From: Geodermatophilus sp. DSM 44513
Lineage (GTDB): Bacteria > Actinomycetota > Actinomycetes > Mycobacteriales > Geodermatophilaceae
NCBI RefSeq assembly: GCF_032460525.1
Contig: NZ_CP135963.1
Span: forward strand, 3,906,001 to 3,970,000
Length of the DNA: 64,000 nt
Reading direction: 5' to 3'
In this document: piece after piece, positions 1 through 64,000 of the stretch
How the letters are laid out: each line of letters starts with the position of its first letter
How positions within the stretch are numbered: the first letter of the stretch is position 1
Notes under the pieces: generated by a model
What the model saw: the letters and a program-made list of their open reading frames with translations, nothing else
What the model was told of the DNA's origin: nothing
Databases searched by the model: none
Program-made: the position numbers and the translations under genes

Positions 1-95
1 CCTGCGAGGCGCCCCGACGAGAGGGGGCCGGAGGCCTCCCCGAGGAGGTGGCGGAGGGGGCTCCATGCCACGGGGGGACGGCTCCTGGCCGCGGT

Positions 96-151
96 GTCGG
101 CCGGTAGGCCGACAGTGTCGCAGCGCTTCGTCGGGGGGCCTCCGGCCCCCC
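96..151 (-). terminator. Two hairpins downstream of gpmA
   Basis: Two perfect hairpins lie just past the gpmA stop. One has 7-bp arms GTCGGCC/GGCCGAC with a GGTA loop (96-113). The other has 8-bp arms GGGGGGCC/GGCCCCCC with a 3-nt loop (133-151). There is no U-tract, as is usual for this genome. The first 154 bases hold no gene that I can support. Confidence 0.6.
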
Positions 152-154
152 TCC

Positions 155-904
155 TCAGCGCTTGCCCTGGTTCTTGACCGCCTCGATGGCGGCGGCTGCG
201 GCCTCGGGGTCGAGGTACTCCCCGCCGGGGTTGGTCGGGCGCAGGTCGTCGTCCAGGTCGTAGCGCAGCGGGACGCCGGTGGGGATGTTCAGCCCCACGA
301 CCTCGTCCTCCCCCATGCCGTCCAGGTGCTTCACCAGCGCCCGCAGGCTGTTGCCGTGGGCGGCGACGAGCACGGTCCGGCCGGCCCGCAGGTCCGGGAC
401 GACGGCGTCGTACCAGTACGGCAGCATCCGGACGACGACGTCGGCCAGGCACTCCGTCCGCGGGCGCACCTCCGGGGGCAGCACCGCGTAGCGGGCGTCG
501 CCGTCCTGGGAGTACTCGCTGCCCGGGTCGATGGGCGGCGGCGGGGTGCTGTACGACCGCCGCCAGGTGGTGAACTGCTCCTCGCCGTACTCGGCCAGCG
601 TCTGGGCCTTGTCCTTGCCCTGCAGCGCGCCGTAGTGCCGCTCGTTGAGCCGCCAGGAGCGCGACACCGGGATCCACTGCCGGTCCGCGGCGGCCAGCGC
701 CAGCTCCGCGGTGGTGATGGCCCGCTTGAGCACCGAGGTGTGCAGCACGTCGGGCAGCAGCCCGTGCTCGGCGAGCAGCTCGCCACCACGCGCAGCCTCG
801 CCGCGGCCCTTCTCCGACAGCGGCACGTCCACCCAGCCGGTGAACAGGTTGGCCTTGTTCCACTCGCTCTCGCCGTGGCGGAGCAGCACCAGGGTGTGCG
901 TCAC
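155..904 (-). CDS. gpmA: 2,3-bisphosphoglycerate-dependent phosphoglycerate mutase
   Basis: This enzyme interconverts 3- and 2-phosphoglycerate in glycolysis and gluconeogenesis in the cytoplasm. The 249-residue protein has the expected full length. The phosphohistidine motif [10 protein letters not shown] is at residues 7-16, the family signature [16 protein letters not shown] is near residue 85, and the second histidine motif [15 protein letters not shown] is near residue 180. The GTG start lies 6 nt after a NANNNT -10-like box (CAGGAT), so a leaderless transcript is possible. The gene is last in a minus-strand run with mshA and the YbjN gene, the arrangement I recall around gpm1 in mycobacteria. 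Confidence 0.96.
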
Positions 905-953
905 GCCGCCATCCTGCCCGACCCCGGGGCCGACGGGACGGCCTCCCCGGACC

Positions 954-1256
954 TCACGCGGCCAGCAGCGGCCACAGCAGCCAGGCCTCGAACGCCGCCG
1001 GCGGCAGCAGGCCGGTCAGCAGCCACGGGCTGGGCACCGGCCGGTCGACCCCCCAGCGCAGGGCCGCGACGGCGGCCACGCTGCACCCGGCTCCGGCGAG
1101 CAGCCAGAACACGATGTTCCCGACGTCGACGACCAGCAGCTGGGCGACCGTCAGCTGCACCGCGCACAGCAGCAGCGGGTACACCAGCGCGGTCGCGGCG
1201 AGCAGGCCGACGAGGGCCCGGACCTGCCGCTGCTGCTGCCCGGGACGCTCCTGCAC
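954..1256 (-). CDS. Small integral membrane protein, function unknown
   Basis: About 100 residues with three or four hydrophobic segments (near residues 15-35, 40-60 and 75-97) and no motif that I recognise. A TAGCGT -10 box ends exactly 7 nt before the GTG at 1256. I chose that start over the GTG 9 nt upstream, which overlaps the box. The protein therefore begins VQERPGQQ and is probably translated from a leaderless mRNA. It sits between gpmA and an MFS exporter on the same strand. The function is not inferable from sequence. Confidence 0.7.
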
Positions 1257-1308
1257 CGCCGCCACGCTAACCGCTGCCGCCGCCGGTCACGCCCACCGGC
1301 GGTGCAGC

Positions 1309-2889
1309 TCAGGTCGGTGGCGTGTCCAGCGGGCGGCGCCGCCCGGGGAGCCAGGTGAACACCACCACCGCCGCCAGCACCGCGGCCGACGCGGTGCCCA
1401 CGGCGGTCAGGTGCATGGCCGAGACGAACGCGTCCGCGGCCCGGTCGGCCAGCGCAGCCGCGGCCACCGCGGACCCGTCCTCCCCGCTGGCGGCCAGCCG
1501 CTCGACGGCACCGAGGGTGGCCACGATCGAGGAGTCGGCCTCACCGCGCGCCGCCGCCGGCAGCACGTCCACCGCGTCGCCCAGCTGGGCGGCGTAGGCC
1601 GCGGACAGCAGCGAGCCGAGGATGGCCACCCCCAGCGCGCCGCCCACCTGCCGGACCGAGTTGTTGACCGCCGCGCCGGCGCCGGCCTTGTGCCGCGGCA
1701 CCACCGACATGATCGACTCCGTCGTCGGCGCCATCACCGCGCCCATGCCGAGGCCCTGCACCGTCAGGATGGCGACCATCAGCCACAGCGGGGAGACCCG
1801 GTCCAGCAGCTGGAAGCCCGCGAACGACGACGCGATGAGCAGGAAACCGCCGCCGACGACGGCCTTTGGCCCGAAGCGCTCGGCCAGCCGAGAGCTCTGC
1901 GGCGCCATCAGCGACATGCCCAGCGCCACCGGGATGAGCGTCGCGCCGCTGGCCAGTGGGCCGTAGCCGAGCACCCCCTGCAGGTAGTAGACGAGGTAGA
2001 ACGTGGCGCCCATGAGCGCGAAGAAGTTCAGCCCGAGCGCGGCCGCGGCGGCGGAGAAGGCGGGGTTCGCGAACAGCGTGACGTCCAGGGCCGGGTGGGC
2101 CGAGCGGCGCTGCAGCCAGACGAACAGCACCAGCAGGCCCGCCCCGCCCAGCAGCGGCACGAGGACCCCGGCCGAGGTCCACCCGGCCCCGGAGCCGCCG
2201 TGGATGATCCCGTAGACCAGCCCGGCCAGCGCCACGATCGACAGCAGCACGCCGGGCACGTCCAGCCGCCCGGGCGAGGGGTCGCGGGACTCGGGGACGA
2301 CCAGCAGCGTCGCGACGATGCCGAGGACGGCCACCGGCACGGTGATGAGGAAGATGGCGCCCCACCAGAAGTGCTCGAGCACCGCGCCGCTGGCCAGTGG
2401 GCCACCGGCGATGGCGATTCCGGCGGTGCCCGCCCACACTCCGATCGCCCGGCCACGCTCCCGCGGCGGGAACACGTTGGTGATGACGGCCAGCGTGGTC
2501 GGCTGCACCGCCGCCCCACCGACCCCCATGACCGCCCGCCAGGCGATCAGCTCACCGGGGCTGTCGCTGAACGCGCCCAGCAGCGAGGCCGCGGTGAACA
2601 CCGACAGTCCGATGAGCAGCACCCGGCGCCGGCCGATGCGGTCGCCGATGACGCCCCAGGAGAACAGCAGCCCGGCGAAGACGAGGATGTAGGCGTCGAT
2701 CGCCCACTGCAGCTGCGCCTGGCTGGCGCCCAGCTCGCGCTGCAGGGTGGGGATGGCCACGTTGAGCGTCGTGTTGCCCATGATCACCACGAGCAGGCAG
2801 ACCGTCATGGTGGCCAGCACCCACCAGCGGCGGGGGTGGCCGGACCGCTCCTCGGCGGCCTCGGGGAGCGACCGTTCGGTCGCCGTCAC
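1309..2889 (-). CDS. MFS drug:H+ antiporter, DHA2 (EmrB/QacA) family
   Basis: A 526-residue transporter with about 14 predicted membrane helices, the DHA2 topology. Helix 1 carries GNTTLNVAIPTL, the first cytoplasmic loop has GDRIGRRRVLLIG (MFS motif A), and helix 5 has a motif-C-like segment (GTAGIAIAGGPLASG). The family expels drugs or cationic toxicants using the proton gradient; this substrate is unknown. The GTG start overlaps the stop of the YbjN gene (GTGA), giving translational coupling. An upstream in-frame extension is only the shadow of that gene. Mycobacteria have a LysE-type exporter at the equivalent place, so the slot may hold interchangeable exporters. Confidence 0.93.
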   Translation of the reverse strand: MTATERSLPEAAEERSGHPRRWWVLATMTVCLLVVIMGNTTLNVAIPTLQRELGASQAQLQWAIDAYILVFAGLLFSWGVIGDRIGRRRVLLIGLSVFTAASLLGAFSDSPGELIAWRAVMGVGGAAVQPTTLAVITNVFPPRERGRAIGVWAGTAGIAIAGGPLASGAVLEHFWWGAIFLITVPVAVLGIVATLLVVPESRDPSPGRLDVPGVLLSIVALAGLVYGIIHGGSGAGWTSAGVLVPLLGGAGLLVLFVWLQRRSAHPALDVTLFANPAFSAAAAALGLNFFALMGATFYLVYYLQGVLGYGPLASGATLIPVALGMSLMAPQSSRLAERFGPKAVVGGGFLLIASSFAGFQLLDRVSPLWLMVAILTVQGLGMGAVMAPTTESIMSVVPRHKAGAGAAVNNSVRQVGGALGVAILGSLLSAAYAAQLGDAVDVLPAAARGEADSSIVATLGAVERLAASGEDGSAVAAAALADRAADAFVSAMHLTAVGTASAAVLAAVVVFTWLPGRRRPLDTPPT

Positions 2890-3449
2890 GCCCCGTCGTC
2901 CGGGTCGCCGGTGCCGCGGGCCCGACGGTCGGCCTCGACGAACCCGGCGAAGGCCGCCAGGTTGCGCAGGGACTCCCCGCGCTTCTCCCGCCACTCCCAC
3001 TCCCGCCGGATCGACGTCCCGAAACCGATCTCCAGCATCGTGTTGAAGTGGTCGTCGGCGTAGCTGAGGACCGCGCCGAGCAGCCGGTCGAGCTCCTCGG
3101 GGGTGACCGCGGCGTGCGGCAGGCGCCCGGTCAGGTAGACGTCCCCGACGCGGTCGATGGAGTAGGCGACGCCGTAGGTGCGCGCGTTGTGCTGCAGGAG
3201 GTAGGTCCACAGCTGCTCGCGGTTCTCGTCGGGCTGCCGGCACACGAAGGCCTCCACCCGCAGGGCGTGCGCGCCGACGACCAGTCCGCAGACGGTCTTG
3301 AGCTTGTTCGTGCCGGGCAGGTCGACCAGCCACCGGCCCGGCGCGGGGTGGTCGTACACCAGCTCGCTGTCCCGCAGGGTCTGCTCGACGACCGCGTCGA
3401 GCTCCTGGACGGTCCGCTCGCGGCCCACGGCGTCCCCCGGTCCGCTCAC
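2886..3449 (-). CDS. YbjN domain protein
   Basis: A 187-residue cytosolic protein of the YbjN/type III secretion chaperone-like fold (tandem alpha/beta sequence, for example [20 protein letters not shown] and [16 protein letters not shown]). Such proteins usually act as folding or stress adaptors; the molecular role is unproven. The GTG at 3449 overlaps the mshA stop (GTGA), which selects this start over one 45 nt upstream. The mshA-ybjN-exporter-gpm order is conserved in actinobacteria, which suggests a shared redox or envelope context. Confidence 0.88.
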
Positions 3450-4798
3450 CGGGCCACCTGCGCGGCGGGGGACCGCACCGGACCCAGCCCCCACGCCGGA
3501 CGGCGCAGGGTGCCCAGGGACGGCTCCCGGGATGTCAGGGCCATCTCCTCGGCGGCGGCGGTGTAGGCCGCGACCAGGCTGTCGACGGTGCGCTCCCAGG
3601 AGAAGGCGCCCGCGTGCCGCCGGGCGCCGGCCGACAGCAGCTCGCGGCGGGCCAGCACCGACCGGACGGCGGCGGCGTAGTCGGCCGGGTCGCGGCCGGG
3701 CACCAGCACGCCGGAGACGCCGTCCCGGACGGCGGTGCGCAGCCCGCCGACGGCCGCGGCGACCACCGGTGTCCCGCAGGCCTGGGCCTCCAGGGCCACC
3801 AGGCCGAAGGACTCGTTGTGGCTGGGGACGACGGCGACGTCGGCCGCGCGGTAGTGCTCGGCGAGCAGCTCGGCGTGCACCGGCGGCAGCAGGCGGACCA
3901 GGTCGCTGATGCCCAGCCCGGCGGCCAGCTGCTCCAGCCGGCGGGGGGCCTCCAGGCCGGTGCCGCTGGGGGCGCCGACGACGTGCACCTGCAGCCGGCC
4001 GCGCAGGGTGGGGTCGTCGGCGAGCAGCCGCGCGGCCGCCTCGAGCAGCAGGTCCGGGGCCTTGAGCGGCTGGATGCGGCCGACGAACAACATCACGACG
4101 GCGTCCGCGGCGATGCCCAGCCGGCGGCGGGCCGCCCCCCGGTCGCCGGGGGTGAACCGGTCGAGGTCGACGCCGGGCGGGACGACCAGCGTGCGCCGCG
4201 GGTCGGCGCCGTAGTGCTCGACCAGCTGGCGGGCCTCGTCGACGGTGTTGGCGACCAGCCGGTCGGCCTCGGCGACCACCTGCTCCTCGCCGATCACCCG
4301 GGCCCGCGGCTCGGGCCGGTCACCGGTGGCCAGCGCGGCGTTCTTGACCTTGGCCAGGGTGTGCGCGGTGTGGATGAGCGGCACGCTCCACCGGTCCCGG
4401 GCCAGCCAGCCGACCTGGCCGGACAGCCAGTAGTGGGAGTGCACGACGCCGTAGTGGCCCGGCTCGTGCTGGGCCTCCTCGCGCAGGACGGCGGCGGTGA
4501 AGGCGCACAGCTGGGCGGGCAGCTCCTCCTTGCCCAGCCCCTCGAACGGGCCGGCGCTGACGTGGCGCACCGTCACCCCGGGGCTCATCTCCACCACCGG
4601 AGGCAGGTCGCTGGAGGTGGCCCGGGTGAACACGTCGACGGCGATGCCGCGCTCGGCCAGCCGGCGGGACACCTCGACGACGTAGACGTTCATGCCCCCG
4701 GCGTCACCGGCACCGGGCTGGTCCAGCGGACTGGTGTGCACCGACAGCGTGGCCACCCGCCGGGGCACGGCCGAGCGGGGACGCCGGCGTGCGGCCAC
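3446..4798 (-). CDS. mshA: D-inositol-3-phosphate glycosyltransferase (mycothiol synthesis)
   Basis: MshA transfers GlcNAc from UDP-GlcNAc to 1L-myo-inositol-1-phosphate, the first committed step of mycothiol synthesis. It is a GT4/GT-B enzyme of 450 residues. The N-terminal domain has [21 protein letters not shown] for acceptor and donor binding and HSHYWLSG. The C-terminal domain has [17 protein letters not shown] and the nucleotide-sugar motif [18 protein letters not shown]. The start at 4798 (GTG) has an AGGAGG ribosome site (4805-4810) at 6-nt spacing, which I prefer over the longer GTG start at 4837. It is divergent from an SDR gene and coupled to the YbjN gene. mshD is also in the window at 46.5 kb. 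Confidence 0.95.
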
Positions 4799-4879
4799 GC
4801 GACCCCTCCTGCCGTGCTCCTGGGCACCGGCCGGCACCCGCTGGACTCCGCATCCTGCAACAGCGCCAGGATGGGTCCC

Positions 4880-5662
4880 ATGCCCGGCTCAGCACCCCAT
4901 CCTGCCTCCGCCCCCCGGGACCTGCCCGGCGCGGGGCGCACCGCCGTCGTCACCGGCGCCTCCAGCGGCATCGGCGCGGCCACCGCGACCCGCCTGGCCG
5001 CCGAGGGCTTCGACGTCGTCCTCGGCGCGCGCCGCCTGGACCGGCTGACCGAGCTGGCCGCGGCCATCGGCGCCCGCGCGCTGCCGCTGGACGTCACCGA
5101 CCCGGACTCCGTGGCCGCCTTCACCGGCGCCCTGGACCGGGTGGACGTGCTGGTCAACAACGCCGGCGGCGCGTTCGACGCCAGCCCCGTGGCCGAGGCC
5201 GACCTGGACTCCTGGGCGCGCACCTACGAGGTCAACGTGCTGGGCACCGTCCGGATGACCCGGGCGCTGCTGCCGAAGCTGGTCGCCTCGGGCGCCGGCG
5301 ACCTGCTGTTCGTCGGCTCGACCGCGGGGCTGATCAGCTACGAGGGCGGCGCCTCCTACACCGCGGCCAAGCACGGCGTGCACACGCTGGCCGAGACGCT
5401 GCGGCTGGAGCTGTACGACCAGCCGGTGCGGGTGGTGGAGATCGCCCCCGGGATGGTCAAGACCGAGGAGTTCACCCTCAACCGGGTGCGCGACCGGGAC
5501 CGGGCCGAGGCGGTCTACCGCGGCGTGCGCGCTCCGCTGGTCGCCGAGGACGTCGCCGACTGCATCGCCTGGGCGCTGACCCGCCCGCACCACGTCAACG
5601 TCGACCTGCTCGTCGTCCGCCCCCGCGCACAGGCCGCCCAGCACAAGGTGCACCGCGAGTAG
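4880..5662 (+). CDS. Short-chain dehydrogenase/reductase
   Basis: A 260-residue classical SDR. The Rossmann motif TGASSGIG is near residue 27, NNAGG near residue 95, a catalytic Ser in LFVGSTAG and YTAAK as the Tyr-Lys pair. It probably oxidises or reduces a hydroxyl/keto group with NAD(P)H; the substrate is unknown. ATG 4880 lies 7 nt after CAGGAT, a -10-like box, so I chose it over ATG 4871. It is divergent from mshA; an SDR at this place is also what I recall in mycobacteria (Rv0484c). Confidence 0.9.
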
Positions 5663-5665
5663 AAG

Positions 5666-5720
5666 GACCCTCCTGCCACCCACCACTCGCTCGCTCGCGG
5701 CGGGCCCCTGCAGGAGGGTC
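5666..5720 (-). repeat. Intergenic palindromic repeat, copy 1
   Basis: Perfect 11-bp arms GACCCTCCTGC (5666-5676) and GCAGGAGGGTC (5710-5720) enclose a GC-rich core. Its reverse complement contains GGGCCCGCCGCGAGC, shared with related elements at 17397-17450 and 19971-20030. It sits just after the SDR stop and may act as a terminator for the SDR and murB, which converge on it. Confidence 0.7.
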
Positions 5721-5778
5721 GGCGTCGGGAGGCCTCCGGCCCCCGCGCCACGGGCCACCCGCGGCGCGGGCCACCGGC

Positions 5779-6786
5779 CTACGGCCGCACCTCGGTCGGT
5801 TCGCGCTCCAGGGTGACGCCGAACCGCTCCTCGACCGCGGCGATGATCTTCCCGCTGTAGGCGAGCAGCTCCTCGGTGGTCGCCCCGGGCTCGGTGGTCA
5901 GGGCCAGGCTGTGCCGGGGCGACGTGCCGACCCGCCCCTCGCGGCGGCCCTTGCCGAACCCGGCCTGCTGCACCAGCCAGGCGGCGCTGAGCTTGACCTG
6001 CCCGTCGCCGGCCGGCCAGCTGGGGCAGCCCTCGACCGCCCGCGCCTCCGGGACGACCGGGTTGGTGAAGAAGGAGCCGGCGCTGCGGCTGGTCGGGTCG
6101 GCGAGGTCCCAGACCATGCCCTTGCCGCGGCGCAGCTCCAGCACCGCGGCCCGGACGTCGGCCAGTGGCGCCCGCTCCCCCAGCTCCACGCCGAGGGTGC
6201 GGGCCAGCTCGGCGTAGCCGACCGGCCGGGACAGCGGGCCGGGCTCCAGCTCGAAGGTCACGGTGAGGACGACGTAGCGGCCCGGCTCGCGCTTGAGGCG
6301 GCTGTCCCGGTAGCCGAACTCGCAGTCCGTGGCGCTGAGCACCCGCTCGGCGGCCTCCGCCCGGTCCCAGACGCGGACGGCGGCGACGGCCTGGCCGACC
6401 TCCTGGCCGTACGCGCCGACGTTCTGCACCGGCGTGGCCCCCGTGGAGCCGGGGATGCCCGACATCGCCTCCACCCCGGACAGCTCCTGCTCGACGGTGT
6501 ACGCGACCAGGTCGTCCCAGGGCTCGCCGGCCTGGACCACCAGCCGGCCGCCGTCGCGCACGACCCCGCGGCTGCGGACGACGACGACGTCCCCGGGCCA
6601 GCCCTCGTCCGGGCAGATCAGGTTGGACCCGCCGCCGAGCAGCAGCAGCGGCCGCGCGGCGGCGTCGGCCTCCCGCACCGCGGCGAGGAGCTCCTCGGCG
6701 TCGTCCACCTCGACCAGCCGGTCGATCGGACCGCCCACACCGAGGGTCGTCAGCTCCGCGAGCCGGGCGTTGCGTCGGACCTGCAC
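5779..6786 (-). CDS. murB: UDP-N-acetylenolpyruvoylglucosamine reductase
   Basis: MurB reduces UDP-GlcNAc-enolpyruvate to UDP-MurNAc with NADPH and FAD in peptidoglycan precursor synthesis. The 335-residue protein shows the FAD-domain signatures TTLGVGGP near residue 12, LGGGSNL near 50 and the SGIPGSTGATPVQNVGAYGQE block near 105. It also has YRDSRLK near 160 and GSFFTNP with the active-site Ser near 245. The GTG start lies 6 nt after a TAGCGT -10 box (6793-6798), indicating a leaderless mRNA. It is divergent from a methyltransferase gene with its own leaderless promoter in the same 34-bp gap. Confidence 0.95.
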   Translation of the reverse strand: MQVRRNARLAELTTLGVGGPIDRLVEVDDAEELLAAVREADAAARPLLLLGGGSNLICPDEGWPGDVVVVRSRGVVRDGGRLVVQAGEPWDDLVAYTVEQELSGVEAMSGIPGSTGATPVQNVGAYGQEVGQAVAAVRVWDRAEAAERVLSATDCEFGYRDSRLKREPGRYVVLTVTFELEPGPLSRPVGYAELARTLGVELGERAPLADVRAAVLELRRGKGMVWDLADPTSRSAGSFFTNPVVPEARAVEGCPSWPAGDGQVKLSAAWLVQQAGFGKGRREGRVGTSPRHSLALTTEPGATTEELLAYSGKIIAAVEERFGVTLEREPTEVRP

Positions 6787-6792
6787 GACCCC

Positions 6793-6812
6793 ACGCTAAC
6801 CGGGACTAGGGT
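6793..6812. promoter_or_regulatory. Back-to-back leaderless promoters for murB and the methyltransferase gene
   Basis: The 34-bp divergent gap holds TAGCGT on the minus strand (6793-6798, 6 nt before murB) and TAGGGT on the plus strand (6807-6812, 8 nt before the GTG at 6821). The two -10 boxes are 8 bp apart, so the two polymerases could not bind simultaneously. Confidence 0.65.
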
Positions 6813-6820
6813 GGGACCCG

Positions 6821-7678
6821 GTGAGCGAGGCAGGCGGCGGGGACCACAAGCGCCGGGCCAGCCTCCCCCGGCGGGCCCACCCGCGGCTGGCCGCCGGCCG
6901 GGCCCGCGCGCTGGGCCTGCCCACCCGCGGCACCACGAACGCCAACCGGCTGCGCCGGGTCGACCGCTGGCTGCTGGCCACCCAGCTGCCCCGGCTGCGC
7001 GACGCCGCCCTTCCGCTCGTCGTCGACCTGGGCTACGGCTCCTCGGCGGTCACCACGCTGGAGCTGGCCGACCGGCTGGGCGCGGAGGTGCACGGCCTGG
7101 AGGTGGTCGGCCTGGAGATCGACCCGGAGCGGGTGGCCGCGGTGGCCGCCGACCGCCGCCCGCCGCGGGTGGACTTCCGGCTCGGCGGCTTCGAGCTGGC
7201 CGGCCTGCGCCCGGTCCTGGTGCGGGCCTTCAACGTGCTGCGCCAGTACGACGAGGAGTCCGCCGCCCGGGCCTGGGAGACGACGTGCGCCGCGCTGGGC
7301 CCCGGCGGGCTCCTCGTGGAGGGCACCTGCGACGAGTGGGGACGGCGCTCGGCGTGGGTGGCCCTGGACGCCGACGGCCCGCTCACCCTGACGCTGTCGG
7401 CGCGGGTGGCCGACCTCGACCGGCCCTCCGACCTCGCCGAGCGGCTGCCCAAGGCGCTGATCCACCACAACGTGCCCGGCCGGCCGGTGCACGGGTTCCT
7501 GCGCGCCTTCGACGCCGCCTGGGCCGGTGCTGCCGGACTGTCCGCGTTCGGCCCCCGCCAGCGCTGGGTGGCCGCGGTGGAGGCCCTCGCCGACCAGGGC
7601 TGGCCGTTCGTCGGGTCCAGCCGCCGGTGGCGGCACGGCGAGGTCACCGTGCGCTGGTCGGCCGTCGCCCCGGTCTGA
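6821..7678 (+). CDS. Class I SAM-dependent methyltransferase-like protein
   Basis: A 285-residue protein with a Rossmann-type SAM-binding core. The glycine motif is VVDLGYGSSAVTT near residue 67, the acidic loop VVGLEIDPERV follows near 95, and RAFNVLRQYDEESAA fits motif IV. The substrate is unknown. The GTG start at 6821 is immediately downstream of TAGGGT, consistent with leaderless expression. Its partner 118 nt downstream is another SAM-fold enzyme, separated by an unusual palindromic element. Confidence 0.75.
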   Translation: MSEAGGGDHKRRASLPRRAHPRLAAGRARALGLPTRGTTNANRLRRVDRWLLATQLPRLRDAALPLVVDLGYGSSAVTTLELADRLGAEVHGLEVVGLEIDPERVAAVAADRRPPRVDFRLGGFELAGLRPVLVRAFNVLRQYDEESAARAWETTCAALGPGGLLVEGTCDEWGRRSAWVALDADGPLTLTLSARVADLDRPSDLAERLPKALIHHNVPGRPVHGFLRAFDAAWAGAAGLSAFGPRQRWVAAVEALADQGWPFVGSSRRWRHGEVTVRWSAVAPV

Positions 7679-7693
7679 TGTCCGTTCCCGCGG

Positions 7694-7751
7694 CGAGATC
7701 GGCGATCTCGTGCGCTCCCGGCCCCGGGACCGTGCGAGATCGGCGATCTCG
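7694..7751. repeat. Symmetric triple palindrome between two SAM-fold genes
   Basis: Two identical 17-bp palindromes, CGAGATC-GGC-GATCTCG, lie at 7694-7710 and 7735-7751. Exactly midway is a third palindrome, TCCCGGCCCCGGGA (7716-7729). The outer centres are 41 bp apart, about four helical turns, so they face the same side of DNA. It may be a cooperative operator for the gene at 7797 or a structured intergenic repeat. Confidence 0.7.
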
Positions 7752-7796
7752 CCGGCCGGGCACGATGGCGCGGGTGCGGTCGACCCCGATGACCCG

Positions 7797-8660
7797 ATGA
7801 GCCGGCGCCGGGTTGCCGCGCCGGTGGTGCCGCCCGGTCCCACCCCCGTCGACGGCGGCACGGCCGAGCTGCTCGGGGACGCCGACCGCGACGGCTCCTG
7901 GGTGCTCCTGGTGGACGGGACGCCGCAGTCCCACGTCGACCTCACCGACCCGACCCACCTGGAGTTCGAGTACGTCCGCCGGATGGGTCACGTGCTCGAC
8001 CTCGCCGCCCCCGAGGGTCGGCCGCTGGACGCCGTCCACCTCGGCGGCGGCGCGCTGACCCTCCCCCGGTACGTCGCGGCGACCCGGCCCGGTTCGCGCC
8101 AGCGGGTGGTCGAGGTCGACGAGCAGCTGACCGGGCTGGTGCGCACCCACCTGCCGCTGCCCCGGGACGCCCGCGTCCGGGTGCGTGCCGCCGACGCCCG
8201 TGCCGGGCTGACCGCGCTGCCGGCCGCCTGCGCCGACGTGGTGGTCGGCGACGTCTTCGCCGGGGCCCGCACGCCGGCGCACCTGACCAGCGTCGAGTAC
8301 GCGAGGGAGGTGCACCGGGTGCTGCGGCCCGGCGGCACGTACGCCGTCAACGTCGCCGACGGCCCGCCGCTGCGCTTCGCCCGCACGCAGGTGGCCACGT
8401 TGCGCGCCGTCTTCGGTGCGGTGTGCCTGCTGGCCGAGCCGGGGGTGCTGCGCGGCCGCCGCTTCGGGAACCTGGTGGCGGTGGCCTCGGACGCCGGGCT
8501 GCCGGTCGCGGACCTGACCCGCCGCTGCGCCGCCGACCCGATGCCGGCGCGGGTGGTGGAGGGCGCCGACCTCGACCGGTTCGCCGGCCGGGTGCCACCG
8601 GTGCACGACGCGGACGCGGTCGCCTCGCCGTTGCCGCCGGAGGGCGTCTTCGGCCGCTGA
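7797..8660 (+). CDS. Spermidine synthase-like (aminopropyltransferase-fold) protein
   Basis: A 287-residue protein of the spermidine synthase-like SAM fold. The core includes HLEFEYVRRMGHVLDL near residue 50, the glycine motif HLGGGALTLPRYVAATRP near 82, the acidic strand RQRVVEVDEQL near 102 and DVVVGDVFAGARTP near 145, where the family often has its D-x-F/Y motif. True polyamine synthases have a GGGEG motif and an Asp proton acceptor; the GGGA form suggests a methyltransferase-like or uncharacterised role. The ATG start at 7797 is the first start after the palindromic element. Confidence 0.78.
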   Translation: MSRRRVAAPVVPPGPTPVDGGTAELLGDADRDGSWVLLVDGTPQSHVDLTDPTHLEFEYVRRMGHVLDLAAPEGRPLDAVHLGGGALTLPRYVAATRPGSRQRVVEVDEQLTGLVRTHLPLPRDARVRVRAADARAGLTALPAACADVVVGDVFAGARTPAHLTSVEYAREVHRVLRPGGTYAVNVADGPPLRFARTQVATLRAVFGAVCLLAEPGVLRGRRFGNLVAVASDAGLPVADLTRRCAADPMPARVVEGADLDRFAGRVPPVHDADAVASPLPPEGVFGR

Positions 8661-8700
8661 AGCCGGACGGCGCCGGGCTGTCGGTCGTAGGGTCGGGCCA

Positions 8701-8903
8701 TGACGTCACCCGCCCGGATGCCCCTGCGCCGCGACTCGCACCACAAGGTGGTGGCGGGCGTCTGCGCCGGGCTGGCCCGGCGCTACGGCCTGTCGCGGCG
8801 CGGACTGCGGCTGGCCTTCGTGGTGTCCTGCATCCTGCCCGGCCCGCAGTTCGTCGCCTACCTGGTGCTATGGGTGGTCATCCCCAGCGACCGGAGGGGC
8901 TGA
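8701..8903 (+). CDS. PspC domain small membrane protein
   Basis: This 67-residue protein is essentially one PspC domain: RDSHHKVVAGVCAGLARRYGL precedes a single membrane segment (LAFVVSCILPGPQFVAYLVLWVVIP). In the phage-shock family such domains sense envelope stress or partner with regulators. Here it stands alone, too short to carry a signalling domain. TAGGGT at 8688-8693 lies exactly 7 nt before the ATG, a clear leaderless promoter. It converges on the DUF2516 gene. Confidence 0.85.
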
Positions 8904-8916
8904 GCGCCCCGGCGGC

Positions 8917-9204
8917 TCACCAGTTGTTGCCGCCCCGGCTGAGCCCGCGGACGGCGGGCCGGACGTCGACCAGGTAGACGATCGAGGCCACGGCCGCGAC
9001 CAGCCAGAACAGACCCAGGGGGCCGGACAGGTAGGCGAAGACCGCGGCCAGCCCGGTGATCGCCGCCCACGCGGGCTTGCTGAGCTTGCTGGCCGCCACG
9101 TAGGCGGTGGCCGGGCGGATCAGCGCGTCGACGAAGGCCCACAGCGCCAGGGCCAGCACGCCGTAGTGGAGCCCGGTGAGGAGCAGACCGTCGAAGAGCG
9201 CCAT
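8917..9204 (-). CDS. DUF2516 family membrane protein
   Basis: A 95-residue protein with three hydrophobic segments, matching the actinobacterial DUF2516 family; function unknown. The start is ATG 9204: TACCGT (9212-9217) ends exactly 7 nt upstream, a leaderless promoter, so the longer upstream ORF is rejected. Together with the two genes at 9348-10552 it reproduces the XRE-hbhA-DUF2516 order that I recall from M. tuberculosis (Rv0474-0476). Confidence 0.82.
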   Translation of the reverse strand: MALFDGLLLTGLHYGVLALALWAFVDALIRPATAYVAASKLSKPAWAAITGLAAVFAYLSGPLGLFWLVAAVASIVYLVDVRPAVRGLSRGGNNW

Positions 9205-9297
9205 GGCCGAGACGGTACTCGGCGGGCGCCTCCCCCGGGCCCGACGCGGGCGGGAGTGCCCCGCACGGGTCGGGCCCTGGGGCGCCCCGGACACGGC

Positions 9298-9333
9298 AGG
9301 GCCCCGGAGCGCTGCGCGCAGCTCCGGGGCCCT
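9298..9333 (-). terminator. Hairpin terminator after the HbhA-like gene
   Basis: Perfect 13-bp arms AGGGCCCCGGAGC / GCTCCGGGGCCCT with a 10-nt loop start 14 nt past the HbhA-like stop. No U-tract follows. The hairpin explains why DUF2516 downstream has its own promoter. Confidence 0.8.
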
Positions 9334-9347
9334 GGGTCCGGGGTGTC

Positions 9348-10055
9348 CTACTTCTTCTTGGTGGCCTTCTTCGACGCCGTCGGCTTGCGCGCCGGGGCCG
9401 CGGGCTGCTCCGGGGCGACCTCGTCGATCGACGAGCGCGCCTCCTCGGCGGCCTCGTGCGTGGCCTGCTCGGCCCGGTCGATGGCCTTCTCGGCGCGGGC
9501 GGCCGCCTTCTGGGCGAGCGAGGTGACCTCGCTGGAGGTCTCGGCGACGGTCTCGGCGGTCTCCTCGAGCACGTCCTCGACGACGTCCTCCACCGCGTCC
9601 ACGGCCTGCCCGGCCCGGCCGACGACCGTGCGCACGACGGGCTGACGGCGCAGCTCCTCGACGACCTCGGCGCCGCGGACGGCGAGGGTCTCGATGGTGG
9701 CCACCGTCTGGGTGCGCGCGGTGCTCACCAGGCCGGCCACCGTGCTGACGACGGTCTCGGGGCGGACGGCGGTGGCGACCTGCTGGGCCGACGTGCGGGC
9801 GGTGCGGACGGCGACACGGGCGCGGTCGGCGGCCTCCTCCGCGCGGGTGCGGGCCTCCTTGGCGGCCAGGTCGAGCTGCACCTGGGCCTCGCCGGGCAGG
9901 GCCTCGGCGCGCGAGCGCAGCGTGTCGGCCGCCGCGCGGGCGCGCTCGACGGCCAGGTCACCGGCGCCGACGGCGGCCAGCAGCACGGTCTTGTTCTGCA
10001 CGACGACCGTCTGGCCGTACTGCTTGAGCAGCGTCGTGTCGAGCGGGGTCTTCAT
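9348..10055 (-). CDS. HbhA-like heparin-binding hemagglutinin homologue
   Basis: A 235-residue, Ala/Glu/Arg-rich, predicted long-helix protein. The central region (about residues 35-200) is nearly continuous amphipathic helix likely to form a coiled coil. The C-terminus is a basic tail (RKPTASKKATKKK) like the lysine-rich heparin-binding tail of mycobacterial HbhA. In mycobacteria HbhA is surface-associated and linked to adhesion and lipid inclusions; in an environmental actinomycete a cell-envelope or polar structural role is more likely. No signal peptide is visible. The ATG overlaps the XRE gene stop (ATGA) and has a GGAGGA ribosome site. Confidence 0.85.
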   Translation of the reverse strand: MKTPLDTTLLKQYGQTVVVQNKTVLLAAVGAGDLAVERARAAADTLRSRAEALPGEAQVQLDLAAKEARTRAEEAADRARVAVRTARTSAQQVATAVRPETVVSTVAGLVSTARTQTVATIETLAVRGAEVVEELRRQPVVRTVVGRAGQAVDAVEDVVEDVLEETAETVAETSSEVTSLAQKAAARAEKAIDRAEQATHEAAEEARSSIDEVAPEQPAAPARKPTASKKATKKK

Positions 10056-10552
10056 CGTGGTTCCTCCGTGGAGCCGGACGGGGTGGGGTCGGTGGGACGC
10101 GGGCGCGCGGCGTGCTCGCGCACGTAGGTCTCGTAGAGCTCGAGCAGCACCGCGCGGTGCCGCTCGGACAGCATCGGGTCGGCGCGGATGGCCGCCACCG
10201 TGTCGGGGTGGCCGTCGCGGCGGTCGAGGATCCCGGCCTGCTCGTAGAGCGTCTCGGCCGAGATCTCCAGCCCCTTGGCGATCGCGGAGAGGATCTCCGC
10301 CGACGGCTTGCGCAGCCCGCGCTCGACCTGGGAGAGGTAGGGGTTGCTCACGCCGGCCAGGCGGGCGAGCTCGCGCAGGGACACCCGGGCGGCGCTGCGC
10401 TGCTCGCGGATGAAGTCCCCGACCTGCGTCCCCGTGGCCGACACCTTGGAGCGCTCGGCGGCCACCGTCCCGGCGACCGTGCCCGCGAGCTGGTCGACCT
10501 TCTCGCGGACGGTCGTCACCTGCCCGCGGACGAACTCCCCAGGGGTGTGCAC
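10052..10552 (-). CDS. XRE-family transcriptional regulator (Rv0474-like)
   Basis: A 166-residue regulator with a helix-turn-helix near residues 47-100 (VSLRELARLAGVSNPYLSQVERGLRKPSAEIL). Its N-terminal helical segment (VREKVDQLAGTVAGTVAAERSKV) resembles the repeats of the downstream HbhA-like protein. It is coupled to that gene by an ATGA overlap and probably autoregulates the pair. I chose GTG 10552 because an ideal promoter places the -10 box 7 nt before it; the upstream ATG at 10588 falls inside the -35 box. Confidence 0.88.
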   Translation of the reverse strand: MHTPGEFVRGQVTTVREKVDQLAGTVAGTVAAERSKVSATGTQVGDFIREQRSAARVSLRELARLAGVSNPYLSQVERGLRKPSAEILSAIAKGLEISAETLYEQAGILDRRDGHPDTVAAIRADPMLSERHRAVLLELYETYVREHAARPRPTDPTPSGSTEEPR

Positions 10553-10559
10553 ACCACCG

Positions 10560-10588
10560 ACACTATGTCCGGGTGCTAGCTGTTGCAA
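10560..10588 (-). promoter_or_regulatory. Leaderless promoter of the XRE-hbhA operon
   Basis: On the minus strand TTGCAA (10583-10588) is followed by a 17-bp spacer and TAGTGT (10560-10565), then 7 nt to GTG 10552. Both boxes and the spacing match a housekeeping sigma promoter. Confidence 0.8.
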
Positions 10589-10636
10589 GCGCCGCAGCTC
10601 AGCGCCGGTGTGCAGCTCCTCACACCGGGCTGCGGC

Positions 10637-11599
10637 TCACCCGGTCAGCGCCGCGGCGGGACGCACCTCGCCGACCACGCCGTCCCCGCCGTGCACCGGG
10701 GTGGTCGACCAGGCCGCCACCTGCTCGGCCGGCACCCCTAGCCGGCGCAGGCCGGCGCACAGCGCGGGCGTGCGCCCACGGTCGCTCCCGTCGTCGAGCT
10801 TGAGGGCGACCGCGCCACGGCCGGGCAGGGCGGCGACGTGCACGCCGTCGGCACCGCCCTTGACGAGCAGCCCGGGGACGGCGCCCATCAGCTCGGTGTC
10901 GTCGCGGCCGGTGCCCGCCACGTACCAGGGGTGCGCGCGCACGGCGTCGGCCACCGCCCGGGCGGGCGTGCCGGGCGCGGCCTCGACGAGGGAGGACACG
11001 CCGCGGGCCAGGCCGGTCAGCGGCAGGCCGTGCTGCGGGGCGCCGCAGCCGTCGACGACGACCGCGGCCACCGGCGTGCCGGCGGCCTCGCCGAGCCGGG
11101 CCTCGATCGCCTGCTGCAGCGGGTGCCCCGGGTCGAGGTAGCCGTCGGTCGGCCAGCCGGCGGCGACGCAGGCCGACAGCATCGCGGCGTGCTTGCCCGA
11201 GCAGTTCATGGCCGTGCGCTCGGGGCCGCGGCCGGCGACCAGCCAGGCGGCGCGGGTCGGTTCGTGCGAGGGCAGCGCGGGCGGGCAGCCGAGGTCCTCC
11301 GGCGTGAGGCCCGCGGCGGCGAGCACGTCGGCGACCAGCTCGCGGTGGCCGTCCTCACCGGTGTGCGAGCCGGCGCCGATGGCCAGCTCCTCGCCCGAGC
11401 GCGGCGTCCAGCCGGCGGCCAGGAGCGCGGTGGCCTGCACCGGCTTGTTCGCCGACCGCGGCAGCACCGTCCGGTCGACGTCCCCCACGGCGTGCAGCAC
11501 CGACCCGTCGGGGCCGACGACGACCAGCGACCCGCGGTGCACCGACTCCAGGAACCCCGACCGCTCCACCTCCACCAGCACCGGTGGGAGGGCCTCCAT
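10637..11599 (-). CDS. L-asparaginase II family protein
   Basis: A 320-residue protein of the asparaginase II (PF06089) family, unrelated in sequence to the classical AnsA/AnsB enzymes and predicted to hydrolyse L-asparagine to aspartate and ammonia. Family blocks include RSANKPVQATALL near residue 48, GAGSHTGEDGH near 76, MNCSGKHAAML near 130 and VVDGCGAPQHGLPL near 183. The start overlaps the rsiG stop by one base (TGATG), so it is the last gene of the fur-ygfZ-rsiG-asparaginase operon. Confidence 0.88.
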   Translation of the reverse strand: MEALPPVLVEVERSGFLESVHRGSLVVVGPDGSVLHAVGDVDRTVLPRSANKPVQATALLAAGWTPRSGEELAIGAGSHTGEDGHRELVADVLAAAGLTPEDLGCPPALPSHEPTRAAWLVAGRGPERTAMNCSGKHAAMLSACVAAGWPTDGYLDPGHPLQQAIEARLGEAAGTPVAAVVVDGCGAPQHGLPLTGLARGVSSLVEAAPGTPARAVADAVRAHPWYVAGTGRDDTELMGAVPGLLVKGGADGVHVAALPGRGAVALKLDDGSDRGRTPALCAGLRRLGVPAEQVAAWSTTPVHGGDGVVGEVRPAAALTG

Positions 11600-12159
11600 C
11601 AGTGGCGGCCCTCGTCGGCGAGCAGCGCGGCGACGTCGGCCTCGCCGTTGCGGTACCGGCGGCCCAGCTCGGCGGCCAGCCCGTCCATGACGTGCTGCAC
11701 GCCGCGGCGCCGCTCGGACAGCGAGCCCTCGGCGGCGGCCAGCGCCCGGGCGGCCCGCTCCAGGTCCGCGTCGGACAGCACGGGGACGTCGGAGAGGTCC
11801 ACCCCGCGGGTCAGCGAGTTGACCCAGCCCTCGTACTCCTCGGGCGCGGCCGGCTGCGCGGTCTGGTGGCGGCCCAGCCCGTGGGCGGGGCCGCGGCCCT
11901 TCTCGGCGAGGATCTCCGGCAGCAGGTCGACCAGGGAGCGGCCGTCGTGCTCGGCGCGGCGCTGCAGCTCGCGGCGCACGATGTCCAGCCGGCCCTGCAG
12001 CAGCCGCCGCGTGTAGGAGAGGTTGACCTCCTCCTGCTCGGCCTGGCGGCGCAGCCGCCGGACGTCGGCCATCGGCAGGTCCACCGCGGCCGTCAGGAAG
12101 CCGGGGTCGAGCAGCGCGTCGACGGCGGCGCCGCCGGCGCGGGTCGGTTCGGGCGTCAC
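11599..12159 (-). CDS. rsiG: RsiG-type anti-sigma factor with two c-di-GMP-binding motifs
   Basis: RsiG holds the sporulation/motility sigma factor WhiG inactive when bound to cyclic di-GMP. The established signature is E-x3-S-x2-R-x3-Q-x3-D on each helix of an antiparallel coiled coil. Both copies are perfect here: E44-S48-R51-Q55-D59 and E144-S148-R151-Q155-D159, with a Pro/Gly-rich loop between. The 186-residue length also fits. GTG 12159 has GGAGAGG 8 nt upstream; an alternative GTG at 12192 overlaps the ygfZ stop. It is third in a four-gene operon starting with fur. WhiG itself is not in the window. Confidence 0.9.
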   Translation of the reverse strand: MTPEPTRAGGAAVDALLDPGFLTAAVDLPMADVRRLRRQAEQEEVNLSYTRRLLQGRLDIVRRELQRRAEHDGRSLVDLLPEILAEKGRGPAHGLGRHQTAQPAAPEEYEGWVNSLTRGVDLSDVPVLSDADLERAARALAAAEGSLSERRRGVQHVMDGLAAELGRRYRNGEADVAALLADEGRH

Positions 12160-12188
12160 GGGGCGGGCCTCTCCGGGGGTGCGGGCGC

Positions 12189-13295
12189 TCACCGGGGGAT
12201 GGTCCCAGACCGCACGGCCTGCACCCGTTCCCGCGCCGCAGCGACCGTGTCGTCCAGTGCGGTCGGCGCGTCGTCGGGGTCGATCGCGGCGCGGGCGCCG
12301 GCCACGGTCAGCTCGGCGTCCATCGGGACGGACTGCTTGACCAGCGCCAGGGCCACCACGCCGAGCTCGTGGTGGCGGACGACGGAACCCACCCGGCCCA
12401 CCGTTCGGGTGCCGGTCAGCACCGGCGTCCCGGCCTCGGGCAGCTGCTCGGCCAGGCCGTCGAGGTGCAGCAGCACCAACCGCCGGGGCGGGCGGCCGAG
12501 GTTGTGCACGCGGGCCACCGTCTCCTGCCCCCGGTAGCAGCCCTTGGCCAGGTGGACCGCGCCGCCCAGCCACGGCGTCTCGTTGGGGATGGTGCGGTGG
12601 TCGGTGTCGACGCCCAGGCGCGGGCGGCGGGCCTGCACGCGCAGTGCCGCGTAGGCGTCCACCCCGGCCGGGGCGGCGCCGGCGTCGACGAGTGCCCCGG
12701 CGCGGGCGGCGAGGTCGGCGCGGGGCACCAGCAGGTCGACGACGGGGGCGCCGTCCCCGATCGGCGGCATCCGGCGCACCCAGCCACCGCCGTCCAGGGG
12801 GAGCACCGCGTACGGCTCGGCGGGGACGGGCAGGCCGGCGGCGGTCAGCACGGCGTCCCCGCGGGGGCCGACCAGGGCCAGCAGCGCCCAGGAGCCGGTG
12901 ACCAGCGCCGGCTCCACGCGGAGCATGAACCGCATCCGCTCCAGGTAGGCGTGCAGCGCCGCGCCGGTGCCCGGTTCCACGTCGACCCAGGTGGTGCCGG
13001 CCAGGTCGGCGAGCACCAGGTGGTGTTCGACGTGCCCGTTCGGTGACAGCCCGAGGGCCTCCGCGCCGGTGCCGTCGGCGAGCCGCTCGAGGTGCTGGGT
13101 GAGCAGGCTGTGCAGCCAGCTCAACCGGTCGGCACCGGGGACGGCGAGCACGTCGCGGTCGCTGCGGTCGACCAGCGCGGCACCCTCGGCCAGCTCGCGC
13201 TGCTCGCGCAGCGGGCTGCCGAAGTGCGCCGGGACGGAGCCGCCGTCCACGGCGACGGCACCGGGGTGCGACAGCAGGGGGCTCGGGGTGGACAT
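12189..13295 (-). CDS. ygfZ: YgfZ/GcvT family folate-binding iron-sulfur repair protein
   Basis: A 368-residue protein of the GcvT-like tetrahydrofolate-binding fold that helps make or repair Fe-S clusters. The diagnostic C-terminal motif KGCYRGQE is present near residue 245 (family K-G-C-Y-x-G-Q-E), followed by GRPPRRLVLLHL. Its start overlaps the fur stop (TGATG), and its own stop is near or overlaps the rsiG start. Grouping with a metal-responsive Fur protein fits an iron or redox theme. Confidence 0.92.
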   Translation of the reverse strand: MSTPSPLLSHPGAVAVDGGSVPAHFGSPLREQRELAEGAALVDRSDRDVLAVPGADRLSWLHSLLTQHLERLADGTGAEALGLSPNGHVEHHLVLADLAGTTWVDVEPGTGAALHAYLERMRFMLRVEPALVTGSWALLALVGPRGDAVLTAAGLPVPAEPYAVLPLDGGGWVRRMPPIGDGAPVVDLLVPRADLAARAGALVDAGAAPAGVDAYAALRVQARRPRLGVDTDHRTIPNETPWLGGAVHLAKGCYRGQETVARVHNLGRPPRRLVLLHLDGLAEQLPEAGTPVLTGTRTVGRVGSVVRHHELGVVALALVKQSVPMDAELTVAGARAAIDPDDAPTALDDTVAAARERVQAVRSGTIPR

Positions 13296-13774
13296 CAGGG
13301 CTCCGTTCCGACTCGGTCACGACACGCGCGGCACGTGCCCGACAGGGCGACGTGCCCCACGTCGAGGGTGAAACCGAGGTCGGCGGCCAGACGTTCCGCG
13401 GCGCTGTCGAGCAGCGCCGGGTCGGCCGAGGAGATCTCCCCGCAGTCGGCGCACACGACGTGCAGGTGCGGGCGCTCCGCGGCGTGGTAGACCGGCGCCC
13501 CCTTGCCGAGGTGGGTGTGCCACACCAGGCCGAGCCGCTCCAGCAGCTCGAGGGTGCGGTAGACCGTCGAGGTGTCCGGCGCCGCGCCGTCGGCCCCCGC
13601 CTCCGCGCGCAGCCGGGTGGCGATCGCCTCGGGCGTGGCGTGCTCGAGCGCGGCGACCGCCGCCAGGACCTGCTGGCGCTGGGTGGTCAGCCGCAGCCCC
13701 TGGGCGCGCAACCGCTGGGCCAGCGGTGCCAGGGCCTCGGGAGCGAGGCCGTGCGGCGGGTGCGGGGTGGGCAC
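13295..13774 (-). CDS. Fur-family metal-responsive regulator
   Basis: A 159-residue Fur superfamily repressor. The winged helix occupies about residues 20-85 (LTTQRQQVLAAVAAL, TSTVYRTLELLERLGLV). The metal/dimer domain has RPHLHVVCADCG and a second C-x2-C near the end (GTCRACRD), so a structural zinc site is intact. It could be Fur, Zur or a peroxide-type sensor; the sequence does not decide. The GTG start lies 6 nt after TAGGCT (13781-13786), a leaderless promoter that overlaps the stop codon of the upstream DUF4392 gene. Confidence 0.9.
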   Translation of the reverse strand: MPTPHPPHGLAPEALAPLAQRLRAQGLRLTTQRQQVLAAVAALEHATPEAIATRLRAEAGADGAAPDTSTVYRTLELLERLGLVWHTHLGKGAPVYHAAERPHLHVVCADCGEISSADPALLDSAAERLAADLGFTLDVGHVALSGTCRACRDRVGTEP

Positions 13775-13783
13775 CGGTCGAGC

Positions 13784-14686
13784 CTATGCCCGCGCGATCG
13801 CCCCGAGGCCGGCGAGCAGGTCGGCGTAGCCGGCCACCGGGACGCCGTCCACCGTGGCGTCCGGCCGTCCGGTCACGCCGTCGACCGCCCCGGCGGCGGT
13901 GGCGGCGGTCAGCACCCGCGCGTCCAGCGCCGGGTCCAGCAGCGCGGCGAGTGCGTCCCGGTGCGGGGGCACCAGCCGGGCGAGGGCGGCGACCAGCCCG
14001 GCGCAGCCCCAGTTGGACGTGCCGGCCACCACCAGGGCGTCCACCGGCACCCGGCAGGCGATCCGGTCCCCGTGCGCGACGCTCGCGGCGACGACCCCGG
14101 CCGGCACGTTGCCCATGCCGATCTCGTTGCCCCCGTCCCCGACCGCCCCGGTGACCAGGCCGGGCAGGGCGAAGGCCGCGTGCAGCGGCGCGGTGGAGTC
14201 GGTGACGTCGAACCCGCGCATGGTGAGCACCCGCCCGGCGGTGTTCGGGCCGAGCCGCTCGACGGCCACGAGGTGGGACAGGCCCAGTGCCGCGACGCGG
14301 GCGGTCACCTCCGCCCCGACCGCGTCCGCCGGCAGCACCTCGGGCGGCGCGCCGCCGACTGCGGCCAGGCAGGCGGAAGTGACCTGCGCGCACGGCTCGT
14401 CGGTGAGCACCACCGGCTGCGCGCCGACCCGGGCCAGCGCGGCGGCCAGCACGGCGGTGCCGACCGGGCCGTCGGTCTCCGCCGCGGGTGCCGGCGCCCA
14501 GGCGATGTGCACGCCGGTCACCAGCCCGACGCGGGTGCCGGCGCGCCCGGCGGCGGCGAGCTCGGTGGCCAGCCGGGCGAACTGCCCCGGCACGGCGGCC
14601 GCCAGCCCGGTCACGTCCCGGGCGCCCGGGCGCCGCAGGGCGCGCTCGATGCCCGCGAGGGCCACGTCCACCACCCGGGGGCTCAC
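13784..14686 (-). CDS. DUF4392 / D-glutamate cyclase-like protein
   Basis: A 300-residue protein matching the DUF4392 family, whose characterised members turn D-glutamate into 5-oxo-D-proline. Visible blocks are RVGLVTGVHI near residue 52, ETDGPVGTAVLA near 68, VGDGGNEIGMGN near 180, VAGTSNWGCAGLVAAL near 212. It overlaps murL by GTGA and is the last gene of the murD2-murL operon. Inference: it disposes of free D-Glu released during wall turnover in a cell that makes D-Glu only at the nucleotide-precursor level, or it is tied to the epimerase in some other way. Confidence 0.82.
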   Translation of the reverse strand: MSPRVVDVALAGIERALRRPGARDVTGLAAAVPGQFARLATELAAAGRAGTRVGLVTGVHIAWAPAPAAETDGPVGTAVLAAALARVGAQPVVLTDEPCAQVTSACLAAVGGAPPEVLPADAVGAEVTARVAALGLSHLVAVERLGPNTAGRVLTMRGFDVTDSTAPLHAAFALPGLVTGAVGDGGNEIGMGNVPAGVVAASVAHGDRIACRVPVDALVVAGTSNWGCAGLVAALARLVPPHRDALAALLDPALDARVLTAATAAGAVDGVTGRPDATVDGVPVAGYADLLAGLGAIARA

Positions 14687-16050
14687 CGCACCGGCGGGCG
14701 GGCCTCCGCGAGCACCCGCCGCAGCGCGGCGAGGTACCGGTCGGGCACCGCGTGCTCCCCGCGGGGCGGCAGGAACCCGTCGACGGTGGCGCCGGTGACC
14801 CCGGCGAAGCCGGCCGCCTCGGCCCCCAGCGCCCGGACGACGGCGTGCCCGCTCCACGCGGTGCTGCCCGCCAGGTGGGCCATCGCGGCGGCGCTCTCGG
14901 CGCGCTCGCCCACGCAGTCGAACGGCTTCTCCGTCGCCCAGAGCCGGCGGAACCCGTCGAGCAGGCCGGGGTCGGTCAGCGGGTCGCCGCCGAACATCGC
15001 GACCGCCTCCGCGGGGGTGAGGAAGACCGCGAAGCAGAGGAAGGTGAACAGGCACTTGTCGCAGTGCAGGCACCACCGCTGGGGAGCCGCCGCACCGTCG
15101 CGGAGGCCCAGGTGGGCCTGGGTGTAGGACCGGTTGCAGCTGAGGATCTCGCCACGCAGGTCGGGGAGCCCCGCCACCGCGGCCACCGTGGCCAGCTCGG
15201 ACAGCTGCCGGGTGAGGCTGAAGTAGCCGACGCCCACCTCGGCGGCCGCGGCGGCGAACAGCCGCTCGAACTCGTGGGACTTCGAGTACTGGTGGTTCAC
15301 CCGCGCCCCGTTGACGGTCAGCGTCTCCTCGTCGGCGGAGCGCTCGTTGGCGAAGACCACCGGGTCGAACCCGCCGAGGACGGCGACCAGCGTGGAGATC
15401 GCGGAGTTGATCGCGGTGACCGGCACGTGCCCGTTCAGCCCGCCGGCGCGGGTGCGCTCGCCGAGCAGCGGGTCCAGCCGGCGGCGGACGCCGACCAGCG
15501 GGACGCCGGCCGCGCGGGTGACGGAGCGCTGTGCGTCGGTCGGGTTGACCGCCAGCGCGGTGGCCGGCGTGACGACGACGAGTGCCAGCGCGGAGTCCTT
15601 GCCGCCGCCGACCGGCAGCAGCGCCTGACCCCCACCGCCGGCCACCGGCGCGGGCAGCTCGTCGCGCAGCTCGACGTCGAATGCCACCTCGTGCGGCACC
15701 GGCAGCCGGTTGACCGCGGCGAACTCGCCCAGGCCGTGCGTGTAGGCGGCCTCGGCGACCGCGGCCTGCGCCTTGCTGACCGGCCGCTGCACCACCACCC
15801 GGCTCGGCGCCCGCAGCTTGTAGTAGCTGGTGCCCATGACCAGGTGCACCAGGTCCAGCGCGGCGTCCACCCGGGCCGGGTCGGCGTCCCCGCCGAGCAG
15901 CGCGGTGTCGAGGGTGAGCCGCTCGGTGAACTCGTCGCCGGCCAGCCGGTAGCCGAACGCCGCCTCGCCGGTGGCCGGGTCCAGCGAGCGGTCGGCGACG
16001 ACGAACGCCTCAGACAGGCTCGGCCCCGGCGTCGAGGAGGATCTGCTCAT
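14683..16050 (-). CDS. murL: UDP-MurNAc-L-Ala-L-Glu epimerase
   Basis: MurL epimerises the terminal L-Glu of UDP-MurNAc-L-Ala-L-Glu to D-Glu, replacing glutamate racemase in peptidoglycan synthesis. The 455-residue protein carries an N-type ATP pyrophosphatase-like loop (LLPVGGGKDSALALVV near residue 145), VVFANERSADEETL, HQYSKSHEFE and a cysteine-rich segment RWCLHCDKCLFTFLCF near 345. The ATG at 16050 lies inside the 3' end of murD2 (41-nt overlap), so the pair is tightly coupled. Assignment rests on family resemblance plus the neighbouring MurD paralogue. Confidence 0.88.
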   Translation of the reverse strand: MSRSSSTPGPSLSEAFVVADRSLDPATGEAAFGYRLAGDEFTERLTLDTALLGGDADPARVDAALDLVHLVMGTSYYKLRAPSRVVVQRPVSKAQAAVAEAAYTHGLGEFAAVNRLPVPHEVAFDVELRDELPAPVAGGGGQALLPVGGGKDSALALVVVTPATALAVNPTDAQRSVTRAAGVPLVGVRRRLDPLLGERTRAGGLNGHVPVTAINSAISTLVAVLGGFDPVVFANERSADEETLTVNGARVNHQYSKSHEFERLFAAAAAEVGVGYFSLTRQLSELATVAAVAGLPDLRGEILSCNRSYTQAHLGLRDGAAAPQRWCLHCDKCLFTFLCFAVFLTPAEAVAMFGGDPLTDPGLLDGFRRLWATEKPFDCVGERAESAAAMAHLAGSTAWSGHAVVRALGAEAAGFAGVTGATVDGFLPPRGEHAVPDRYLAALRRVLAEARPPVR

Positions 16051-17338
16051 AGGTCCGTGCCAACTCCTCGTAGTTGCGGAAGCGGTTGTAGCTGGGCGCG
16101 CCCGGCGAGAGCAGCACCAGCGCACCCGGGCGGGCCGTCCGCAGGGCCTCGGCGACGGCGTCGGCGAGCGAGCCGGTCTCGGTGACCGGGGCGTCGACGC
16201 CGGCGGCCGCCGCGGCGGCGCGGATGTCGGCGGCGAACCGGGCGCCGGTGTCCGGGACGGTCAGCACCCGCACCTGGCCGGCACGGGCGACCACGGCGGC
16301 GGCCAGCTCGGCGTGGTCCAGCCCGCGGTCCTGCCCGCCGGCGACCAGCGTCACCTGCCGCCCGGCGAACGCGTCGATCGCCGCGCGCACCGACACCGGC
16401 GTGGTGCTCAGGGTGTCGTCGACGAAGGTGACGCCGTCCCGGGTGGCCACCGGGCACAGCCGGTGCGGCAGGGCGCGGAAGCCGGCCACGGCGGCGCGCA
16501 CGGCGTCGGCGTGCCGGTCGAGGTCCACGCCCATGCGCACGCCGGCGGCCAGCGCGACGTGCACGTTGGCGACGTTGTGCAGGCCGGCGAGCCCCTCGGG
16601 CCGGAAGGCGGCGGCCTGCTCCGGGCGGACGACGTCGGCCGGGTCGACCAGCACCGCCGGGTCCAGGTGCGCCTCGGCGACCGGGCGGGCCTGCGGGGAG
16701 ACGACCACCGAACCGGCGCCGCAGCCGGCGAACACGTGCAGCTTGTCGCGGTAGTAGGTGGCGACGTCGCCGTGCCAGTCCAGGTGCTCCGGCGACAGCG
16801 AGGTGACCGCACCCCAGCCCGACCAGCCCTCGACCGCGGCGGCCTGGTAGCTGGAGACCTCGACCACCAGCGAGGTGCTCTCCCCGACGACACCGTCGAG
16901 CAGGACGTCGAGCAGCGGGGTGCCGATGTTGCCCGCGTGCACCGCCGGGCGGCCGGCGGCGCGCAGCACCACCGCGGCCAGCGCGCTGGTCGTGCTCTTG
17001 CCCTTGGTGCCCGTGACGCACAGCGTCGGCACCCCCCGCGCGGCGAACTCGGCCAGGGCGATGCCCGTGCCCGAGGTGAGGGCGGTCCGGGCGGCCAGCG
17101 CGCGGGCGTCCTCGCGGTAGGGGCTGATGCCCGGCGAGCGGACCACGACGTCGCAGCCGGCCAGCCCGGCGACGTCCGGACCGGCCCGCACGCCCGCGGG
17201 GAGGTCCGCCGGCGGGACGGCGTCGACGACCACGACCTCGGCCGCGCCGGAGGCCAGCGCGGCACGCACCGCGGCGCGCCCCTCCCGGCCGTGACCCCAT
17301 ACGCCGACCCGGCGCCCGGCCAGCTCGGCCAGCCTCAC
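16010..17338 (-). CDS. murD2: UDP-MurNAc-L-alanine--L-glutamate ligase
   Basis: A Mur ligase that adds L-Glu (not D-Glu) to UDP-MurNAc-L-Ala, feeding the adjacent MurL epimerase. The 442-residue protein has the ATP P-loop CVTGTKGKSTTSAL near residue 112, VEVSSYQ near 165, LSPEHLDWHG near 185 and FVDDTLSTTP near 305. MurL next door is the basis for calling MurD2 rather than housekeeping MurD. The GTG start overlaps the stop of a 13-codon leaderless micro-ORF (17335-17376), which may couple translation. Confidence 0.88.
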   Translation of the reverse strand: MRLAELAGRRVGVWGHGREGRAAVRAALASGAAEVVVVDAVPPADLPAGVRAGPDVAGLAGCDVVVRSPGISPYREDARALAARTALTSGTGIALAEFAARGVPTLCVTGTKGKSTTSALAAVVLRAAGRPAVHAGNIGTPLLDVLLDGVVGESTSLVVEVSSYQAAAVEGWSGWGAVTSLSPEHLDWHGDVATYYRDKLHVFAGCGAGSVVVSPQARPVAEAHLDPAVLVDPADVVRPEQAAAFRPEGLAGLHNVANVHVALAAGVRMGVDLDRHADAVRAAVAGFRALPHRLCPVATRDGVTFVDDTLSTTPVSVRAAIDAFAGRQVTLVAGGQDRGLDHAELAAAVVARAGQVRVLTVPDTGARFAADIRAAAAAAGVDAPVTETGSLADAVAEALRTARPGALVLLSPGAPSYNRFRNYEELARTYEQILLDAGAEPV

Positions 17339-17376
17339 CGGCGGCGTCCGGAGGGCCGTGCGGGGCGGGGGGTCAC
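17335..17376 (-). CDS. Leaderless 13-codon upstream ORF of murD2
   Basis: GTG 17376 lies exactly 7 nt after TAGAGT (17384-17389), the standard leaderless layout in this window. The ORF encodes VTPRPARPSGRRR, and its TGA overlaps the murD2 GTG (GTGA). murD2 itself has neither a ribosome site nor a promoter at the right distance, so ribosomes may be delivered by this micro-ORF. The arginine/proline content could make it regulatory. Below normal gene-finding length. Confidence 0.5.
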   Translation of the reverse strand: MTPRPARPSGRRR

Positions 17377-17396
17377 GGCGTCCACTCTACGGAGCA

Positions 17397-17450
17397 GGCC
17401 CCCTGCAGGGTCCCGCCGCGAGCCCGCGAGTGGCGGGGGGCAGGGGGTCC
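17397..17450 (+). repeat. Intergenic palindromic repeat, copy 2
   Basis: Arms GGCCCCCTGC and GCAGGGGGTCC flank a core CCCGCCGCGAGCCCGCGAG shared with copies 1 and 3. It lies in the divergent gap between murD2 and nhaA, so it is not simply a terminator at 3' ends. Confidence 0.65.
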
Positions 17451-17482
17451 TCTTTGGGACGGCGCGTCCGGGCGGTCGCCGG

Positions 17483-17488
17483 TAGGGT
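17483..17488 (+). promoter_or_regulatory. -10 box upstream of nhaA
   Basis: TAGGGT lies 69 nt before the nhaA ATG, giving an untranslated leader of about 60 nt. No strong -35 was seen. Confidence 0.4.
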
Positions 17489-17557
17489 CCTCCGACAGGT
17501 GCGCCGGGAAGTCTGGTCGGCAGTCGATCGACCGACCCCAACTCCGGAGCCGCCCCG

Positions 17558-18943
17558 ATGCCTTCCACGTCCACCGCCCGGCTCTTCGGCCGCGGTACCT
17601 GGGCCGAGACCAGCCGGGTCACCGACATCCTGCGCAAGGAGACCGTCGGCGGCGCCCTGCTGCTGGCCGCGGCGGCCGTCGCGCTGGCGTGGGCCAACTC
17701 GCCGTGGGGTGCGGCCTACGAGGCGCTGCGCGACACCGTGGTGGGCCCCGCCTCGCTGCACCTGGACCTGACCCTCGGCACCTGGGCGGCCGACGGGCTG
17801 CTCGCCGTCTTCTTCTTCGTGGCCGGTCTGGAGCTCAAGCGCGAGTTCGTCGCCGGCGACCTGCGCGACCCCCGCCGGGCGGCGCTGCCGATCGCCGCGG
17901 CCGTGGGCGGCATGGCCGTGCCGGCCCTGTTCTACGTGCTGCTCAACCTCGGCCGGGACGACGGGGCCCTGCGCGGGTGGGCCGTCCCGTCGGCCACCGA
18001 CATCGCCTTCGCCCTCGCCGTCCTGGCGGTGATCAGCACGCACCTGCCGGCCGCGCTGCGCACCTTCCTGCTCACCCTGGCCGTGGTCGACGACCTGCTG
18101 GCGATCCTGGTCATCGCGGTCTTCTACACCGAGGAGCTGTCGGTCGGGTTCCTGCTGCTCTCGCTCGTGCCGCTGGCGGTGTTCGGCCTGCTGGTGCAGA
18201 AGCGGATCCGGTCGTGGTGGCTGCTGCTGCCGCTGGCCGCCGTCACGTGGGTGCTGATGCACGAGTCCGGGGTGCACGCCACCGTCGCCGGGGTGCTGCT
18301 CGCCTTCACCGTGCCCGTGGTGCGCAGCGAGGCGGCCGGCGGTCCGGACGCCGGCCCGGGACTGGCCGAGCACTTCGAGCACCGGATCCGACCGATCTCG
18401 GCCGGCGTCGCGGTCCCGGTGTTCGCGTTCTTCTCCGCCGGCGTCGCGGTCGGGGGCGTGTCGGGCCTGCTCGAGTCGGTCACCGACAGCGTCGCCGTCG
18501 GCATCACCGTCGGCCTGGTGCTGGGCAAGGCCATCGGCATCACCGGGGCCACGTGGCTGGTCTCCCGGTTCACCCGCGCCGAGCTGGACAGCGAGCTCGG
18601 CTGGCCCGACGTCCTCGGCCTGTCGCTGCTCGGCGGCATCGGCTTCACCGTCTCGCTGCTGATCACCGAGCTGGCCTTCGGCATGGGCACGGAGACCTAC
18701 GAGCACGCCAAGGTCGGCATCCTGTCCGGCACCCTGCTCGCCGCGCTCCTGGCCGCGGTGATCCTGCGACTGCGCAACCGTCGCTACAAGCGGATCTACG
18801 AGGACGAGCGCGCCGACTTCGACCGCGACGGCATCCCGGACGTCTACCAGCGGGAGACCGTCGACGACCGCGCCGAGCACCGGCCCAGCTGGGAGGGCGC
18901 ACCCCCTCCCGGGCGCACCGCCGGCGGTTCCGCCGAGGGCTGA
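17558..18943 (+). CDS. nhaA: Na+/H+ antiporter NhaA
   Basis: NhaA extrudes Na+ (or Li+) in exchange for protons and controls pH and salt tolerance. The 461-residue protein has about 12 helices. The paired aspartates essential for ion exchange are in [19 protein letters not shown] near residue 170, and [15 protein letters not shown] precedes them. The core ends near residue 410. A hydrophilic tail follows with [12 protein letters not shown], resembling a D-x-D-x-D-G calcium-binding loop, then an acidic/Pro-rich end. The start has a CGGAG-type site about 9 nt upstream. Confidence 0.95.
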
Positions 18944-18952
18944 ACAACGCCG

Positions 18953-18981
18953 TTGCCGACCTCTCCGAGGCGACGTACCGT
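18953..18981 (+). promoter_or_regulatory. Strong promoter of the structured leader
   Basis: TTGCCG (18953-18958), a 17-bp spacer and TACCGT (18976-18981) give a near-ideal promoter starting transcription near 18988, about 9 nt before a perfect AGGAGG (18997-19002). Confidence 0.7.
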
Positions 18982-19013
18982 CGGGGTACACGAGAGAGGA
19001 GGTGGTCCGAGAA

Positions 19014-19052
19014 TTGAATTCTTACCGGACTCGTGAGGTGGCTGTCCGCTAG
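19014..19052 (+). CDS. Micro-ORF in the structured leader (12 codons)
   Basis: TTG 19014 lies 11 nt after AGGAGGTG, a perfect Shine-Dalgarno, and encodes MNSYRTREVAVR (TTG read as Met) before TAG. A GTG at 19002 would add four residues but touches the ribosome site. I recall a similar short TREVA-type peptide in other actinobacterial leaders but cannot name the family. The 3' half lies within the closing stem of the RNA described at 19037-19149, so translation would alter folding. Confidence 0.45.
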   Translation: MNSYRTREVAVR

Positions 19053-19149
19053 CCGCCGTCCAGATGGGCCGCCCGTTCGGAGTGGAATCCGAACGCAGGC
19101 TCGATCGCCCGTCCGTCGTACGGCGGCGAGCGAGAACCGGACAGTCACC
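19037..19149 (+). promoter_or_regulatory. Nested-stem structured RNA leader
   Basis: Three nested helices are visible. A 12-bp closing stem (19037-19048 with 19138-19149; one G-U pair), an 8-bp stem GCCGCCGT/ACGGCGGC (19052-19059 with 19120-19127) and a 7-bp apical hairpin GTTCGGA/TCCGAAC (19075-19094). The micro-ORF stop lies between the outer two stems. This fits an attenuator or translation-controlled switch for the gene at 19323, or a small RNA. It does not match TPP, cobalamin, glycine, SAM or tmRNA consensus that I know. The whole gap 18944-19322 has no conventional gene. Confidence 0.6.
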
Positions 19150-19322
19150 CGACCCCCGGGCCGCCGACACTTGTCCAGTCGGCCCACGCGCTGCCTCTGG
19201 CCCCGCCAGGTGAGTCGCCGTGGAGCAGCCCGGGGGTCGTCCGTCCTCCGGAGAGGCCCCTGCTGACCACCGGCGACTCCCCTGGCGCCTGGGTCGCCGC
19301 CGGTCTCCGGCGGGACCGCACC

Positions 19323-19958
19323 GTGGCCTCGCTCGTGCCCCCGGTCTTCACGGCCTACGCCCGGGTGCTGCACCCCGCCGTGCGTTACGCCGGGGACGAC
19401 GACGTCGACGTCCGCTGGGACGAGGTCGCGGCCCACAACGGCACCACCGCCCACCGGCTGGTGCAGTGGCCGGCCCTGACCGGCTCGTGGGAGCACGTCG
19501 GCGAGGAGGACCAGCCCGGCGTCTGGAACGACAGCCCCGCCGAGGGCCACCTCGCCGCGCACGTCGCGGCAGCGCTGGCCGGCCTGCTCACCGGGTGGAC
19601 GACCACGCCGCAGGACTGCTGGTTCGGCTGGTGCACCGACGCCGCGACCGACGCGCCTGGTGGCGGCCCGTACCTGCGCCTGCCCGGCTGCGACCTGCGA
19701 CTGCGCCCCGGCCCGGTGACGCTGGCCGCGGCCAACTTCGCCCCCGAGCCGCGGGAGCAGAGCGCGGCGGTGTGGTGGCCGGCCGACCGCGCCTGGTTCG
19801 TCGCCACCGACCCGACCCTGATGAGCACCTACCTCGGCGGGCCCGACGGTGCCGTCGACGCCGTCCTGACCTCCCCGCTGGAGGCCCACCCGGCACAGCC
19901 GGAGGACCCGGTCGGCTTCGACGCCGATCGGGTCAACCCCGCGCCGTCGCGCTGGTGA
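19323..19958 (+). CDS. Conserved hypothetical protein
   Basis: A 211-residue soluble protein without a catalytic motif that I recognise. It starts ASLVPPVFTAYARVLHPAVR and has DCWFGWCTD near residue 100 and Trp-rich VWWPADRAWFVATDPTLMSTYLGG near 160. The reading frame stays open upstream with plausible sequence (TTGDSPGAWVAAGLRRDRTV) to a CTG at 19263 preceded by a GGAGAGG stretch, so the true N-terminus is probably 20 residues longer with a CTG start. It is the first gene after the structured leader and therefore the likeliest target of that leader. Confidence 0.7.
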   Translation: MASLVPPVFTAYARVLHPAVRYAGDDDVDVRWDEVAAHNGTTAHRLVQWPALTGSWEHVGEEDQPGVWNDSPAEGHLAAHVAAALAGLLTGWTTTPQDCWFGWCTDAATDAPGGGPYLRLPGCDLRLRPGPVTLAAANFAPEPREQSAAVWWPADRAWFVATDPTLMSTYLGGPDGAVDAVLTSPLEAHPAQPEDPVGFDADRVNPAPSRW

Positions 19959-19970
19959 CGTGCTGGAACG

Positions 19971-20030
19971 GCCTCCTGCAGGGGCCCCGCCGCGAGCCTG
20001 CGAGCGGTGAGGAGGACGGGGTCCTTCAGA
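19971..20030 (+). repeat. Intergenic palindromic repeat, copy 3
   Basis: CTCCTGCAGGGGCCCCGCCG with downstream GCGAGCGGTGAGGAGGAC and GGGTCCTTC repeats the core of copies 1 and 2. It lies between convergent genes and overlaps the last bases of the DUF885 gene. Confidence 0.65.
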
Positions 20031-21672
20031 GGACGGCGAGCTCCGCGGCGAGGTCGTCGAGGCCCAGCGAGCCCTGCGACAGGGCCGCCATGTGCCACGC
20101 CTTGGCGTCGAAGGCGTCCCCGTGGGCGCGGCGGGCGGCGTCTTGGCCGGCCAGCCACGCCCGCTCGCCGAGCTTGTAGCTGATCGCCTGGCCCGGCCAG
20201 CCCAGGTAGCGCACCAGCTCGCTGTCCAGGAAGGCGGCGTCGCGGCCGCAGTTCTCCCCGAAGAAGGCGCGCGCCAGCTCCGGCGTCCAGGGCTGCCCGC
20301 CGTGCCCGGCCAGCGCTCCGTCGGCGTCGTCCGGGACGGGCAGCCGCAGGTGCATGCCGATGTCGACGACCACCCGCACCGCGCGCATCTGCTGGGCGTC
20401 GAGGTACCCCAGCCGGTCGCCGGGGTCGGTGAGGAAGCCCAGCTCGTCCATCAGCCGCTCGGCGTACAGCGCCCAGCCCTCCACGTTCGCGCCCACCGAG
20501 CCCAGCGACGTCTGGTAGCTCGACAGCTGCCCGGACACGTACGCCCACTGGGCCAGCTGCAGGTGGTGGCCCGGGACGCCCTCGTGGTACCAGGTCGAGG
20601 TGAGGTCCCAGAGCGGGAAGCGGGTGCGGCCCAGGGTGGGCAGCCAGGTGCGGCCGGGGCGGGAGAAGTCCTGGGCGGGGCGGGTGTAGTACGGCGCGGC
20701 CGCGCTGCCCGGCGGGGCGATCATCGCCTCCACCCGGCGCACCGGCTCGGCCAGGTCGAAGTGCGTGCCGTCCAGCGCCGCGATCGCCTCGTCCATCATC
20801 GCCTGCAGCCGCTCCCGGACGGCCTCGACGCCCTCGACGGCGGGACCGTGCACGTCCAGCCAGCGCATCGCCTCCATCGGCGTCGCGCCGGCGAGCACGC
20901 GGCCGGCCTCGGCCCGCTGCTCGGCGAGGATCCGGCGGTGCTCGGCCCAGCCCCAGGCGTAGGCCTCCTCCAGCCCGCCCCCCGCGCCCAGGTCCGACCC
21001 GGTCGACCGGCGGGCGGCCAGCGCGTAGCGGTCGCGGCCGACGGCGTCCGGCGTCCCCTCGGTCTGCGGCAGGTAGACGTCGCGAAGGAAGTCGCGCACC
21101 CCGGCCACCGCGGCGTCGGCGGCCCGTGCGGCGGCCTCGAGCTCCCCGCGCAGGACGTCGGGGCCCCCGGCGGCGAACCCGGCGAAGTAGGGCCCGGCCA
21201 GCCACTCCTCCAGCTGCCCCACCACGGTGGCGACCTGCCGCGGCGCGGCGAACAGCCCGCGCCGGGCGCCCTCGGCCAGCGAGGCGGTGAACCCGCCGTA
21301 GGCCTCGGGCACCCGGGCCATCCGGCGGGCGACCACCGCCCAGTCGTCGTCGGTCGCCGTCGGCATGAGCAGGAAGACCTGGCGGACCGCGTGCACCGGG
21401 CTGGCCAGGTTCGACACCGCCCGCAGCCCCTCCCCCGCGTCGTGGGTGGCGAGCGCGGCGCCCAGCCGCTCGCGCAGCAGCCGGGCGCAGCGCCGCTCCA
21501 CGGGGTCGCCGTCCAGCGCCGGGTCGGCGGCCAGCACGCGGTCCAGCTCGGCGAGGGTGTCCCGGGCCAACTGCGCCTCGGCAGCCAGCCCGTCCGGGCC
21601 GAGGTCCGGCAGCCGGTCGTCGCCAGGACGGGTGCCCAGCGACGTGGCGACGATCGGGTCGAGGTCGCACAC
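20026..21672 (-). CDS. DUF885 family zinc metallopeptidase-like protein (5' end possibly frameshifted)
   Basis: A 548-residue DUF885 protein, a predicted zinc carboxypeptidase-like hydrolase. The metal motif STWYHEGVPGHHLQLAQ (H-E-x4-G-H-H) is near residue 370, and GWALYAERLMDELG near 425 supplies the conserved downstream Glu. The first in-frame start, GTG 21672, begins VCDLDPIVATSLG, yet family-like sequence (RQVADRHVDAV) continues upstream in frame with no start codon. A GTG at 21755 overlapping the nitrobindin stop (GTGA) is out of frame by one base, across two six-C runs. A homopolymer indel near 21702-21722 would join them. Confidence 0.85.
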   Translation of the reverse strand: MCDLDPIVATSLGTRPGDDRLPDLGPDGLAAEAQLARDTLAELDRVLAADPALDGDPVERRCARLLRERLGAALATHDAGEGLRAVSNLASPVHAVRQVFLLMPTATDDDWAVVARRMARVPEAYGGFTASLAEGARRGLFAAPRQVATVVGQLEEWLAGPYFAGFAAGGPDVLRGELEAAARAADAAVAGVRDFLRDVYLPQTEGTPDAVGRDRYALAARRSTGSDLGAGGGLEEAYAWGWAEHRRILAEQRAEAGRVLAGATPMEAMRWLDVHGPAVEGVEAVRERLQAMMDEAIAALDGTHFDLAEPVRRVEAMIAPPGSAAAPYYTRPAQDFSRPGRTWLPTLGRTRFPLWDLTSTWYHEGVPGHHLQLAQWAYVSGQLSSYQTSLGSVGANVEGWALYAERLMDELGFLTDPGDRLGYLDAQQMRAVRVVVDIGMHLRLPVPDDADGALAGHGGQPWTPELARAFFGENCGRDAAFLDSELVRYLGWPGQAISYKLGERAWLAGQDAARRAHGDAFDAKAWHMAALSQGSLGLDDLAAELAVL

Positions 21673-21751
21673 CGCGTCGACGTGGCGGTCGGCGACCTGG
21701 CGGGGGGTGGCCGGGCGGGGGGTGCGGGGCGGGCCGACGAGCCGGGCGTGC

Positions 21752-22297
21752 TCACCGGAGGCGCTCCAGCCGGGCGGACATGGTGGGCCGCAGCGGCCCG
21801 TCGGCGTCGGCGCGGTCGATCGCGTACATCAGGGCCCCCTCGACGATGCCGTAGAGCCGGACGGACCGGGACACGTCCGGGGCGTCCGGCGTGCGGGCGA
21901 GGACGTCGCTGGTGAGCTCCCAGCTGGTCGTCGTCCGGGCCCGCCCGACGTAGAGCTCGACGAGCCCGTCGGGGCTGGTCACCAGCAGCTCGACGTCGTC
22001 GCGGCCCCGCGGCCGCCAGAAGCCGGACTCGCGGACGGCGGGCCCGGCCACCCGTCCGTCGTCGGTCAGCCGCCAGGTGCGCGACTCGTAGGCCAGGAAG
22101 GCACGGCCGTCGTGGCCGAAGCGGGTCCACTGGCCGAAGCGGACGTCACCGGCCGACCCGGCCACCGCGCTGGTCATGACGCCCTCCCCGTGCCACTCCC
22201 CGAGCAGCGGGAGCACGGCGAGCAGCTCCTCGGAGACGTCCGGTCCGGAGCGGACGTCGACGGTGTCCGGGACCGGCAGCTCGGTGCCGCCGGTCAC
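21752..22297 (-). CDS. Nitrobindin-like heme-binding beta-barrel protein
   Basis: A 181-residue FABP-like protein (DUF1794/THAP4 C-domain). The family start LLGEWHGEG is near residue 32, followed by ESGFWRP near 90, which marks nitrobindins that bind ferric heme and react with NO or peroxynitrite. The heme-ligating His near the C-terminus cannot be confirmed here because the tail (MYAIDRADADGPLRPTMSARLERL) lacks an obvious one. GTG 22297 overlaps the preceding 34-residue ORF (GTGA). Its mycobacterial counterpart (Rv0813c, from memory) also neighbours sseC-cysA2. Confidence 0.85.
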   Translation of the reverse strand: MTGGTELPVPDTVDVRSGPDVSEELLAVLPLLGEWHGEGVMTSAVAGSAGDVRFGQWTRFGHDGRAFLAYESRTWRLTDDGRVAGPAVRESGFWRPRGRDDVELLVTSPDGLVELYVGRARTTTSWELTSDVLARTPDAPDVSRSVRLYGIVEGALMYAIDRADADGPLRPTMSARLERLR

Positions 22298-22398
22298 CGG
22301 CGGGTGTCCCGCGGACGGCGGGCGAGCCGGACGGCGCCGTAGCCGCAGCCGAGTGCCCCGAGCGACGTCAGGGCGACGAGGACCCAGGCGGAGACCAT
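22294..22398 (-). CDS. 34-residue single-pass membrane micro-protein
   Basis: The ORF encodes one membrane helix (VSAWVLVALTSLGALGCGYG) followed by a basic tail (RLARRPRDTRR). ATG 22398 lies exactly 7 nt after TACGGT (22406-22411), the leaderless layout, and its TGA overlaps the nitrobindin GTG. Promoter placement and stop-start coupling make it a real gene despite its size. Function unknown; it may anchor something at the membrane or simply couple nitrobindin translation. Confidence 0.65.
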   Translation of the reverse strand: MVSAWVLVALTSLGALGCGYGAVRLARRPRDTRR

Positions 22399-22470
22399 GC
22401 GCCCCACCGTAGGACCCGCGTCACCGGCCACGCGCGGGCGGTCGCGGGGGCGTCCGGGGAGGATGGTGTC

Positions 22471-23226
22471 GTGCCGTTCACCGGGAGCCACCCGGCCGCG
22501 GTGCTGCCGTTCCTGCGGACGCCGCTGCCCGCCTCGGCCCTCGTCGCCGGCAGCGTCGCGCCCGACGTCCCGTTCTACCTCCCCGTCGCGCTGCCCTGGG
22601 CGACGCACACCGCGCTCGCCGTCGTCACCGTCGACCTGCTGCTCGCCGTCCTGGTCTGGGCGCTGTGGCACGCGCTGCTGGCCCCGGCCGCACTGGCCGC
22701 CGCGCCGGCCGGGGCGCGCGGCCGGCTGGCCGGGGTGCCGGTCGGGCTGCGCCGGCGGCTGCGCTCGGCGCGGGACGCCGTCCTGCTCGTGGTCGCGCTG
22801 CTCCTCGGTGCGGGCCTGCACGTGCTGGTCGACGAGTTCACCCACCCCGGCCGCTGGGGTGCCGAGCACCTCGCCGTCCTGGCCGGGGACTGGGGACCGC
22901 TGTCGGCCGTGCGCTGGCTGGACCACACTGGCACCGTCCTCGGGGCGGTGGCGCTGCTGGCGTGGCTGGGCCGGTGGTGGCGGCGCACGCCGGCCGTCCC
23001 CGTGCCGGCCCGGCCGCGGTGGTGGCTGCCGTGGGCGGTGATCGCCACCGCCGGGCTCGCGGGTGGCCTGAGTGCGACGGCGGGCGCACCGGACCTGCGC
23101 TCGGCGGCGGTGGCCGCCGCCTTCCGGGGCGGGGGCGTCGTGCTCGGGGTGTCGGTCGTGCTGGCCCTCGCCGGCGTCCGGGCGGGACGGCGCTGGGCCG
23201 CGGCCGGTGGGCGACCACCCGGGTGA
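22471..23226 (+). CDS. DUF4184 family membrane protein
   Basis: A 251-residue integral membrane protein with about six helices. It starts with the DUF4184 signature MPFTGSHPAAVLPFLR and has GSVAPDVPFYLP and ALLLGAGLHVLVDEFTHPGRWG, whose conserved Asp/His suggest a metal-dependent hydrolase-like site (the family resembles membrane-bound YdjM-type proteins). Substrate unknown. It is divergent from the nitrobindin operon. Confidence 0.85.
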   Translation: MPFTGSHPAAVLPFLRTPLPASALVAGSVAPDVPFYLPVALPWATHTALAVVTVDLLLAVLVWALWHALLAPAALAAAPAGARGRLAGVPVGLRRRLRSARDAVLLVVALLLGAGLHVLVDEFTHPGRWGAEHLAVLAGDWGPLSAVRWLDHTGTVLGAVALLAWLGRWWRRTPAVPVPARPRWWLPWAVIATAGLAGGLSATAGAPDLRSAAVAAAFRGGGVVLGVSVVLALAGVRAGRRWAAAGGRPPG

Positions 23227-23285
23227 GCGGGCCGGCCGTGGGGCAGGCTGACGGGTCCGGTGGAGTGCGGGGAGGGAGGCGGCGG

Positions 23286-24938
23286 GTGGGTGCACCAGCG
23301 TCCGGCGACGGGGACGACGTCCTCCGCGACGTGGAGACGCGGCTGGCCCGCACGCTCGACCGCTACGAGCGGGTGCTGGCCAACGTCGCCGACGGCATCT
23401 ACGGCCTGGACGCCACCGGACGCGTGGAGTTCGTCAACCCGGCCGCGGTGCGCCTCACCGGTCACCCCGCGCAGACCCAGGTCGGCCGTGACCAGCACGG
23501 GCTGATCCACGGCCACCGGCTCGACGGCTCGCCGTACCCGCGGCAGGAGTGCCCGGTCTGGCGGGCGCTGCGGACCGGGCGGACGACGGCCGCCGACACC
23601 GAGGTCTTCTGGCACCGCGACGGCACGCCCGTGCCGGTGGAGCTGATCGCCGTCCCGACCGTCGAGGACGGCACGGTGACCGGTGTCGTCGTCTCCTTCC
23701 GGGACCTCACCGACCGACTGACCGCCCTGCGGCAGGCCGAGGAGCTGCGGCGGGTGACCGAGCGGGCCGCGGCGCAGCGCGCACTGTCCGACCGGCTGCA
23801 GCAGGTGCTGCTCACCCCGCCGCCGCGACCGGAGCGGCTCGAGGTCGCGGTGCGGTACCGCCCGGCCGAGCACGGGGCGCAGGTCGGCGGCGACTGGTAC
23901 GACGCGTTCCTGCAACCCGACGGCGCGGCGGTGCTCGTCATCGGGGACGTCGTGGGGCACGACAGCGACGCGGCCGCGGCCATGGGCCAGCTGCGCGGGC
24001 TGCTGCGGGCGCTGGCCTACGACGCCGACGAGCCCCCGTCGGTCACCCTGTCGCGCACCGAGCACGCCGCCCGCGGGCTGGCGGTCAGCACCCTGGCCAC
24101 GGTGCTGCTGGCCCGTGTCGACCAGCTCCCGGACCCCACCGGTGCCCGTTCCCTGCGGTGGAGCAGCGCCGGCCACCTGCCGCCGGTGCTGCTGGCTCCG
24201 GACGGCACCTCGACGCTGCTCGAGACCCGGCCGGACCTGATGTTCGGCATCGACCCCGGCACGCGGCGGGCCGACCACACCGCCGGGCTGCCGGACGGCG
24301 CCACCCTGCTGCTGGTCACCGACGGGCTGGTCGAGCGGCGGGGCAGCGACCTGGACGAGGGCCTGGCCGCCCTGCAGGAGGCGCTGCGCGACCTCGGCCG
24401 GTCACCCCTGGAGGAGCTCTGCGACACCCTGCTGGCGCGGGTGCTGACCACGCCGGCGACCGACGACGTCGCGCTGGTCGCCGTCCGGGGCCGTCCTGGC
24501 CCACCGGAACGGGTCCCGGCTCCCGACCGGCGGTGGGAGCCGGGACCCGCGGGGCCGGCCGACCTGGTGGGCGGTGGACTACGGGATGACGACGGTGGTC
24601 TCGTTCAGGCCGACGTCGGCCCCGAGCACCCGCTCACCCCGGCCGACGGGGGCCAGCGAGCGCAGCTTCCAGGTGCCCGGAGCGGCGAAGAAGCGGAACT
24701 CCCCCTCCGGACTGGTGACCACCTCGGCGGTGAACTCGTCGGTGGCGTCGAGCAGGCGCACGTAGGCGCCGGCGACCGGGGCGCCGTCGTGCCAGACCTG
24801 ACCCTGGATCACCGTCTGGGTGTCCAGGTCGACACCCTTGAGCGCACCGCCCTGCTTCGGGGCGCCGCACACGGTCAGGCGCCCTTCTCGATCGGGACGC
24901 CGACCAGCGAGCCGTACTCGGTCCACGAGCCGTCGTAG
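23286..24938 (+). CDS. PAS domain PP2C-type (RsbU/SpoIIE) serine phosphatase
   Basis: The N-terminal PAS domain (about residues 25-150: YERVLANVADGIYGLDATGRVEFVN, VVSFRDLTDR) precedes a short helix and a SpoIIE/PP2C domain (about 170-400) with AQVGGDWYDAF, IGDVVGHDSDAAA, TDGLVERR and DDVALVAVRG. Such proteins dephosphorylate anti-anti-sigma factors in partner-switching stress circuits. GTG 23286 has GGGAGG upstream. After residue about 403 the frame stays open for 147 more codons across a strong terminator hairpin and antisense through sseC. A frameshift would instead stop at 24589, so the C-terminal extension is doubtful. Confidence 0.82.
   Translation: MGAPASGDGDDVLRDVETRLARTLDRYERVLANVADGIYGLDATGRVEFVNPAAVRLTGHPAQTQVGRDQHGLIHGHRLDGSPYPRQECPVWRALRTGRTTAADTEVFWHRDGTPVPVELIAVPTVEDGTVTGVVVSFRDLTDRLTALRQAEELRRVTERAAAQRALSDRLQQVLLTPPPRPERLEVAVRYRPAEHGAQVGGDWYDAFLQPDGAAVLVIGDVVGHDSDAAAAMGQLRGLLRALAYDADEPPSVTLSRTEHAARGLAVSTLATVLLARVDQLPDPTGARSLRWSSAGHLPPVLLAPDGTSTLLETRPDLMFGIDPGTRRADHTAGLPDGATLLLVTDGLVERRGSDLDEGLAALQEALRDLGRSPLEELCDTLLARVLTTPATDDVALVAVRGRPGPPERVPAPDRRWEPGPAGPADLVGGGLRDDDGGLVQADVGPEHPLTPADGGQRAQLPGARSGEEAELPLRTGDHLGGELVGGVEQAHVGAGDRGAVVPDLTLDHRLGVQVDTLERTALLRGAAHGQAPFSIGTPTSEPYSVHEPS
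24510..24549. terminator. 15-bp bidirectional terminator hairpin
   Basis: Arms CGGGTCCCGGCTCCC and GGGAGCCGGGACCCG pair perfectly around a 10-nt loop. It lies between the end of the PP2C domain and the convergent sseC stop (24579), where a shared terminator is expected. Confidence 0.8.
24579..24872 (-). CDS. sseC: SseC-type DUF1416 protein
   Basis: A 97-residue DUF1416 protein with a carboxypeptidase-regulatory-like beta-sandwich (VIQGQVWHDGAPVAGAYVRLLDATDEF, FRFFAAPGTWKLRSLAP). The N-terminal VCGAPKQGG holds a Cys at position 2 and its GTG start is 2 nt after the cysA2 stop. In mycobacteria sseC always travels with cysA2, suggesting a partner in sulfur transfer. Coupled downstream of the same cysteine leader. 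Confidence 0.88.
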   Translation of the reverse strand: MCGAPKQGGALKGVDLDTQTVIQGQVWHDGAPVAGAYVRLLDATDEFTAEVVTSPEGEFRFFAAPGTWKLRSLAPVGRGERVLGADVGLNETTVVIP

Positions 24939-25708
24939 TTCTTCACGTTCTGGTGGCCGAGCAGCTCGCGCAGCACGAACCAGGTGTGGCTGGAGCGCTC
25001 GCCGATCCGGCAGTAGGCGATGGTGTCCCTGCCGGTGTCCAGGCCGGCGTCCTCGTACAGCTTGCGCAGCTCGTCGTCGCTCTTGAAGGTGCCGTCCTCG
25101 TTGGCCGCCTTGCTCCACGGCACGTTGACCGCGCTGGGGATGTGGCCCGGGCGCTGCGCGCCCTCCTGCGGCAGGTGGGCCGGGGCGACCAGCTTGCCGG
25201 CGAACTCGTCGGGCGACCGGACGTCGACCAGGTTCTGCTGGCCGATCGCGGCGACGACCTCGTCGCGGAAGGCGCGGATGGAGGTGTCGGGCTCGGCGGC
25301 CCGGTACTGCGTCGCGGGCCGCTCGACGACGTCGGTGGACAGCGGGCGGCTGTCGAGCTCCCACTTCTTGCGTCCGCCGTCGAGCAGCAGGACGGCGGAG
25401 TGGCCGTAGAGCTTGAAGTACCAGTAGGCGTACGCGGCGAACCAGTTGTTGTTGCCGCCGTAGAGGACCACGGTGTCGTCGTTGCCGATGCCCTTGGCGC
25501 TCATCAGCTGCTCGAACTGCTCGCGGTCGACGAAGTCGCGGCGCAGCGGGTCCTGCAGGTCGGTCTTCCAGTCCAGCTTGACGGCACCCTCGAGGTGGCC
25601 CTTGTCGTAGGCGCTGGTGTCCTCGTCGACCTCGACGAAGACGGTGCCGGGGGCGCCGAGGTGCTCCTGGGCCCAGTCGGCGGTGACGAGCACGTCGTTG
25701 CGGCTCAT
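24875..25708 (-). CDS. cysA2: Thiosulfate sulfurtransferase (CysA2/SseA type)
   Basis: A two-domain rhodanese of 277 residues that moves sulfane sulfur from thiosulfate to an acceptor such as cyanide or a thiol. The catalytic loop TIAYCRIGERSSHTWF near residue 232 carries the active Cys followed by R-x-G-E-R, the thiosulfate class. DVRSPDEFAGK marks the second domain. It starts with ATG behind GGGAGGAA. It lies 149 nt downstream of a cysteine-rich leader peptide and upstream of sseC, so expression probably rises on cysteine limitation. Confidence 0.94.
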   Translation of the reverse strand: MSRNDVLVTADWAQEHLGAPGTVFVEVDEDTSAYDKGHLEGAVKLDWKTDLQDPLRRDFVDREQFEQLMSAKGIGNDDTVVLYGGNNNWFAAYAYWYFKLYGHSAVLLLDGGRKKWELDSRPLSTDVVERPATQYRAAEPDTSIRAFRDEVVAAIGQQNLVDVRSPDEFAGKLVAPAHLPQEGAQRPGHIPSAVNVPWSKAANEDGTFKSDDELRKLYEDAGLDTGRDTIAYCRIGERSSHTWFVLRELLGHQNVKNYDGSWTEYGSLVGVPIEKGA

Positions 25709-25857
25709 GGGTGTTCCTCCCGTGGTCGGTGGGGTCGGTCGTGCGCGTGCGGATCAGGGGGTGCGGCGTCCCGGGGCGCGGCGCACCGCGGCTGCCGGCA
25801 GGGGAGCGCGCGGGGTCCCTGGACGGCGGTCGGGGCGCGGGACGGGCGGGCTCGGCC

Positions 25858-25932
25858 TCAGGGGGCCGGACACAGGCAGCTGCGGACGCGGCACAGGTCG
25901 ACCGTGCGGCGAGAGGTCAGCAGCGGGCCCAC
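25858..25932 (-). CDS. Cysteine-type leader peptide upstream of cysA2-sseC (24 codons)
   Basis: GTG 25932 lies exactly 7 nt after TACCCT (25940-25945), so it is leaderless. The peptide has four Cys codons in its last 11 and the family pattern LLTSRRTVDLCRVRSCLC (residues 4-21), like the putative leader peptides preceding actinobacterial sulfur genes. A cysteine-responsive uORF is known before the orthologous mycobacterial cysA2 operon. Expected mechanism: ribosome stalling at Cys codons changes folding or translation of the 149-nt GC-rich stretch before cysA2 (25709-25857). Confidence 0.85.
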   Translation of the reverse strand: MGPLLTSRRTVDLCRVRSCLCPAP

Positions 25933-26055
25933 GGCGGCGAGGGTAACCGATCACGGGTGCCAGCCCGCCCGGGAGGCCGGGGGTCGCGGGCGCCGAGCGC
26001 CGTCCGTCCGGTCCACGGCAGGTGCCAACCCGGCCGCCCGCCCCGGTGTTCCGTC

Positions 26056-26730
26056 CTAGCCGCCGAGCACCGTGTCGGTCGCCTCGACGGTGACCAGCAC
26101 GCCGTCCCCGGCGGCCCGGACGCCGGTGACCTGCAGGCCGAAGGGCAGCGCCGGGATCCCGTAGCGCAGGTCGAGGGCGTCGCTGACCTGGTCGACGAAG
26201 GCGTCGGGGGCGTCGACGCCGGCGGTGCTGGCGTCCTCGACGTCGACCACCAGCTCGTCGCCGTCGACCGACACCGTGCCGGTCGCGGTGAGCGGCACGC
26301 GCTGACCGGCGAACTCCACGGTGGTGTCCACCCGCAGTCCGTCCCCCTCCTGGGCCACGGTGGCGTCCGGGCCCAGCTGGTCGGCCAGCAGCTGGTAGGC
26401 CAGCGTCGCCGTCCCGTCGACCCGCTCGACCGGCACCTGCTGCACCGACCCGGACACCACGTCGGACAGCGGCACCCGGACACCCCGCAGCGAGACGTCG
26501 GCCCGGGTGCCGGCGGGCTGCCCGAGGTCGGCCGCGGTCAGGGACACCTGCAGGTCCTCGTACCGGCCGGCGACCGCCTGGGTGAGGAACGGGAAGCCGC
26601 CGAACTCCAGGTCCGGCGCCCCGCCGAGCCCCGCCCGCTCGGCGACCACCCGCGCGACCTGGTCCTCGGCGACCTCCTCCCCGACCCGGTCGGCGACCAG
26701 CAGCAGGCCGCCCACCAGCAGCAGGACCAC
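26056..26730 (-). CDS. LmeA-like DUF2993 envelope protein
   Basis: A 224-residue DUF2993 protein: an N-terminal hydrophobic anchor (MVLLLVGGLLLVA), then a beta-rich domain with GGAPDLEFGGFPFLTQAVAGRYEDL near residue 38. In mycobacteria the DUF2993 protein LmeA supports lipomannan elongation at the outer face of the membrane. The real start may be CTG 26760, which overlaps the upstream TGA and adds SGRSARALLV, the usual positive N-region. The lmeA-glnR junction of mycobacteria is here split by about 19 kb. Confidence 0.8.
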   Translation of the reverse strand: MVLLLVGGLLLVADRVGEEVAEDQVARVVAERAGLGGAPDLEFGGFPFLTQAVAGRYEDLQVSLTAADLGQPAGTRADVSLRGVRVPLSDVVSGSVQQVPVERVDGTATLAYQLLADQLGPDATVAQEGDGLRVDTTVEFAGQRVPLTATGTVSVDGDELVVDVEDASTAGVDAPDAFVDQVSDALDLRYGIPALPFGLQVTGVRAAGDGVLVTVEATDTVLGG

Positions 26731-26756
26731 CAGCAGGGCGCGCGCGGACCGGCCGC

Positions 26757-27566
26757 TCAGAGGGAGTCCTGCAGCACGAGGGCGAAGGCCGCCGGGGCCG
26801 CGGCGGCGACCGGCAGCACGGCCCGCACGACCGGCGCCGCCCAGGCCCGCGCCCCGGGCACCGCGTAGGCCGCGGCCAGACCGGCCAGCGCGGCGACCGC
26901 GCCGAGCAGCAGGCCGGCGACGGACGCCACGAGGAGGGCGGCCGGGCCGCCGCCGTGCCGCAGCGCCGCGACGGCGGCCCCGGCCAGCGCGGCGACGACC
27001 AGCGCGGGCACGCCGTGCGGCACGCCCACGGCAACCGGCGGCCGCGGGAGCACCAGGTCGACCAGCGGGGCGGCGACCAGCGCCGTCCCGACCACGAGCA
27101 GCGCGGTGGTGGCGGCCGCCGCGTCACCGGCGGTGGGCAGCAGCAGGAGGACCGCCAGCGCGCACACCGCGCACAGCAGCAGCAGGACGCCGGCCAGGGA
27201 GCCGACGACGTCGTGGCGCGGCGCGCGACGCAGCATCTGGTGCAGCACCGCGGCGAGCAGGCCCAGCCCGGGCACGGCCAGCAGCGAGCCGACCCCCGGG
27301 CGCTCGGGCACCACGACCAGCAGGTCCGCGCCGGCCGCCCCGGCCAGCCCGAGCACCGGCGCGCCGGCCCGCGCGGGGACGCCGGTGGCCGGCACCCACG
27401 CCACCGCCAGCGCCACCTGCAGGACGGCGACCGCCACCAGGCTGCCGGTGTCCCCCGCCGCCGGCAGCACCAGCAGCAGTGCGGTCGCCGCCGCAGCCGC
27501 GGCGGCCGTGGACAGCTGGTGAGACCACGGTGAGGACGGCTCGGTCTCCAGCGCGGCGCGGGTCAC
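26757..27566 (-). CDS. Polytopic membrane protein, unknown
   Basis: About 269 residues and roughly eight hydrophobic segments, rich in Ala/Val/Leu, with short polar links (VLHQMLRRAPRHDVVGSL). No family motif recognised. I take GTG 27566 (VTRAALETEPSS) as the start; an upstream ATG at 27710 adds a non-membrane stretch of unlikely composition. The stop overlaps a possible CTG start of the DUF2993 gene, implying an operon. Confidence 0.65.
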   Translation of the reverse strand: MTRAALETEPSSPWSHQLSTAAAAAAATALLLVLPAAGDTGSLVAVAVLQVALAVAWVPATGVPARAGAPVLGLAGAAGADLLVVVPERPGVGSLLAVPGLGLLAAVLHQMLRRAPRHDVVGSLAGVLLLLCAVCALAVLLLLPTAGDAAAATTALLVVGTALVAAPLVDLVLPRPPVAVGVPHGVPALVVAALAGAAVAALRHGGGPAALLVASVAGLLLGAVAALAGLAAAYAVPGARAWAAPVVRAVLPVAAAAPAAFALVLQDSL

Positions 27567-28100
27567 CGATCGATGGTCGCAGAGCAGGACCACCCGGATG
27601 GGTACCCCATCGATTCCGTGAGCTGCTCCGGTGGCCGACAGCTCGTCCACGTCACGGATCGACCCCACCACCCGAGTCTGCCGCACAGCCGACGCACGTC
27701 GCTGCTCCACACCGGGGCGCGGCCCTGGTGCCGGTCCTCACCAGCAGGCCGATCGTGACCACGACGCCGGCCACGACGTCCGGGACAGCGGGGTCCTGGC
27801 CCCGGACCGGCCAGGAGCGGAGGAGCCGGCCACCGGGACGGCGCGGGTGGAGGGCCACGACTACCGCGCGATGACGGCTGGTCGGCGCCGACGAGAGACC
27901 CCCACCCGCCGGTGTCGTGCGCACGAGGCAGGCCGGGGCTGCGGCCCCGGGTCACGCGGGACCGGTCCAGACGGCGACCACCGGGTCCCGGCCTGCGCGC
28001 GGTCCCTCGGTCGCCAGCGACAGGCCATAGAGCGGCACCAGCGGCGCACGGAGCCTCGCGTCCTCCTCACCTGCTGATCGAGGCCACGCTCCGCCCGGCC
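27567..28100. other. Gene-free gap at the left edge of the catabolic island
   Basis: About 530 bases without an ORF showing convincing coding sequence. The only clear element is a hairpin CCGGGGC/GCCCCGG (27933-27950), about 150 nt past the stop of the GMC gene, which could end the island transcript. No direct repeat, integrase or tRNA remnant was seen. Confidence 0.55.
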
Positions 28101-29744
28101 TCAGTGAGCCGGGGCCTCCACCCGCCGCCCCATGTCGGCCACGAGCTTGTCCGCGCAGCGCAGGGCGAGAGCGCCGATGGTCGACGTCGGGTTGCCTGCG
28201 CCTCCCGTCACCATGGAGCTGCCGTCGCAGACGACCAGACCGGGGGTGTCCCACACGCGGTTCCAGGCGTCCACCACGCCCTCCTCCGGACTGTCGCTCA
28301 TCCGGCAGGTGCCCATGAGGTGCCAACCCGGCTGGGAGAAGGAGTCGTCCATCGGTTGGAGGTCGAGGCCCCGGGCGCCGGCCGCCGTGGCGATCTCCTG
28401 CAGCCGGTCGCTGCCGAACTCCAGCAGCGCCCGGGTGTTCGGGTGCAGGTCGTAGTGGACGTTGGCCGCGGGCAGCCCGCTGGAGTCCGTGGCCGTCGGG
28501 TCCAGCGTCACCCGGTTGGTGGGGACGGGCAGGTCGTCGGCCTGGATGGCACAGAAGACGTGCCGGTCGAACCGCTCCTCGAAAGCGGCGTGGTGCCCCT
28601 CACCCCACGGGGCCGGTGACCTCCCCGTCGTCGCCCCCAGTGCGCTGGACGCCGGGCCCCACGCGCCGCCGAACGTGATGGTGATGCCGTTGACGAAGCC
28701 CCGAGAGAGGTCCGTGTCGTACCACTCCTGACAGTACGGACCGGCACCGAAGGGCCCCTTGTAGTGCGCCGTCGACCGGTCGAACCACATGTCGCCCAAG
28801 CGGTACCCGTGTGTCATGAAGTGCCGCCCGACGTGGTCGGTGTCGTTCCCCAGACCGTGCGGATGCCTCCGTGACGTCGACATCAGCAGAGTGCGCGGTG
28901 AGCCGATCCCGTTGGCGGCCAGCACCACGAGTGGCGCATCGACACGGTGCCCGGTGCCGGTCCGCAGATCGACGTACTCGACGCCGTCGGCTGCGCCGTC
29001 GGCACCGGTGGAGATCCGCGTGACACGCGCCTCGGGTCTCAGGTCCAGCCCGAGGGCCAGTGCCGGCTTGACGTAGGCCTGCGTCGCCGTCCCCAGCGAC
29101 CCGCGTGGGCACCCGAAGTTGCACATCCCGCAGGTGTTGCAGGCCAGCCGGTCGCCTCGGTCCTCGGTGAGGATCGCGTTGTCCGCCGGCCACCAGTGCA
29201 CCCCGAGCTGATCCATCCCGTGCGTGACCAGGTCGTAGTAGTCGCCGTGCCGGACGAGTGGGAGCCGCGGCGCTCCCGGCCGGGGCGGATAGGCGGCGTC
29301 TCCGGGCAGTCCGCTGACACCGACGTCGGCGTCGTTCCGGTCGTAGAAGGGGGCGAGGTCCTCGTACGTCAGCGGCCAGTCGATGGTGCCCTCGAGACCG
29401 TGCTCGGTGCCCTTGCGGAAGTCCACCGGCTTGAGACGGTGCCAGAACGCCGAGTAGTGGTTGGTGCTCCCGCCCACGGCGTTGTACAGGTACGGCTGGA
29501 AGGTCCCGTTGGTCACGACCGGGAAGTCGTGCGGCTGGTTGCGGATGTTCGGCTCGAACGCCCAGTCGCGACGTAGGCCGTACTCCCAGTCGTCGGTGAA
29601 GGTCGGGTGGTCGGTCGGGTGGACGGCGGGCCCCTGCTCCAGACAGACGACCTTGGCACCGGCCCGCGAGAGCACGTAGCTGATCGCGGCCCCGGCCATC
29701 CCGGCGCCGACGACCACGACGTCGGGTTGGTCATGCCGTGGCAC
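28101..29744 (-). CDS. GMC family FAD-dependent oxidoreductase (island, copy 1)
   Basis: A 547-residue GMC-type dehydrogenase likely oxidising a polyol, sugar or hydroxy acid. The FAD dinucleotide motif VVVGAGMAGAAISYVLSRAG is at residues 9-28, GGSTNHYSAFWHRLK near 92, a Cys cluster CNTCGMCNFGCP near 205, and the C-terminal catalytic HLMGTCRM and NPTSTIGALALRCADKL near 485-525. The Cys cluster is typical of the branch with a small gluconate dehydrogenase-type subunit. The GTG start has GGAGGTG upstream and overlaps the partner subunit gene by 14 nt. Confidence 0.9.
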   Translation of the reverse strand: MPRHDQPDVVVVGAGMAGAAISYVLSRAGAKVVCLEQGPAVHPTDHPTFTDDWEYGLRRDWAFEPNIRNQPHDFPVVTNGTFQPYLYNAVGGSTNHYSAFWHRLKPVDFRKGTEHGLEGTIDWPLTYEDLAPFYDRNDADVGVSGLPGDAAYPPRPGAPRLPLVRHGDYYDLVTHGMDQLGVHWWPADNAILTEDRGDRLACNTCGMCNFGCPRGSLGTATQAYVKPALALGLDLRPEARVTRISTGADGAADGVEYVDLRTGTGHRVDAPLVVLAANGIGSPRTLLMSTSRRHPHGLGNDTDHVGRHFMTHGYRLGDMWFDRSTAHYKGPFGAGPYCQEWYDTDLSRGFVNGITITFGGAWGPASSALGATTGRSPAPWGEGHHAAFEERFDRHVFCAIQADDLPVPTNRVTLDPTATDSSGLPAANVHYDLHPNTRALLEFGSDRLQEIATAAGARGLDLQPMDDSFSQPGWHLMGTCRMSDSPEEGVVDAWNRVWDTPGLVVCDGSSMVTGGAGNPTSTIGALALRCADKLVADMGRRVEAPAH

Positions 29745-30204
29745 GGCTCACCTCCGTCGTGGGGACGTAGGAGCCGCGGCGCTTCGCCGGACCGGCCGTC
29801 GTCCCGGGGAGTGCGTAGCCCAGTGGCTGGGGTGCACCGTGGTAGTCGTAGCCGCGGTCGTGCATGGCGGCCAGCACGCGGGGGGAGGCGTAGTAGCCGT
29901 GGTAGACGTACTCCCGGATCCACCCGAAGGTCCACGCGTCGGACTGCTCCAGTTCGCGCAGGGCCGCCGCGGCGTCCTGCGGGCTGTCCAGCGGGAACCG
30001 GTCGGCGAGGGCCTGCAGGCGCGCACGGTCCTCCGGACTGGCCCGCTGCTTCATGAACCACGGCACCTGGGCAGAGCTGCCCGGGGGGTACACCCCGTCC
30101 CCCGGGAGCATCGCGTCGCACAGCGAGGCCACCTGCCGGCGTAGCGGTTCGGGGAACGTCGTCCCGAAGAAACCTGGCCGGGAGGGGTGGGGGAAACCGG
30201 TCAT
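29731..30204 (-). CDS. Gluconate 2-dehydrogenase subunit 3-like protein (copy 1)
   Basis: A 157-residue helical protein of the gluconate_2-dh3 type: FPEPLRRQVASLCDAMLPG near residue 17, then FMKQRASPEDRARLQALADRF, GYYASPRVLAAMHDRGYDYHG and QPLGY near 120. In characterised systems this subunit supports folding, export or electron transfer of a GMC partner. No Tat signal is visible, so the complex may be cytoplasmic. It is coupled both ways (ATGA start overlap; 14-nt overlap with GMC copy 1). Confidence 0.82.
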   Translation of the reverse strand: MTGFPHPSRPGFFGTTFPEPLRRQVASLCDAMLPGDGVYPPGSSAQVPWFMKQRASPEDRARLQALADRFPLDSPQDAAAALRELEQSDAWTFGWIREYVYHGYYASPRVLAAMHDRGYDYHGAPQPLGYALPGTTAGPAKRRGSYVPTTEVSRATA

Positions 30205-30674
30205 CCGGCCTGTCCCGGTGTCGCCGGCGACACCTCGCGGTAGATCGGCCCCCGGTCGAGGACGTGCTCCAGCAGGTCGGCGTACGTGTCCACGTCGTCG
30301 ACGATCGGCTGGGGCACCTGCCCGGGGTAGCCGAGGGCCTGCCGGACGTCGGGATTGAGGAAGTAGGCCCCTGCCGTCACCGTGCCCAGGGCGTCGAAGA
30401 CGGGTGAGTGCTGGGCGTTCAGCATCTCGACCGCCGCCTCGGCCGGCAGGCCGCCGGTCAGCTCCAAGGCCCTCCGCAGCCCCACGCCCAGGTCGGGTCG
30501 GGCCTGCAACGCCTGGTCGACCCAGTGTGTGTGGACCTCGGCCTGCGTGGCCGACGGCATGCCCTCGGCGCTCGGGACCAGGACGTCGGCGAGTTCGCCG
30601 TACCGTCGCCGGTCGTCCTCCGTGAGGACGTCGACGACCGAGTCGCCGCCTGTGTAGACGCTGCTCAGGCTCAC
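30201..30674 (-). CDS. Gluconate 2-dehydrogenase subunit 3-like protein (copy 2)
   Basis: A 157-residue partner of the upstream GMC enzyme, resembling copy 1 in length and layout (VVDVLTEDDRRRYGELADVLVPSAEGMPSA, LNPDVRQALGYPGQ near residue 120). GTG 30674 overlaps the GMC copy 2 stop (GTGA); longer upstream starts are shadows of that gene. Presence of two GMC-plus-small-subunit pairs side by side suggests duplication with divergence. Confidence 0.78.
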   Translation of the reverse strand: MSLSSVYTGGDSVVDVLTEDDRRRYGELADVLVPSAEGMPSATQAEVHTHWVDQALQARPDLGVGLRRALELTGGLPAEAAVEMLNAQHSPVFDALGTVTAGAYFLNPDVRQALGYPGQVPQPIVDDVDTYADLLEHVLDRGPIYREVSPATPGQAG

Positions 30675-32314
30675 ACCGCCACCTCCTGGTTGCGACGCTC
30701 GCTGATCAGGTGCTCGACGCACCGGAGGGCCAACGCCATGATCATCGCAGTCGGGTTCACGCCGGCTGAGGTCACGAAGATGCTGCCGTCGATGACGTAG
30801 AGGTTCGGCACGTCGTGCGCACGCCCCCACTGGTCGACGACCGAGGTCGCGGGGTCCTCACCCATCCGCGCCGTGCCCAGCAGGTGCCAGCCGCAGTCGC
30901 GCATCAGCCGAGTCACCGACGTGGACACCGCCCCCGCCGCCTCGTGCGCCTCGACCGCCCGGGCGATGTGGAAGTCGATGAGCGCACTCGTGTTCTCGGA
31001 GCTCGTGTAGATGATCTTCGGGGCCGGGATGCCGTCGGAGTCGGTGAGCTCACCGTCCAGCACGACCCGGTTGGTGTCGTCGGGGAGGTCCTCGGCGATG
31101 ATCCCCCACTCGAAGGACCGACCCATGGTCGCCTTGACGTTGCGGTGGAAGTTGGCGCCCCAGGACTCCTTGACCGGGCGCCCGCCGTAGCCGGCACGCA
31201 TGCCCAGCGGTCCGCCCGTCGGCATGACGTTCCACTTGGCTCCGCGCACGAACCCGCGAGAGGCGTCCGTCTCGTAGAACTGCATGGACTGGATCGCCTG
31301 ACCGGACGGGCCGATCCAGCTCTCGAGGTCGTCCTCGTATGTGCCGACGACGGCACCGTAGGGGTGCATCATCAGGCGCCTGCCGACCAGCCCCGAGGAG
31401 TTGGCGAGACCGTCGGGATGCGCGGTGGAGCGGGAGAGTTGGAGGAGGCGGGCCGTTCCGACGCCGTTGGCGGCGAGGACGACCACGCCGGCCTTCTGGT
31501 GGTGCTCCCCGCCGTTGCGGTCGACGTACACCGCGCCTGTGGCCCGGCCCTGGGCGTCCACCGTGATCTCACGGACGCGCGCCCCGGTGACCAGGACGGC
31601 GCCGGCGGCCAGGGCCTGCGGCCAGTGGGTGAGGTCCGTGCTGGCCTTGGCCCCCTGCGGGCAGCCGGTCAGGCAGGCGCCGTAGCGGACGCACGGGGAC
31701 TGGTCCCCGTGCTGACGAGACGCGATGGAGTTGGGCCCCGGCCACCAGTGCCAGCCCAGCTTGTCCATCCCCTCGGCGGCCTTGCGCCCGAACTTGCCGA
31801 TGGGCAGGGGCGGCAGCGGGTAGGGGGCTCCCGGTGGATAGGCAGGGTCGTCGCCGAGGCCGGACACGGCCATGGCCCGGTCCATGCGCTCGTAGTACGG
31901 CAGCATCTCGGCGTAGTCGAACGGCCAGTCGTCGGCCACGCCGTCCAGCGAACGGACCCGGAAGTCCGACGGGGCGAAGCGGGTCCAGTGGGCGGCGTAC
32001 AGGATGGTGCTGCCGCCCACGGCGCTGTACATCAGCGGGTTGACGTCGGACTCGGAGGTGTCGACCGGGTAGTCGGCCGCCCCCGCACGGACGTTGGGGT
32101 TGGGGTGCCAGTCCTTCTGCCGGAGCAACTCCCACTCGGGCTTGTCGCCGGCGAACACGCTGGTCGGCGTCCAGTCACCCTGTTCCAGGCACACGACCGA
32201 GAACCCGTTCTCGGCCAGTTCCTTCACAGCGACCGACCCGGAGGCGCCAGCACCGATCACGAGGACATCCGCGACGTCGGGCGCAGTGCGGTTGAGCAGG
32301 GGGATCGTGGTCAT
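30671..32314 (-). CDS. GMC family FAD-dependent oxidoreductase (island, copy 2)
   Basis: A 547-residue paralogue of copy 1. Motifs: VLVIGAGASGSVAVKELAENG near residue 18, GGSTILYAAHWTRF near 97, a reduced Cys pattern (CVRYGACLTGCPQGAK near 215), HLLGTARM near 487, NPTAMIMALALRCVEHL near 520. Probably oxidises a related substrate or a different carbon. ATG 32314 follows a purine-rich stretch (AGGAAGTGGGAAGC). First gene of the GMC sub-operon, with a promoter candidate about 235 nt upstream. Confidence 0.9.
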   Translation of the reverse strand: MTTIPLLNRTAPDVADVLVIGAGASGSVAVKELAENGFSVVCLEQGDWTPTSVFAGDKPEWELLRQKDWHPNPNVRAGAADYPVDTSESDVNPLMYSAVGGSTILYAAHWTRFAPSDFRVRSLDGVADDWPFDYAEMLPYYERMDRAMAVSGLGDDPAYPPGAPYPLPPLPIGKFGRKAAEGMDKLGWHWWPGPNSIASRQHGDQSPCVRYGACLTGCPQGAKASTDLTHWPQALAAGAVLVTGARVREITVDAQGRATGAVYVDRNGGEHHQKAGVVVLAANGVGTARLLQLSRSTAHPDGLANSSGLVGRRLMMHPYGAVVGTYEDDLESWIGPSGQAIQSMQFYETDASRGFVRGAKWNVMPTGGPLGMRAGYGGRPVKESWGANFHRNVKATMGRSFEWGIIAEDLPDDTNRVVLDGELTDSDGIPAPKIIYTSSENTSALIDFHIARAVEAHEAAGAVSTSVTRLMRDCGWHLLGTARMGEDPATSVVDQWGRAHDVPNLYVIDGSIFVTSAGVNPTAMIMALALRCVEHLISERRNQEVAV

Positions 32315-32556
32315 GCTTCCCACTTCCTGGCGTGGCGCCCACGCCGAGACGCAACTGACGGGTCTGGTGCCTGGAACGAGGCGGCGGTGGTGCCGCCGCG
32401 GCGGCGCGAGTGCCGACCGCGGGATCGCCCACCCCGCAGCCACCGCACCGGGCCCCCGGCGTGCGGGCCTGCGCGACGGACCTCATGCCTCGCTTCGCCT
32501 CCCGGTCACCGTCCGACTCGCCGCCGGGTGTGGCAGAGCTCACCCGACGGAGGGCG

Positions 32557-32608
32557 ACCGTAGCGGCGTTGTTCCGCTCACCGCAACCCCGTTCGGCATG
32601 GCGAAACG
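32557..32608 (-). promoter_or_regulatory. Promoter and operator candidate of the GMC sub-operon
   Basis: Minus strand: TTGCGG (32581-32586), an 18-bp spacer, TACGGT (32557-32562). Just upstream of -35 is an imperfect palindrome CGTTTCG...CGAACG (32590-32608) that shares CGTTTC and a following ATGC with the site at 45447-45459. The gap 32315-32738 otherwise holds no gene; the predicted untranslated leader is about 235 nt. Confidence 0.5.
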
Positions 32609-32738
32609 AAGTCGACCCACGGATCGGTTCAACCGGCCACTCGAGCCGGACGGACCAGGGCAGCCGGACACCGTCACGCCACGGCTGCCGGCGAGGCGTC
32701 GACCCAACGCCGCCGGGTGGTGCGCCGATCGACGCAGG

Positions 32739-33527
32739 TCAGGAGGCCACGACCCCCGGAGCGGGGAGGGGCTCCCCGCGCCAACCGAGCCGCTCGCTGG
32801 CCCTGTGCGTCACGTCGAGGACCAGGGCACCGAGCGCATCTGCCCCCGTCTGGTCCAGCCGGAACTGCGGCAGCACGACGGCGAGGCCGGCGACGGCCTG
32901 CCCCGTCGCGTCGTGGACGACGGCGCCCACGGCGCACACGTCGTCCCGCCAGTACGCCCGGTTCACGGCGTAACCGCGCGCTCGCACGTCCGCCAGCAGT
33001 GCTCGAAGGGCTGCGGGCTCGGTGATGGTGCTCTCGGTGTGGCGCGACAGCGGTTCGGACAGGTACCGCTCGAGCAGGTCCTCGTCCTCGGCCAGCATGG
33101 CGAGCCCGGGGGAGGATGTGTGCAACGGCCAGATGGCACCCACCGTGGCGACCGACATGACCGAGTGCCGGGACGGGATCGCATCGATGCACACGGCCTC
33201 TCGGCCGGTGGCAACCGCGAGCAGGGTGGTCTCCCCGGTGCGCTCGTTCAGCTCCTCCTGGGCCCAGCGGAGCTCGCCGCGGAGGTCGATGTCCTTGAAG
33301 GCCGATGCGGCCAAGGTCAGGCACCGCGGACCCAGGCGGTAGCGGGCATCGGGCAGCTGGATCACGTAGCCGCTGCTCTGCAGCGTCCGCGCCAGCCGGA
33401 ACGCGGTGGCCTTGCTGGTCCCGATGCGATGAGCCAGCTCCGTTGCGCCGATGGGACCCTCCCCGAGCGCCTCCAGCAGGCGCAGAGCGCGCTCCACTGA
33501 GGACACCACCCCGGAATCGCTGTCCAT
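32739..33527 (-). CDS. IclR family transcriptional regulator of the island
   Basis: A 262-residue IclR regulator: winged helix (SSVERALRLLEALGEGPIGATELAHRIGTSKATAFRLARTL, residues 9-50) and an IclR effector domain from about residue 80 (LRGELRWAQEELNERTGETTLLAV, GLAMLAEDEDLLERYL, GYAVNRAYWRDDVCAVGAVVHD). IclR members respond to small organic acids and sugar acids. ATG 33527 has GGAGG at 8-nt spacing. It lies between the two island operons and is the obvious regulator of both. The 300-nt gap upstream (33528-33827) shows no gene. Confidence 0.9.
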   Translation of the reverse strand: MDSDSGVVSSVERALRLLEALGEGPIGATELAHRIGTSKATAFRLARTLQSSGYVIQLPDARYRLGPRCLTLAASAFKDIDLRGELRWAQEELNERTGETTLLAVATGREAVCIDAIPSRHSVMSVATVGAIWPLHTSSPGLAMLAEDEDLLERYLSEPLSRHTESTITEPAALRALLADVRARGYAVNRAYWRDDVCAVGAVVHDATGQAVAGLAVVLPQFRLDQTGADALGALVLDVTHRASERLGWRGEPLPAPGVVAS

Positions 33528-33827
33528 CGTGCAATCCTCCCATTCCTGCAGGTGTTGCCAGGTGCTCGGCCGGGGGCCTGTTGCACCGGGCTGCACGGCC
33601 ACGGTGCGGCGAGCGGTCCCCGCGTACGTCGACGACATCTCCTCCACACACCGGGTGAGGACACCGCACCTCCAGCGCGCCGGCCCGACGACGCGGAACG
33701 GCGGGCGTCGGGCAGGCCACCGCATCGGCTCCCGGGTGGGCACGCGCAGGCGGCGCCCGGCCGGGACGGCGCACGTCCGGCACTCCGACGTGACCGCTGT
33801 CCGGGCGGCCGTGTCCCCCGACGAGCG

Positions 33828-35009
33828 TCACGTTCGGTGGGGGCGGGTACGAGCTCCGGCCGCCGCGGTCCAGGGACCCACGGCGAAGGCCTCCACGGCC
33901 CCCTCGTCGAGCTCGAAGCCGAGGCCCGGCCGGGCGCTCACCACCACGTGACCGTCGGCCGCGACCATCCGCGTCTCCGGGGTGAGCAGCCGCTCGAAGT
34001 TGTAGATGTCCTTCTCGGGCGTGAAGTGCTCCACCGCCGTGCAGTTGCTGCTCGCGGCGGCCAGGTGGGCGTGCAGATTGGCGTGCCAGTGCGGCGCCAC
34101 CGGCACGGCGAAGACCTCAGCGGCGCGTACCACGCGCACGTATTCGGTGACACCGCCCAACACGCCGGCGTCGGGCTGCAGCAGGTCAGCCGCTCCGCGG
34201 GCGAGCATCTCCCGGAACTCCCAGCGGGTCTGCGCGATCTCCCCCGTGGCGATCGGCGTGTCGGAGCGCTGCCGCAGCGACGCGTGCCCGGCCAGGTCGT
34301 CGGCGGGGAGCGGCTCCTCGAACCACCACAGCCCCGCGTCACCCGCGGCCCGTTCGAAGGCCCGCAGCGCCGTCAGCGCCTCGGCCGGTGTCCGGTAGCC
34401 GTTGTTCGCGTCCAGGGCGAGACGACCGTCGGGCCCCATGGCCTCGACGGCCGCGGCCACCCGGCTGGCGTCCTCGCGCACGGGCAGACCACCCACCTTG
34501 ATCTTGTGATCGCGGAATCCCTGGTCGCGGTCGCGGGTGATCTCGTCGATGACGGCATCGGTCCACGTGCCACTGCCGGGCTTGTAGTAGCCACCCGACG
34601 CGTACGCCGGCACAGGTCCGGTCCGCCCCCCGAGCAGCACGGCCAGCGGGACGCCGGCCCGCTTGGCAGCCAGGTCCCACAGCGCGATGTCCACCGCCGA
34701 CATGGCCCGCACCACGCCACCCCGGCGACCGACGAGGAGCGTCTCCTGGTACATCCGCTCCCACAGCCCCACGATGTCGCCGGCGTCGGCACCGACGACG
34801 ACCGGGGCGAGCAACTCGTCCACCACCCCGGCCAGCAGGCCGCCGCCGCTCGTGCCGGCGTAGGCGTAGCCGATGCCCACGTCGGCGCAGTCGCCGCGCC
34901 GCACGCGCACCAGGACGTAGTCGCGCTTGTCCAGCAGCCGGGTGGAGATCCGCGTCGGTTCCTCCACCGGCACGCGGACGGCGCGCGCCTCCAGCGTGGT
35001 CACCGTCAT
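33828..35009 (-). CDS. Enolase-superfamily (mandelate racemase/muconate lactonising type) enzyme
   Basis: A 393-residue enolase-superfamily member, likely an acid-sugar dehydratase or alpha-hydroxyacid racemase. Metal and catalytic residues are visible: K-x-K in RDHKIKVGG near residue 165, first metal Asp in LALDANNGY near 200, Glu in WWFEEPL near 228, Glu in ATGEIAQTRWEFRE near 255, and His in VPVAPHWHANLHAHLAAA near 308. This set matches the mandelate racemase subgroup. Its ATG overlaps the LarA-like gene stop (ATGA). Confidence 0.88.
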   Translation of the reverse strand: MTVTTLEARAVRVPVEEPTRISTRLLDKRDYVLVRVRRGDCADVGIGYAYAGTSGGGLLAGVVDELLAPVVVGADAGDIVGLWERMYQETLLVGRRGGVVRAMSAVDIALWDLAAKRAGVPLAVLLGGRTGPVPAYASGGYYKPGSGTWTDAVIDEITRDRDQGFRDHKIKVGGLPVREDASRVAAAVEAMGPDGRLALDANNGYRTPAEALTALRAFERAAGDAGLWWFEEPLPADDLAGHASLRQRSDTPIATGEIAQTRWEFREMLARGAADLLQPDAGVLGGVTEYVRVVRAAEVFAVPVAPHWHANLHAHLAAASSNCTAVEHFTPEKDIYNFERLLTPETRMVAADGHVVVSARPGLGFELDEGAVEAFAVGPWTAAAGARTRPHRT

Positions 35010-36373
35010 CTCGCGCCCTGCGGGCTGGCCGGGGCGACCGGCCACCCGGTCACCGCGCCGTCGGCAGAGAAGTCCCAGGCCGCCCCGTCGGCCGTGTCGA
35101 CGGGCTCATAGTGCTCAGCACACTCCTGCAGCAGGCACGGGGAGACCATCAGCTCATCGAGGTGCACGGTGCTTCGTATCCGCGCCATCCGTACCTCCGT
35201 CGTGTCGGCCAGCCCAGCAGTGAGGACCGCAGCGTGGATCGCGTCGCGGTCGGTCGCCAGGACGATGGGCAGCTGGGCGCGCTGCACCCCTTGCAGCCCC
35301 GCGGTCATGGCGTTGGCGTAGGTCGCGGCCAGGTCGACGCGCTCGAGCGCCCGCGACGGCGCGAAGTCGGCGAGGCCGATGCCCACCGCGTTGCCGCCGG
35401 ACCCCGGGCTGACGTCGAGGACGACGACGTTGGTCACCTGCAGGCCCGGGGGCTCGGGCATCCCCCGCACCATCCGTCGCCCCAGCACGTTGGTGTCCAT
35501 GCCAGTACCGGAGATCTCCTTGCCCATCAGATCGACGACCAGCACGTCCAGGCGGCCGAAGGGCAACCGGGCCTCCAGCGACCGGGCCACCTCCAGGAGC
35601 TCGGCCTCCTGATCGCCGCCGATGCCCGCCGGCTGCAGCAGCTCGATGCGGTGCACCGACTTGTGCGCGTCCTCGACGACAGCCAGCCCGCCCAACAGCG
35701 GCAGGGCGCCCTTGAGCAGTCCGCCCGCGGTCAGGATCCGTGCCTCCAGGTGCGCGGGCCCGCGGCGGTGGAGCTCCTCGGCTCCGCGCTGTTTTCCCAA
35801 CCCGATGGCGAGCATCTTGGCCAGTCCGCTCTCGACCCGGCCGGAGAAGGAGGTGTGGCTCTTGAGCCGGTTGACCAGCAGGACGTGGTCCGCCGCGGCG
35901 GCCTGCCGGTCGACGTGCACCTCGACCCCGTCCGCGGCGCCGACCACGAGGGTCTCCATGGCAGCACGCACCGGCGCGCCGACGGACTCCTCGGTGATCC
36001 CGAGCCCCGCCAGGACCTGCTGCTGCCCCGCCGGCGTCGCGCCGCCGTGCGAGCCCATCGCCGGCACGATGAACGGCTCGCCCCCGGCCTCACGCAGCGC
36101 CGAGACGCACGACTGCACGATCGTCTGGATGCCCGCGATGCCCCGGCTGCCGACGGCGAGGGCGATCGAGTCCCCCGGCCGGACCAGCGCGCACGCCGGT
36201 CCCAGGGCAGCTCGGGTCATGGCCGGCAGATCGACCGCCGGCGTCGCCCGGTCGACTCGCCTCACCCGCACCAGCGGCGGCAGGTCCACGTCCCCGTGCA
36301 CGATGTCGGCCAACGCCAGTGCGGGGAGGCGGGGCCGGCCGTCCACCGGCTCCCCGTTCGTCGTGTCCGTCAC
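35006..36373 (-). CDS. LarA-like (DUF2088) racemase/epimerase homologue
   Basis: A 455-residue member of the lactate racemase LarA superfamily, which uses a nickel-pincer cofactor to invert alpha-hydroxy acids. Family-like blocks: IALAVGSRGIAGIQTIVQSC near residue 70, FIVPAMGSHGGATPAGQ near 100, HVLLVNRLKSHTSFSGRVESG near 162. Homologues act on lactate, malate, sugar acids and other hydroxy acids; this substrate is unknown. No larB, larC or larE cofactor genes are in the window. The GTG start lies 13 nt after the dehydratase stop. Confidence 0.82.
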   Translation of the reverse strand: MTDTTNGEPVDGRPRLPALALADIVHGDVDLPPLVRVRRVDRATPAVDLPAMTRAALGPACALVRPGDSIALAVGSRGIAGIQTIVQSCVSALREAGGEPFIVPAMGSHGGATPAGQQQVLAGLGITEESVGAPVRAAMETLVVGAADGVEVHVDRQAAAADHVLLVNRLKSHTSFSGRVESGLAKMLAIGLGKQRGAEELHRRGPAHLEARILTAGGLLKGALPLLGGLAVVEDAHKSVHRIELLQPAGIGGDQEAELLEVARSLEARLPFGRLDVLVVDLMGKEISGTGMDTNVLGRRMVRGMPEPPGLQVTNVVVLDVSPGSGGNAVGIGLADFAPSRALERVDLAATYANAMTAGLQGVQRAQLPIVLATDRDAIHAAVLTAGLADTTEVRMARIRSTVHLDELMVSPCLLQECAEHYEPVDTADGAAWDFSADGAVTGWPVAPASPQGAR

Positions 36374-36386
36374 GTCCGCCCGCCGG

Positions 36387-38075
36387 TCACATGAACCGCA
36401 GGTCGGCGCCCTGGCTGGCGGACAGCACCGTCTCCGCGTACAACCGCCGCCATCCGCGCTCCGGGACCGGCCAGGGCGACAGCAGGCTGCGCCGCCGGGA
36501 CAGCTCGTCCTCGTCGACCAGCAGGTCGATGCGTCGCCCGGGCACGTCCACGCTGATCAGGTCGCCGTCGCGGACGAGCGCCAGCGGGCCGCCGACCGCG
36601 CTCTCGGGGGTGCAGTGCAGCACCACCGTGCCGTACGACGTCCCGCTCATCCGGGCGTCCGAGACGCGCACCATGTCCGTGACCCCCGCGCTGGCGAGCT
36701 TGCGCGGGATGGGGAGGGAACCGGCCTCGGGCATGCCGGCGCCCACGGGCCCGGAGCCGCGCAGGACGAGTACGTGATCTGCGGTGACGTCGAGGTCGGG
36801 TGAGTCGAGCCGCTCGGCGGCGTCCTCCGGGGACTCGAACACCAGCGCCGGACCAGTGTGCCGGAGCAGCGACGCGGTGGCCGCGGACGCCTTGATGACC
36901 GCACCCTCAGGCGCCAGCGTGCCGGTCAGCACGGCGAGCGCGCCGACCTCGCCCAACGGCTGGTCGAGCGTCCGGATGGTCGTCTGCCAGCCGGCCGGCG
37001 GGTGGACGTCGGCCAGGAGTTCCCCCAGGCTGCGCCCGGCGACGCCGACGTGACCGGTGTCGAGCAGGCCCGCCAGGGCCCGCAGCAGGGTCGGCAGGCC
37101 ACCGGCCCGATGGAAGTCCTCCATGTAGCCCTGCCCCGACGGCTTGAGGTCGAGCAGGAGGGGGACCCGTCTCGAGACCTCGTCGAAGTCCCGGAGGGTG
37201 AGCTCGACCCCGGCGCGGCGGGCGATGGCCAGCAGGTGCACGACGGCATTGGTCGACCCGCCCACCGCACCCAGGACGGTGAGTGCGTTCAGGAAGGCCG
37301 GCCGGGTCATCACCTCCCGTGGGACCACCGGCTCGCGCGCCAGCTCGGCCGCCCGCCGTCCGGTTGCCACGGCGTGCCGGAGGCGGTCGCCGGTCGGGGA
37401 GGGCGGAGTCGCCCCGCCGGGCAGCATCATGCCCAGCGTCTCGGCCATGCAGGCCATCGTCGAGGCGGTGCCCATGACCATGCACGTGCCCGACGTGGTG
37501 GCCAGCGCCCCCTCGACCCGCCCGATCTGCTCGGTGTCCAACTCCCCGGAGCGGTGCCGCGCCCACATCCTCCGACAGTCGGTGCAAGCCCCCAGCCGCT
37601 GGCCCTCGTAGGTGTTTGTGATCATCGGTCCGACCACCTCGACGAGGGCCGGGACGTCGCTGTTGGCAGCGGCCATGAGTTGGGCGGGGACCGTCTTGTC
37701 ACAGCCCCCGACGAGGACGACGGCGTCCATCGGCTGGGCGCGGATCAGCTCCTCGGTCTCCATCGCCAACAGGTTCCGGAACAGCATCGACGTCGGGGTG
37801 AGGAAGGTCTCGCCGAGGCTCATCGTGGGGAAGACCATCGGCAACCCGCCGCCCTGGAGGACCCCTCGCTTGACGTGCGCGATGATCTCCGGGACCGCAC
37901 GGTGGCAGGGGTTGTAGTCCGACGCGAGGTCGGCGATCCCGATCAGCGGCCGGTCGAGGTCGTCCGCGTCGAAGCCGGCCCCGGCGAGGAACGCCCCGCG
38001 CAGGAATCGGCTGAATCCCACGTCACCGTAGGAGGTCACTCCCCGCATCGGTCCGCGGGCAGGTGGCTGGGTCAT
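36387..38075 (-). CDS. IlvD/Edd family dehydratase, probably sugar-acid specific
   Basis: A 562-residue Fe-S dehydratase that removes water from a 2,3-dihydroxy or sugar acid to give a 2-keto acid. Fe-S ligand cysteines are visible: NPCHR (C57), GGCDKT (C125), SGTCMVMGTASTMACM (C198). The C-terminal block VSDARMSGTSYGTVVLHCTPES near residue 470 carries the catalytic Ser. Surroundings favour a sugar acid over dihydroxyisovalerate. ATG 38075 is the first start; 44 nt separates it from livF, so it is in the same transcript. Confidence 0.9.
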   Translation of the reverse strand: MTQPPARGPMRGVTSYGDVGFSRFLRGAFLAGAGFDADDLDRPLIGIADLASDYNPCHRAVPEIIAHVKRGVLQGGGLPMVFPTMSLGETFLTPTSMLFRNLLAMETEELIRAQPMDAVVLVGGCDKTVPAQLMAAANSDVPALVEVVGPMITNTYEGQRLGACTDCRRMWARHRSGELDTEQIGRVEGALATTSGTCMVMGTASTMACMAETLGMMLPGGATPPSPTGDRLRHAVATGRRAAELAREPVVPREVMTRPAFLNALTVLGAVGGSTNAVVHLLAIARRAGVELTLRDFDEVSRRVPLLLDLKPSGQGYMEDFHRAGGLPTLLRALAGLLDTGHVGVAGRSLGELLADVHPPAGWQTTIRTLDQPLGEVGALAVLTGTLAPEGAVIKASAATASLLRHTGPALVFESPEDAAERLDSPDLDVTADHVLVLRGSGPVGAGMPEAGSLPIPRKLASAGVTDMVRVSDARMSGTSYGTVVLHCTPESAVGGPLALVRDGDLISVDVPGRRIDLLVDEDELSRRRSLLSPWPVPERGWRRLYAETVLSASQGADLRFM

Positions 38076-38119
38076 CGTCGGTCCCGGTGTCGGAGGGGAG
38101 GAGGTCTCGGGCCGGCCGT

Positions 38120-38866
38120 TCAGAACAGGTTCCACCACACCTCCCGCTGGGCGGCCTGCTCGCCGGTCTCCTCGAGCACGATGGAGCCGTTGCGGAGCAC
38201 GTAGACCCGGTCGGCGACGCGAGTCACCGCGGGGACGTTCTGCTCCACCACCAGCACGCTCATCCCGCGCGCCCGGGCCAGGTCGCGGATGGTGCTGAAG
38301 GTCTTCAGCACCACGGCCGGCGAGATGCCGAGCGAGGGCTCGTCGAGCAGCATCAACCGCGGGCGCGCCATCAGCGCGATGCCCAGGGACAACTGCCGCT
38401 GCTGGCCACCGGAGAACTTCCCCGCCAGGTCCCGCTGCCGATCGGCGAGCACCGGGAAGAGCTCGAAGACCTCGTCCATCCGCCGCCCGATGTCCGCGCG
38501 GTTGCGCACGGCGTGCGCCCCCAACTCGAGGTTCTGCCGCACGGTGAGGTCCCGGAAGATGGGCTTCTCCGCCGGCGTGAAGGACATCCCGCGCCGCACG
38601 GTGTCCACGTTGGAGCTCTTGGCCAGCGACTGGCCGGCGAAGACCACCTCGCCGCTGCGCGGCGGCACCAGCCGGAACAGGCACTTGAGCAGGGTGGTCT
38701 TCCCCGCGCCGTTGTGCCCGAGCACGCCCACCACCTCGCCGGGGTGGACCCGCAGGCTCACCTCCGACAGCACCTGGGTCTTGCCGTACCCCGCAGTGAT
38801 CCCCTCCGCCGTCAGCAGCGGCCGGCTGTCGCTGTGCAGCACGACGTCCTCCCTGTCCTGGCTCAC
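38120..38866 (-). CDS. livF: Branched-chain-type ABC transporter ATPase (LivF)
   Basis: A 248-residue ATP-binding subunit. Walker A GVLGHNGAGKTTLLK near residue 49, signature KFSGGQQRQLSLG near 150, Walker B PRLMLLDEPSLGISP near 170, and switch His replaced by Gln in LVVEQNV as usual for LivF. It pairs with the LivG half of the fusion upstream. GTG start overlaps that gene (GTGA). Confidence 0.93.
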   Translation of the reverse strand: MSQDREDVVLHSDSRPLLTAEGITAGYGKTQVLSEVSLRVHPGEVVGVLGHNGAGKTTLLKCLFRLVPPRSGEVVFAGQSLAKSSNVDTVRRGMSFTPAEKPIFRDLTVRQNLELGAHAVRNRADIGRRMDEVFELFPVLADRQRDLAGKFSGGQQRQLSLGIALMARPRLMLLDEPSLGISPAVVLKTFSTIRDLARARGMSVLVVEQNVPAVTRVADRVYVLRNGSIVLEETGEQAAQREVWWNLF

Positions 38867-40635
38867 GTGCCGAAGTAGAGGTCGGCGAGCTCTCGACGCT
38901 GCATCAACTCGGCCACCGAGCCCTCCGCGACGACCGCCCCCTGGTCGAGGAAGACCGCCCGGTCAGCCAGGCGCTGCACGAAGTGCACGCTGTGCTCGAC
39001 CAGGCAGACGGTGTGGCCCAGGTCCCGGAGCCGGCCGATCCCCTCCACCACGCGGTCGACGCTGGCCGGGTCGACGCCGCTGGTCGGCTCGTCCAGCAGC
39101 AGCACGTTGCAGTCGGTGGCCAGCAGCCGGGCGATGGCCACCAGTTTCTGGTCGCCGTAGGACAGGTCACCGGCCAGCACCTCGGCCTTCTCCGCGATCC
39201 CGAGTAGGGCGAGGCAGTCCAGCGCCTTCTCCCGCGTCTGGGCCTCCCGCCTGCGGACGGCCCGCGGACGGAGGGCCAGTTGCGCGACGTGCTCACCCAG
39301 TTGACCGGGGACGGCCATCGCGACGTTCTGCAGCGCGGTGAGCCGCTGGGGCAGGCGGACGTCCTGGAACGACCGTGCCAGCCCCTTGCGTACGAGCCCG
39401 TGCGCAGGGTTGCCGGTGACGTCCTCCCCCCGCAGGAAGACACGTCCCGAGTCGATCGGGATGGTGCCGGTGATCATGTTGAAGATGGTGGTCTTGCCGG
39501 CACCGTTCGGGCCGATGAGGGCGGTGACCTGGCCCGCGGGCAGGGCGAAGCTCGCACCGTTCACCGCCGTCAGCCCCCCGAAGCTCTTCCGCAGGTCGAC
39601 GACCTCCACGATGGCGTCCGACCGCTCCGGTGGGTCCTCGCCGACCTGCGCCAGACGTTCCAGCGCCTCCTCCGGCGTCCGGTGCACGATCGGGCTGCGC
39701 CGCTGGCGGCGGAACAGCCGACTGACGCCGGCGCCCTCGGGCAGCAGGCCCTCGGGCCGCAGCCGCATCATGAGGATCAGTGCGACGCCGTAGATCACCG
39801 CCTGCCACGGGATGGCCTCGTCCCCGATGAACTCACGCAGCGCCGGGGTCAACAACCCGAGCACCACCGCCGCCACCACGGTCCCGGTGATGTTGCCCGC
39901 ACCGCCCAGCACGACGACCGAGATGATCAGGATCGACAGGTCGAGCGTGTAGTTCCCCGGCACCACCGAGCCGTAGTAGAAGGCGGCCAAGGCCCCGACC
40001 GCGCCCGCCAGGGCGGCACTGATGCCGAAGGCCAACAGTTCCGGGACGACGGGGTTCTTCCCCACGCTGGAGACCGCGGAGTCGTACTCGCGGATGCCCT
40101 TGAGCAGGCGCCCGAAGGGTGACTCGCCCAGCCGCCAGCAGATGGCCACGACGATCACCGTGGCCAGCAGCATGAGCCAGAACATCCGCTGCGGAGTGAG
40201 GAAAGAGATGCCGAACAGCTCGATCGGCGGGATGCCCGACAGGCCATAGGGCCCACCGGTTACCCAGTCGAGCACACCCATGAGCTGGTTGGCGACCAAC
40301 TGGAAGGCCAGGGTGAGCAGGATGAGGTACTCACCGCGGACCAGTCGGACCGCCGGCAGGGAGATGAGCAGGGCGCCCAGGAAGGCGACCACGGTCGCGG
40401 CCGCCAGGGCTGGCAACCAGCTCCAGCCGGCGCCCGAGACCACCGCCGCAAAACCGCTGGAGGCGGTGGGGTCGGCCGGCGGCAGCGTCAGCCGGGCAGC
40501 GGTGAAGCCGCCGATCCCGAAGAGGATGGCGTGCGCCATAGAGATGCGCCCGGTGTACCCGACGAGCAGGTTGAGGGACACCCCGAGCATGACGTAGATC
40601 AGTACCGAGATACCGATGTCGGCGGCGTAGCTCAT
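38863..40635 (-). CDS. Fused LivM permease - LivG ATPase
   Basis: A single 590-residue polypeptide: residues 1-310 are a LivM-like permease (GVSLNLLVGYTGRISMAHA, GIREYDSAVSSVGKNP), joined by a linker (HRTPEEALERLAQVGEDPPE) to a LivG ATPase (about 340-590) with Walker A ALIGPNGAGKTTIFN, signature DLSYGDQKLVAIA and Walker B VLLLDEPTSGVDP. The start overlaps the livH stop (TGATG). The frame is uninterrupted, so the fusion is genuine rather than a missed stop. Confidence 0.92.
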   Translation of the reverse strand: MSYAADIGISVLIYVMLGVSLNLLVGYTGRISMAHAILFGIGGFTAARLTLPPADPTASSGFAAVVSGAGWSWLPALAAATVVAFLGALLISLPAVRLVRGEYLILLTLAFQLVANQLMGVLDWVTGGPYGLSGIPPIELFGISFLTPQRMFWLMLLATVIVVAICWRLGESPFGRLLKGIREYDSAVSSVGKNPVVPELLAFGISAALAGAVGALAAFYYGSVVPGNYTLDLSILIISVVVLGGAGNITGTVVAAVVLGLLTPALREFIGDEAIPWQAVIYGVALILMMRLRPEGLLPEGAGVSRLFRRQRRSPIVHRTPEEALERLAQVGEDPPERSDAIVEVVDLRKSFGGLTAVNGASFALPAGQVTALIGPNGAGKTTIFNMITGTIPIDSGRVFLRGEDVTGNPAHGLVRKGLARSFQDVRLPQRLTALQNVAMAVPGQLGEHVAQLALRPRAVRRREAQTREKALDCLALLGIAEKAEVLAGDLSYGDQKLVAIARLLATDCNVLLLDEPTSGVDPASVDRVVEGIGRLRDLGHTVCLVEHSVHFVQRLADRAVFLDQGAVVAEGSVAELMQRRELADLYFGT

Positions 40636-41510
40636 CAGACCGCTTCCCTCCCGAGGAGGCCCTGCGGCCTGACCAGCAACACGAGGAACATGGCGCCGAA
40701 GACGACCACCGGGCCGTAGTCGACCTCGAGGAAGAGCGCGCTCCAGCTGCTGACCAGGCCGAGGACCAGTCCGCCGAGAGCGGCACCGGGCAACGAGCCG
40801 ATGCCGCCGAGGAAGGCCGCGATGAACGCCGTCAGGACCGGCGCCAGCCCCATCGTGGGGGTGGCGACGCCGCGCAGCGTGAACAGCAGACCGGCGACCG
40901 ACACCAGCAGGGACCCGATGCCGAAGACCAGCAGGTAGACCGCCTTGCGGTCGATCCCGACCGCGGAGGCCATCGTCGGGTTGGTGCGCATCGCGGTGAT
41001 GGATCGGCCGAGACGGGTCCGGTCGATGAACAGCACCACGACGGCGACCAGCACCAGGGACACCGCCACGGTCAGCAGGTCGTGCCGGGACACCGTCACC
41101 GCACCCAGCTCGTACGTCGGGTTGGTGAAGCCGGGCAACGCTCTGTTCTCCGGGCCGAACACGATCTGCAGCAGGTTGGGGAACGCCACGCTGATGCCCA
41201 GGGACACCAGGAAGATGGACAGCAGCGTGGCGTTCCGCCCCACCATCGGGCGGTAGGCGAGGATCTCGATCGCCGCTCCGGCGACGGTGCCCACCGCCAG
41301 GCCGAGGAGGCAAGCCGGCACGAGCCCCAGCCCGAGGCGCTCGGCCGCCCACACCGCGGTGTAGGCGGCCGCTGCGTAGGGGACCGCGTGCGCCAGGTGG
41401 AAGATCTTCGTCGTCGCGTAGATGACGCCGAAGCTCACTCCCAGCAGGGCATACGTCATCCCCACGACGATCCCGGACACCGTGAGCTGTGCCAGCAGAT
41501 CCAGACTCAT
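40635..41510 (-). CDS. livH: Branched-chain-type ABC permease (LivH)
   Basis: A 291-residue permease with about eight helices: VVGMTYALLGVSFGVIYATTKIFHLAHA at residues 15-42, the cytoplasmic coupling motif TRLGRSITAMRTNPTMASAVGID near 170, and GGIGSLPGAALGGLVLGLV near 240. It forms the channel with the LivM half of the fusion. Substrate class of Liv systems extends beyond amino acids to aromatic and organic acids. Confidence 0.93.
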   Translation of the reverse strand: MSLDLLAQLTVSGIVVGMTYALLGVSFGVIYATTKIFHLAHAVPYAAAAYTAVWAAERLGLGLVPACLLGLAVGTVAGAAIEILAYRPMVGRNATLLSIFLVSLGISVAFPNLLQIVFGPENRALPGFTNPTYELGAVTVSRHDLLTVAVSLVLVAVVVLFIDRTRLGRSITAMRTNPTMASAVGIDRKAVYLLVFGIGSLLVSVAGLLFTLRGVATPTMGLAPVLTAFIAAFLGGIGSLPGAALGGLVLGLVSSWSALFLEVDYGPVVVFGAMFLVLLVRPQGLLGREAV

Positions 41511-41537
41511 GCCTGCCTTCCTCCTGCCCTCGGCGCC

Positions 41538-42902
41538 CTACTCCTTGACGAGCGCGCTGCGCGGGTCGGCGCCGTCGTCGACCTTGGTGATGGCCTGCAG
41601 CTGGACCGGCTTGCCGCCCTCGACCTGGAACACGGCCATCGGCTTAGAGATGGTGTGCTCCTGCACGTCGAACTCGACCCGGCCCACCTCGTCGGCGCTG
41701 CCGCCGTAGAGCGACGGGAAGGTCGGGTCGTCGATCAGCGCCTGCTCGAGCTGCTCGGTGTCCATCGGGTCGCCCCCGTCGGCGATCACCCGGCGAACCA
41801 GCTCCCAGGTCCAGAAGACCTGCTCGTAGTAGTTGGCGCCGTAGTACTCCGGGTCCTCGCCGTAGGCCTCCCGGTACCCCTCGACGAAGATCTTGTTCCA
41901 GGGGTTGGGGTTGTTGACGTCGTAGTAGTCGGTCGCGAAGTTGTAGGTGTCGTAGGTCTCGCCGGCCACCGCCGCGGCCTGGTCGGTGAACTCGATGCCC
42001 ATCACCGGCACGGTCACGTTGGCCTCGCGCAGCTGCTTGACCAGGTAGCCGACGTCGTCACCGAAGCTGTAGGTGACGATGGCGTCCGGCGTTGCGGACT
42101 TGACCCGGGCGACGACGGACCGGAAGTCCGTGGCACCGACGTCGTGCTGCTCGCTGGCCACGACCTCCCCGCCGGTGAGCTGGGTCCAGACCCGCGGTGC
42201 GATCTCGGTGCGACCCAGCACCCCGTTCTCCTGGGTGCCGACGATCGCCAGTCGCTTGGCATCGGGGTAGTTCTCGTTGAGCCAGGCGAGCATGCCCGGC
42301 GTCGGGTCGTCGCCGAAGATCATGCGGGTCTGGTACAGGAAGGGCTTGCCCACCTGTCCCGGGCTGGACCCGCCGCCGTTGAACGACAGCAGCTTGTTCT
42401 GCTCGATGAGCGGGACGATGGCCTCGCTGGGTGCGCCGTACGACGTCTGGAGGATCTTGATCCCGTTGCGGGAGGTCATCTCCCGGACACCGCTGAGCGC
42501 GGCCGGGACGTCCCCGCTCTTGTGGTCGGCGATGTTGATCTGGTAGTCGAAGCCCTCGGCAGCGTTGATCTGCGCCGCCGCGAGCTTGGCCCCCGAGCTC
42601 ATGACCTCGCCGAAGAACGAGCCCTGACCCGTCATGGCCAGCAGCATCCCGGCCGGCATGGTGACGTCGGAGCCGGCCTCGGTGCCACCGGGGCCGAAGA
42701 TCTCCTGGATGCCCTCGGCGGCGCCGGAGGCGACGCTGGGCGCGGCGGCGTCTCCGCCCCCGCCCGACGCTTCCGAGCCACAGCCGGCGATGACGGCCGC
42801 CAGAGCGGCAACCCCCAGCGCCGACGTGGCACGACGACTGCGACGACGAAAACTGAGGAGCGGCGCCGGGCCTGACGCTGACGTGGAACGGAGTTCTGTC
42901 AC
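41538..42902 (-). CDS. ABC transporter substrate-binding lipoprotein (Liv type)
   Basis: A 454-residue type I periplasmic-binding-fold protein. The N-terminal signal has RRRSRRATSALGVAALAAVIAGC, lipobox VIAGC, so it is a membrane-anchored lipoprotein. The Leu/Ile/Val-binding fold follows (MPAGMLLAMTGQGSFFGEVMSSG, AIVPLIEQNKLLSFNGGGS, NYYEQVFWTWELVRR). GTG 42902 has AGGAG at 8 nt. The gap upstream (42903-43104) holds a small CGGGGC/GCCCCG hairpin and may be a processing site that boosts binding-protein expression. Confidence 0.9.
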   Translation of the reverse strand: MTELRSTSASGPAPLLSFRRRSRRATSALGVAALAAVIAGCGSEASGGGGDAAAPSVASGAAEGIQEIFGPGGTEAGSDVTMPAGMLLAMTGQGSFFGEVMSSGAKLAAAQINAAEGFDYQINIADHKSGDVPAALSGVREMTSRNGIKILQTSYGAPSEAIVPLIEQNKLLSFNGGGSSPGQVGKPFLYQTRMIFGDDPTPGMLAWLNENYPDAKRLAIVGTQENGVLGRTEIAPRVWTQLTGGEVVASEQHDVGATDFRSVVARVKSATPDAIVTYSFGDDVGYLVKQLREANVTVPVMGIEFTDQAAAVAGETYDTYNFATDYYDVNNPNPWNKIFVEGYREAYGEDPEYYGANYYEQVFWTWELVRRVIADGGDPMDTEQLEQALIDDPTFPSLYGGSADEVGRVEFDVQEHTISKPMAVFQVEGGKPVQLQAITKVDDGADPRSALVKE

Positions 42903-43104
42903 TTCGCTTTCTCCTGACTGGGTACAGAGGTCGCGGACCGACCCGTTTGGAAGGGCGTGCACGTCGCGGATCCGCACGTGGCGGCCCGGCTTCCACCTGC
43001 GCCCTGTCGGGGCGTCAGCCCCGTGCAGGTCCCCCGCAGGTCTCACCCACCTGGGAGACCAGGTGTCGTCCGTCGCGGGACGCGGTCCCGCTGCTCTGCG
43101 GCCC

Positions 43105-43869
43105 TCAGGCCACTCCCCCGTCGACCAGGAGGATCTGGCCGGTCATGTAGCTCGACGCCGACGAGGCCAGGTACAGCACCGCAGCGGCGATCTCCTCTGG
43201 CGTCCCCTGCCGGCCCAGCGGGACCATCTGGCTGACCGCCTGTTCCTGGGCCTGACGGCCGCCCATGTAGGTGATGGCGGGTTCGTTGAAGGGCGTGTCG
43301 ATCCAGCCGGGGCAGATGGTGTTGACGCGGACGTCGGGCGCGAGCTCGGCTGCCAGTGCCCGGCCGAAACCGACGATGGCGCCCTTGGACGCCGAGTAGC
43401 CCGTCATCCCCGGACCACCCTTGACCGCGGCCAGTGACGCGGTCAGGACGATGACGCCGTCACCGGAGGCCTGCAGGTGGGGCGTCGCGTGCTTGGCGGC
43501 CAGGAAGCAGTGCCGTGGGTTGACGGCGAACAAGGCGTCCCACTCCTGGACGGGGAACTCCGTCACCCGGCCGGACCGCTGCAGGCCGGCGTTGAAGAAG
43601 CCGACGTCCAGACCGCCGAGCCGTTCGACAGCGGTGTCGATGAGGTGCTCGACCGCGTGTTCATCGGACACGTCCGTATGGACGACGTGCGCCTCACCGC
43701 CTTCGGCCTCGACGAGCCGGGCCGTCTCACCGGTGGCGTCGACGTCGATGTCGCCGATGACGATGCGAGCACCGTGGCGCGCCATCAAGACCGCGGCCGC
43801 CCGGCCGATGTTGGCCGCACCTCCCGTCATGACGACGCGCGAACCCACCATCTGCCTCAGGTCGGTCAC
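43105..43869 (-). CDS. SDR family oxidoreductase
   Basis: A 254-residue classical SDR: MTGGAANIGRAAAVLMARHGARIVIGDID near residue 14 (NAD-type acidic residue after the second strand), FFNAGLQR near 90 in place of NNAG, catalytic TASLAAVKGGPGMTGYSASKGA near 142-160, and CPGWIDTPFNE near 185. Probably oxidises a hydroxyl intermediate of the island pathway. GTG start overlaps the HbpS-like gene (GTGA). Confidence 0.9.
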   Translation of the reverse strand: MTDLRQMVGSRVVMTGGAANIGRAAAVLMARHGARIVIGDIDVDATGETARLVEAEGGEAHVVHTDVSDEHAVEHLIDTAVERLGGLDVGFFNAGLQRSGRVTEFPVQEWDALFAVNPRHCFLAAKHATPHLQASGDGVIVLTASLAAVKGGPGMTGYSASKGAIVGFGRALAAELAPDVRVNTICPGWIDTPFNEPAITYMGGRQAQEQAVSQMVPLGRQGTPEEIAAAVLYLASSASSYMTGQILLVDGGVA

Positions 43870-44288
43870 CCGGCACTCCCGACGGCCGCGGCCCCCGCGG
43901 ACGCGATCTCGTGGTCCTGGTCGGGGGTGCCGCCGGCTACGCCCACGGCTCCGACGATCTCGCCGTTGACGGTGATCGGCACGCCACCACCGAAGGTGAC
44001 GAGCGATCGACCTGCCGCCAGGTGCGAGGTCTGCAGGCCGTAGAGCGGGCCGCCCGGCTGAGCAGCAGCGTCGACGTCCTTGGTCGCGCAGTTCAGTGAC
44101 CGCGCCGTGTACGCCTTGGCCTGCGAGATCTCCGCGCTGGCCAGGAGCGCGCCGTCCATCCGGGCGAAGGCGATCAGCTCACGCCCGTCGTCGAGAACTG
44201 CGACGGACGACGGGGAACCCATCTCGCGAGCCTTCTCGAGCGCGGCCCGGAGGGCGGCCTGGCCGGCTTCCAAGGTCAGTGTGGACAC
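43866..44288 (-). CDS. HbpS/GlcG-like protein
   Basis: A 140-residue GlcG/HbpS-family protein (SSVAVLDDGRELIAFARMDGALLASAEISQAKAYTA, FGGGVPITVNGEIVGAVGVAGGTPDQDHEIA). Members bind heme or small ligands, and GlcG lies in glycolate-type catabolic operons without a settled function. No signal peptide here, unlike secreted HbpS. It lies 40 nt downstream of the cyclase gene. Confidence 0.87.
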   Translation of the reverse strand: MSTLTLEAGQAALRAALEKAREMGSPSSVAVLDDGRELIAFARMDGALLASAEISQAKAYTARSLNCATKDVDAAAQPGGPLYGLQTSHLAAGRSLVTFGGGVPITVNGEIVGAVGVAGGTPDQDHEIASAGAAAVGSAG

Positions 44289-44328
44289 GTAGATCTCCTC
44301 TGTTGTCGTGACCGCAGCGGTGTTCCGG

Positions 44329-45159
44329 TCAGGTCGAGAGAGCCAGCGGACGGACAGGTGACCCGGTCACGCCGCGCATCTTCAGCGGCAGGCACACGAA
44401 CAGGAACTCGAAGCAGCCGGCGGCGGCGAGTCCCTGCAGGTTCAGGTTCTCGACGATGTAGATGCCGGCGTGCACGATCAGCACCGTGTGGCTGGGCAGC
44501 AACCCCAGTTCCGGGTCGACGATGTCGGGGTTGTCGAAGGCGACGTTGTCGGCGCCACACAGGAACGGCTGCCGGGCAGCGAGCCAGCGGGCACCGTCGG
44601 CGCCCACACCAGCCGCGGCGAGATAGCCGTCCCCCTCGGCGAAGCGCTGGTCCCAGCCGGTGCGCACCAGGATGCAGTCACCTGGCCGGATGGCGGTGCC
44701 CTGTGCATCGGCAGCCGCCTGCAGGTCCTCGCCGGTGACCAGGTAGCCGACCGGCAGGTGAGCACCGCCGCGGGCACCGGATACGTCCAGCAACACCCCC
44801 CGCCGCATGATCGGCCCGATGGTCTCCACGCCGAGCTGCGTGAAGCCACGGGGCGTCTGCACGGTGGCGTCGACGTGGACGCCACCGTGCAGTTCCATGT
44901 CCAGCGCCTGGTGACACAGGGCGTCGATGTGCGTCCCGGAGTGCTCGGCCATGGTCACCAGGCCCGAGGCACTCGTCCGGGCCTGCCCCTGGACGACTTC
45001 GTGACGACGGTGCAGGGAGTACACGAACCCCGGCCAGTGCCCTGGATAGATCGCCGCACCGATGTACCGTTCGTGCTCCAGGTCGTAGACCGTCAGTCCG
45101 CCCACCAGCACGGCGAGGTCGGCGGCCGCCATGGACCCGGGCCTCCCCGCGGCCGTCAC
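44329..45159 (-). CDS. Cyclase family (PF04199) metal-dependent hydrolase
   Basis: A 276-residue protein related to kynurenine formamidase and bacterial cyclases. The metal motif SGTHIDALCHQ near residue 90 (H-x-D-x3-H) and VETIGPIMRRGVLLDV are family hallmarks. Members hydrolyse formamides, isatin or lactones; a lactone or cyclic intermediate would fit here. GTG 45159 overlaps the tautomerase stop (GTGA); ATG 45132 is an alternative. Confidence 0.86.
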   Translation of the reverse strand: MTAAGRPGSMAAADLAVLVGGLTVYDLEHERYIGAAIYPGHWPGFVYSLHRRHEVVQGQARTSASGLVTMAEHSGTHIDALCHQALDMELHGGVHVDATVQTPRGFTQLGVETIGPIMRRGVLLDVSGARGGAHLPVGYLVTGEDLQAAADAQGTAIRPGDCILVRTGWDQRFAEGDGYLAAAGVGADGARWLAARQPFLCGADNVAFDNPDIVDPELGLLPSHTVLIVHAGIYIVENLNLQGLAAAGCFEFLFVCLPLKMRGVTGSPVRPLALST

Positions 45160-45356
45160 TCCTGCCCCTCGGCACCGACACGCAGCGGGACGCCGCCGCG
45201 CGACCACGTCCCCTCCGGGTACTCGGAGATCTGCACCTGCACGCGGTCCGCGTCGACCGACAGGCACCGGACCGTCGCGGCGGTGAGCTCCTCGAGCAGT
45301 GACTGCTTCTCCTCCGGGGACCGACCCTCGAGCAGCTGGACCTGGATCATCGGCAC
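45156..45356 (-). CDS. 4-oxalocrotonate tautomerase family protein
   Basis: A 66-residue tautomerase. Choosing GTG 45356 gives MPMIQVQLLEGRSPEEKQ, placing Pro directly after the initiator Met as the catalytic N-terminal base. The ATG two codons later would lack it. AGGAG lies 9 nt upstream of the GTG. The RVQVQISEYP segment is typical. First gene of the long island operon, downstream of the best promoter there. Confidence 0.85.
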   Translation of the reverse strand: MPMIQVQLLEGRSPEEKQSLLEELTAATVRCLSVDADRVQVQISEYPEGTWSRGGVPLRVGAEGQE

Positions 45357-45383
45357 GTTTCGGCGCTCCTGCCCTGGACGTGA

Positions 45384-45459
45384 CCGCGGCTCCCGCGGCG
45401 AGTTGTGACAGTAAACACAGCGGACACGGGTGCGGCAAGCATTTTTGAAACGCTGTTTC
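45384..45459 (-). promoter_or_regulatory. Promoter and palindromic operators of the main island operon
   Basis: Minus strand: TTGCCG (45433-45438), 17-bp spacer, TTTACT (45410-45415). Eight bases upstream of -35 is the perfect palindrome GAAAC-GCT-GTTTC (45447-45459) in an unusually AT-rich stretch, resembling KdgR-type IclR-family boxes. A second palindrome CCGCGG-CTC-CCGCGG (45384-45398) lies just after the expected start site. The remainder of the gap to glnR (45460-45714) shows no gene. Confidence 0.6.
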
Positions 45460-45714
45460 GTCAGAGAAAACGCGCACGTCCACGCGGCTGAACCGCCGCC
45501 GGAGAGTGCTGGGGCAGCCGCGTGCACGGGCGCGGAGCCGGTGATTTCCGCCCGTCGGTCATGAGCGGCGCCCCGCGCGGCACGGTCGGACCGACGCACC
45601 ACCGCGGTGGACGTCGGGCGGGAACACCGGGATCCGCGGACCATCCGCCGCGTGCGTGTCGATGGTCGCGTGTCGCGATCCGGTCACGGAGCGGGACCGG
45701 CGCGCTCCGTCGGC

Positions 45715-45720
45715 TATCCT
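45715..45720 (+). promoter_or_regulatory. -10 box of glnR
   Basis: TATCCT lies 73 nt before the glnR ATG; no clear -35. It implies a leader of about 65 nt. Confidence 0.4.
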
Positions 45721-45793
45721 GCTGGCTCACCGACAGCGCCGTCGTGGGCCCCGGACGACGCTGCGTCGTCCCCGCCTCCCCCGAGGAGACGTC

Positions 45794-46552
45794 ATGCGAC
45801 TCGTGCTCATGACCGCCGCACGGCAGGCCACGACCGAGGTGCTGCCCGCACTCGGCCTGCTCGGGCACTCCGTGCGCGTGGTGGCACCCGAGCTGTCCAG
45901 CCTCCTGGACGGCGACTCCGGCGACGTGGTCCTCGTCGACGCCCGCCACGACCTCGTCCGGGCCCGCACCCTGTGCGGGCTGCTGTCCTCCACGGGGGTG
46001 GCCTCGGCGCTGGTCGCGGTCCTGTCCGAGGGCGGCCTGGTCGCGCTGTCGGCGGACTGGGGCGTCGACGACGTGCTGCTGGACACCGCCGGGCCGGCCG
46101 AGGTCGACGCCCGGCTGAAGTGGGCCACCGCCCGCCGGCTGGCCGCCGTCTCCCCCGCCGACGGCGCCGACCGCGGCGTCACCCAGGCCGGCGAGCTGGT
46201 CATCGACGAGCACAGCTACTCCGCGAAGCTGCGCGGGCGCCCGCTGGACCTGACCTACAAGGAGTTCGAGCTGCTGAAGTACCTGGCCCAGCACCCGGGC
46301 CGGGTGTTCTCCCGCGCGCAGCTGCTCCAGGAGATCTGGGGCTACGACTACTTCGGGGGCACCCGCACCGTCGACGTCCACGTGCGCCGGCTGCGGGCCA
46401 AGCTGGGCACCGAGCACGAGGCCCTGATCGGCACCGTGCGCAACGTCGGCTACAAGCTCGACCAGCAGGTCGCCGACGCCACCGCGGCCGCCGCGCGTGC
46501 CGAGGCGACGGCCGCCGGCGACCCGGCACCGGCCGGCGCCGAGCGGGTCTGA
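45794..46552 (+). CDS. glnR: GlnR-type OmpR-family regulator of nitrogen metabolism
   Basis: A 252-residue orphan OmpR-family regulator. Its receiver (residues 1-120: [36 protein letters not shown]) matches GlnR. The winged helix (about 145-230) has [55 protein letters not shown], the characteristic GlnR run. GlnR controls glutamine synthetase, ammonium and nitrate genes. ATG 45794 follows GAGGAG at 6 nt. The glnR-mshD pair is conserved in mycobacteria. Confidence 0.94.
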
Positions 46553-47486
46553 GGCCGCCCTGTCCGCTGCTCCCGCCGTCCGGGACGTCGACCGGCTCGA
46601 CCCGGCCGACGTCCCCATGGTCCTCGACCTGCTGCACGCGGCGACCGCCGCCGACGGCGTGCGCCCGCTGTCGGAGGAGGCCGAGCTGCGACTGCAGCAC
46701 GGCGGGCCCCCCGGCGGCCGCGACCTGCTGGTCCCGGCCCCGGACGGCGGCCTGGCCGGGTACGCCCGGTTCGAGGCGGGGACCGGCGGGCCCGACGCGG
46801 AGGCCGAGCTCGTCGTCGCCCCCGGCTGCCGCCGGCGCGGCGTCGGCCGGGCACTGCTGACCCGGCTGGAGCAGCTGGCGGGCGGGCGCCCCCTGCGGGT
46901 GTGGGCGCACGGCGACCTGCCCGGGTCGGCCGAGCTGGCGCGGTCCCGCGGGTACACCCGCGCCCGGGTGCTGATCCAGATGCGCCGGGAGCTGGCCACC
47001 GTGGACCCCGCGCCGCGGCCGCGGCTGCCCCAGGGCGTGACCGTGCGCGCCTTCCGGCCCGGGGTCGACGAGCAGGCGTGGCTGCGCGTCAACGCCCGGG
47101 CCTTCGCCTCCCACCCGGAGCAGGGCGGCTGGACGGCGGAGGACCTGCTGCTGCGGGAGGCCGAGCCGTGGTTCGACCCGGCCGGGTTCCTCCTGGGGTG
47201 GGACGGCGACCGGCTGCTCGGCTCGCACTGGACGAAGGTGCACCCCCCGGGCGACGTGGGCCCGGAGGCGGTGGGCGAGGTGTACGTGCTCGGTGTCGAC
47301 CCCGACGGGCAGGGCACCGGCCTGGGGCGCGCGCTGACCGACCTGGGGTTGGCCCACCTGCGTGCCCGTGGTCTGCGGGAGGTGCTCCTCTACGTCGAGG
47401 AGGACAACGCCGCGGCGGTCGCCCTGTACGAGCGCAGCGGCTTCACGCGGTACGCCGTCGACGTGTCCTGGCGACGCGTGTCGTGA
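46497..47486 (+). CDS. mshD: Mycothiol acetyltransferase
   Basis: MshD acetylates Cys-GlcN-Ins with acetyl-CoA in the last step of mycothiol synthesis. The protein has two GNAT domains. The first has [22 protein letters not shown] near residue 100. The second has [29 protein letters not shown] near 265 and [17 protein letters not shown] near 300. GTG 46497 overlaps glnR by 56 nt and gives a doubtful Arg/Pro-rich N-terminus. CTG 46560, just after the glnR stop, or ATG 46618 may be the true start. Confidence 0.93.
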
Positions 47487-47557
47487 GCCGTCGGTCCCAG
47501 GTCACGACCCCTCATCCTGCCCGCGGTCCACTCGTCACGGAACGCGGCGCGCCGATG

Positions 47558-47667
47558 GTTCACCGGTTGTCCGCCCGCCGTGTCCGTGCAGGTCAGCGGG
47601 ATCACAAGCGGCGTTCATCGCGCGTTCACCCGTCCAACCGGAGGCGTCCACCTCGGCTCCCTAGCGT
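47558..47667 (+). promoter_or_regulatory. PHO box and -10 of pstS
   Basis: Two direct 11-bp units, GTTCATCGCGC and GTTCACCCGTC (47613-47634), form a PHO box of the actinobacterial PhoP type. A further unit GTTCACCGGTT is at 47558-47568. TAGCGT (47662-47667) lies 27 bp past the box, so PhoP would sit over -35. The whole intergenic stretch 47487-47730 is regulatory. Confidence 0.75.
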
Positions 47668-47730
47668 CTGGCCCGGTTGATCACTGCTGCCCGGAATCGA
47701 TGACCGGGCACCCACCGGAAAGGCACTGAG

Positions 47731-48855
47731 TTGAAGCTCGGCACCAAGACGCGCGGCGCCACCCTCTCCCTGGCCCTCGCCTCCTCCCTGGCCCTCACCG
47801 CGTGCGGCGCCGCCAACGAGGAGCCCGCCCCCGCCAGTGGTGGCGGTGGCGAGACGACCGGGGCCACCGAGGAGCTCAGCGGCACGCTCAACGGTGCCGG
47901 CTCCAGCGCCCAGCAGGCGGCCATGCAGGCCTGGACGGCGGGCTACTCGAGCCTGCAGCCGGGCGTCACGGTCAACTACGACCCGGTCGGCTCCGGCGGT
48001 GGCCGCGAGCAATTCGTGTCCGGCGGGGTGGACTTCGCCGGCACCGACGCCTACCTCGACGAGGAGGAGCTCACGGGGGCCCAGGAGCGCTGCGCGGGCG
48101 AGGGCGAGATCGTCGAGCTGGTCAACTACATCGCCCCGATCGCGATCGTCTACAACCTCGAGGGCGTCGACACCCTGAACCTCTCGCCCGCCACGCTGGC
48201 CGGCATCTTCGCCCAGCAGATCACCAACTGGAACGACCCGGCCATCGCCGCGGACAACCCCGACGCCACCCTGCCGGACCTCCCCATCACCCCGGTGAAC
48301 CGCTCCGACGAGTCGGGCACCACGGAGAACTTCACCGAGTACCTGGCCGCGGTCGCCCCCGAGGTGTGGACCTTCGAGCCCGACGGCGTGTTCCCGGTCG
48401 AGGGCGGCGAGGCCGGCCAGGGCACCTCCGGTGTGGTCAACGCCGTCGGCGGCGGCAACGGGACGATCGGCTACGCCGACCCGAGCCAGGCCGGCGACCT
48501 CGGCATCGCCAACATCGGCGTCGGCGAGGAGTTCGTCGAGCCCACCCCCGAGGCCGCGGCCGCCGTGGTCGAGAACTCCGAGCGGGTCGAGGGTCGCGGC
48601 GAGTACGACTTCGCCCTGGAGCTCAACCGCGAGACGACCGAGTCGGGCAACTACCCGATCGTGCAGGTCAGCTACCTCGTCGGGTGCCTCACCTACCCGG
48701 AGCAGGAGACCGCCGACCTGGCCAAGGACTTCATGACCTACGTGGTCAGCGAGGAGGGCCAGCAGGCGGCGGCGGAGTCGGCCGGGTCCGCGCCGATCTC
48801 CGACACGCTCCGCCAGCAGTCCCAGTCGGCCATCGATGCGATCAGCGCCGGCTGA
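47731..48855 (+). CDS. pstS: Phosphate ABC transporter substrate-binding lipoprotein
   Basis: PstS captures inorganic phosphate outside the membrane. The 374-residue precursor has a signal with lipobox LTACG (Cys about residue 25). Phosphate-binding loops are visible: LNGAGSSAQQAAMQAW near residue 53, SGGVDFAGTDAY near 97, NRSDESGTTENF near 190, GQGTSGVVNAVGGGNGTIGY near 235. TTG start with GGAAAGG upstream. Controlled by the PHO box. Confidence 0.95.
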   Translation: MKLGTKTRGATLSLALASSLALTACGAANEEPAPASGGGGETTGATEELSGTLNGAGSSAQQAAMQAWTAGYSSLQPGVTVNYDPVGSGGGREQFVSGGVDFAGTDAYLDEEELTGAQERCAGEGEIVELVNYIAPIAIVYNLEGVDTLNLSPATLAGIFAQQITNWNDPAIAADNPDATLPDLPITPVNRSDESGTTENFTEYLAAVAPEVWTFEPDGVFPVEGGEAGQGTSGVVNAVGGGNGTIGYADPSQAGDLGIANIGVGEEFVEPTPEAAAAVVENSERVEGRGEYDFALELNRETTESGNYPIVQVSYLVGCLTYPEQETADLAKDFMTYVVSEEGQQAAAESAGSAPISDTLRQQSQSAIDAISAG

Positions 48856-48873
48856 CACCAGCAGCACCCCCAG

Positions 48874-48905
48874 CGGCCCGGGACCCCACACGGCGTCCCG
48901 GGCCG
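48874..48905 (+). terminator. Hairpin between pstS and pstC
   Basis: Perfect 11-bp arms CGGCCCGGGAC / GTCCCGGGCCG with a 10-nt loop lie 19 nt after the pstS stop. Probably a partial terminator or mRNA stabiliser that keeps pstS expression above the permease genes. Confidence 0.75.
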
Positions 48906-48969
48906 TTGGCCCGCCCGGCGACGGGTGGACCCCCACCACAGACCCCGCACCAGACCTCACGGAGCAGCG

Positions 48970-49920
48970 GTGACCGCCACCAGGACCCCGTCCGAACCCG
49001 GCACCCGCCGGGTGGTCCGCCGCCCCGGCGACCGCGTCTTCGCCGGCAGCGCCAAGGGCGCCGGCATCCTCATCCTCGTCATCCTCGCCGGGGTGGCGGC
49101 CTTCCTGGTCGCCGAGGCGGTCCCCGCCCTCACCGCCCCCGCGGACGAGGTCCCCGGCGGCGAGGGCCTGCTCGGCTACGTCGCCCCGCTCGTCTTCGGC
49201 ACGCTGCTCGCCGCGACGATCGCCCTGGTGGTGGCCACCCCGCTGGCCGTGGCGATCGCCCTCTACATCACCCACTACGCCCCGCGCCGGCTCTCCCAGG
49301 GGCTGGGCTATGTGGTCGACCTGCTCGCGGCCATCCCCAGCATCGTCTACGGGTTCTGGGGCATCACCTGGCTCGCACCCAAGCTCGTGCCGTTCTACGT
49401 GTGGCTCGAGGAGAACCTCGGCTTCATCCCGCTGTTCGCCGGGCCGACGTCCGCGACCGGGCGCACCATGCTGACCGCCGGGCTGGTGCTGGCCATCATG
49501 ATCCTGCCGATCATCAGCGCCATCTCCCGCGAGGTGTTCCTCCAGGTGCCGTCGCTGCACAAGGAGGCGGCGCTCGCCCTGGGCGCCACCCGCTGGGAGA
49601 TGATCAAGATGGCGGTCATCCCCTACGGCAAGAGCGGCGTCATCGGCGGGTCGATGCTGGGCCTCGGCCGCGCGCTCGGCGAGACGCTCGCGGTGACCCT
49701 GGTCCTCTCCGCCTCCGGTGGCATCACCTTCAACCTGATCAGCAGCGCGAACCCGGCGACCATCGCCGCCAACATCGCGCTGCAGTTCCCGGAGGCGACC
49801 GGGATCGACGTCAACACCCTCATCGCCAGTGGCCTGGTGCTGTTCGTGATCACCCTGCTGGTCAACATGCTCGCCCGGTGGGTCGTCAGCCGCCGGGCCG
49901 ACTTCTCCGGAGCCAACTGA
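48970..49920 (+). CDS. pstC: Phosphate ABC transporter permease PstC
   Basis: A 316-residue permease with six helices. Binding-protein-dependent transport motif EAALALGATRWEMIKMAVIPYGKSGVIGG near residue 198 and DLLAAIPSIVYGFWG near 117. Start GTG 48970 has GGAG at 6 nt; the upstream ORF start at 48925 lacks one. Overlaps pstA by TGATG. Confidence 0.94.
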   Translation: MTATRTPSEPGTRRVVRRPGDRVFAGSAKGAGILILVILAGVAAFLVAEAVPALTAPADEVPGGEGLLGYVAPLVFGTLLAATIALVVATPLAVAIALYITHYAPRRLSQGLGYVVDLLAAIPSIVYGFWGITWLAPKLVPFYVWLEENLGFIPLFAGPTSATGRTMLTAGLVLAIMILPIISAISREVFLQVPSLHKEAALALGATRWEMIKMAVIPYGKSGVIGGSMLGLGRALGETLAVTLVLSASGGITFNLISSANPATIAANIALQFPEATGIDVNTLIASGLVLFVITLLVNMLARWVVSRRADFSGAN

Positions 49921-50996
49921 TGAGCGTCCAGACGCCCGCGCCCGCCGGGGCATCCGTCGCCCCGGTCTCCGATCGAGCAGAGCGGCGGCTGCCCAACTGG
50001 GCGCCGTGGGCCTGCTTCGCCGCCGCCGCCGTCCTGGCCGTGGGCGTCGAGCTGCTGGGCGACTTCAACATCGCCCTGACCGTCGTCTACGCCGTCGTGC
50101 TGGGCACGGTGGCCGTCTACGTCGTGTCCCGGCTGGCCGAGGGGCGGCGCCGGGCCACCGACCGGCTGGTCACCGCACTGGTCACCAGCGCCTTCGCCAT
50201 CGCGATGGTGCCGCTGGTCGCGCTGGTCTGGGAGGTCGTCGGCCGCGGTGTCCGCCGGCTGGACGGCGAGTTCTTCGGCTCCTCCCTCATCGGCATCGTC
50301 GGTGAGGGCGGCGGGGCCTACCACGCGATCATGGGCACGCTGATCATCACCCTGCTCACCACGCTGATCTCGGTGCCGATCGGGCTGATGACCGCCATCT
50401 ACCTGGTGGAGTACGGCCGCGGCCGGCTCAAGCGGGCCATCACGTTCTTCGTCGACGTCATGACCGGCATCCCGTCGATCGTCGCCGGCCTGTTCGCGTT
50501 CGCCCTCTTCGTGTTGTTCTTCGGTCCGGGGGTCCGGCTGGGCATCATGGGTGCGGTGGCGCTGTCGGTGCTGATGATCCCGGTCGTCGTCCGCTCGGCC
50601 GAGGAGGTGCTGAAGCTGGTGCCCAACGAGCTGCGCGAGGCCTCCTACGCCCTCGGCGTGCCGAAGTGGCGCACCATCGTCAAGGTCGTCATCCCCACCG
50701 CGATCGCCGGCCTGGGCACCGGCGTCACGCTGGCCATCGCCCGCGTCGTCGGGGAGACCGCCCCCCTCCTGGTCACCGTCGGCATCACCAACGGGACGAA
50801 CGTCAACCCCTTCGACGGCCGGATGGCGACGCTGCCGGTCTTCGCCTACTACCAGCTCACCCAGCCCGGCGTACCGCCGGAGTTCGCGATCGACCGCGCG
50901 TGGACGGCGGCGCTGCTGCTCATCGCGCTGGTCATGGGCCTCAACGTCGTCGCCCGCCTCATCAGCCGTCTCTTCGCCCCCAAGACCGGTCGCTGA
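49920..50996 (+). CDS. pstA: Phosphate ABC transporter permease PstA
   Basis: A 358-residue permease partner of PstC. Two extra N-terminal helices precede the six-helix core. Core motifs: [19 protein letters not shown] near residue 180 and [25 protein letters not shown] near 240. ATG 49920 overlaps the pstC stop. Confidence 0.94.
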
Positions 50997-51019
50997 CCGG
51001 ACACCCCAGGAGGACCCCC

Positions 51020-51799
51020 GTGGCCAAGCGCATCGACGTGTCGGACCTGAACGTCTACTACGGCAACTTCCTGGCCGTCGAGGGCGTCAACGTCTCGATC
51101 GAGCCCCGCAGCATCACCGCCCTCATCGGGCCCTCCGGGTGCGGGAAGTCCACGTTCCTGCGCACCCTCAACCGGATGCACGAGGTCATCCCCGGTGCCC
51201 GCGTCGAGGGCAAGGTCGTCATGGACGGCCAGGACCTCTACGGCTCCGACGCCGACCCGGTCACCGTGCGCCGCCAGGTCGGCATGGTGTTCCAGCGGCC
51301 CAACCCGTTCCCGACCATGTCGATCTACGAGAACGTCGCCGCGGGCATGCGGCTGAACGCCAAGAAGATCGGCAAGCGGGAGATGGACCAGCTGGTGGAG
51401 CGCTCGCTGCGCGGGGCGAACCTCTGGGAGGAGGTCAAGGACCGCCTCGACCGCCCGGGGTCGAGCCTGTCCGGCGGTCAGCAGCAGCGGCTCTGCATCG
51501 CCCGGGCGATCGCCATCGAGCCCGACGTGCTGCTCATGGACGAGCCCTGCTCGGCGCTGGACCCGATCTCCACGCTGGCCATCGAGGACCTGATGACCGA
51601 GCTCAAGGACAAGTACACGATCGTGATCGTCACCCACAACATGCAGCAGGCCGCGCGGGTGAGCGAGCAGACCGGCTTCTTCAACCTCAACGGGGTCGGC
51701 CAGCCCGGTCGGCTGATCGAGTTCAACCCCACCGAGAAGATCTTCAGCAACCCCGACCAGAAGGCCACCGAGGACTACATCTCCGGCCGCTTCGGCTGA
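51020..51799 (+). CDS. pstB: Phosphate ABC transporter ATPase PstB
   Basis: A 259-residue ATPase energising phosphate import. Walker [22 protein letters not shown] near residue 37, [13 protein letters not shown] near 92, signature [15 protein letters not shown] near 152, Walker [16 protein letters not shown] near 172, switch [12 protein letters not shown] near 205. GTG start with AGGAGG at 7-8 nt. No phoU follows; the next gene converges 21 nt away. Confidence 0.95.
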
Positions 51800-51820
51800 C
51801 GGCCGACCCCTGCCGTCACC

Positions 51821-53941
51821 TCAGCAGCTGGCAGGGGCGGCGGCCGGTTCGGCGGCCGCTGGGGCCGGGGCCACGGGGGGCGGCTCCGGTGCCGGCGGCG
51901 GGATGACGACCGGGACGACGCCGGGGAAGCCCGGGCCCACGACGAGCTGGACACCGGCCACGTCACCGGGCTGCAGCACCGCACCGGGGACGGCGGCGGC
52001 GACCGTGCGGGCCTGCTCCCGGGCGTCGGCACCGAAGCGGACGACGGTCCCGTCGACCCCGCCGGGCTGGTTGCCCACCTGGCCGACGGTGAAGCCCTGC
52101 GCGCGCAGCTGGTCGGCCACGGTGCCGGCCAGCCCGCCGGTGGCGGTGCCGTTGAGCACGTCGACGGTGATCCCGGTGGGCGCGGCGGTCAGGAGCTCCT
52201 CGGCGGGCGGGGCCACCGGCTGCTCGGCGGCCGCCGGCGCCGGGGCCGCGACCACGGCCGGGTCAGCGGCCTCCGGGGTGAGCAGCTCGGCAGGCAGCCG
52301 CCCCTCCTGGATCACGGCGTCGAACAGGGATCGGGTGGCGGCCGCGTCGAGCACGACGTGGGCCTGCTCGCTGCCGGCCGGCACGTAGCCGACCTGGGCG
52401 ACCGGCAGGCCGGTCCGCTGGACGGCGTCCCCCGACACCTCGCCGAGCGTGCCGGCCAGGGTCCGCAGGTCGCCCAGGGTGGTCGCCTCGTCGAGGGTGA
52501 GGACGTCGGAGGCGCGGACCAGGAACCGGGTGAGCGTCATCGGGTTGCCGAGGGTGCCGGCGGACAGGCCCGACCGGAGGGTGGAGGTCAGCAGCAGCTG
52601 GGCGCGCTCGGCGACGGCGTCCCCGGTCGGGTCGGCGGCCGCGTCCGCGGGGGCGAGGTAGCCGGTGGCGCCCTCCCCCGACAGCCGGCTGTGACCGGTG
52701 GGCAGCGGCTGCGCCGAGGCGGTGACGGCCGGGGTGGCGGCGGGCAGGCAGACCGCCACGCCGCCGAGGGCGTCGACCATGCCGGGCAGCCGGGCCAGGT
52801 CCACGCCCAGGTAGTGGTCGACCTGCAGGCCGGAGAGCTGCTGCACCACGCGGACCGTGCAGGACGGGCCGCCGTCGAGCAACGCGGCGGCGAAGGACTC
52901 GGTCGCGGCCTCGCGCACCTGGCCGTCCGGGCGGATGCAGGCGGGGGTGTCGACGAGCGTGGTCGGCGGGATGCTGACCAGCACCGCGCGCTCGCCGCCG
53001 GGGCTGACGTGCGCCAGGAGGGTGGCCACCGAGGCCGGCCCCTCCGCACCGGGCAACCCCGTGCCGACGACGAGGTAGGTGCTCGCCCGCTCCTGCAGGC
53101 CCGGGGCGAGCACCTCCGGGCCGTCCGGCGTCAGTGCGTCGACCCGCCCGATCCGCTGGTCGACGGCGAAGTAGAGGCCGAGGTGGTAGACGACGACGAC
53201 GGCGACGAGGGCCGCCAGGGCGGTCGCGGCGCGGACCAGCCTGCGCCGGCCCGGGCTGCGGGCGGCCCGGCGGGCGGCCCGCCGCTCCCGCGGCGAGGGC
53301 GGGGCGAGCCTGGTCGCCCCGGACAGCGCGGCGTCGCGGCCGGGGATGGGCGGGAGCGGGGCGACGGGGCGGGACGGGAGGACGCCGTCCCGTGTCTCCA
53401 GCGGCGGGAACAGCGGCACGGAGGGCCGGCCTGCGGGCGGTACCGGCGGCAGGCCGCTGAGGGTCGCTGCGGGTGGGCCGGCGACCTCGGGCGGCGACGA
53501 CGGAGACGGCGGGGCGGCCGCCGGGGTGCCCGGGAGCCCGGGCCCGGGGCCGGCCGCGCCGCTGGGTACCGGCGGCAGCCCGCGGCGCACCGCGGGTGTC
53601 CCGCCGGCCGCGGGGCCGGCCTCGGCAGGACCCCGCCCGGACGGCCGCGGCCGGTCCCCGGTACCGGTCGTCCCCTCGGCGGGCACCGGGGGCAGGCCGC
53701 GCCGGCGCCCGGGGGTCTGGTCGGGCAGGACGAGGGGCAGCGGGATCTCGCCGGTGCGCGCGGCGCGCCGGCGGCCGACCTCGCCGCCCTGGCGGGCGAT
53801 CAGCTGCTCGACGGTGATCGGCCCGGGGGTCGACGCCCCGTCACCGGCGCCGTGGGAGGGCACCGCCGGCCGCCGCCGGCCGCGGGTACGCCCGGCGGCG
53901 CGCGGGTTCACCGCGTCGTCGCGCGTGCGTTCGTCCCCCAC
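51821..53941 (-). CDS. Degenerate LytR-CpsA-Psr protein with Pro-rich N-terminus and LytR_C domain
   Basis: A 706-residue membrane protein. Residues 1-230 are cytosolic, Pro/Arg-rich, with GLPPVP three times (near 82, 121, 163). A membrane helix spans about 238-258, then an LCP domain (about 275-480: VSIPPTTLVDTPACIRPDG, VRVVQQLSGLQVDHYLGVDLARLPGMVDALGGVAV) and a LytR_C domain near 595-670. LCP enzymes attach polymers to peptidoglycan using Arg/Asp in S-I-P-R-D and R-x-R/D-x-x-R motifs. These are replaced here (SIPPTT, GYLAPADAA), so it may lack catalysis. Confidence 0.85.
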   Translation of the reverse strand: MGDERTRDDAVNPRAAGRTRGRRRPAVPSHGAGDGASTPGPITVEQLIARQGGEVGRRRAARTGEIPLPLVLPDQTPGRRRGLPPVPAEGTTGTGDRPRPSGRGPAEAGPAAGGTPAVRRGLPPVPSGAAGPGPGLPGTPAAAPPSPSSPPEVAGPPAATLSGLPPVPPAGRPSVPLFPPLETRDGVLPSRPVAPLPPIPGRDAALSGATRLAPPSPRERRAARRAARSPGRRRLVRAATALAALVAVVVVYHLGLYFAVDQRIGRVDALTPDGPEVLAPGLQERASTYLVVGTGLPGAEGPASVATLLAHVSPGGERAVLVSIPPTTLVDTPACIRPDGQVREAATESFAAALLDGGPSCTVRVVQQLSGLQVDHYLGVDLARLPGMVDALGGVAVCLPAATPAVTASAQPLPTGHSRLSGEGATGYLAPADAAADPTGDAVAERAQLLLTSTLRSGLSAGTLGNPMTLTRFLVRASDVLTLDEATTLGDLRTLAGTLGEVSGDAVQRTGLPVAQVGYVPAGSEQAHVVLDAAATRSLFDAVIQEGRLPAELLTPEAADPAVVAAPAPAAAEQPVAPPAEELLTAAPTGITVDVLNGTATGGLAGTVADQLRAQGFTVGQVGNQPGGVDGTVVRFGADAREQARTVAAAVPGAVLQPGDVAGVQLVVGPGFPGVVPVVIPPPAPEPPPVAPAPAAAEPAAAPASC

Positions 53942-54119
53942 CCGTGCCGACCCCCGTCATAGAACCGCCGCCCCACGGGCGCTGCTGCGCCCGGCTCGCG
54001 CGCGGGGGTACCGCTGTGCAGTCGGGCAGTCACCCACGATACGGGCGCGGGGGCCACGTCCCGGGTCGGACGCGCGGACACCGGCGGGCGCCTCGGCCCC
54101 GTCCGTTAGCGTCCCCGTG

Positions 54120-55214
54120 GTGAGGCTCCCGTTCGTCCCCGGACCGTCCGATGTGATCTCCGCGGTCGAGGGCCTCCGTGGCGGTGTGAACCAGGCGCTG
54201 GCCCTGCTCCCCCGGCTGACGGCCGTCGTGGGAGGAGCCGAGACGCTGCTCGACCGGGTCACGGCCGCCGTCGACCGGCTCGAGGGGATCGCAGAGCGGG
54301 CCGACGCGGCGATCACCGCGGTCGAGGCCACGCGGGCCCGGGCGGACGAGGCGATCGCAGCGGTGCACGTCACCCGGCAGCGGGCCGACGACGCGGTGAC
54401 CGCCGTCGGGACGACCCAGCAGAGGGCCGACGACGCCATCGCCGCCGTCGGCGCCACCCAGCAGAAGGCCGACGACGCCATCGCGGCCGTCGGTGGCACC
54501 ATCGCGCGCTCCGACGAGGTCATCACCGCGGTCGGGCGGACCCTCGCCCGCTCCGACGAGGCCATCACCGCCGTGGGCGCCACCATCGCGCGCTCCGACG
54601 AGACCATCACGGCTGTGGGCGCCACCGTGACACGGTCCGACGAGGTCATCACCGCGGTCGGACGGACCGTCGCGCGCTCCGACGAGGTCATCACCGCGGT
54701 CGGGCAGACCGTCACCCGCTCGGACGAGGCCATCACCGCGGTCGGGCGGACCGTCACCCGCTCCGACGAGGCCATCACCGCTGTGGGCGCCACCATCACA
54801 CGGTCCGACGAGGCGATCACCGCGGCCGGCGCGTCGATCGCCGGCACCGACGGCGCGGTGGCCCGGGCCCGGGAGCTGCTGGACCGGGTCGACCCGCTGG
54901 TCGAGGTGTTCCGGGAGCCGCTGCTGGCCCTGGCACCCGCAGTGCGCCGGCTGGCGGCCAGCGTCGACCCGGCCGAGGTAGACGCGGTGGTGCGCTTCAT
55001 CGACCGGCTGCCGCAGCTCATGACACACCTCGACGATGACGTCCTGCCGATCCTGGCCTCGCTCGGCTCCGTGGGCGCCGACGTGCACGACCTGCTCGAC
55101 ACCATGCAGGACGTGCGGCACGTGGTGAAGGGCTTCCCCGGCTCCCGGCTGCTGCGCCGGCGCGGCGCGGAGGAGATCGCCGAGGACGACGGACGCGAGG
55201 CGGCCGGGGCCTGA
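54120..55214 (+). CDS. Tandem 14-residue-repeat coiled-coil protein
   Basis: A 364-residue soluble protein. Residues 59-240 are thirteen 14-residue repeats with consensus (A/T)RSDE(A/V)ITAVG-R/A-T-V/I, and 241-254 is a degenerate fourteenth. Fourteen residues equal two heptads, predicting a long helical bundle or coiled coil. The C-terminal 110 residues (LLDRVDPLVEVFREPLLALAPAVRRLA, DLLDTMQDVRHVVKGFPGSRLL) form a separate helical cap. GTG 54120 lies exactly 7 nt after TAGCGT, so the mRNA is leaderless. No signal or membrane segment. Function unknown; structural or phasin-like roles are possible. Confidence 0.85.
   Translation: MRLPFVPGPSDVISAVEGLRGGVNQALALLPRLTAVVGGAETLLDRVTAAVDRLEGIAERADAAITAVEATRARADEAIAAVHVTRQRADDAVTAVGTTQQRADDAIAAVGATQQKADDAIAAVGGTIARSDEVITAVGRTLARSDEAITAVGATIARSDETITAVGATVTRSDEVITAVGRTVARSDEVITAVGQTVTRSDEAITAVGRTVTRSDEAITAVGATITRSDEAITAAGASIAGTDGAVARARELLDRVDPLVEVFREPLLALAPAVRRLAASVDPAEVDAVVRFIDRLPQLMTHLDDDVLPILASLGSVGADVHDLLDTMQDVRHVVKGFPGSRLLRRRGAEEIAEDDGREAAGA
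54294..54839 (+). repeat. 42-bp tandem coding repeat (13 units)
   Basis: The DNA under residues 59-240 repeats every 42 bp. Units 6-13 are highly similar at the nucleotide level (for example TCCGACGAGGCCATCACCGC recurring), while units 1-5 are more diverged, as if the array grew at its 3' side. Confidence 0.85.
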
Positions 55215-55217
55215 CGG

Positions 55218-55249
55218 CGGTCGGGAGCCGGGTGTCCGGCTCCCGACCG
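55218..55249. terminator. 14-bp bidirectional terminator hairpin
   Basis: CGGTCGGGAGCCGG-GTGT-CCGGCTCCCGACCG is a perfect hairpin 4 nt after the repeat-protein stop and downstream of the convergent DUF2795 gene. Confidence 0.85.
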
Positions 55250-55256
55250 TGGCCGG

Positions 55257-55310
55257 CGTCCCGAGGCTCACGCCGAGCGGGCGAGGCGTGAGGAGGACAG
55301 GCTCCTACTC
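55257..55310 (+). repeat. Intergenic repeat, copy 4 (diverged)
   Basis: GCGAGGCGTGAGGAGGACAG followed by GCTCCTAC parallels GCGAGCGGTGAGGAGGACGG followed by GTCCTTC in copy 3. It lacks the long arms of copy 1. Confidence 0.45.
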
Positions 55311-55733
55311 CGTGGGGTAGCCCAGCGCGCGGACCACGTCACCGATCCGCTCGTAGGTCTCCCCCTCCGGCAGCCGGCCCAGCTCCTCGACGACGGCGTC
55401 CGGTGCGCGGTGGTCCAGCGCCGCCTCGACGAGGGCGGGCCCGTCGTTGGGGAAGTCGGCCCGGACCAGCCAGCGGGCCAGCTCGGCGCGTCGCACGACC
55501 GCGTCGGCGTCCATGCCCTCCGGGGTGCCGCCCATCAGGGTGCCCTCGGGGTCGCTGTCGATGTCCGGGTCGCCCTCGGCCTGCGGCTCGACCTCGCGCC
55601 ACTCCTCGGCGCGGGTGGCGTGCCGGCCCTTCAGCATCCCCTGGACCTCGTGCTCGAGCTCCTCGTCCACCCGGGGGTTGTGCTTGGTGCTGCGGGCCGC
55701 CGTCCCGGCGAACTGGTCTCCGGTCTCGCTCAC
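55305..55733 (-). CDS. DUF2795 domain protein
   Basis: A 142-residue protein with a charged N-terminal half (TKHNPRVDEELEHEVQGMLKGRHATRAEEWREVEP) and a C-terminal DUF2795 domain (LARWLVRADFPNDGPALVEAALDHRAPDAVVEELGRLP, near residues 88-125). The domain resembles a small helical nucleic-acid-binding fold; function unknown. GTG 55733 has AGGAGG at 6 nt. Confidence 0.85.
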   Translation of the reverse strand: MSETGDQFAGTAARSTKHNPRVDEELEHEVQGMLKGRHATRAEEWREVEPQAEGDPDIDSDPEGTLMGGTPEGMDADAVVRRAELARWLVRADFPNDGPALVEAALDHRAPDAVVEELGRLPEGETYERIGDVVRALGYPTE

Positions 55734-55773
55734 GATCGTCCTCCTGCCGGTGCTGTGGTCACGGGTGCGCCGC

Positions 55774-55983
55774 TCACTTCTCGTGCAAGGCACCGGGCTT
55801 GTGCACCGCGGTCTTGCCGCTCTCGTCGCTCTCGACCTCGTACTGCGGCTCGTCCTTGCTCGCCTTGACGGTGCGGCCGGCGGCCTCGGTCTCGGAGGTG
55901 ATCTCGCGCTTGACGGTGCCCTCCACCTCACTGCCGTGGCTCTTCCAGCTGACGTGGTCGCCCTTCTTCACGTCGTCGGCCAT
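55774..55983 (-). CDS. DUF2945 (hypervirulence-associated TUDOR-like) protein
   Basis: A 69-residue SH3/Tudor-like protein (VKKGDHVSWKSHGSEVEGTVKREI, YEVESDESGKTAVHKPGALHE), the standard compact DUF2945 form, common in stress-inducible actinobacterial loci. ATG 55983 follows GGGAGGG. Probably cotranscribed with the DUF2795 gene 40 nt downstream. The gap 55984-56264 upstream holds no gene. Confidence 0.87.
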   Translation of the reverse strand: MADDVKKGDHVSWKSHGSEVEGTVKREITSETEAAGRTVKASKDEPQYEVESDESGKTAVHKPGALHEK

Positions 55984-56264
55984 CGATGCCCTCCCCGAGG
56001 TTGCGCTGCGTGGTCCCCTCTGCTGCCCGGAGTGGGCGATGGACACACATCACCCACCCGTGGCGCCCGGTCACCCGGAAGGGCACTGACGTGGGCGCTC
56101 TCGTCACGTAGCGTCCCGATCGACGGGACCACGTCACCCGTCTTCGCTGCTCGGACGCGAGAGGTCGAGCACGGAGAGTGACTGATCCGTCCGCGATCGC
56201 CGGCCCGGTCGACCCCATTCCCCCGGGGGCGGCCGGGTCGGCCCGTTCTAGGCTCGTGCCCGCC

Positions 56265-57038
56265 ATGCCTGACAGCCCCACCCGCCCGGTCGACGTCCTC
56301 ACCGTGACCGGGGTCAGCCGGGTGACCCCCTCGGTGCGGCGCATCGTGCTCTCCGGCACCTCCGCGGCGGCCGCGGCGGCCGGCCCGACCGTCTCGCTGC
56401 TTGTGCCGCGCGTCGACGACCCGGCGCCGCGCTGGCCGGAGGTGCAGCGCGACGGGCGGGTGGTGTGGCCGGCCGGTGCGCACGGGGTCAGCCTGCGCAG
56501 CTACACCGCCCGCCGGCAGGACGCCGATCGCGGGGAGGTGGAGATCGACTTCGTGCTGCACGGCGACGGCCCGGCGGCGGCGTGGGCCGGTGCCGCCGTC
56601 CCCGGGGCCACGCTCGCCGTCGCCGGCGGGGGCCCGCTCGGCGACCGGCCGGCCGGCTGGCTGCTCCTCGCCGGCGACGAGACCGCGCTGCCGGCCGTCG
56701 CCCGCATCCTGGCCGCGGCGCCGCCGTCCACCCGGGGGGTCGCCCTCGTGGAGGTCGCCGACGCCGCGGAGGAGCAGCCGCTGGTGGCGCCGGACGGCGT
56801 CGAGGTGCGCTGGCTGCACCGCGACGGCACCCCGCCCGGGGAGGGCACGCTGCTGGTCGACGCCGTCGCGGCACTCGACCGGCCCGAGGGCGGGGACCTG
56901 TTCGCCTGGGTGGCCGCCGAGTCCGCCGCCGTCCGCGCGATCCGCGCGGACCTGCGCGGCCGGTGGGGCCTGGGCCGGGCGCAGCACCACGCCATCGGGT
57001 ACTGGCGCCGGGGCCGGGCGATGTCACCCGCGGGGTGA
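56265..57038 (+). CDS. Siderophore-interacting protein (FAD ferric reductase family)
   Basis: A 257-residue SIP-family flavoprotein that reduces ferric siderophores in the cytoplasm. FAD-binding motif LRSYTARRQD near residue 82, HGDGPAAAWAGAAVPGATLAVAGGGP near 105-130, and the NAD(P)-side block GWLLLAGDETALPAVARIL near 135. The C-terminus WGLGRAQHHAIGYWRRGRA is typical. A TAGGCT box ends 10 nt before the ATG; an in-frame GTG at 56256 is possible. Confidence 0.9.
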   Translation: MPDSPTRPVDVLTVTGVSRVTPSVRRIVLSGTSAAAAAAGPTVSLLVPRVDDPAPRWPEVQRDGRVVWPAGAHGVSLRSYTARRQDADRGEVEIDFVLHGDGPAAAWAGAAVPGATLAVAGGGPLGDRPAGWLLLAGDETALPAVARILAAAPPSTRGVALVEVADAAEEQPLVAPDGVEVRWLHRDGTPPGEGTLLVDAVAALDRPEGGDLFAWVAAESAAVRAIRADLRGRWGLGRAQHHAIGYWRRGRAMSPAG

Positions 57039-57058
57039 ACCACCGGGGCCGGCGTCCA

Positions 57059-57076
57059 GGTTCCTCACAGGGAACC
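57059..57076. promoter_or_regulatory. Palindrome upstream of the response-regulator gene
   Basis: GGTTCC-TCACAG-GGAACC has perfect 6-bp arms and ends 38 nt before ATG 57115. A CACCCT -10-like box lies 6 nt before that ATG, placing the palindrome just upstream of -35, a good position for autoregulation. Confidence 0.5.
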
Positions 57077-57114
57077 CCCAGTGCCGGCCCAGCACCCGGC
57101 GTCACCCTCGTCCC

Positions 57115-57870
57115 ATGACCACGGCAGCGCGTCAAGCTGGAGGTGCTGTGAGCAGCACGAGCAGGGGCACCGCACCGGAGGCCCGGCTGCTCGTGGTGGA
57201 CGACGAGCCCAACATCCGCGAGCTGCTCTCGGCCAGCCTCCGCTACGCCGGCTTCGAGGTGGCCACCGCCGCGGACGGCCAGCAGGCCCTGGCGATGGCG
57301 GCGTCCTTCCGGCCGGACCTGCTCGTGCTCGACGTGATGATGCCCGGGCTGGACGGCTTCGGTGTCGTCCGCCGGCTGCGGGAGAGCGGCCGGCACACGC
57401 CGGTGCTGTTCCTCACCGCCCGCGACGCCGCCGAGGACAAGGTGTCCGGGCTGACCCTGGGCGGCGACGACTACGTCACCAAGCCGTTCAGCCTCGACGA
57501 GGTGCTCGCCCGGATCCGGGCGGTCCTGCGCCGCAGCACCGGCCCGCAGCGCGCGGCGGAGGCCCCCCGGCTGTCCTTCGCCGACATCGAGCTGGACGAG
57601 GAGTCCCACGAGGTGGTCAAGGCCGGCGAGGTGGTCAGCCTCTCGCCGACGGAGTTCAAGCTGCTGCGCTACCTGATGGCCAACGCCGGGCGGGTGCTGT
57701 CGAAGGCCCAGATCCTCGACCACGTGTGGAACTACGACTTCAACGGCGACGCGAACGTCGTGGAGTCCTACGTCTCCTACCTGCGCCGGAAGATCGACAC
57801 CACCGAGCCGCGACTGCTGCACACCATCCGCGGCGTGGGGTACACCCTCAGGTTGCCGCGGGGCTCGTGA
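57115..57870 (+). CDS. OmpR/PhoB-family response regulator
   Basis: A 251-residue two-component regulator. Receiver domain with LLVVDDEPNIRELL near residue 25, phosphoacceptor Asp in LLVLDVMMPGLDGFG near 70, and LTLGGDDYVTKPFSLDE near 120. The winged helix (about 155-250) has SLSPTEFKLLRYLMANAGRVLSKAQILDHVWNYDFNGDANVVESYVSYLRRKID. It resembles the TcrX/TrcR/PrrA group. GTG 57148 with GGAGG 4 nt upstream is an alternative start. Coupled to the kinase by GTGA. Confidence 0.92.
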   Translation: MTTAARQAGGAVSSTSRGTAPEARLLVVDDEPNIRELLSASLRYAGFEVATAADGQQALAMAASFRPDLLVLDVMMPGLDGFGVVRRLRESGRHTPVLFLTARDAAEDKVSGLTLGGDDYVTKPFSLDEVLARIRAVLRRSTGPQRAAEAPRLSFADIELDEESHEVVKAGEVVSLSPTEFKLLRYLMANAGRVLSKAQILDHVWNYDFNGDANVVESYVSYLRRKIDTTEPRLLHTIRGVGYTLRLPRGS

Positions 57871-59582
57871 CCGCGCCCCCCGGGGCGCGCACGGGGGCGG
57901 CACGGTCGGGCGCCCGCCCGGCCGGCGCTGGTGAGGAGGGCACGGTGACCGAGGTCGCGGGAGCGGCACCGCCGGGCGCGGTCGGTGCCCGCCCGGTGGG
58001 TGCCGGCCCGGTGGGCTCCGACGGCAGTCACCCACCCCGGCGGACCGGCGTGCTGGCCGCCCGGTCGTGGGCGTCGCGGCTGCCGCTGCGGATCGCCCTG
58101 GTGGCGATGCTGACCGGTCTGGTCGCCCTCGCGCTGACGCTGACCGGGCTGCTCACCAGTGCCTTCCTCGAGGACTACGTGCGCGACCAGCGCCGGGACC
58201 AGATCGACGCCGCCCTCGTCGGCTACGGCAGCGCCCCGTGGTTCGTCGACCGCTGTCAGGACCCGGGCCGGGGGCAGGGCTTCGTCACGCCCGGGACCAT
58301 CTACGTGGGCTGCCTGCCGCCCGGCAGCAACCGCACCATCCCGATCTCCCAGCCGCCGCAGCTGATCAGCGGGCCCCCGACGGTCACCGGCGCGGACGCC
58401 CGGGAACTCGTCGCCGGCACCGGCCGGCCGGTCATCGTCGAGGGCCGGGACGGGACGACGTGGTTGCTGGAGAGCCGGGACGTCGGCGGGGGCGTGACCG
58501 CGGTCGCGGGCGTCGACCTGGACAGCGACGACCGGCTGCTGGCCCGCCTGGTGGCCCTGCAGGTGGTCGTCGGCCTGGTGGTGCTGCTGCTGCTGGGCAG
58601 CGCCGCGTACGTGCTGGTCCGCAACAGCCTGCGGCCGCTCACCGAGGTCGAGCGGACGGCGCGCGCGATCGCCGCCGGGGACCTGTCCCAGCGGGTGCCG
58701 GCCGGTGACGAGCGCACCGAGGTCGGCCGGCTGTCGCTGGCGCTCAACGGGATGCTCACCCGGATCGAGCGCTCCTTCCGCGCCCAGCAGGCCTCCGAGG
58801 AGCAGGCCCGGGCCTCCGAGACCCGGATGCGCCGGTTCGTCGCCGACGCCAGCCACGAGCTGCGCACCCCGCTGACCTCCATCCGCGGCTTCGCCGAGCT
58901 CTACCGGCAGGGCGCGGTGGGCAGCCCGGAGGAGACCGCCCGGCTGATGCAGCGGATCGAGTCCGAGGGCGCCCGGATGGGCGTGCTGGTCGAGGACCTG
59001 CTGCAGTTGGCCCGGCTGGACCAGCAGCGCCCGCTGACCATCACCCCGGTCGACCTGGCCGAGGTCGCCGGCGACGCCGTCCACGACGCGCGGGCCGTGC
59101 AGCCCGACCGGCCGATCGCCCTGCACCTGGACGAGTGGCTCAGCGAGGTGCCGGTGGTGCTGGGCGACGAGGCCCGGCTGCGCCAGGTCGTCGGCAACCT
59201 GGTGACCAACGCCCTCGTGCACACGCCGCCGACCGCGCCGGTCACGGTGCGCGTCTCCGACGAGCCCGCGCCGGCGGACGCCCCGTCCGACGGCGACGAC
59301 GGCGGGGTGGTCGTGCTGCAGGTGGCCGACGGTGGGCCGGGCATGGCCCCCGAGGACGCCGCCCGGGTGTTCGAGCGGTTCTACCGCGCCGACCCCTCCC
59401 GGGCCCGGACGGCGGGCGGCACCGGGCTGGGCCTGGCCATCGTCAGCTCCCTGGTGGCCGCGCACGGCGGCACGGTGCACCTGGACACCGCGCCGGGCCG
59501 GGGTGCCGCCTTCACCGTCCGCCTGCCCCGCTCAGGTCCGGGCACGACGGTGCGCCCGGTCGCGGACGGCCCGACGGCCTGA
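57867..59582 (+). CDS. Sensor histidine kinase partner
   Basis: A 571-residue membrane kinase. Helix 1 near residues 75-97, an extracytoplasmic sensor (about 98-240, with two Cys: DRCQDPG and VGCLPPG), helix 2 near 230-255, HAMP, HisKA ADASHELRTPLTSIRGFAELYRQG near 330, and HATPase motifs VVGNLVTNALVHTPP, VADGGPGMAPEDAARVFERFYRAD and GGTGLGLAIVSSLVAAHGG. GTG 57867 overlaps the regulator stop. GTG 57945 with GAGGAGG at 5 nt is an equally good start. Confidence 0.93.
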   Translation: MTAPPGARTGAARSGARPAGAGEEGTVTEVAGAAPPGAVGARPVGAGPVGSDGSHPPRRTGVLAARSWASRLPLRIALVAMLTGLVALALTLTGLLTSAFLEDYVRDQRRDQIDAALVGYGSAPWFVDRCQDPGRGQGFVTPGTIYVGCLPPGSNRTIPISQPPQLISGPPTVTGADARELVAGTGRPVIVEGRDGTTWLLESRDVGGGVTAVAGVDLDSDDRLLARLVALQVVVGLVVLLLLGSAAYVLVRNSLRPLTEVERTARAIAAGDLSQRVPAGDERTEVGRLSLALNGMLTRIERSFRAQQASEEQARASETRMRRFVADASHELRTPLTSIRGFAELYRQGAVGSPEETARLMQRIESEGARMGVLVEDLLQLARLDQQRPLTITPVDLAEVAGDAVHDARAVQPDRPIALHLDEWLSEVPVVLGDEARLRQVVGNLVTNALVHTPPTAPVTVRVSDEPAPADAPSDGDDGGVVVLQVADGGPGMAPEDAARVFERFYRADPSRARTAGGTGLGLAIVSSLVAAHGGTVHLDTAPGRGAAFTVRLPRSGPGTTVRPVADGPTA

Positions 59583-59612
59583 GCCGGCGAGGCGTCCGGC
59601 TACCGTCCGCTG

Positions 59613-60296
59613 GTGCACTCCGACGCGGGCGGGCAGCCCCACGACCCGGACCTGATGGCCGCGGTGACCGAGCTCGGCTTGGCGCTGCGGGAGCTGGTGG
59701 ACGCATCCGTGCGCAGCACCGTGCCGGCCGTGCAGCTGCGGGCCGCGGCCGCCGACGCCCGCACGGTCACCGCCCGGCTGGCCGCGGCGCAGCGCCCGGT
59801 GACGCAGCTGCCGGAACTGGACGACCCGGCCGTCTTCCGCCGGGTGCACAACCCGGTGACCGGGGTGGGCAGCGCGCTCGCCCCGCCGCTGGACATCCGG
59901 CGGGAGGACGGCGGGCTGGTCGCCGAGGTGACGCTCGGCCCGGCCTACGAGGGCCCGCCCGGCTTCGTGCACGGCGGGGTCAGCAGCCTGCTGATGGACC
60001 AGCTGCTCGGCTCGTCGGTGCTCGCGGCCGGGCTGTGGGGCATGACCGTCCGGCTGGAGCTGGGCTACCACCGGCCGGTTCCCCTGGTGACGCCGCTGGT
60101 GCTGCGCGGCCGCGTCGTCGCCAGTCGGGGCCGGCGCACCACGGCGACCGGCACGATCGCCCTGGCCGCGGACCCGGAGCGCCCGCTGGTGGACGCCCGG
60201 GGCGAGTGGGTCACCCCGCGCCCGGAGTCGGTGGCCGACTACTTCGGGGCCATCACCGACGTGTCGGGCCAGTACGCGCCGCCGGGGCGGCGGTGA
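59613..60296 (+). CDS. PaaI-type hotdog-fold thioesterase
   Basis: A 227-residue protein. Its C-terminal two thirds (about residues 75-215) is a hotdog domain with PAYEGPPGFVHGGVSSLLMDQLLG, the G-x-V/L-H-G-G active-site region near residue 118; the N-terminal third is helical. Likely hydrolyses an acyl-CoA. GTG 59613 lies 6 nt after TACCGT (59601-59606), a leaderless promoter. Coupled to cysQ by GTGA. Confidence 0.87.
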   Translation: MHSDAGGQPHDPDLMAAVTELGLALRELVDASVRSTVPAVQLRAAAADARTVTARLAAAQRPVTQLPELDDPAVFRRVHNPVTGVGSALAPPLDIRREDGGLVAEVTLGPAYEGPPGFVHGGVSSLLMDQLLGSSVLAAGLWGMTVRLELGYHRPVPLVTPLVLRGRVVASRGRRTTATGTIALAADPERPLVDARGEWVTPRPESVADYFGAITDVSGQYAPPGRR

Positions 60297-61042
60297 CCGA
60301 CGTCGAGGTCGCCGCCGAGGCGGCGCGCGCGGCCGCGGGGGTCCTGACCGCGCTGCGCGCCGACGGCCGGCGCACCGGCCGCGAGCTGGGGGACGCCGGG
60401 GACGCCGCCGCGCAGGCCGCGATCGCGGCGGTGCTGGCCGACCGCCGTCCGGCCGACGTCGTCTTCAGCGAGGAGGCCGCCGACGACGACCGCCGGCTGG
60501 CCGCCGACCGGGTGTGGGTGGTCGACCCGCTGGACGGCACGCGCGAGTACGCCGAGGCCGGCCGCCCGGACTGGGCGGTGCACGTCGCGCTGTGGGCGGC
60601 CGGCGACCTAGCCGCGGCCGCGGTCGCGCTGCCGGCGCTGGGCCAGGTCCTCGTCACCGACCCGTCGCCGGTGGTGCCGCCGGCGGCCGGCCCCCGGCCG
60701 CGGATCGCGGTCAGCCGCACCCGGCCGCCCGCGGTGGCCGCGGCCGTGGCGGGGGCCCTGGACGCGGAGCTGGTGCCGATGGGCTCGGCCGGGTGGAAGG
60801 TGACCGCCGTCGTCCGCGGGGAGGCCGACGCGTACGTGCACGCCGGCGGCATGTACCAGTGGGACTCCGCGGCACCGGTGGCCGTGGCCCGCGCGGCGGG
60901 GCTCACCGCGCTGCGGCTGGACGGCTCGCCCTTGGTCTACAACGACCCGGACCCGTCGCTGCCCGACCTGCTGGTGTGCCGCCCGGAGCTGACCGACCGG
61001 CTGCTGGCGGCGGTGCGAGCAGGGTCACCGCCGTCGTCCTGA
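60293..61042 (+). CDS. cysQ: 3'(2'),5'-bisphosphate nucleotidase (CysQ-like)
   Basis: A 249-residue inositol-monophosphatase-fold enzyme expected to convert PAP/PAPS to AMP/APS. Metal motifs: VVFSEEAADDDRR near residue 58, WVVDPLDGTREYAEAG near 76, and MYQWDSAAPVAVARAAG near 193. Position immediately before cysD-cysN supports CysQ over inositol phosphatase. GTG overlaps the thioesterase stop. Confidence 0.88.
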   Translation: MTDVEVAAEAARAAAGVLTALRADGRRTGRELGDAGDAAAQAAIAAVLADRRPADVVFSEEAADDDRRLAADRVWVVDPLDGTREYAEAGRPDWAVHVALWAAGDLAAAAVALPALGQVLVTDPSPVVPPAAGPRPRIAVSRTRPPAVAAAVAGALDAELVPMGSAGWKVTAVVRGEADAYVHAGGMYQWDSAAPVAVARAAGLTALRLDGSPLVYNDPDPSLPDLLVCRPELTDRLLAAVRAGSPPSS

Positions 61043-61076
61043 GGGGAGGGCGGAGACTGGTGGCCGGGAATCCCCC

Positions 61077-61105
61077 CTGAACCGGTGCGGTTGGTGCTGG
61101 TTCAG
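61077..61105 (+). promoter_or_regulatory. Hairpin in the cysD upstream gap
   Basis: Arms CTGAACC/GGTTCAG (7 bp, 15-nt loop) lie 36 nt before cysD. It could be an attenuator or a weak terminator after cysQ; no cysteine leader peptide was found in this gap. Confidence 0.4.
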
Positions 61106-61140
61106 GACCCCGCCCCCGAGACCACCCGGAGCCCCCTCGC

Positions 61141-62049
61141 GTGACGACCCCTGACTACCGGCTCTCCCAACTGGAGACGCTGGAGGCCGAGTCCATCCAC
61201 GTCATCCGCGAGGTGGCCGCGGAGCTCGAGCGCCCGGTGCTGCTGTTCTCCGGCGGCAAGGACTCCATCGTGATGCTGGAGCTGGCCCGCAAGGCGTTCG
61301 CGCCGGCCCGCATCCCGTTCCCGGTCCTGCACGTCGACACCGGGCTGAACTTCCCCGACGTGCTGGAGTTCCGCGACAAGCGGGCGGCCGAGCTCGGTGT
61401 CGAGCTGATCGTGGCCTCGGTGCCCGACGCCATGGCGCGGGGGGTGGTGCGGGAGGAGCCCAACGGCTCCCGCAACCGCATCCAGACCCCGGTGCTGCTC
61501 GACGCGGTCGAGGAGCACGGCTTCACCGCGCTGTTCGGCGGCGCCCGCCGCGACGAGGACAAGGCACGGGCCAAGGAGCGGGTGTTCTCCTTCCGGGACG
61601 AGTTCGGCCAGTGGGACCCGAAGAACCAGCGCCCCGAGCTGTGGGACCTGTACAACGGCCGGATCCACCTCGGCGAGTCGATCCGGGTGTTCCCGCTGTC
61701 CAACTGGACCGAGCTGGACATCTGGCAGTACGTCCTCCGCGAGGACATCGCCATCCCCCCGCTGTACCTCGCCGAGGAGCGGGAGGTCGTCGAGCGCCAG
61801 GGGATGCTGTACGCGGTCAACGAGTTCGTCCGTCCCCGGGACGGCGAGCGGTCGTTCCGCGCGACCGTCCGCTACCGGACGGTGGGCGACGCCAACCTGA
61901 CCGCCGCCGTGCGGTCGGAGGCCACCACGGTCGCCGACGTCATCGCCGAGATCGCGGTGACCCGGATGACCGAGCGCGGCGCCACCCGCGGCGACGACAA
62001 GGTCAGCGACGCCGCCATGGAGGACCGCAAGAAGGAGGGGTACTTCTGA
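61141..62049 (+). CDS. cysD: Sulfate adenylyltransferase subunit 2
   Basis: CysD forms APS from ATP and sulfate with its GTPase partner CysN. The 302-residue protein has the PP-loop LLFSGGKDSIVMLELARKAF near residue 35, HVDTGLNFPDVLEFRD near 62 and GGARRDEDKARAKERVFSFRD near 138. The C-terminus MEDRKKEGYF is the usual CysN contact. GTG start. Overlaps cysN by TGATG. Confidence 0.96.
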   Translation: MTTPDYRLSQLETLEAESIHVIREVAAELERPVLLFSGGKDSIVMLELARKAFAPARIPFPVLHVDTGLNFPDVLEFRDKRAAELGVELIVASVPDAMARGVVREEPNGSRNRIQTPVLLDAVEEHGFTALFGGARRDEDKARAKERVFSFRDEFGQWDPKNQRPELWDLYNGRIHLGESIRVFPLSNWTELDIWQYVLREDIAIPPLYLAEEREVVERQGMLYAVNEFVRPRDGERSFRATVRYRTVGDANLTAAVRSEATTVADVIAEIAVTRMTERGATRGDDKVSDAAMEDRKKEGYF

Positions 62050-63353
62050 TGGGTCCGGTCGACGTCCACTCCCCCGCCGCCGAGCACGCCGCCGAGCTCG
62101 CCCGCGCCCGCAAGGACATCGTGCGGATCGCCACCGCCGGCTCGGTGGACGACGGCAAGAGCACCCTGATCGGCCGGCTGCTGTACGACAGCAAGGCGAT
62201 CTTCGAGGACCAGTACGAGGCGGTGGCCCGGGCCAGCAAGGGCGACCACGTCGACCTCGCCCTGCTCACCGACGGCCTGCGCGCCGAGCGCGAGCAGGGC
62301 ATCACCATCGACGTCGCCTACCGGTACTTCACCACCCCGCGACGGACGTTCGTGCTGGCCGACACCCCCGGCCACGTGCAGTACACGCGCAACATGGTCA
62401 CCGGCGCCTCCACCGCGGACCTGGCCATCGTGCTGGTCGACGCCCGCAGGGGCATGGTCGAGCAGAGCCGCCGGCACGCCTTCCTCGCCTCGCTGCTGCG
62501 GGTGCCGCACCTGGTCGTCGCGGTCAACAAGATGGACCTGGTCGACTGGTCGGAGGAGGTCTTCGACCGGATCGCCGACGAGTTCGACGCCTTCGCCGCC
62601 AAGCTCAGCGTCCCGGACCTGACCGTCGTCCCCATCTCCGCCCTGCACGGTGACAACGTGGTGCGGCACTCGCCGAACACCCCCTGGTACGAGGGCCCGA
62701 CGCTGCTGCACCACCTCGAGCACGTGCACGTGGCCAGCGACCGCAACCTCACCGACGCCCGCTTCCCGGTGCAGTACGTCATCCGGCCGCAGACCGACGG
62801 GCACCACGACTACCGCGGCTACGCCGGCACGGTCGCCAGCGGGGTCTTCCGGGTCGGCGACGACGTCCAGGTGCTGCCCAGCGGCCTGACCACGAGGATC
62901 GCCGGCATCGACGGGCCCCGCGGCCCCGTCGAGGAGGCCTTCGCCCCCATGTCGGTGACTCTGCGGCTGGACGACGACCTCGACGTCTCCCGCGGGGACC
63001 TGATCGGCAAGCCGGAGAACGCCCCGACCGCGACCCAGGACCTCGACGCCCTGGTCTGCTGGATGGCCGAGGAGCCACTGCGGCCGCGCCAGCGGATCGC
63101 GGTCAAGCACACCACCCGCTCGGTGCGCGCCGTGGTCAAGGAGCTGGCCTACCGGCTGGACGTGAACACCCTGCACCGCGACCGCGAGGCGCCCGAACTG
63201 GGTCTCAACGACATCGGCCGGGTGCGGCTGCGCGCCACCCAGCCGCTGTTCGTCGACGACTACACCCGCAACCGGGTCACCGGGCGGTTCATCCTGGTCG
63301 ACGAGGCCACCAACGCCACCGTCGGCGCCGGGATGCTCACCCCCGCCGGCTGA
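62049..63353 (+). CDS. cysN: Sulfate adenylyltransferase subunit 1 (GTPase)
   Basis: A 434-residue translational-GTPase homologue that drives APS formation. G1 ATAGSVDDGKSTLIGRLLYDSKAIFEDQ near residue 29, G2 REQGITIDVAYRYF near 85, G3 DTPGHVQYTRNMVTGAS near 103, G4 VNKMDLVDW near 160. It ends after the C-terminal beta domain, so no fused APS kinase (CysC) is present, and none is seen nearby. ATG 62049. Confidence 0.96.
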   Translation: MGPVDVHSPAAEHAAELARARKDIVRIATAGSVDDGKSTLIGRLLYDSKAIFEDQYEAVARASKGDHVDLALLTDGLRAEREQGITIDVAYRYFTTPRRTFVLADTPGHVQYTRNMVTGASTADLAIVLVDARRGMVEQSRRHAFLASLLRVPHLVVAVNKMDLVDWSEEVFDRIADEFDAFAAKLSVPDLTVVPISALHGDNVVRHSPNTPWYEGPTLLHHLEHVHVASDRNLTDARFPVQYVIRPQTDGHHDYRGYAGTVASGVFRVGDDVQVLPSGLTTRIAGIDGPRGPVEEAFAPMSVTLRLDDDLDVSRGDLIGKPENAPTATQDLDALVCWMAEEPLRPRQRIAVKHTTRSVRAVVKELAYRLDVNTLHRDREAPELGLNDIGRVRLRATQPLFVDDYTRNRVTGRFILVDEATNATVGAGMLTPAG

Positions 63354-63356
63354 CCG

Positions 63357-64000
63357 TCAGGCGGCGGCCTTCTCCAGGGCGCGGCGGGTGAGCAGGCGGG
63401 CGAGGTGGCGGCGGTACTCCTGGTCGGCGTGCATGTCCGCCGTCGGGGAGGTCCCCTGGTCGGCCAGCGCGGCGGCCTCGGCGATGGACGCGCCCCCGGC
63501 GAGCGCCTCCTCCGTCGCCGTCGCCCGCACCACCGAGCCGGCCATGTTTGCCAGCGCGACACGGCCCTGCACCGCGGCCGCCGACACGATCGGCCAGTCG
63601 TTCTCCCGGCGGGTGAACTTCTCGTAGCCCCAGCCGACGCCGGCCATCCGCGGCACCCGCACCTCGACGACGACCTCGTCCGGTGACAGCGCCGTCTCGA
63701 AGAAGCCGGTCCAGAACTCGGTGACCGGCACCTCGCGCCGTCCACCGGGCCCCTGGACGACGACGGTGCCACCGAGCGCGAGCAGCGCGGTGGGCAGGTC
63801 CGACGCCGGGTCGCTGTGCGCCACGGTGCCGCCCAGGGTGCCGCGGTGGCGCACCTGCGGGTCGCCCACCCGACCGGCCGTGTGCGACAGCAGCGGCACC
63901 TCGGCGTCGGCGACCGCGGACTGCTGCAGCTCGGAGTGCCGGGTGCCCGCGCCGATGGCCACCTCCTCGCCCTCGACGCGGACGTAGGACAGGTCGCGGA
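63357..64000 (-). CDS. FAD-binding subunit of a molybdenum hydroxylase (CoxM type), partial
   Basis: The visible C-terminal 214 residues match the CO dehydrogenase/xanthine dehydrogenase medium subunit: [39 protein letters not shown] (the FAD-binding G-G-x-x-A-H-x-D-P-A-S-D motif) and a C-terminal helical domain. The 5' end lies beyond base 64000. It converges on cysN with a 3-nt gap. Partner small and large subunits should lie just outside. Confidence 0.9.

Follow-up and report, generated by a model that had tools for sequence, protein, structure and literature searches.

The 64,000-nt stretch of Geodermatophilus sp. DSM 44513 DNA analysed here, referred to below as the window, holds a structured RNA gene on the forward strand at 18988-19245. 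A gene for NhaA (17558-18943) precedes the RNA, a gene without Pfam match (19323-19958, + strand) begins 78 nt after the RNA match on the same strand, and a THAP4-like haem-binding gene lies on the reverse strand at 21755-22297, 2.5 kb from the RNA. The covariance-model match to Rfam RF02471 (Ms_IGR-5) spans the whole model, positions 1-184, and at 89.4 bits (E 1.7e-18) lies well above the gathering score of 45. It is the sole Rfam match above gathering score within the window, and no second match at E<=1 was found in 18900-19400. The initial annotation had matched the element to no known riboswitch class and taken it to extend to 19149; both points are superseded by this full-length match, which places its end near 19245. 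The original report of Ms_IGR-5 is that of Li et al. (2013). Rfam describes the family as 'Actinobacteria sRNA', and its transcript has been reported in M. smegmatis, S. lividans and S. avermitilis in the accessible portions of three papers (PMC10454040, PMC8780764, PMC8079986).

Copies of RF02471 were found in 55 of 61 related genomes, the genome under study being counted. A model built from the 5' module alone (R1, whose training sequences had start codons) recovered the module in 249 of 394 genomes of the class and 147 of 396 genomes of the phylum, nearly always as a single copy per genome among the matches listed; in the genome under study, the best match had an E value of 1.7e-23 and the next one 0.003. 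Since the RNA recurs across class and phylum genomes, the RF02471 RNA at this locus is, judging from its distribution, a widespread standalone RNA rather than a local leader. A free RNA had been one of the options initially offered, and it agrees with the occurrence of the family far beyond Geodermatophilaceae. For comparative purposes, 116 Rfam-found loci were collected, the 5 weakest of 121 places being left out, and were combined with 65 pattern-found loci from named organisms to give 164 distinct modules; the pattern search had returned at least 119 stretches, of which 54 without an upstream GGRGGTGRT, including the truncated locus L063, were dropped. A longest-ORF scan of the flanks often picked wrong frames and served for leads only. 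The pattern search for the RNA gave no match in viral contigs. An unverified 'Bacteriophage sp.' record from human faeces (MT835602.1, L383) carries a full RF02471 RNA at 1492-1667 (76.9 bits), with a micro-ORF of 12 codons from a GTG start to a TGA stop, and is either a prophage-borne copy or misfiled actinobacterial DNA.

The genes adjoining the RNA are shared within the family only. Gene 19323 lies within 1.5 kb in 33 of 35 other Geodermatophilaceae loci and NhaA in 32 of 35, each being present in 0 of 80 loci outside the family; a THAP4-type gene is found downstream on the opposite strand, within 1.5 kb, in 22 of 116 loci. With its neighbour in none of the outside loci, the RNA is not supported as being primarily a leader of gene 19323, as had been suggested, and is read from the sequence comparison as one that acts on its own, although a family-specific read-through effect on 19323 may exist. 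Nor is a metabolite riboswitch indicated, the downstream gene not being kept outside Geodermatophilaceae and no other Rfam match being present.

Upstream of the RNA, a promoter at 18953-18981 on the forward strand is predicted from its sequence and its conservation in relatives, and comprises TTGCCG (18953-18958), a spacer of 17 nt and TACCGT (18976-18981). Its description as near-ideal was overstated, as the arrangement fails the 9-of-12 sigma-70 consensus threshold of the scanning tool, though it is conserved in relatives: TAnnnT begins 12-14 nt ahead of the ACRC start in 110 of 110 scorable relatives (of 127), and TTG is located 17-18 nt upstream of TAnnnT in 99 of the 110.

The 5' part of the RNA carries an extended Shine-Dalgarno sequence, AGAGAGGAGGTGGTCC (18993-19008, + strand), able to form 16 consecutive pairs, including two G.U, with the tail at the 3' end of 16S rRNA; its partner there is GGAUCACCUCCUUUCU, found at three places in the genome. 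The Shine-Dalgarno sequence previously called perfect, AGGAGGTG, is indeed present at 18997-19004. The energy computed for the duplex of AGAGAGGAGGTGGTCC and the 16S tail is -30.0 kcal/mol, and the next best value in the window, an overlapping frame of the same site aside, is -20.9 kcal/mol among the sites with at least 6 consecutive pairs for which energies were scored; the next longest run of pairing to the 16S tail in the window has 11 pairs. The 4.63 Mb genome contains the 16-nt pattern at four sites, three of them antisense to the three 16S genes and the fourth here; the reversed control occurs 0 times. The 12-mer AGGAGGTGRTCC, with 9 genome occurrences against 10 for its reversed control, is about as frequent as the control, and therefore 12 nt alone are not special, whereas the 16-nt version is.

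Scored against the tail of this genome, the homologues retain all 16 pairs in 147 of 164 modules, 15 pairs in 15 and 12 pairs in 2. Part of the module set was chosen by a 9-nt Shine-Dalgarno motif, of which the count at position -4 is independent: this position, opposite C, is G in 164 of 164 modules. Positions -1 to -3, opposite U, hold mixtures of A and G with one T, and position -5 is A or G in 151 of 164. Bases outside the search requirement, such as -4, may thus be taken as a sign of selection on pairing with 16S rRNA.

The micro-ORF (19014-19052, + strand) begins with a TTG codon 11 nt past GGAGG and 26 nt from the predicted 5' end of the RNA, and reads TTG AAT TCT TAC CGG ACT CGT GAG GTG GCT GTC CGC TAG. 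The 12 codons ahead of its TAG stop encode MNSYRTREVAVR, in agreement with the ORF initially noticed, and its start, stop and frame are conserved. A canonical start in frame with the stop is present in 147 of the 164 distinct modules, the other 17 having non-canonical codons. With reference to the in-frame GAG anchor, a canonical start lies 7, 8 or 9 codons before it in 144 of 164 modules (TTG in 101, ATG in 32, GTG in 11), and a stop stands exactly 5 codons past it in 159 of 164 (TAG in 138, TGA in 13, TAA in 8). Although the distance from the Shine-Dalgarno sequence to GAG is spread over the three phases (56/48/40 of 144), the ORF remains in frame; the in-frame ORF lengths seen are 10, 12, 13, 14 and 15 codons. 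The spacing from GGAGG to the start is 9-13 nt across modules, mostly 10-12, and exceeds the usual optimum.

The GAGGTG motif is nearly invariant among the modules. A subgroup with a shortened loop (L226, L231, L232, L235, L317, L333, L343) reads it in another frame, and its members except L226 retain a 10-codon TTG ORF; in L231, L232 and L235 this ORF runs from TTG to TAG in the different frame relative to GAGGTG, and L226, likewise in the other frame, reads from ATT. The 16 of 164 modules without a canonical GAG-frame start have CTG, ATC, ATT or ATA instead, with one ACG (L201), and all but L195 come from outside the class; the further outside-class loci with such starts are L203, L204, L206, L209, L211, L212, L216, L218, L220, L222, L223 and L227-L229. 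Each of CTG, ATC, ATT and ATA is one change off ATG, and they could represent a deliberately weak start.

Replacement of start and stop codons was counted on a tree built without the start and stop columns from 124 loci selected for canonical codons at the standard place (L195 is similar in other respects but has ATC and was left out), and at least 14 start-codon and at least 10 stop-codon changes are needed on it. When the loop is shuffled, a suitable ORF arises on average in 7.4% of cases and in 23% at most; this is the only chance estimate used, and the 111 of 111 loci with an ORF in that test are conditioned on the known start. By a looser criterion and without a shuffle control, 69 further loci comprise 63 with a canonical ORF, 3 with a near-cognate start and 3 unparsed, one of which (L322) has a 15-codon TTG ORF by eye; among the 60 further loci whose module is not identical to the ones used, 55 are canonical and 2 near-cognate. 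In L262, the usual TAG is TGG and the ORF continues to a TGA at 17 codons, a natural stop-loss allele.

The encoded peptides change completely in sequence while the ORF persists, as seen from MNSYRTREVAVR, MLKTSGGDCR, MHSTSGGGSS and MSSDCPSVTVEVMRR. A REVA[VA] stretch is frequent in the peptides of class Actinomycetes, and the conserved residues are those encoded in RNA helices or motifs. From these comparisons, the start, stop and frame of the micro-ORF look to be under selection, and the peptide looks not to be conserved beyond what the RNA motifs demand. In the accessible portion of a Ribo-seq study, significant ribosomal reads on MS_IGR-5 are reported for both M. abscessus and M. smegmatis; its authors add that footprints are seen on many ncRNAs and that the ribosome-protected ones among their non-coding RNAs 'lack clear evidence of translation' (PMC4974804). 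The reads lend independent, weak support to translation of the micro-ORF.

Only 1 of 200 dinucleotide shuffles folds as well as the 258-nt RNA or better (z -4.3). The minimum-energy fold of the RNA contains the helices P1, P3 and P4, and the fold predicted for a 173-nt piece without P4 is devoid of P1. Helix P1 pairs CACGA (18989-18993, + strand) with TCGTG (19031-19035, + strand), that is, CACG/CGTG and a weaker fifth pair, and surrounds the Shine-Dalgarno sequence and the start codon. Across its first four pairs, 97.1% of cells are paired and 42 both-side changes are counted against a shuffle mean of 5.4 and at most 10 in slid controls; the fifth pair does not form in 53 of 80 sequences. For P1 alone, the tally of pairs with both-side changes is unremarkable (301 of 500 shuffles are as high and one slid version is higher). 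When P1 is counted together with a candidate helix P2 (GUCC 19005-19008 with GGAC 19027-19030), three of five measures exceed all 500 shuffles, and the number of both-side-changed pairs is matched by 187 of 500 shuffles and is higher in two slid versions. The comparative case for P1 accordingly rests on how many both-side changes it has and on how large a share of its cells is paired. Helix P2 itself was rejected: 98.4% of its cells pair, with no covariation beyond shuffles; it may form as a transient helix.

Helix P3 pairs GGTGGCTGTCCG (19037-19048, + strand), which comprises ORF codons 8-12, with CGGACAGTCACC (19138-19149, + strand), and is indicated by 12 of 12 pairs in the window, by covariation and by the fold. 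In the 99 of 127 loci on which it was scored, the 28 without the 3' motif being left out, 50 cells have changes on both sides, where shuffles average 6.1 and reach at most 36; the 11th pair forms in only 36 of the 99. In deep-branching loci, P3 as drawn is at chance level, with a best complement of 8-11 of 12 as in shuffles. The end of the ORF falls within the 5' strand of P3, as had been noticed when the ORF was said to end inside the outer stem.

The 3' hairpin P4 (19150-19239, + strand) lies beyond the interval initially delimited. Its outer stem consists of CGACCCCCGGGC (19150-19161, + strand; Rfam alignment and fold) and GCCCGGGGGTCG (19228-19239, + strand; sequence and fold), its inner hairpin is GCCGAC-ACTTGTCCA-GTCGGC (19163-19183, + strand), and no T-run follows it in the window. 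Three nested helices had been proposed; the helices hold, and it is the arrangement that differs, with P1, a long hairpin P3 and the extra P4. The structure line of Rfam RF02471 is without P1 and the pseudoknot described below, and draws the first helix elsewhere than here.

The strand GGAC (19027-19030, + strand) within ORF codons 5-6 can pair with GTCC in the P4 loop (19173-19176, + strand), the contact being marked by GGAY:RUCC covariation. In the Nocardioides group, where 75 of 215 genomes match the pattern and at least one of these (G900) is chance-like, the GGAC of the ORF is often GGAU. The P4 loop is AUCC in 33 of 33 GGAU loci (30 of the Nocardioides group and three others; 32 distinct), and each of nine GGAC loci has GUCC there, 7 according to a script that admitted GUCC or AUCC loops only and the other two by eye. 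The 5' strand of P2 does not track GGAU: it stays GGUCC in 14 of the 33 loci, even as the P4 loop there is AUCC, and is GAUCC in 19, and therefore the pseudoknot, not P2, is the supported partner.

The 33 GGAU loci are related, and the contact recurs phylum-wide with other letters and up to 7-8 bp, for example as GCGCGACC/GGTCGCGC, TGTGACG/CGTCACA and CCGGACG/CGTCCGG. A search over all strong hairpin loops found a run of at least 5 pairs in 98 of the 130 distinct segments, where shuffling gave 61.1 on average and never more than 72. Some of these matches lie in loops other than P4; the window is one such case, its P4 contact being 4 bp and the script favouring a 5-nt complement in a loop of P3. 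The first automatic search of the P4 loop was weak, with 107 of 186 against 89.3 in shuffles (maximum 102), and 28 of 63 against 25.8 (maximum 34) in deep loci. Taken together, a pseudoknot joining ORF codons 5-6 to the loop of the 3' hairpin is supported by the sequence comparison. The initial annotation had named a lack of conservation and covariation in relatives as what would speak against it; the comparison was run, the ORF proved to be conserved and P1, P3 and the pseudoknot covary, an outcome that goes against refutation.

The nucleotides of the ORF thus double as parts of the fold, with codons 5-6 in the pseudoknot, codons 6-8 in P1 and, in class Actinomycetes, codons 8-12 in P3; nearly every codon past the fourth is a structural strand as well. 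As the ORF codons are themselves strands of P1, P3 and the pseudoknot, translation and this fold are mutually exclusive by geometry, which bears out the earlier proposition that translation competes with folding. We consider it probable, on comparative grounds, that the RNA at this locus is a translation-gated RNA switch of the Ms_IGR-5 family. The comparison supports its 5' part as a micro-mRNA, formed by a conserved ORF of 10-15 codons and a Shine-Dalgarno sequence that complements the entire single-stranded tail at the 3' end of 16S rRNA. In the folded RNA, the start codon would be hidden in a closed loop, and the very long Shine-Dalgarno pairing could supply the energy for a 30S subunit to invade the stable fold. 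A ribosome starting at 19014 and stopping at 19050-19052 would have to unfold the base of P3 together with P1 and the pseudoknot. With many initiating ribosomes available, the RNA would be open and probably inactive or unstable; with few, it would be closed, and the closed form may act in trans. The wider reading, in which a phylum-wide RNA measures free ribosomes, ribosome passage through a peptide-indifferent micro-ORF opens a pseudoknotted fold, and the closed form works in trans when translation falls, is put forward tentatively, at slightly less than even confidence. We know of no standalone ribosome-gated RNA switch of this kind.

The main rival to such a switch is an anti-Shine-Dalgarno decoy: leaderless mRNAs are common in actinobacteria, and the RNA could park 30S subunits at a slow start, titrate Shine-Dalgarno-dependent initiation and so favour leaderless messages. 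The 16-nt complementarity, which only the antisense of 16S shares in this genome, would fit a decoy, as would the mostly weak starts (TTG in 101 of the 144 canonical GAG-frame starts) and the ribosomal reads on MS_IGR-5 given in the accessible portion of PMC4974804. A decoy requires no stop codon, frame or pseudoknot, yet all of these are conserved, and it would need an abundance near that of ribosomes; we regard it as unlikely, though worth keeping in view. The act of translation might alternatively serve as a ribosome shield, its sole effect being to guard the 5' end from nucleases or lay it open to them and so to set the half-life of an RNA whose 3' body is active. The start of the micro-ORF 26 nt from the predicted 5' end and the unconserved peptide agree with a shield, which taken alone leaves the use of ORF codons as strands of the pseudoknot and P3 unexplained and appears improbable.

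The remaining explanations dispense either with translation or with the standalone nature of the RNA, or place the function in the peptide. If the RNA were purely non-coding and its ORF a by-product of motifs kept for RNA reasons, then P1, P3 and the pseudoknot would account for much of codons 5-12 and the GAGGTG motif would be expected to vary as little as it does; start codons, however, give way to other start codons and stop codons to other stop codons without a change of position, and the frame is held over 10-15 codons, in a different GAGGTG frame in L231, L232 and L235, which leaves this explanation very improbable. We give a similarly slight chance to a cis leader that controls gene 19323 via read-through or attenuation, for which the same-strand position of the gene 78 nt past the RNA match, in 33 of 35 other family loci, and the lack of a T-run after P4 here can be cited; beyond Geodermatophilaceae the gene is missing within 1.5 kb from all 80 loci, and the RNA anatomy is the same there. 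That the micropeptide itself is the functional product seems scarcely credible: the REVA[VA] stretch of class Actinomycetes would favour it, but the sequences change completely as the ORF stays (MNSYRTREVAVR, MLKTSGGDCR, MSSDCPSVTVEVMRR), and the conserved residues fall in RNA helices or motifs.

Among known systems, attenuator leader peptides and translation-sensing leaders are those in which ribosome transit through a short ORF decides the RNA fold, and the proposed switch would resemble them in that transit of a short ORF selects between folds. Attenuator leaders precede the gene they control, whereas the RNA here, which has a 3' hairpin of its own and neighbours that differ between loci, looks standalone. 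The small protein of VcdRP of V. cholerae itself has a role, in contrast to the peptide of the RNA here, which drifts, so that only the act of translation looks selected; the likeness to such dual-function sRNAs with small ORFs, as far as the accessible account of them goes, is that of one RNA serving as both regulator and mRNA.

An 'sRNA' family without a function thereby gains a selected reading frame, a complete docking site for the 16S tail and a pseudoknot, which makes its function directly testable, and this anatomy may explain the published ribosome reads on Ms_IGR-5. The case is also a warning that selection on a conserved ORF can act on its translation and not on its peptide; screens for peptide conservation would miss such ORFs. 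If the switch model is true, actinobacteria, including antibiotic producers and major pathogens, would have a general RNA sensor of translation capacity. In the accessible portions of the open-licence literature (PMC8079986, PMC4974804, PMC8780764, PMC10454040), a set that does not cover Li et al. 2013, there is no mention of a micro-ORF, 16S complementarity, a pseudoknot or a function for Ms_IGR-5; the anatomy of selected ORF, 16S docking site and pseudoknot is taken to be new for a known family, its priority being not certain.

Identity of RF02471 with Ms1, the RNA that binds the RNA polymerase core, was considered and rejected, as the two are separate loci in the accessible portions of PMC10454040 and PMC8079986, and all inferences on RNA polymerase were dropped with it. 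The portions at hand list IGR-5 (ncMSMEG15794c) apart from Ms1 (PMC10454040), place Ms_IGR-5 of S. lividans at 3,696,473 and 6C at 4,531,561 (PMC8079986), and locate Ms1 one gene away from 6C (PMC6582537). Ms1 has been reported absent in Geodermatophilales (PMC9130861), and the idea that the RNA here fills that gap was likewise dropped, IGR-5 and Ms1 being different loci. Like Ms1 and 6S-like RNAs, the RNA here is a structured RNA of actinobacteria, 200-300 nt in length, that has a long hairpin; the difference is the separate locus of Ms_IGR-5. The Ms1 neighbourhood, a HAD-IB hydrolase and oxidoreductase pair, is not seen here, where the RNA is flanked by NhaA and the gene without Pfam match. 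At a mycobacterium-like locus (L001), for which 1.5 kb on each side was covered, the upstream gene is Aminotran_4.
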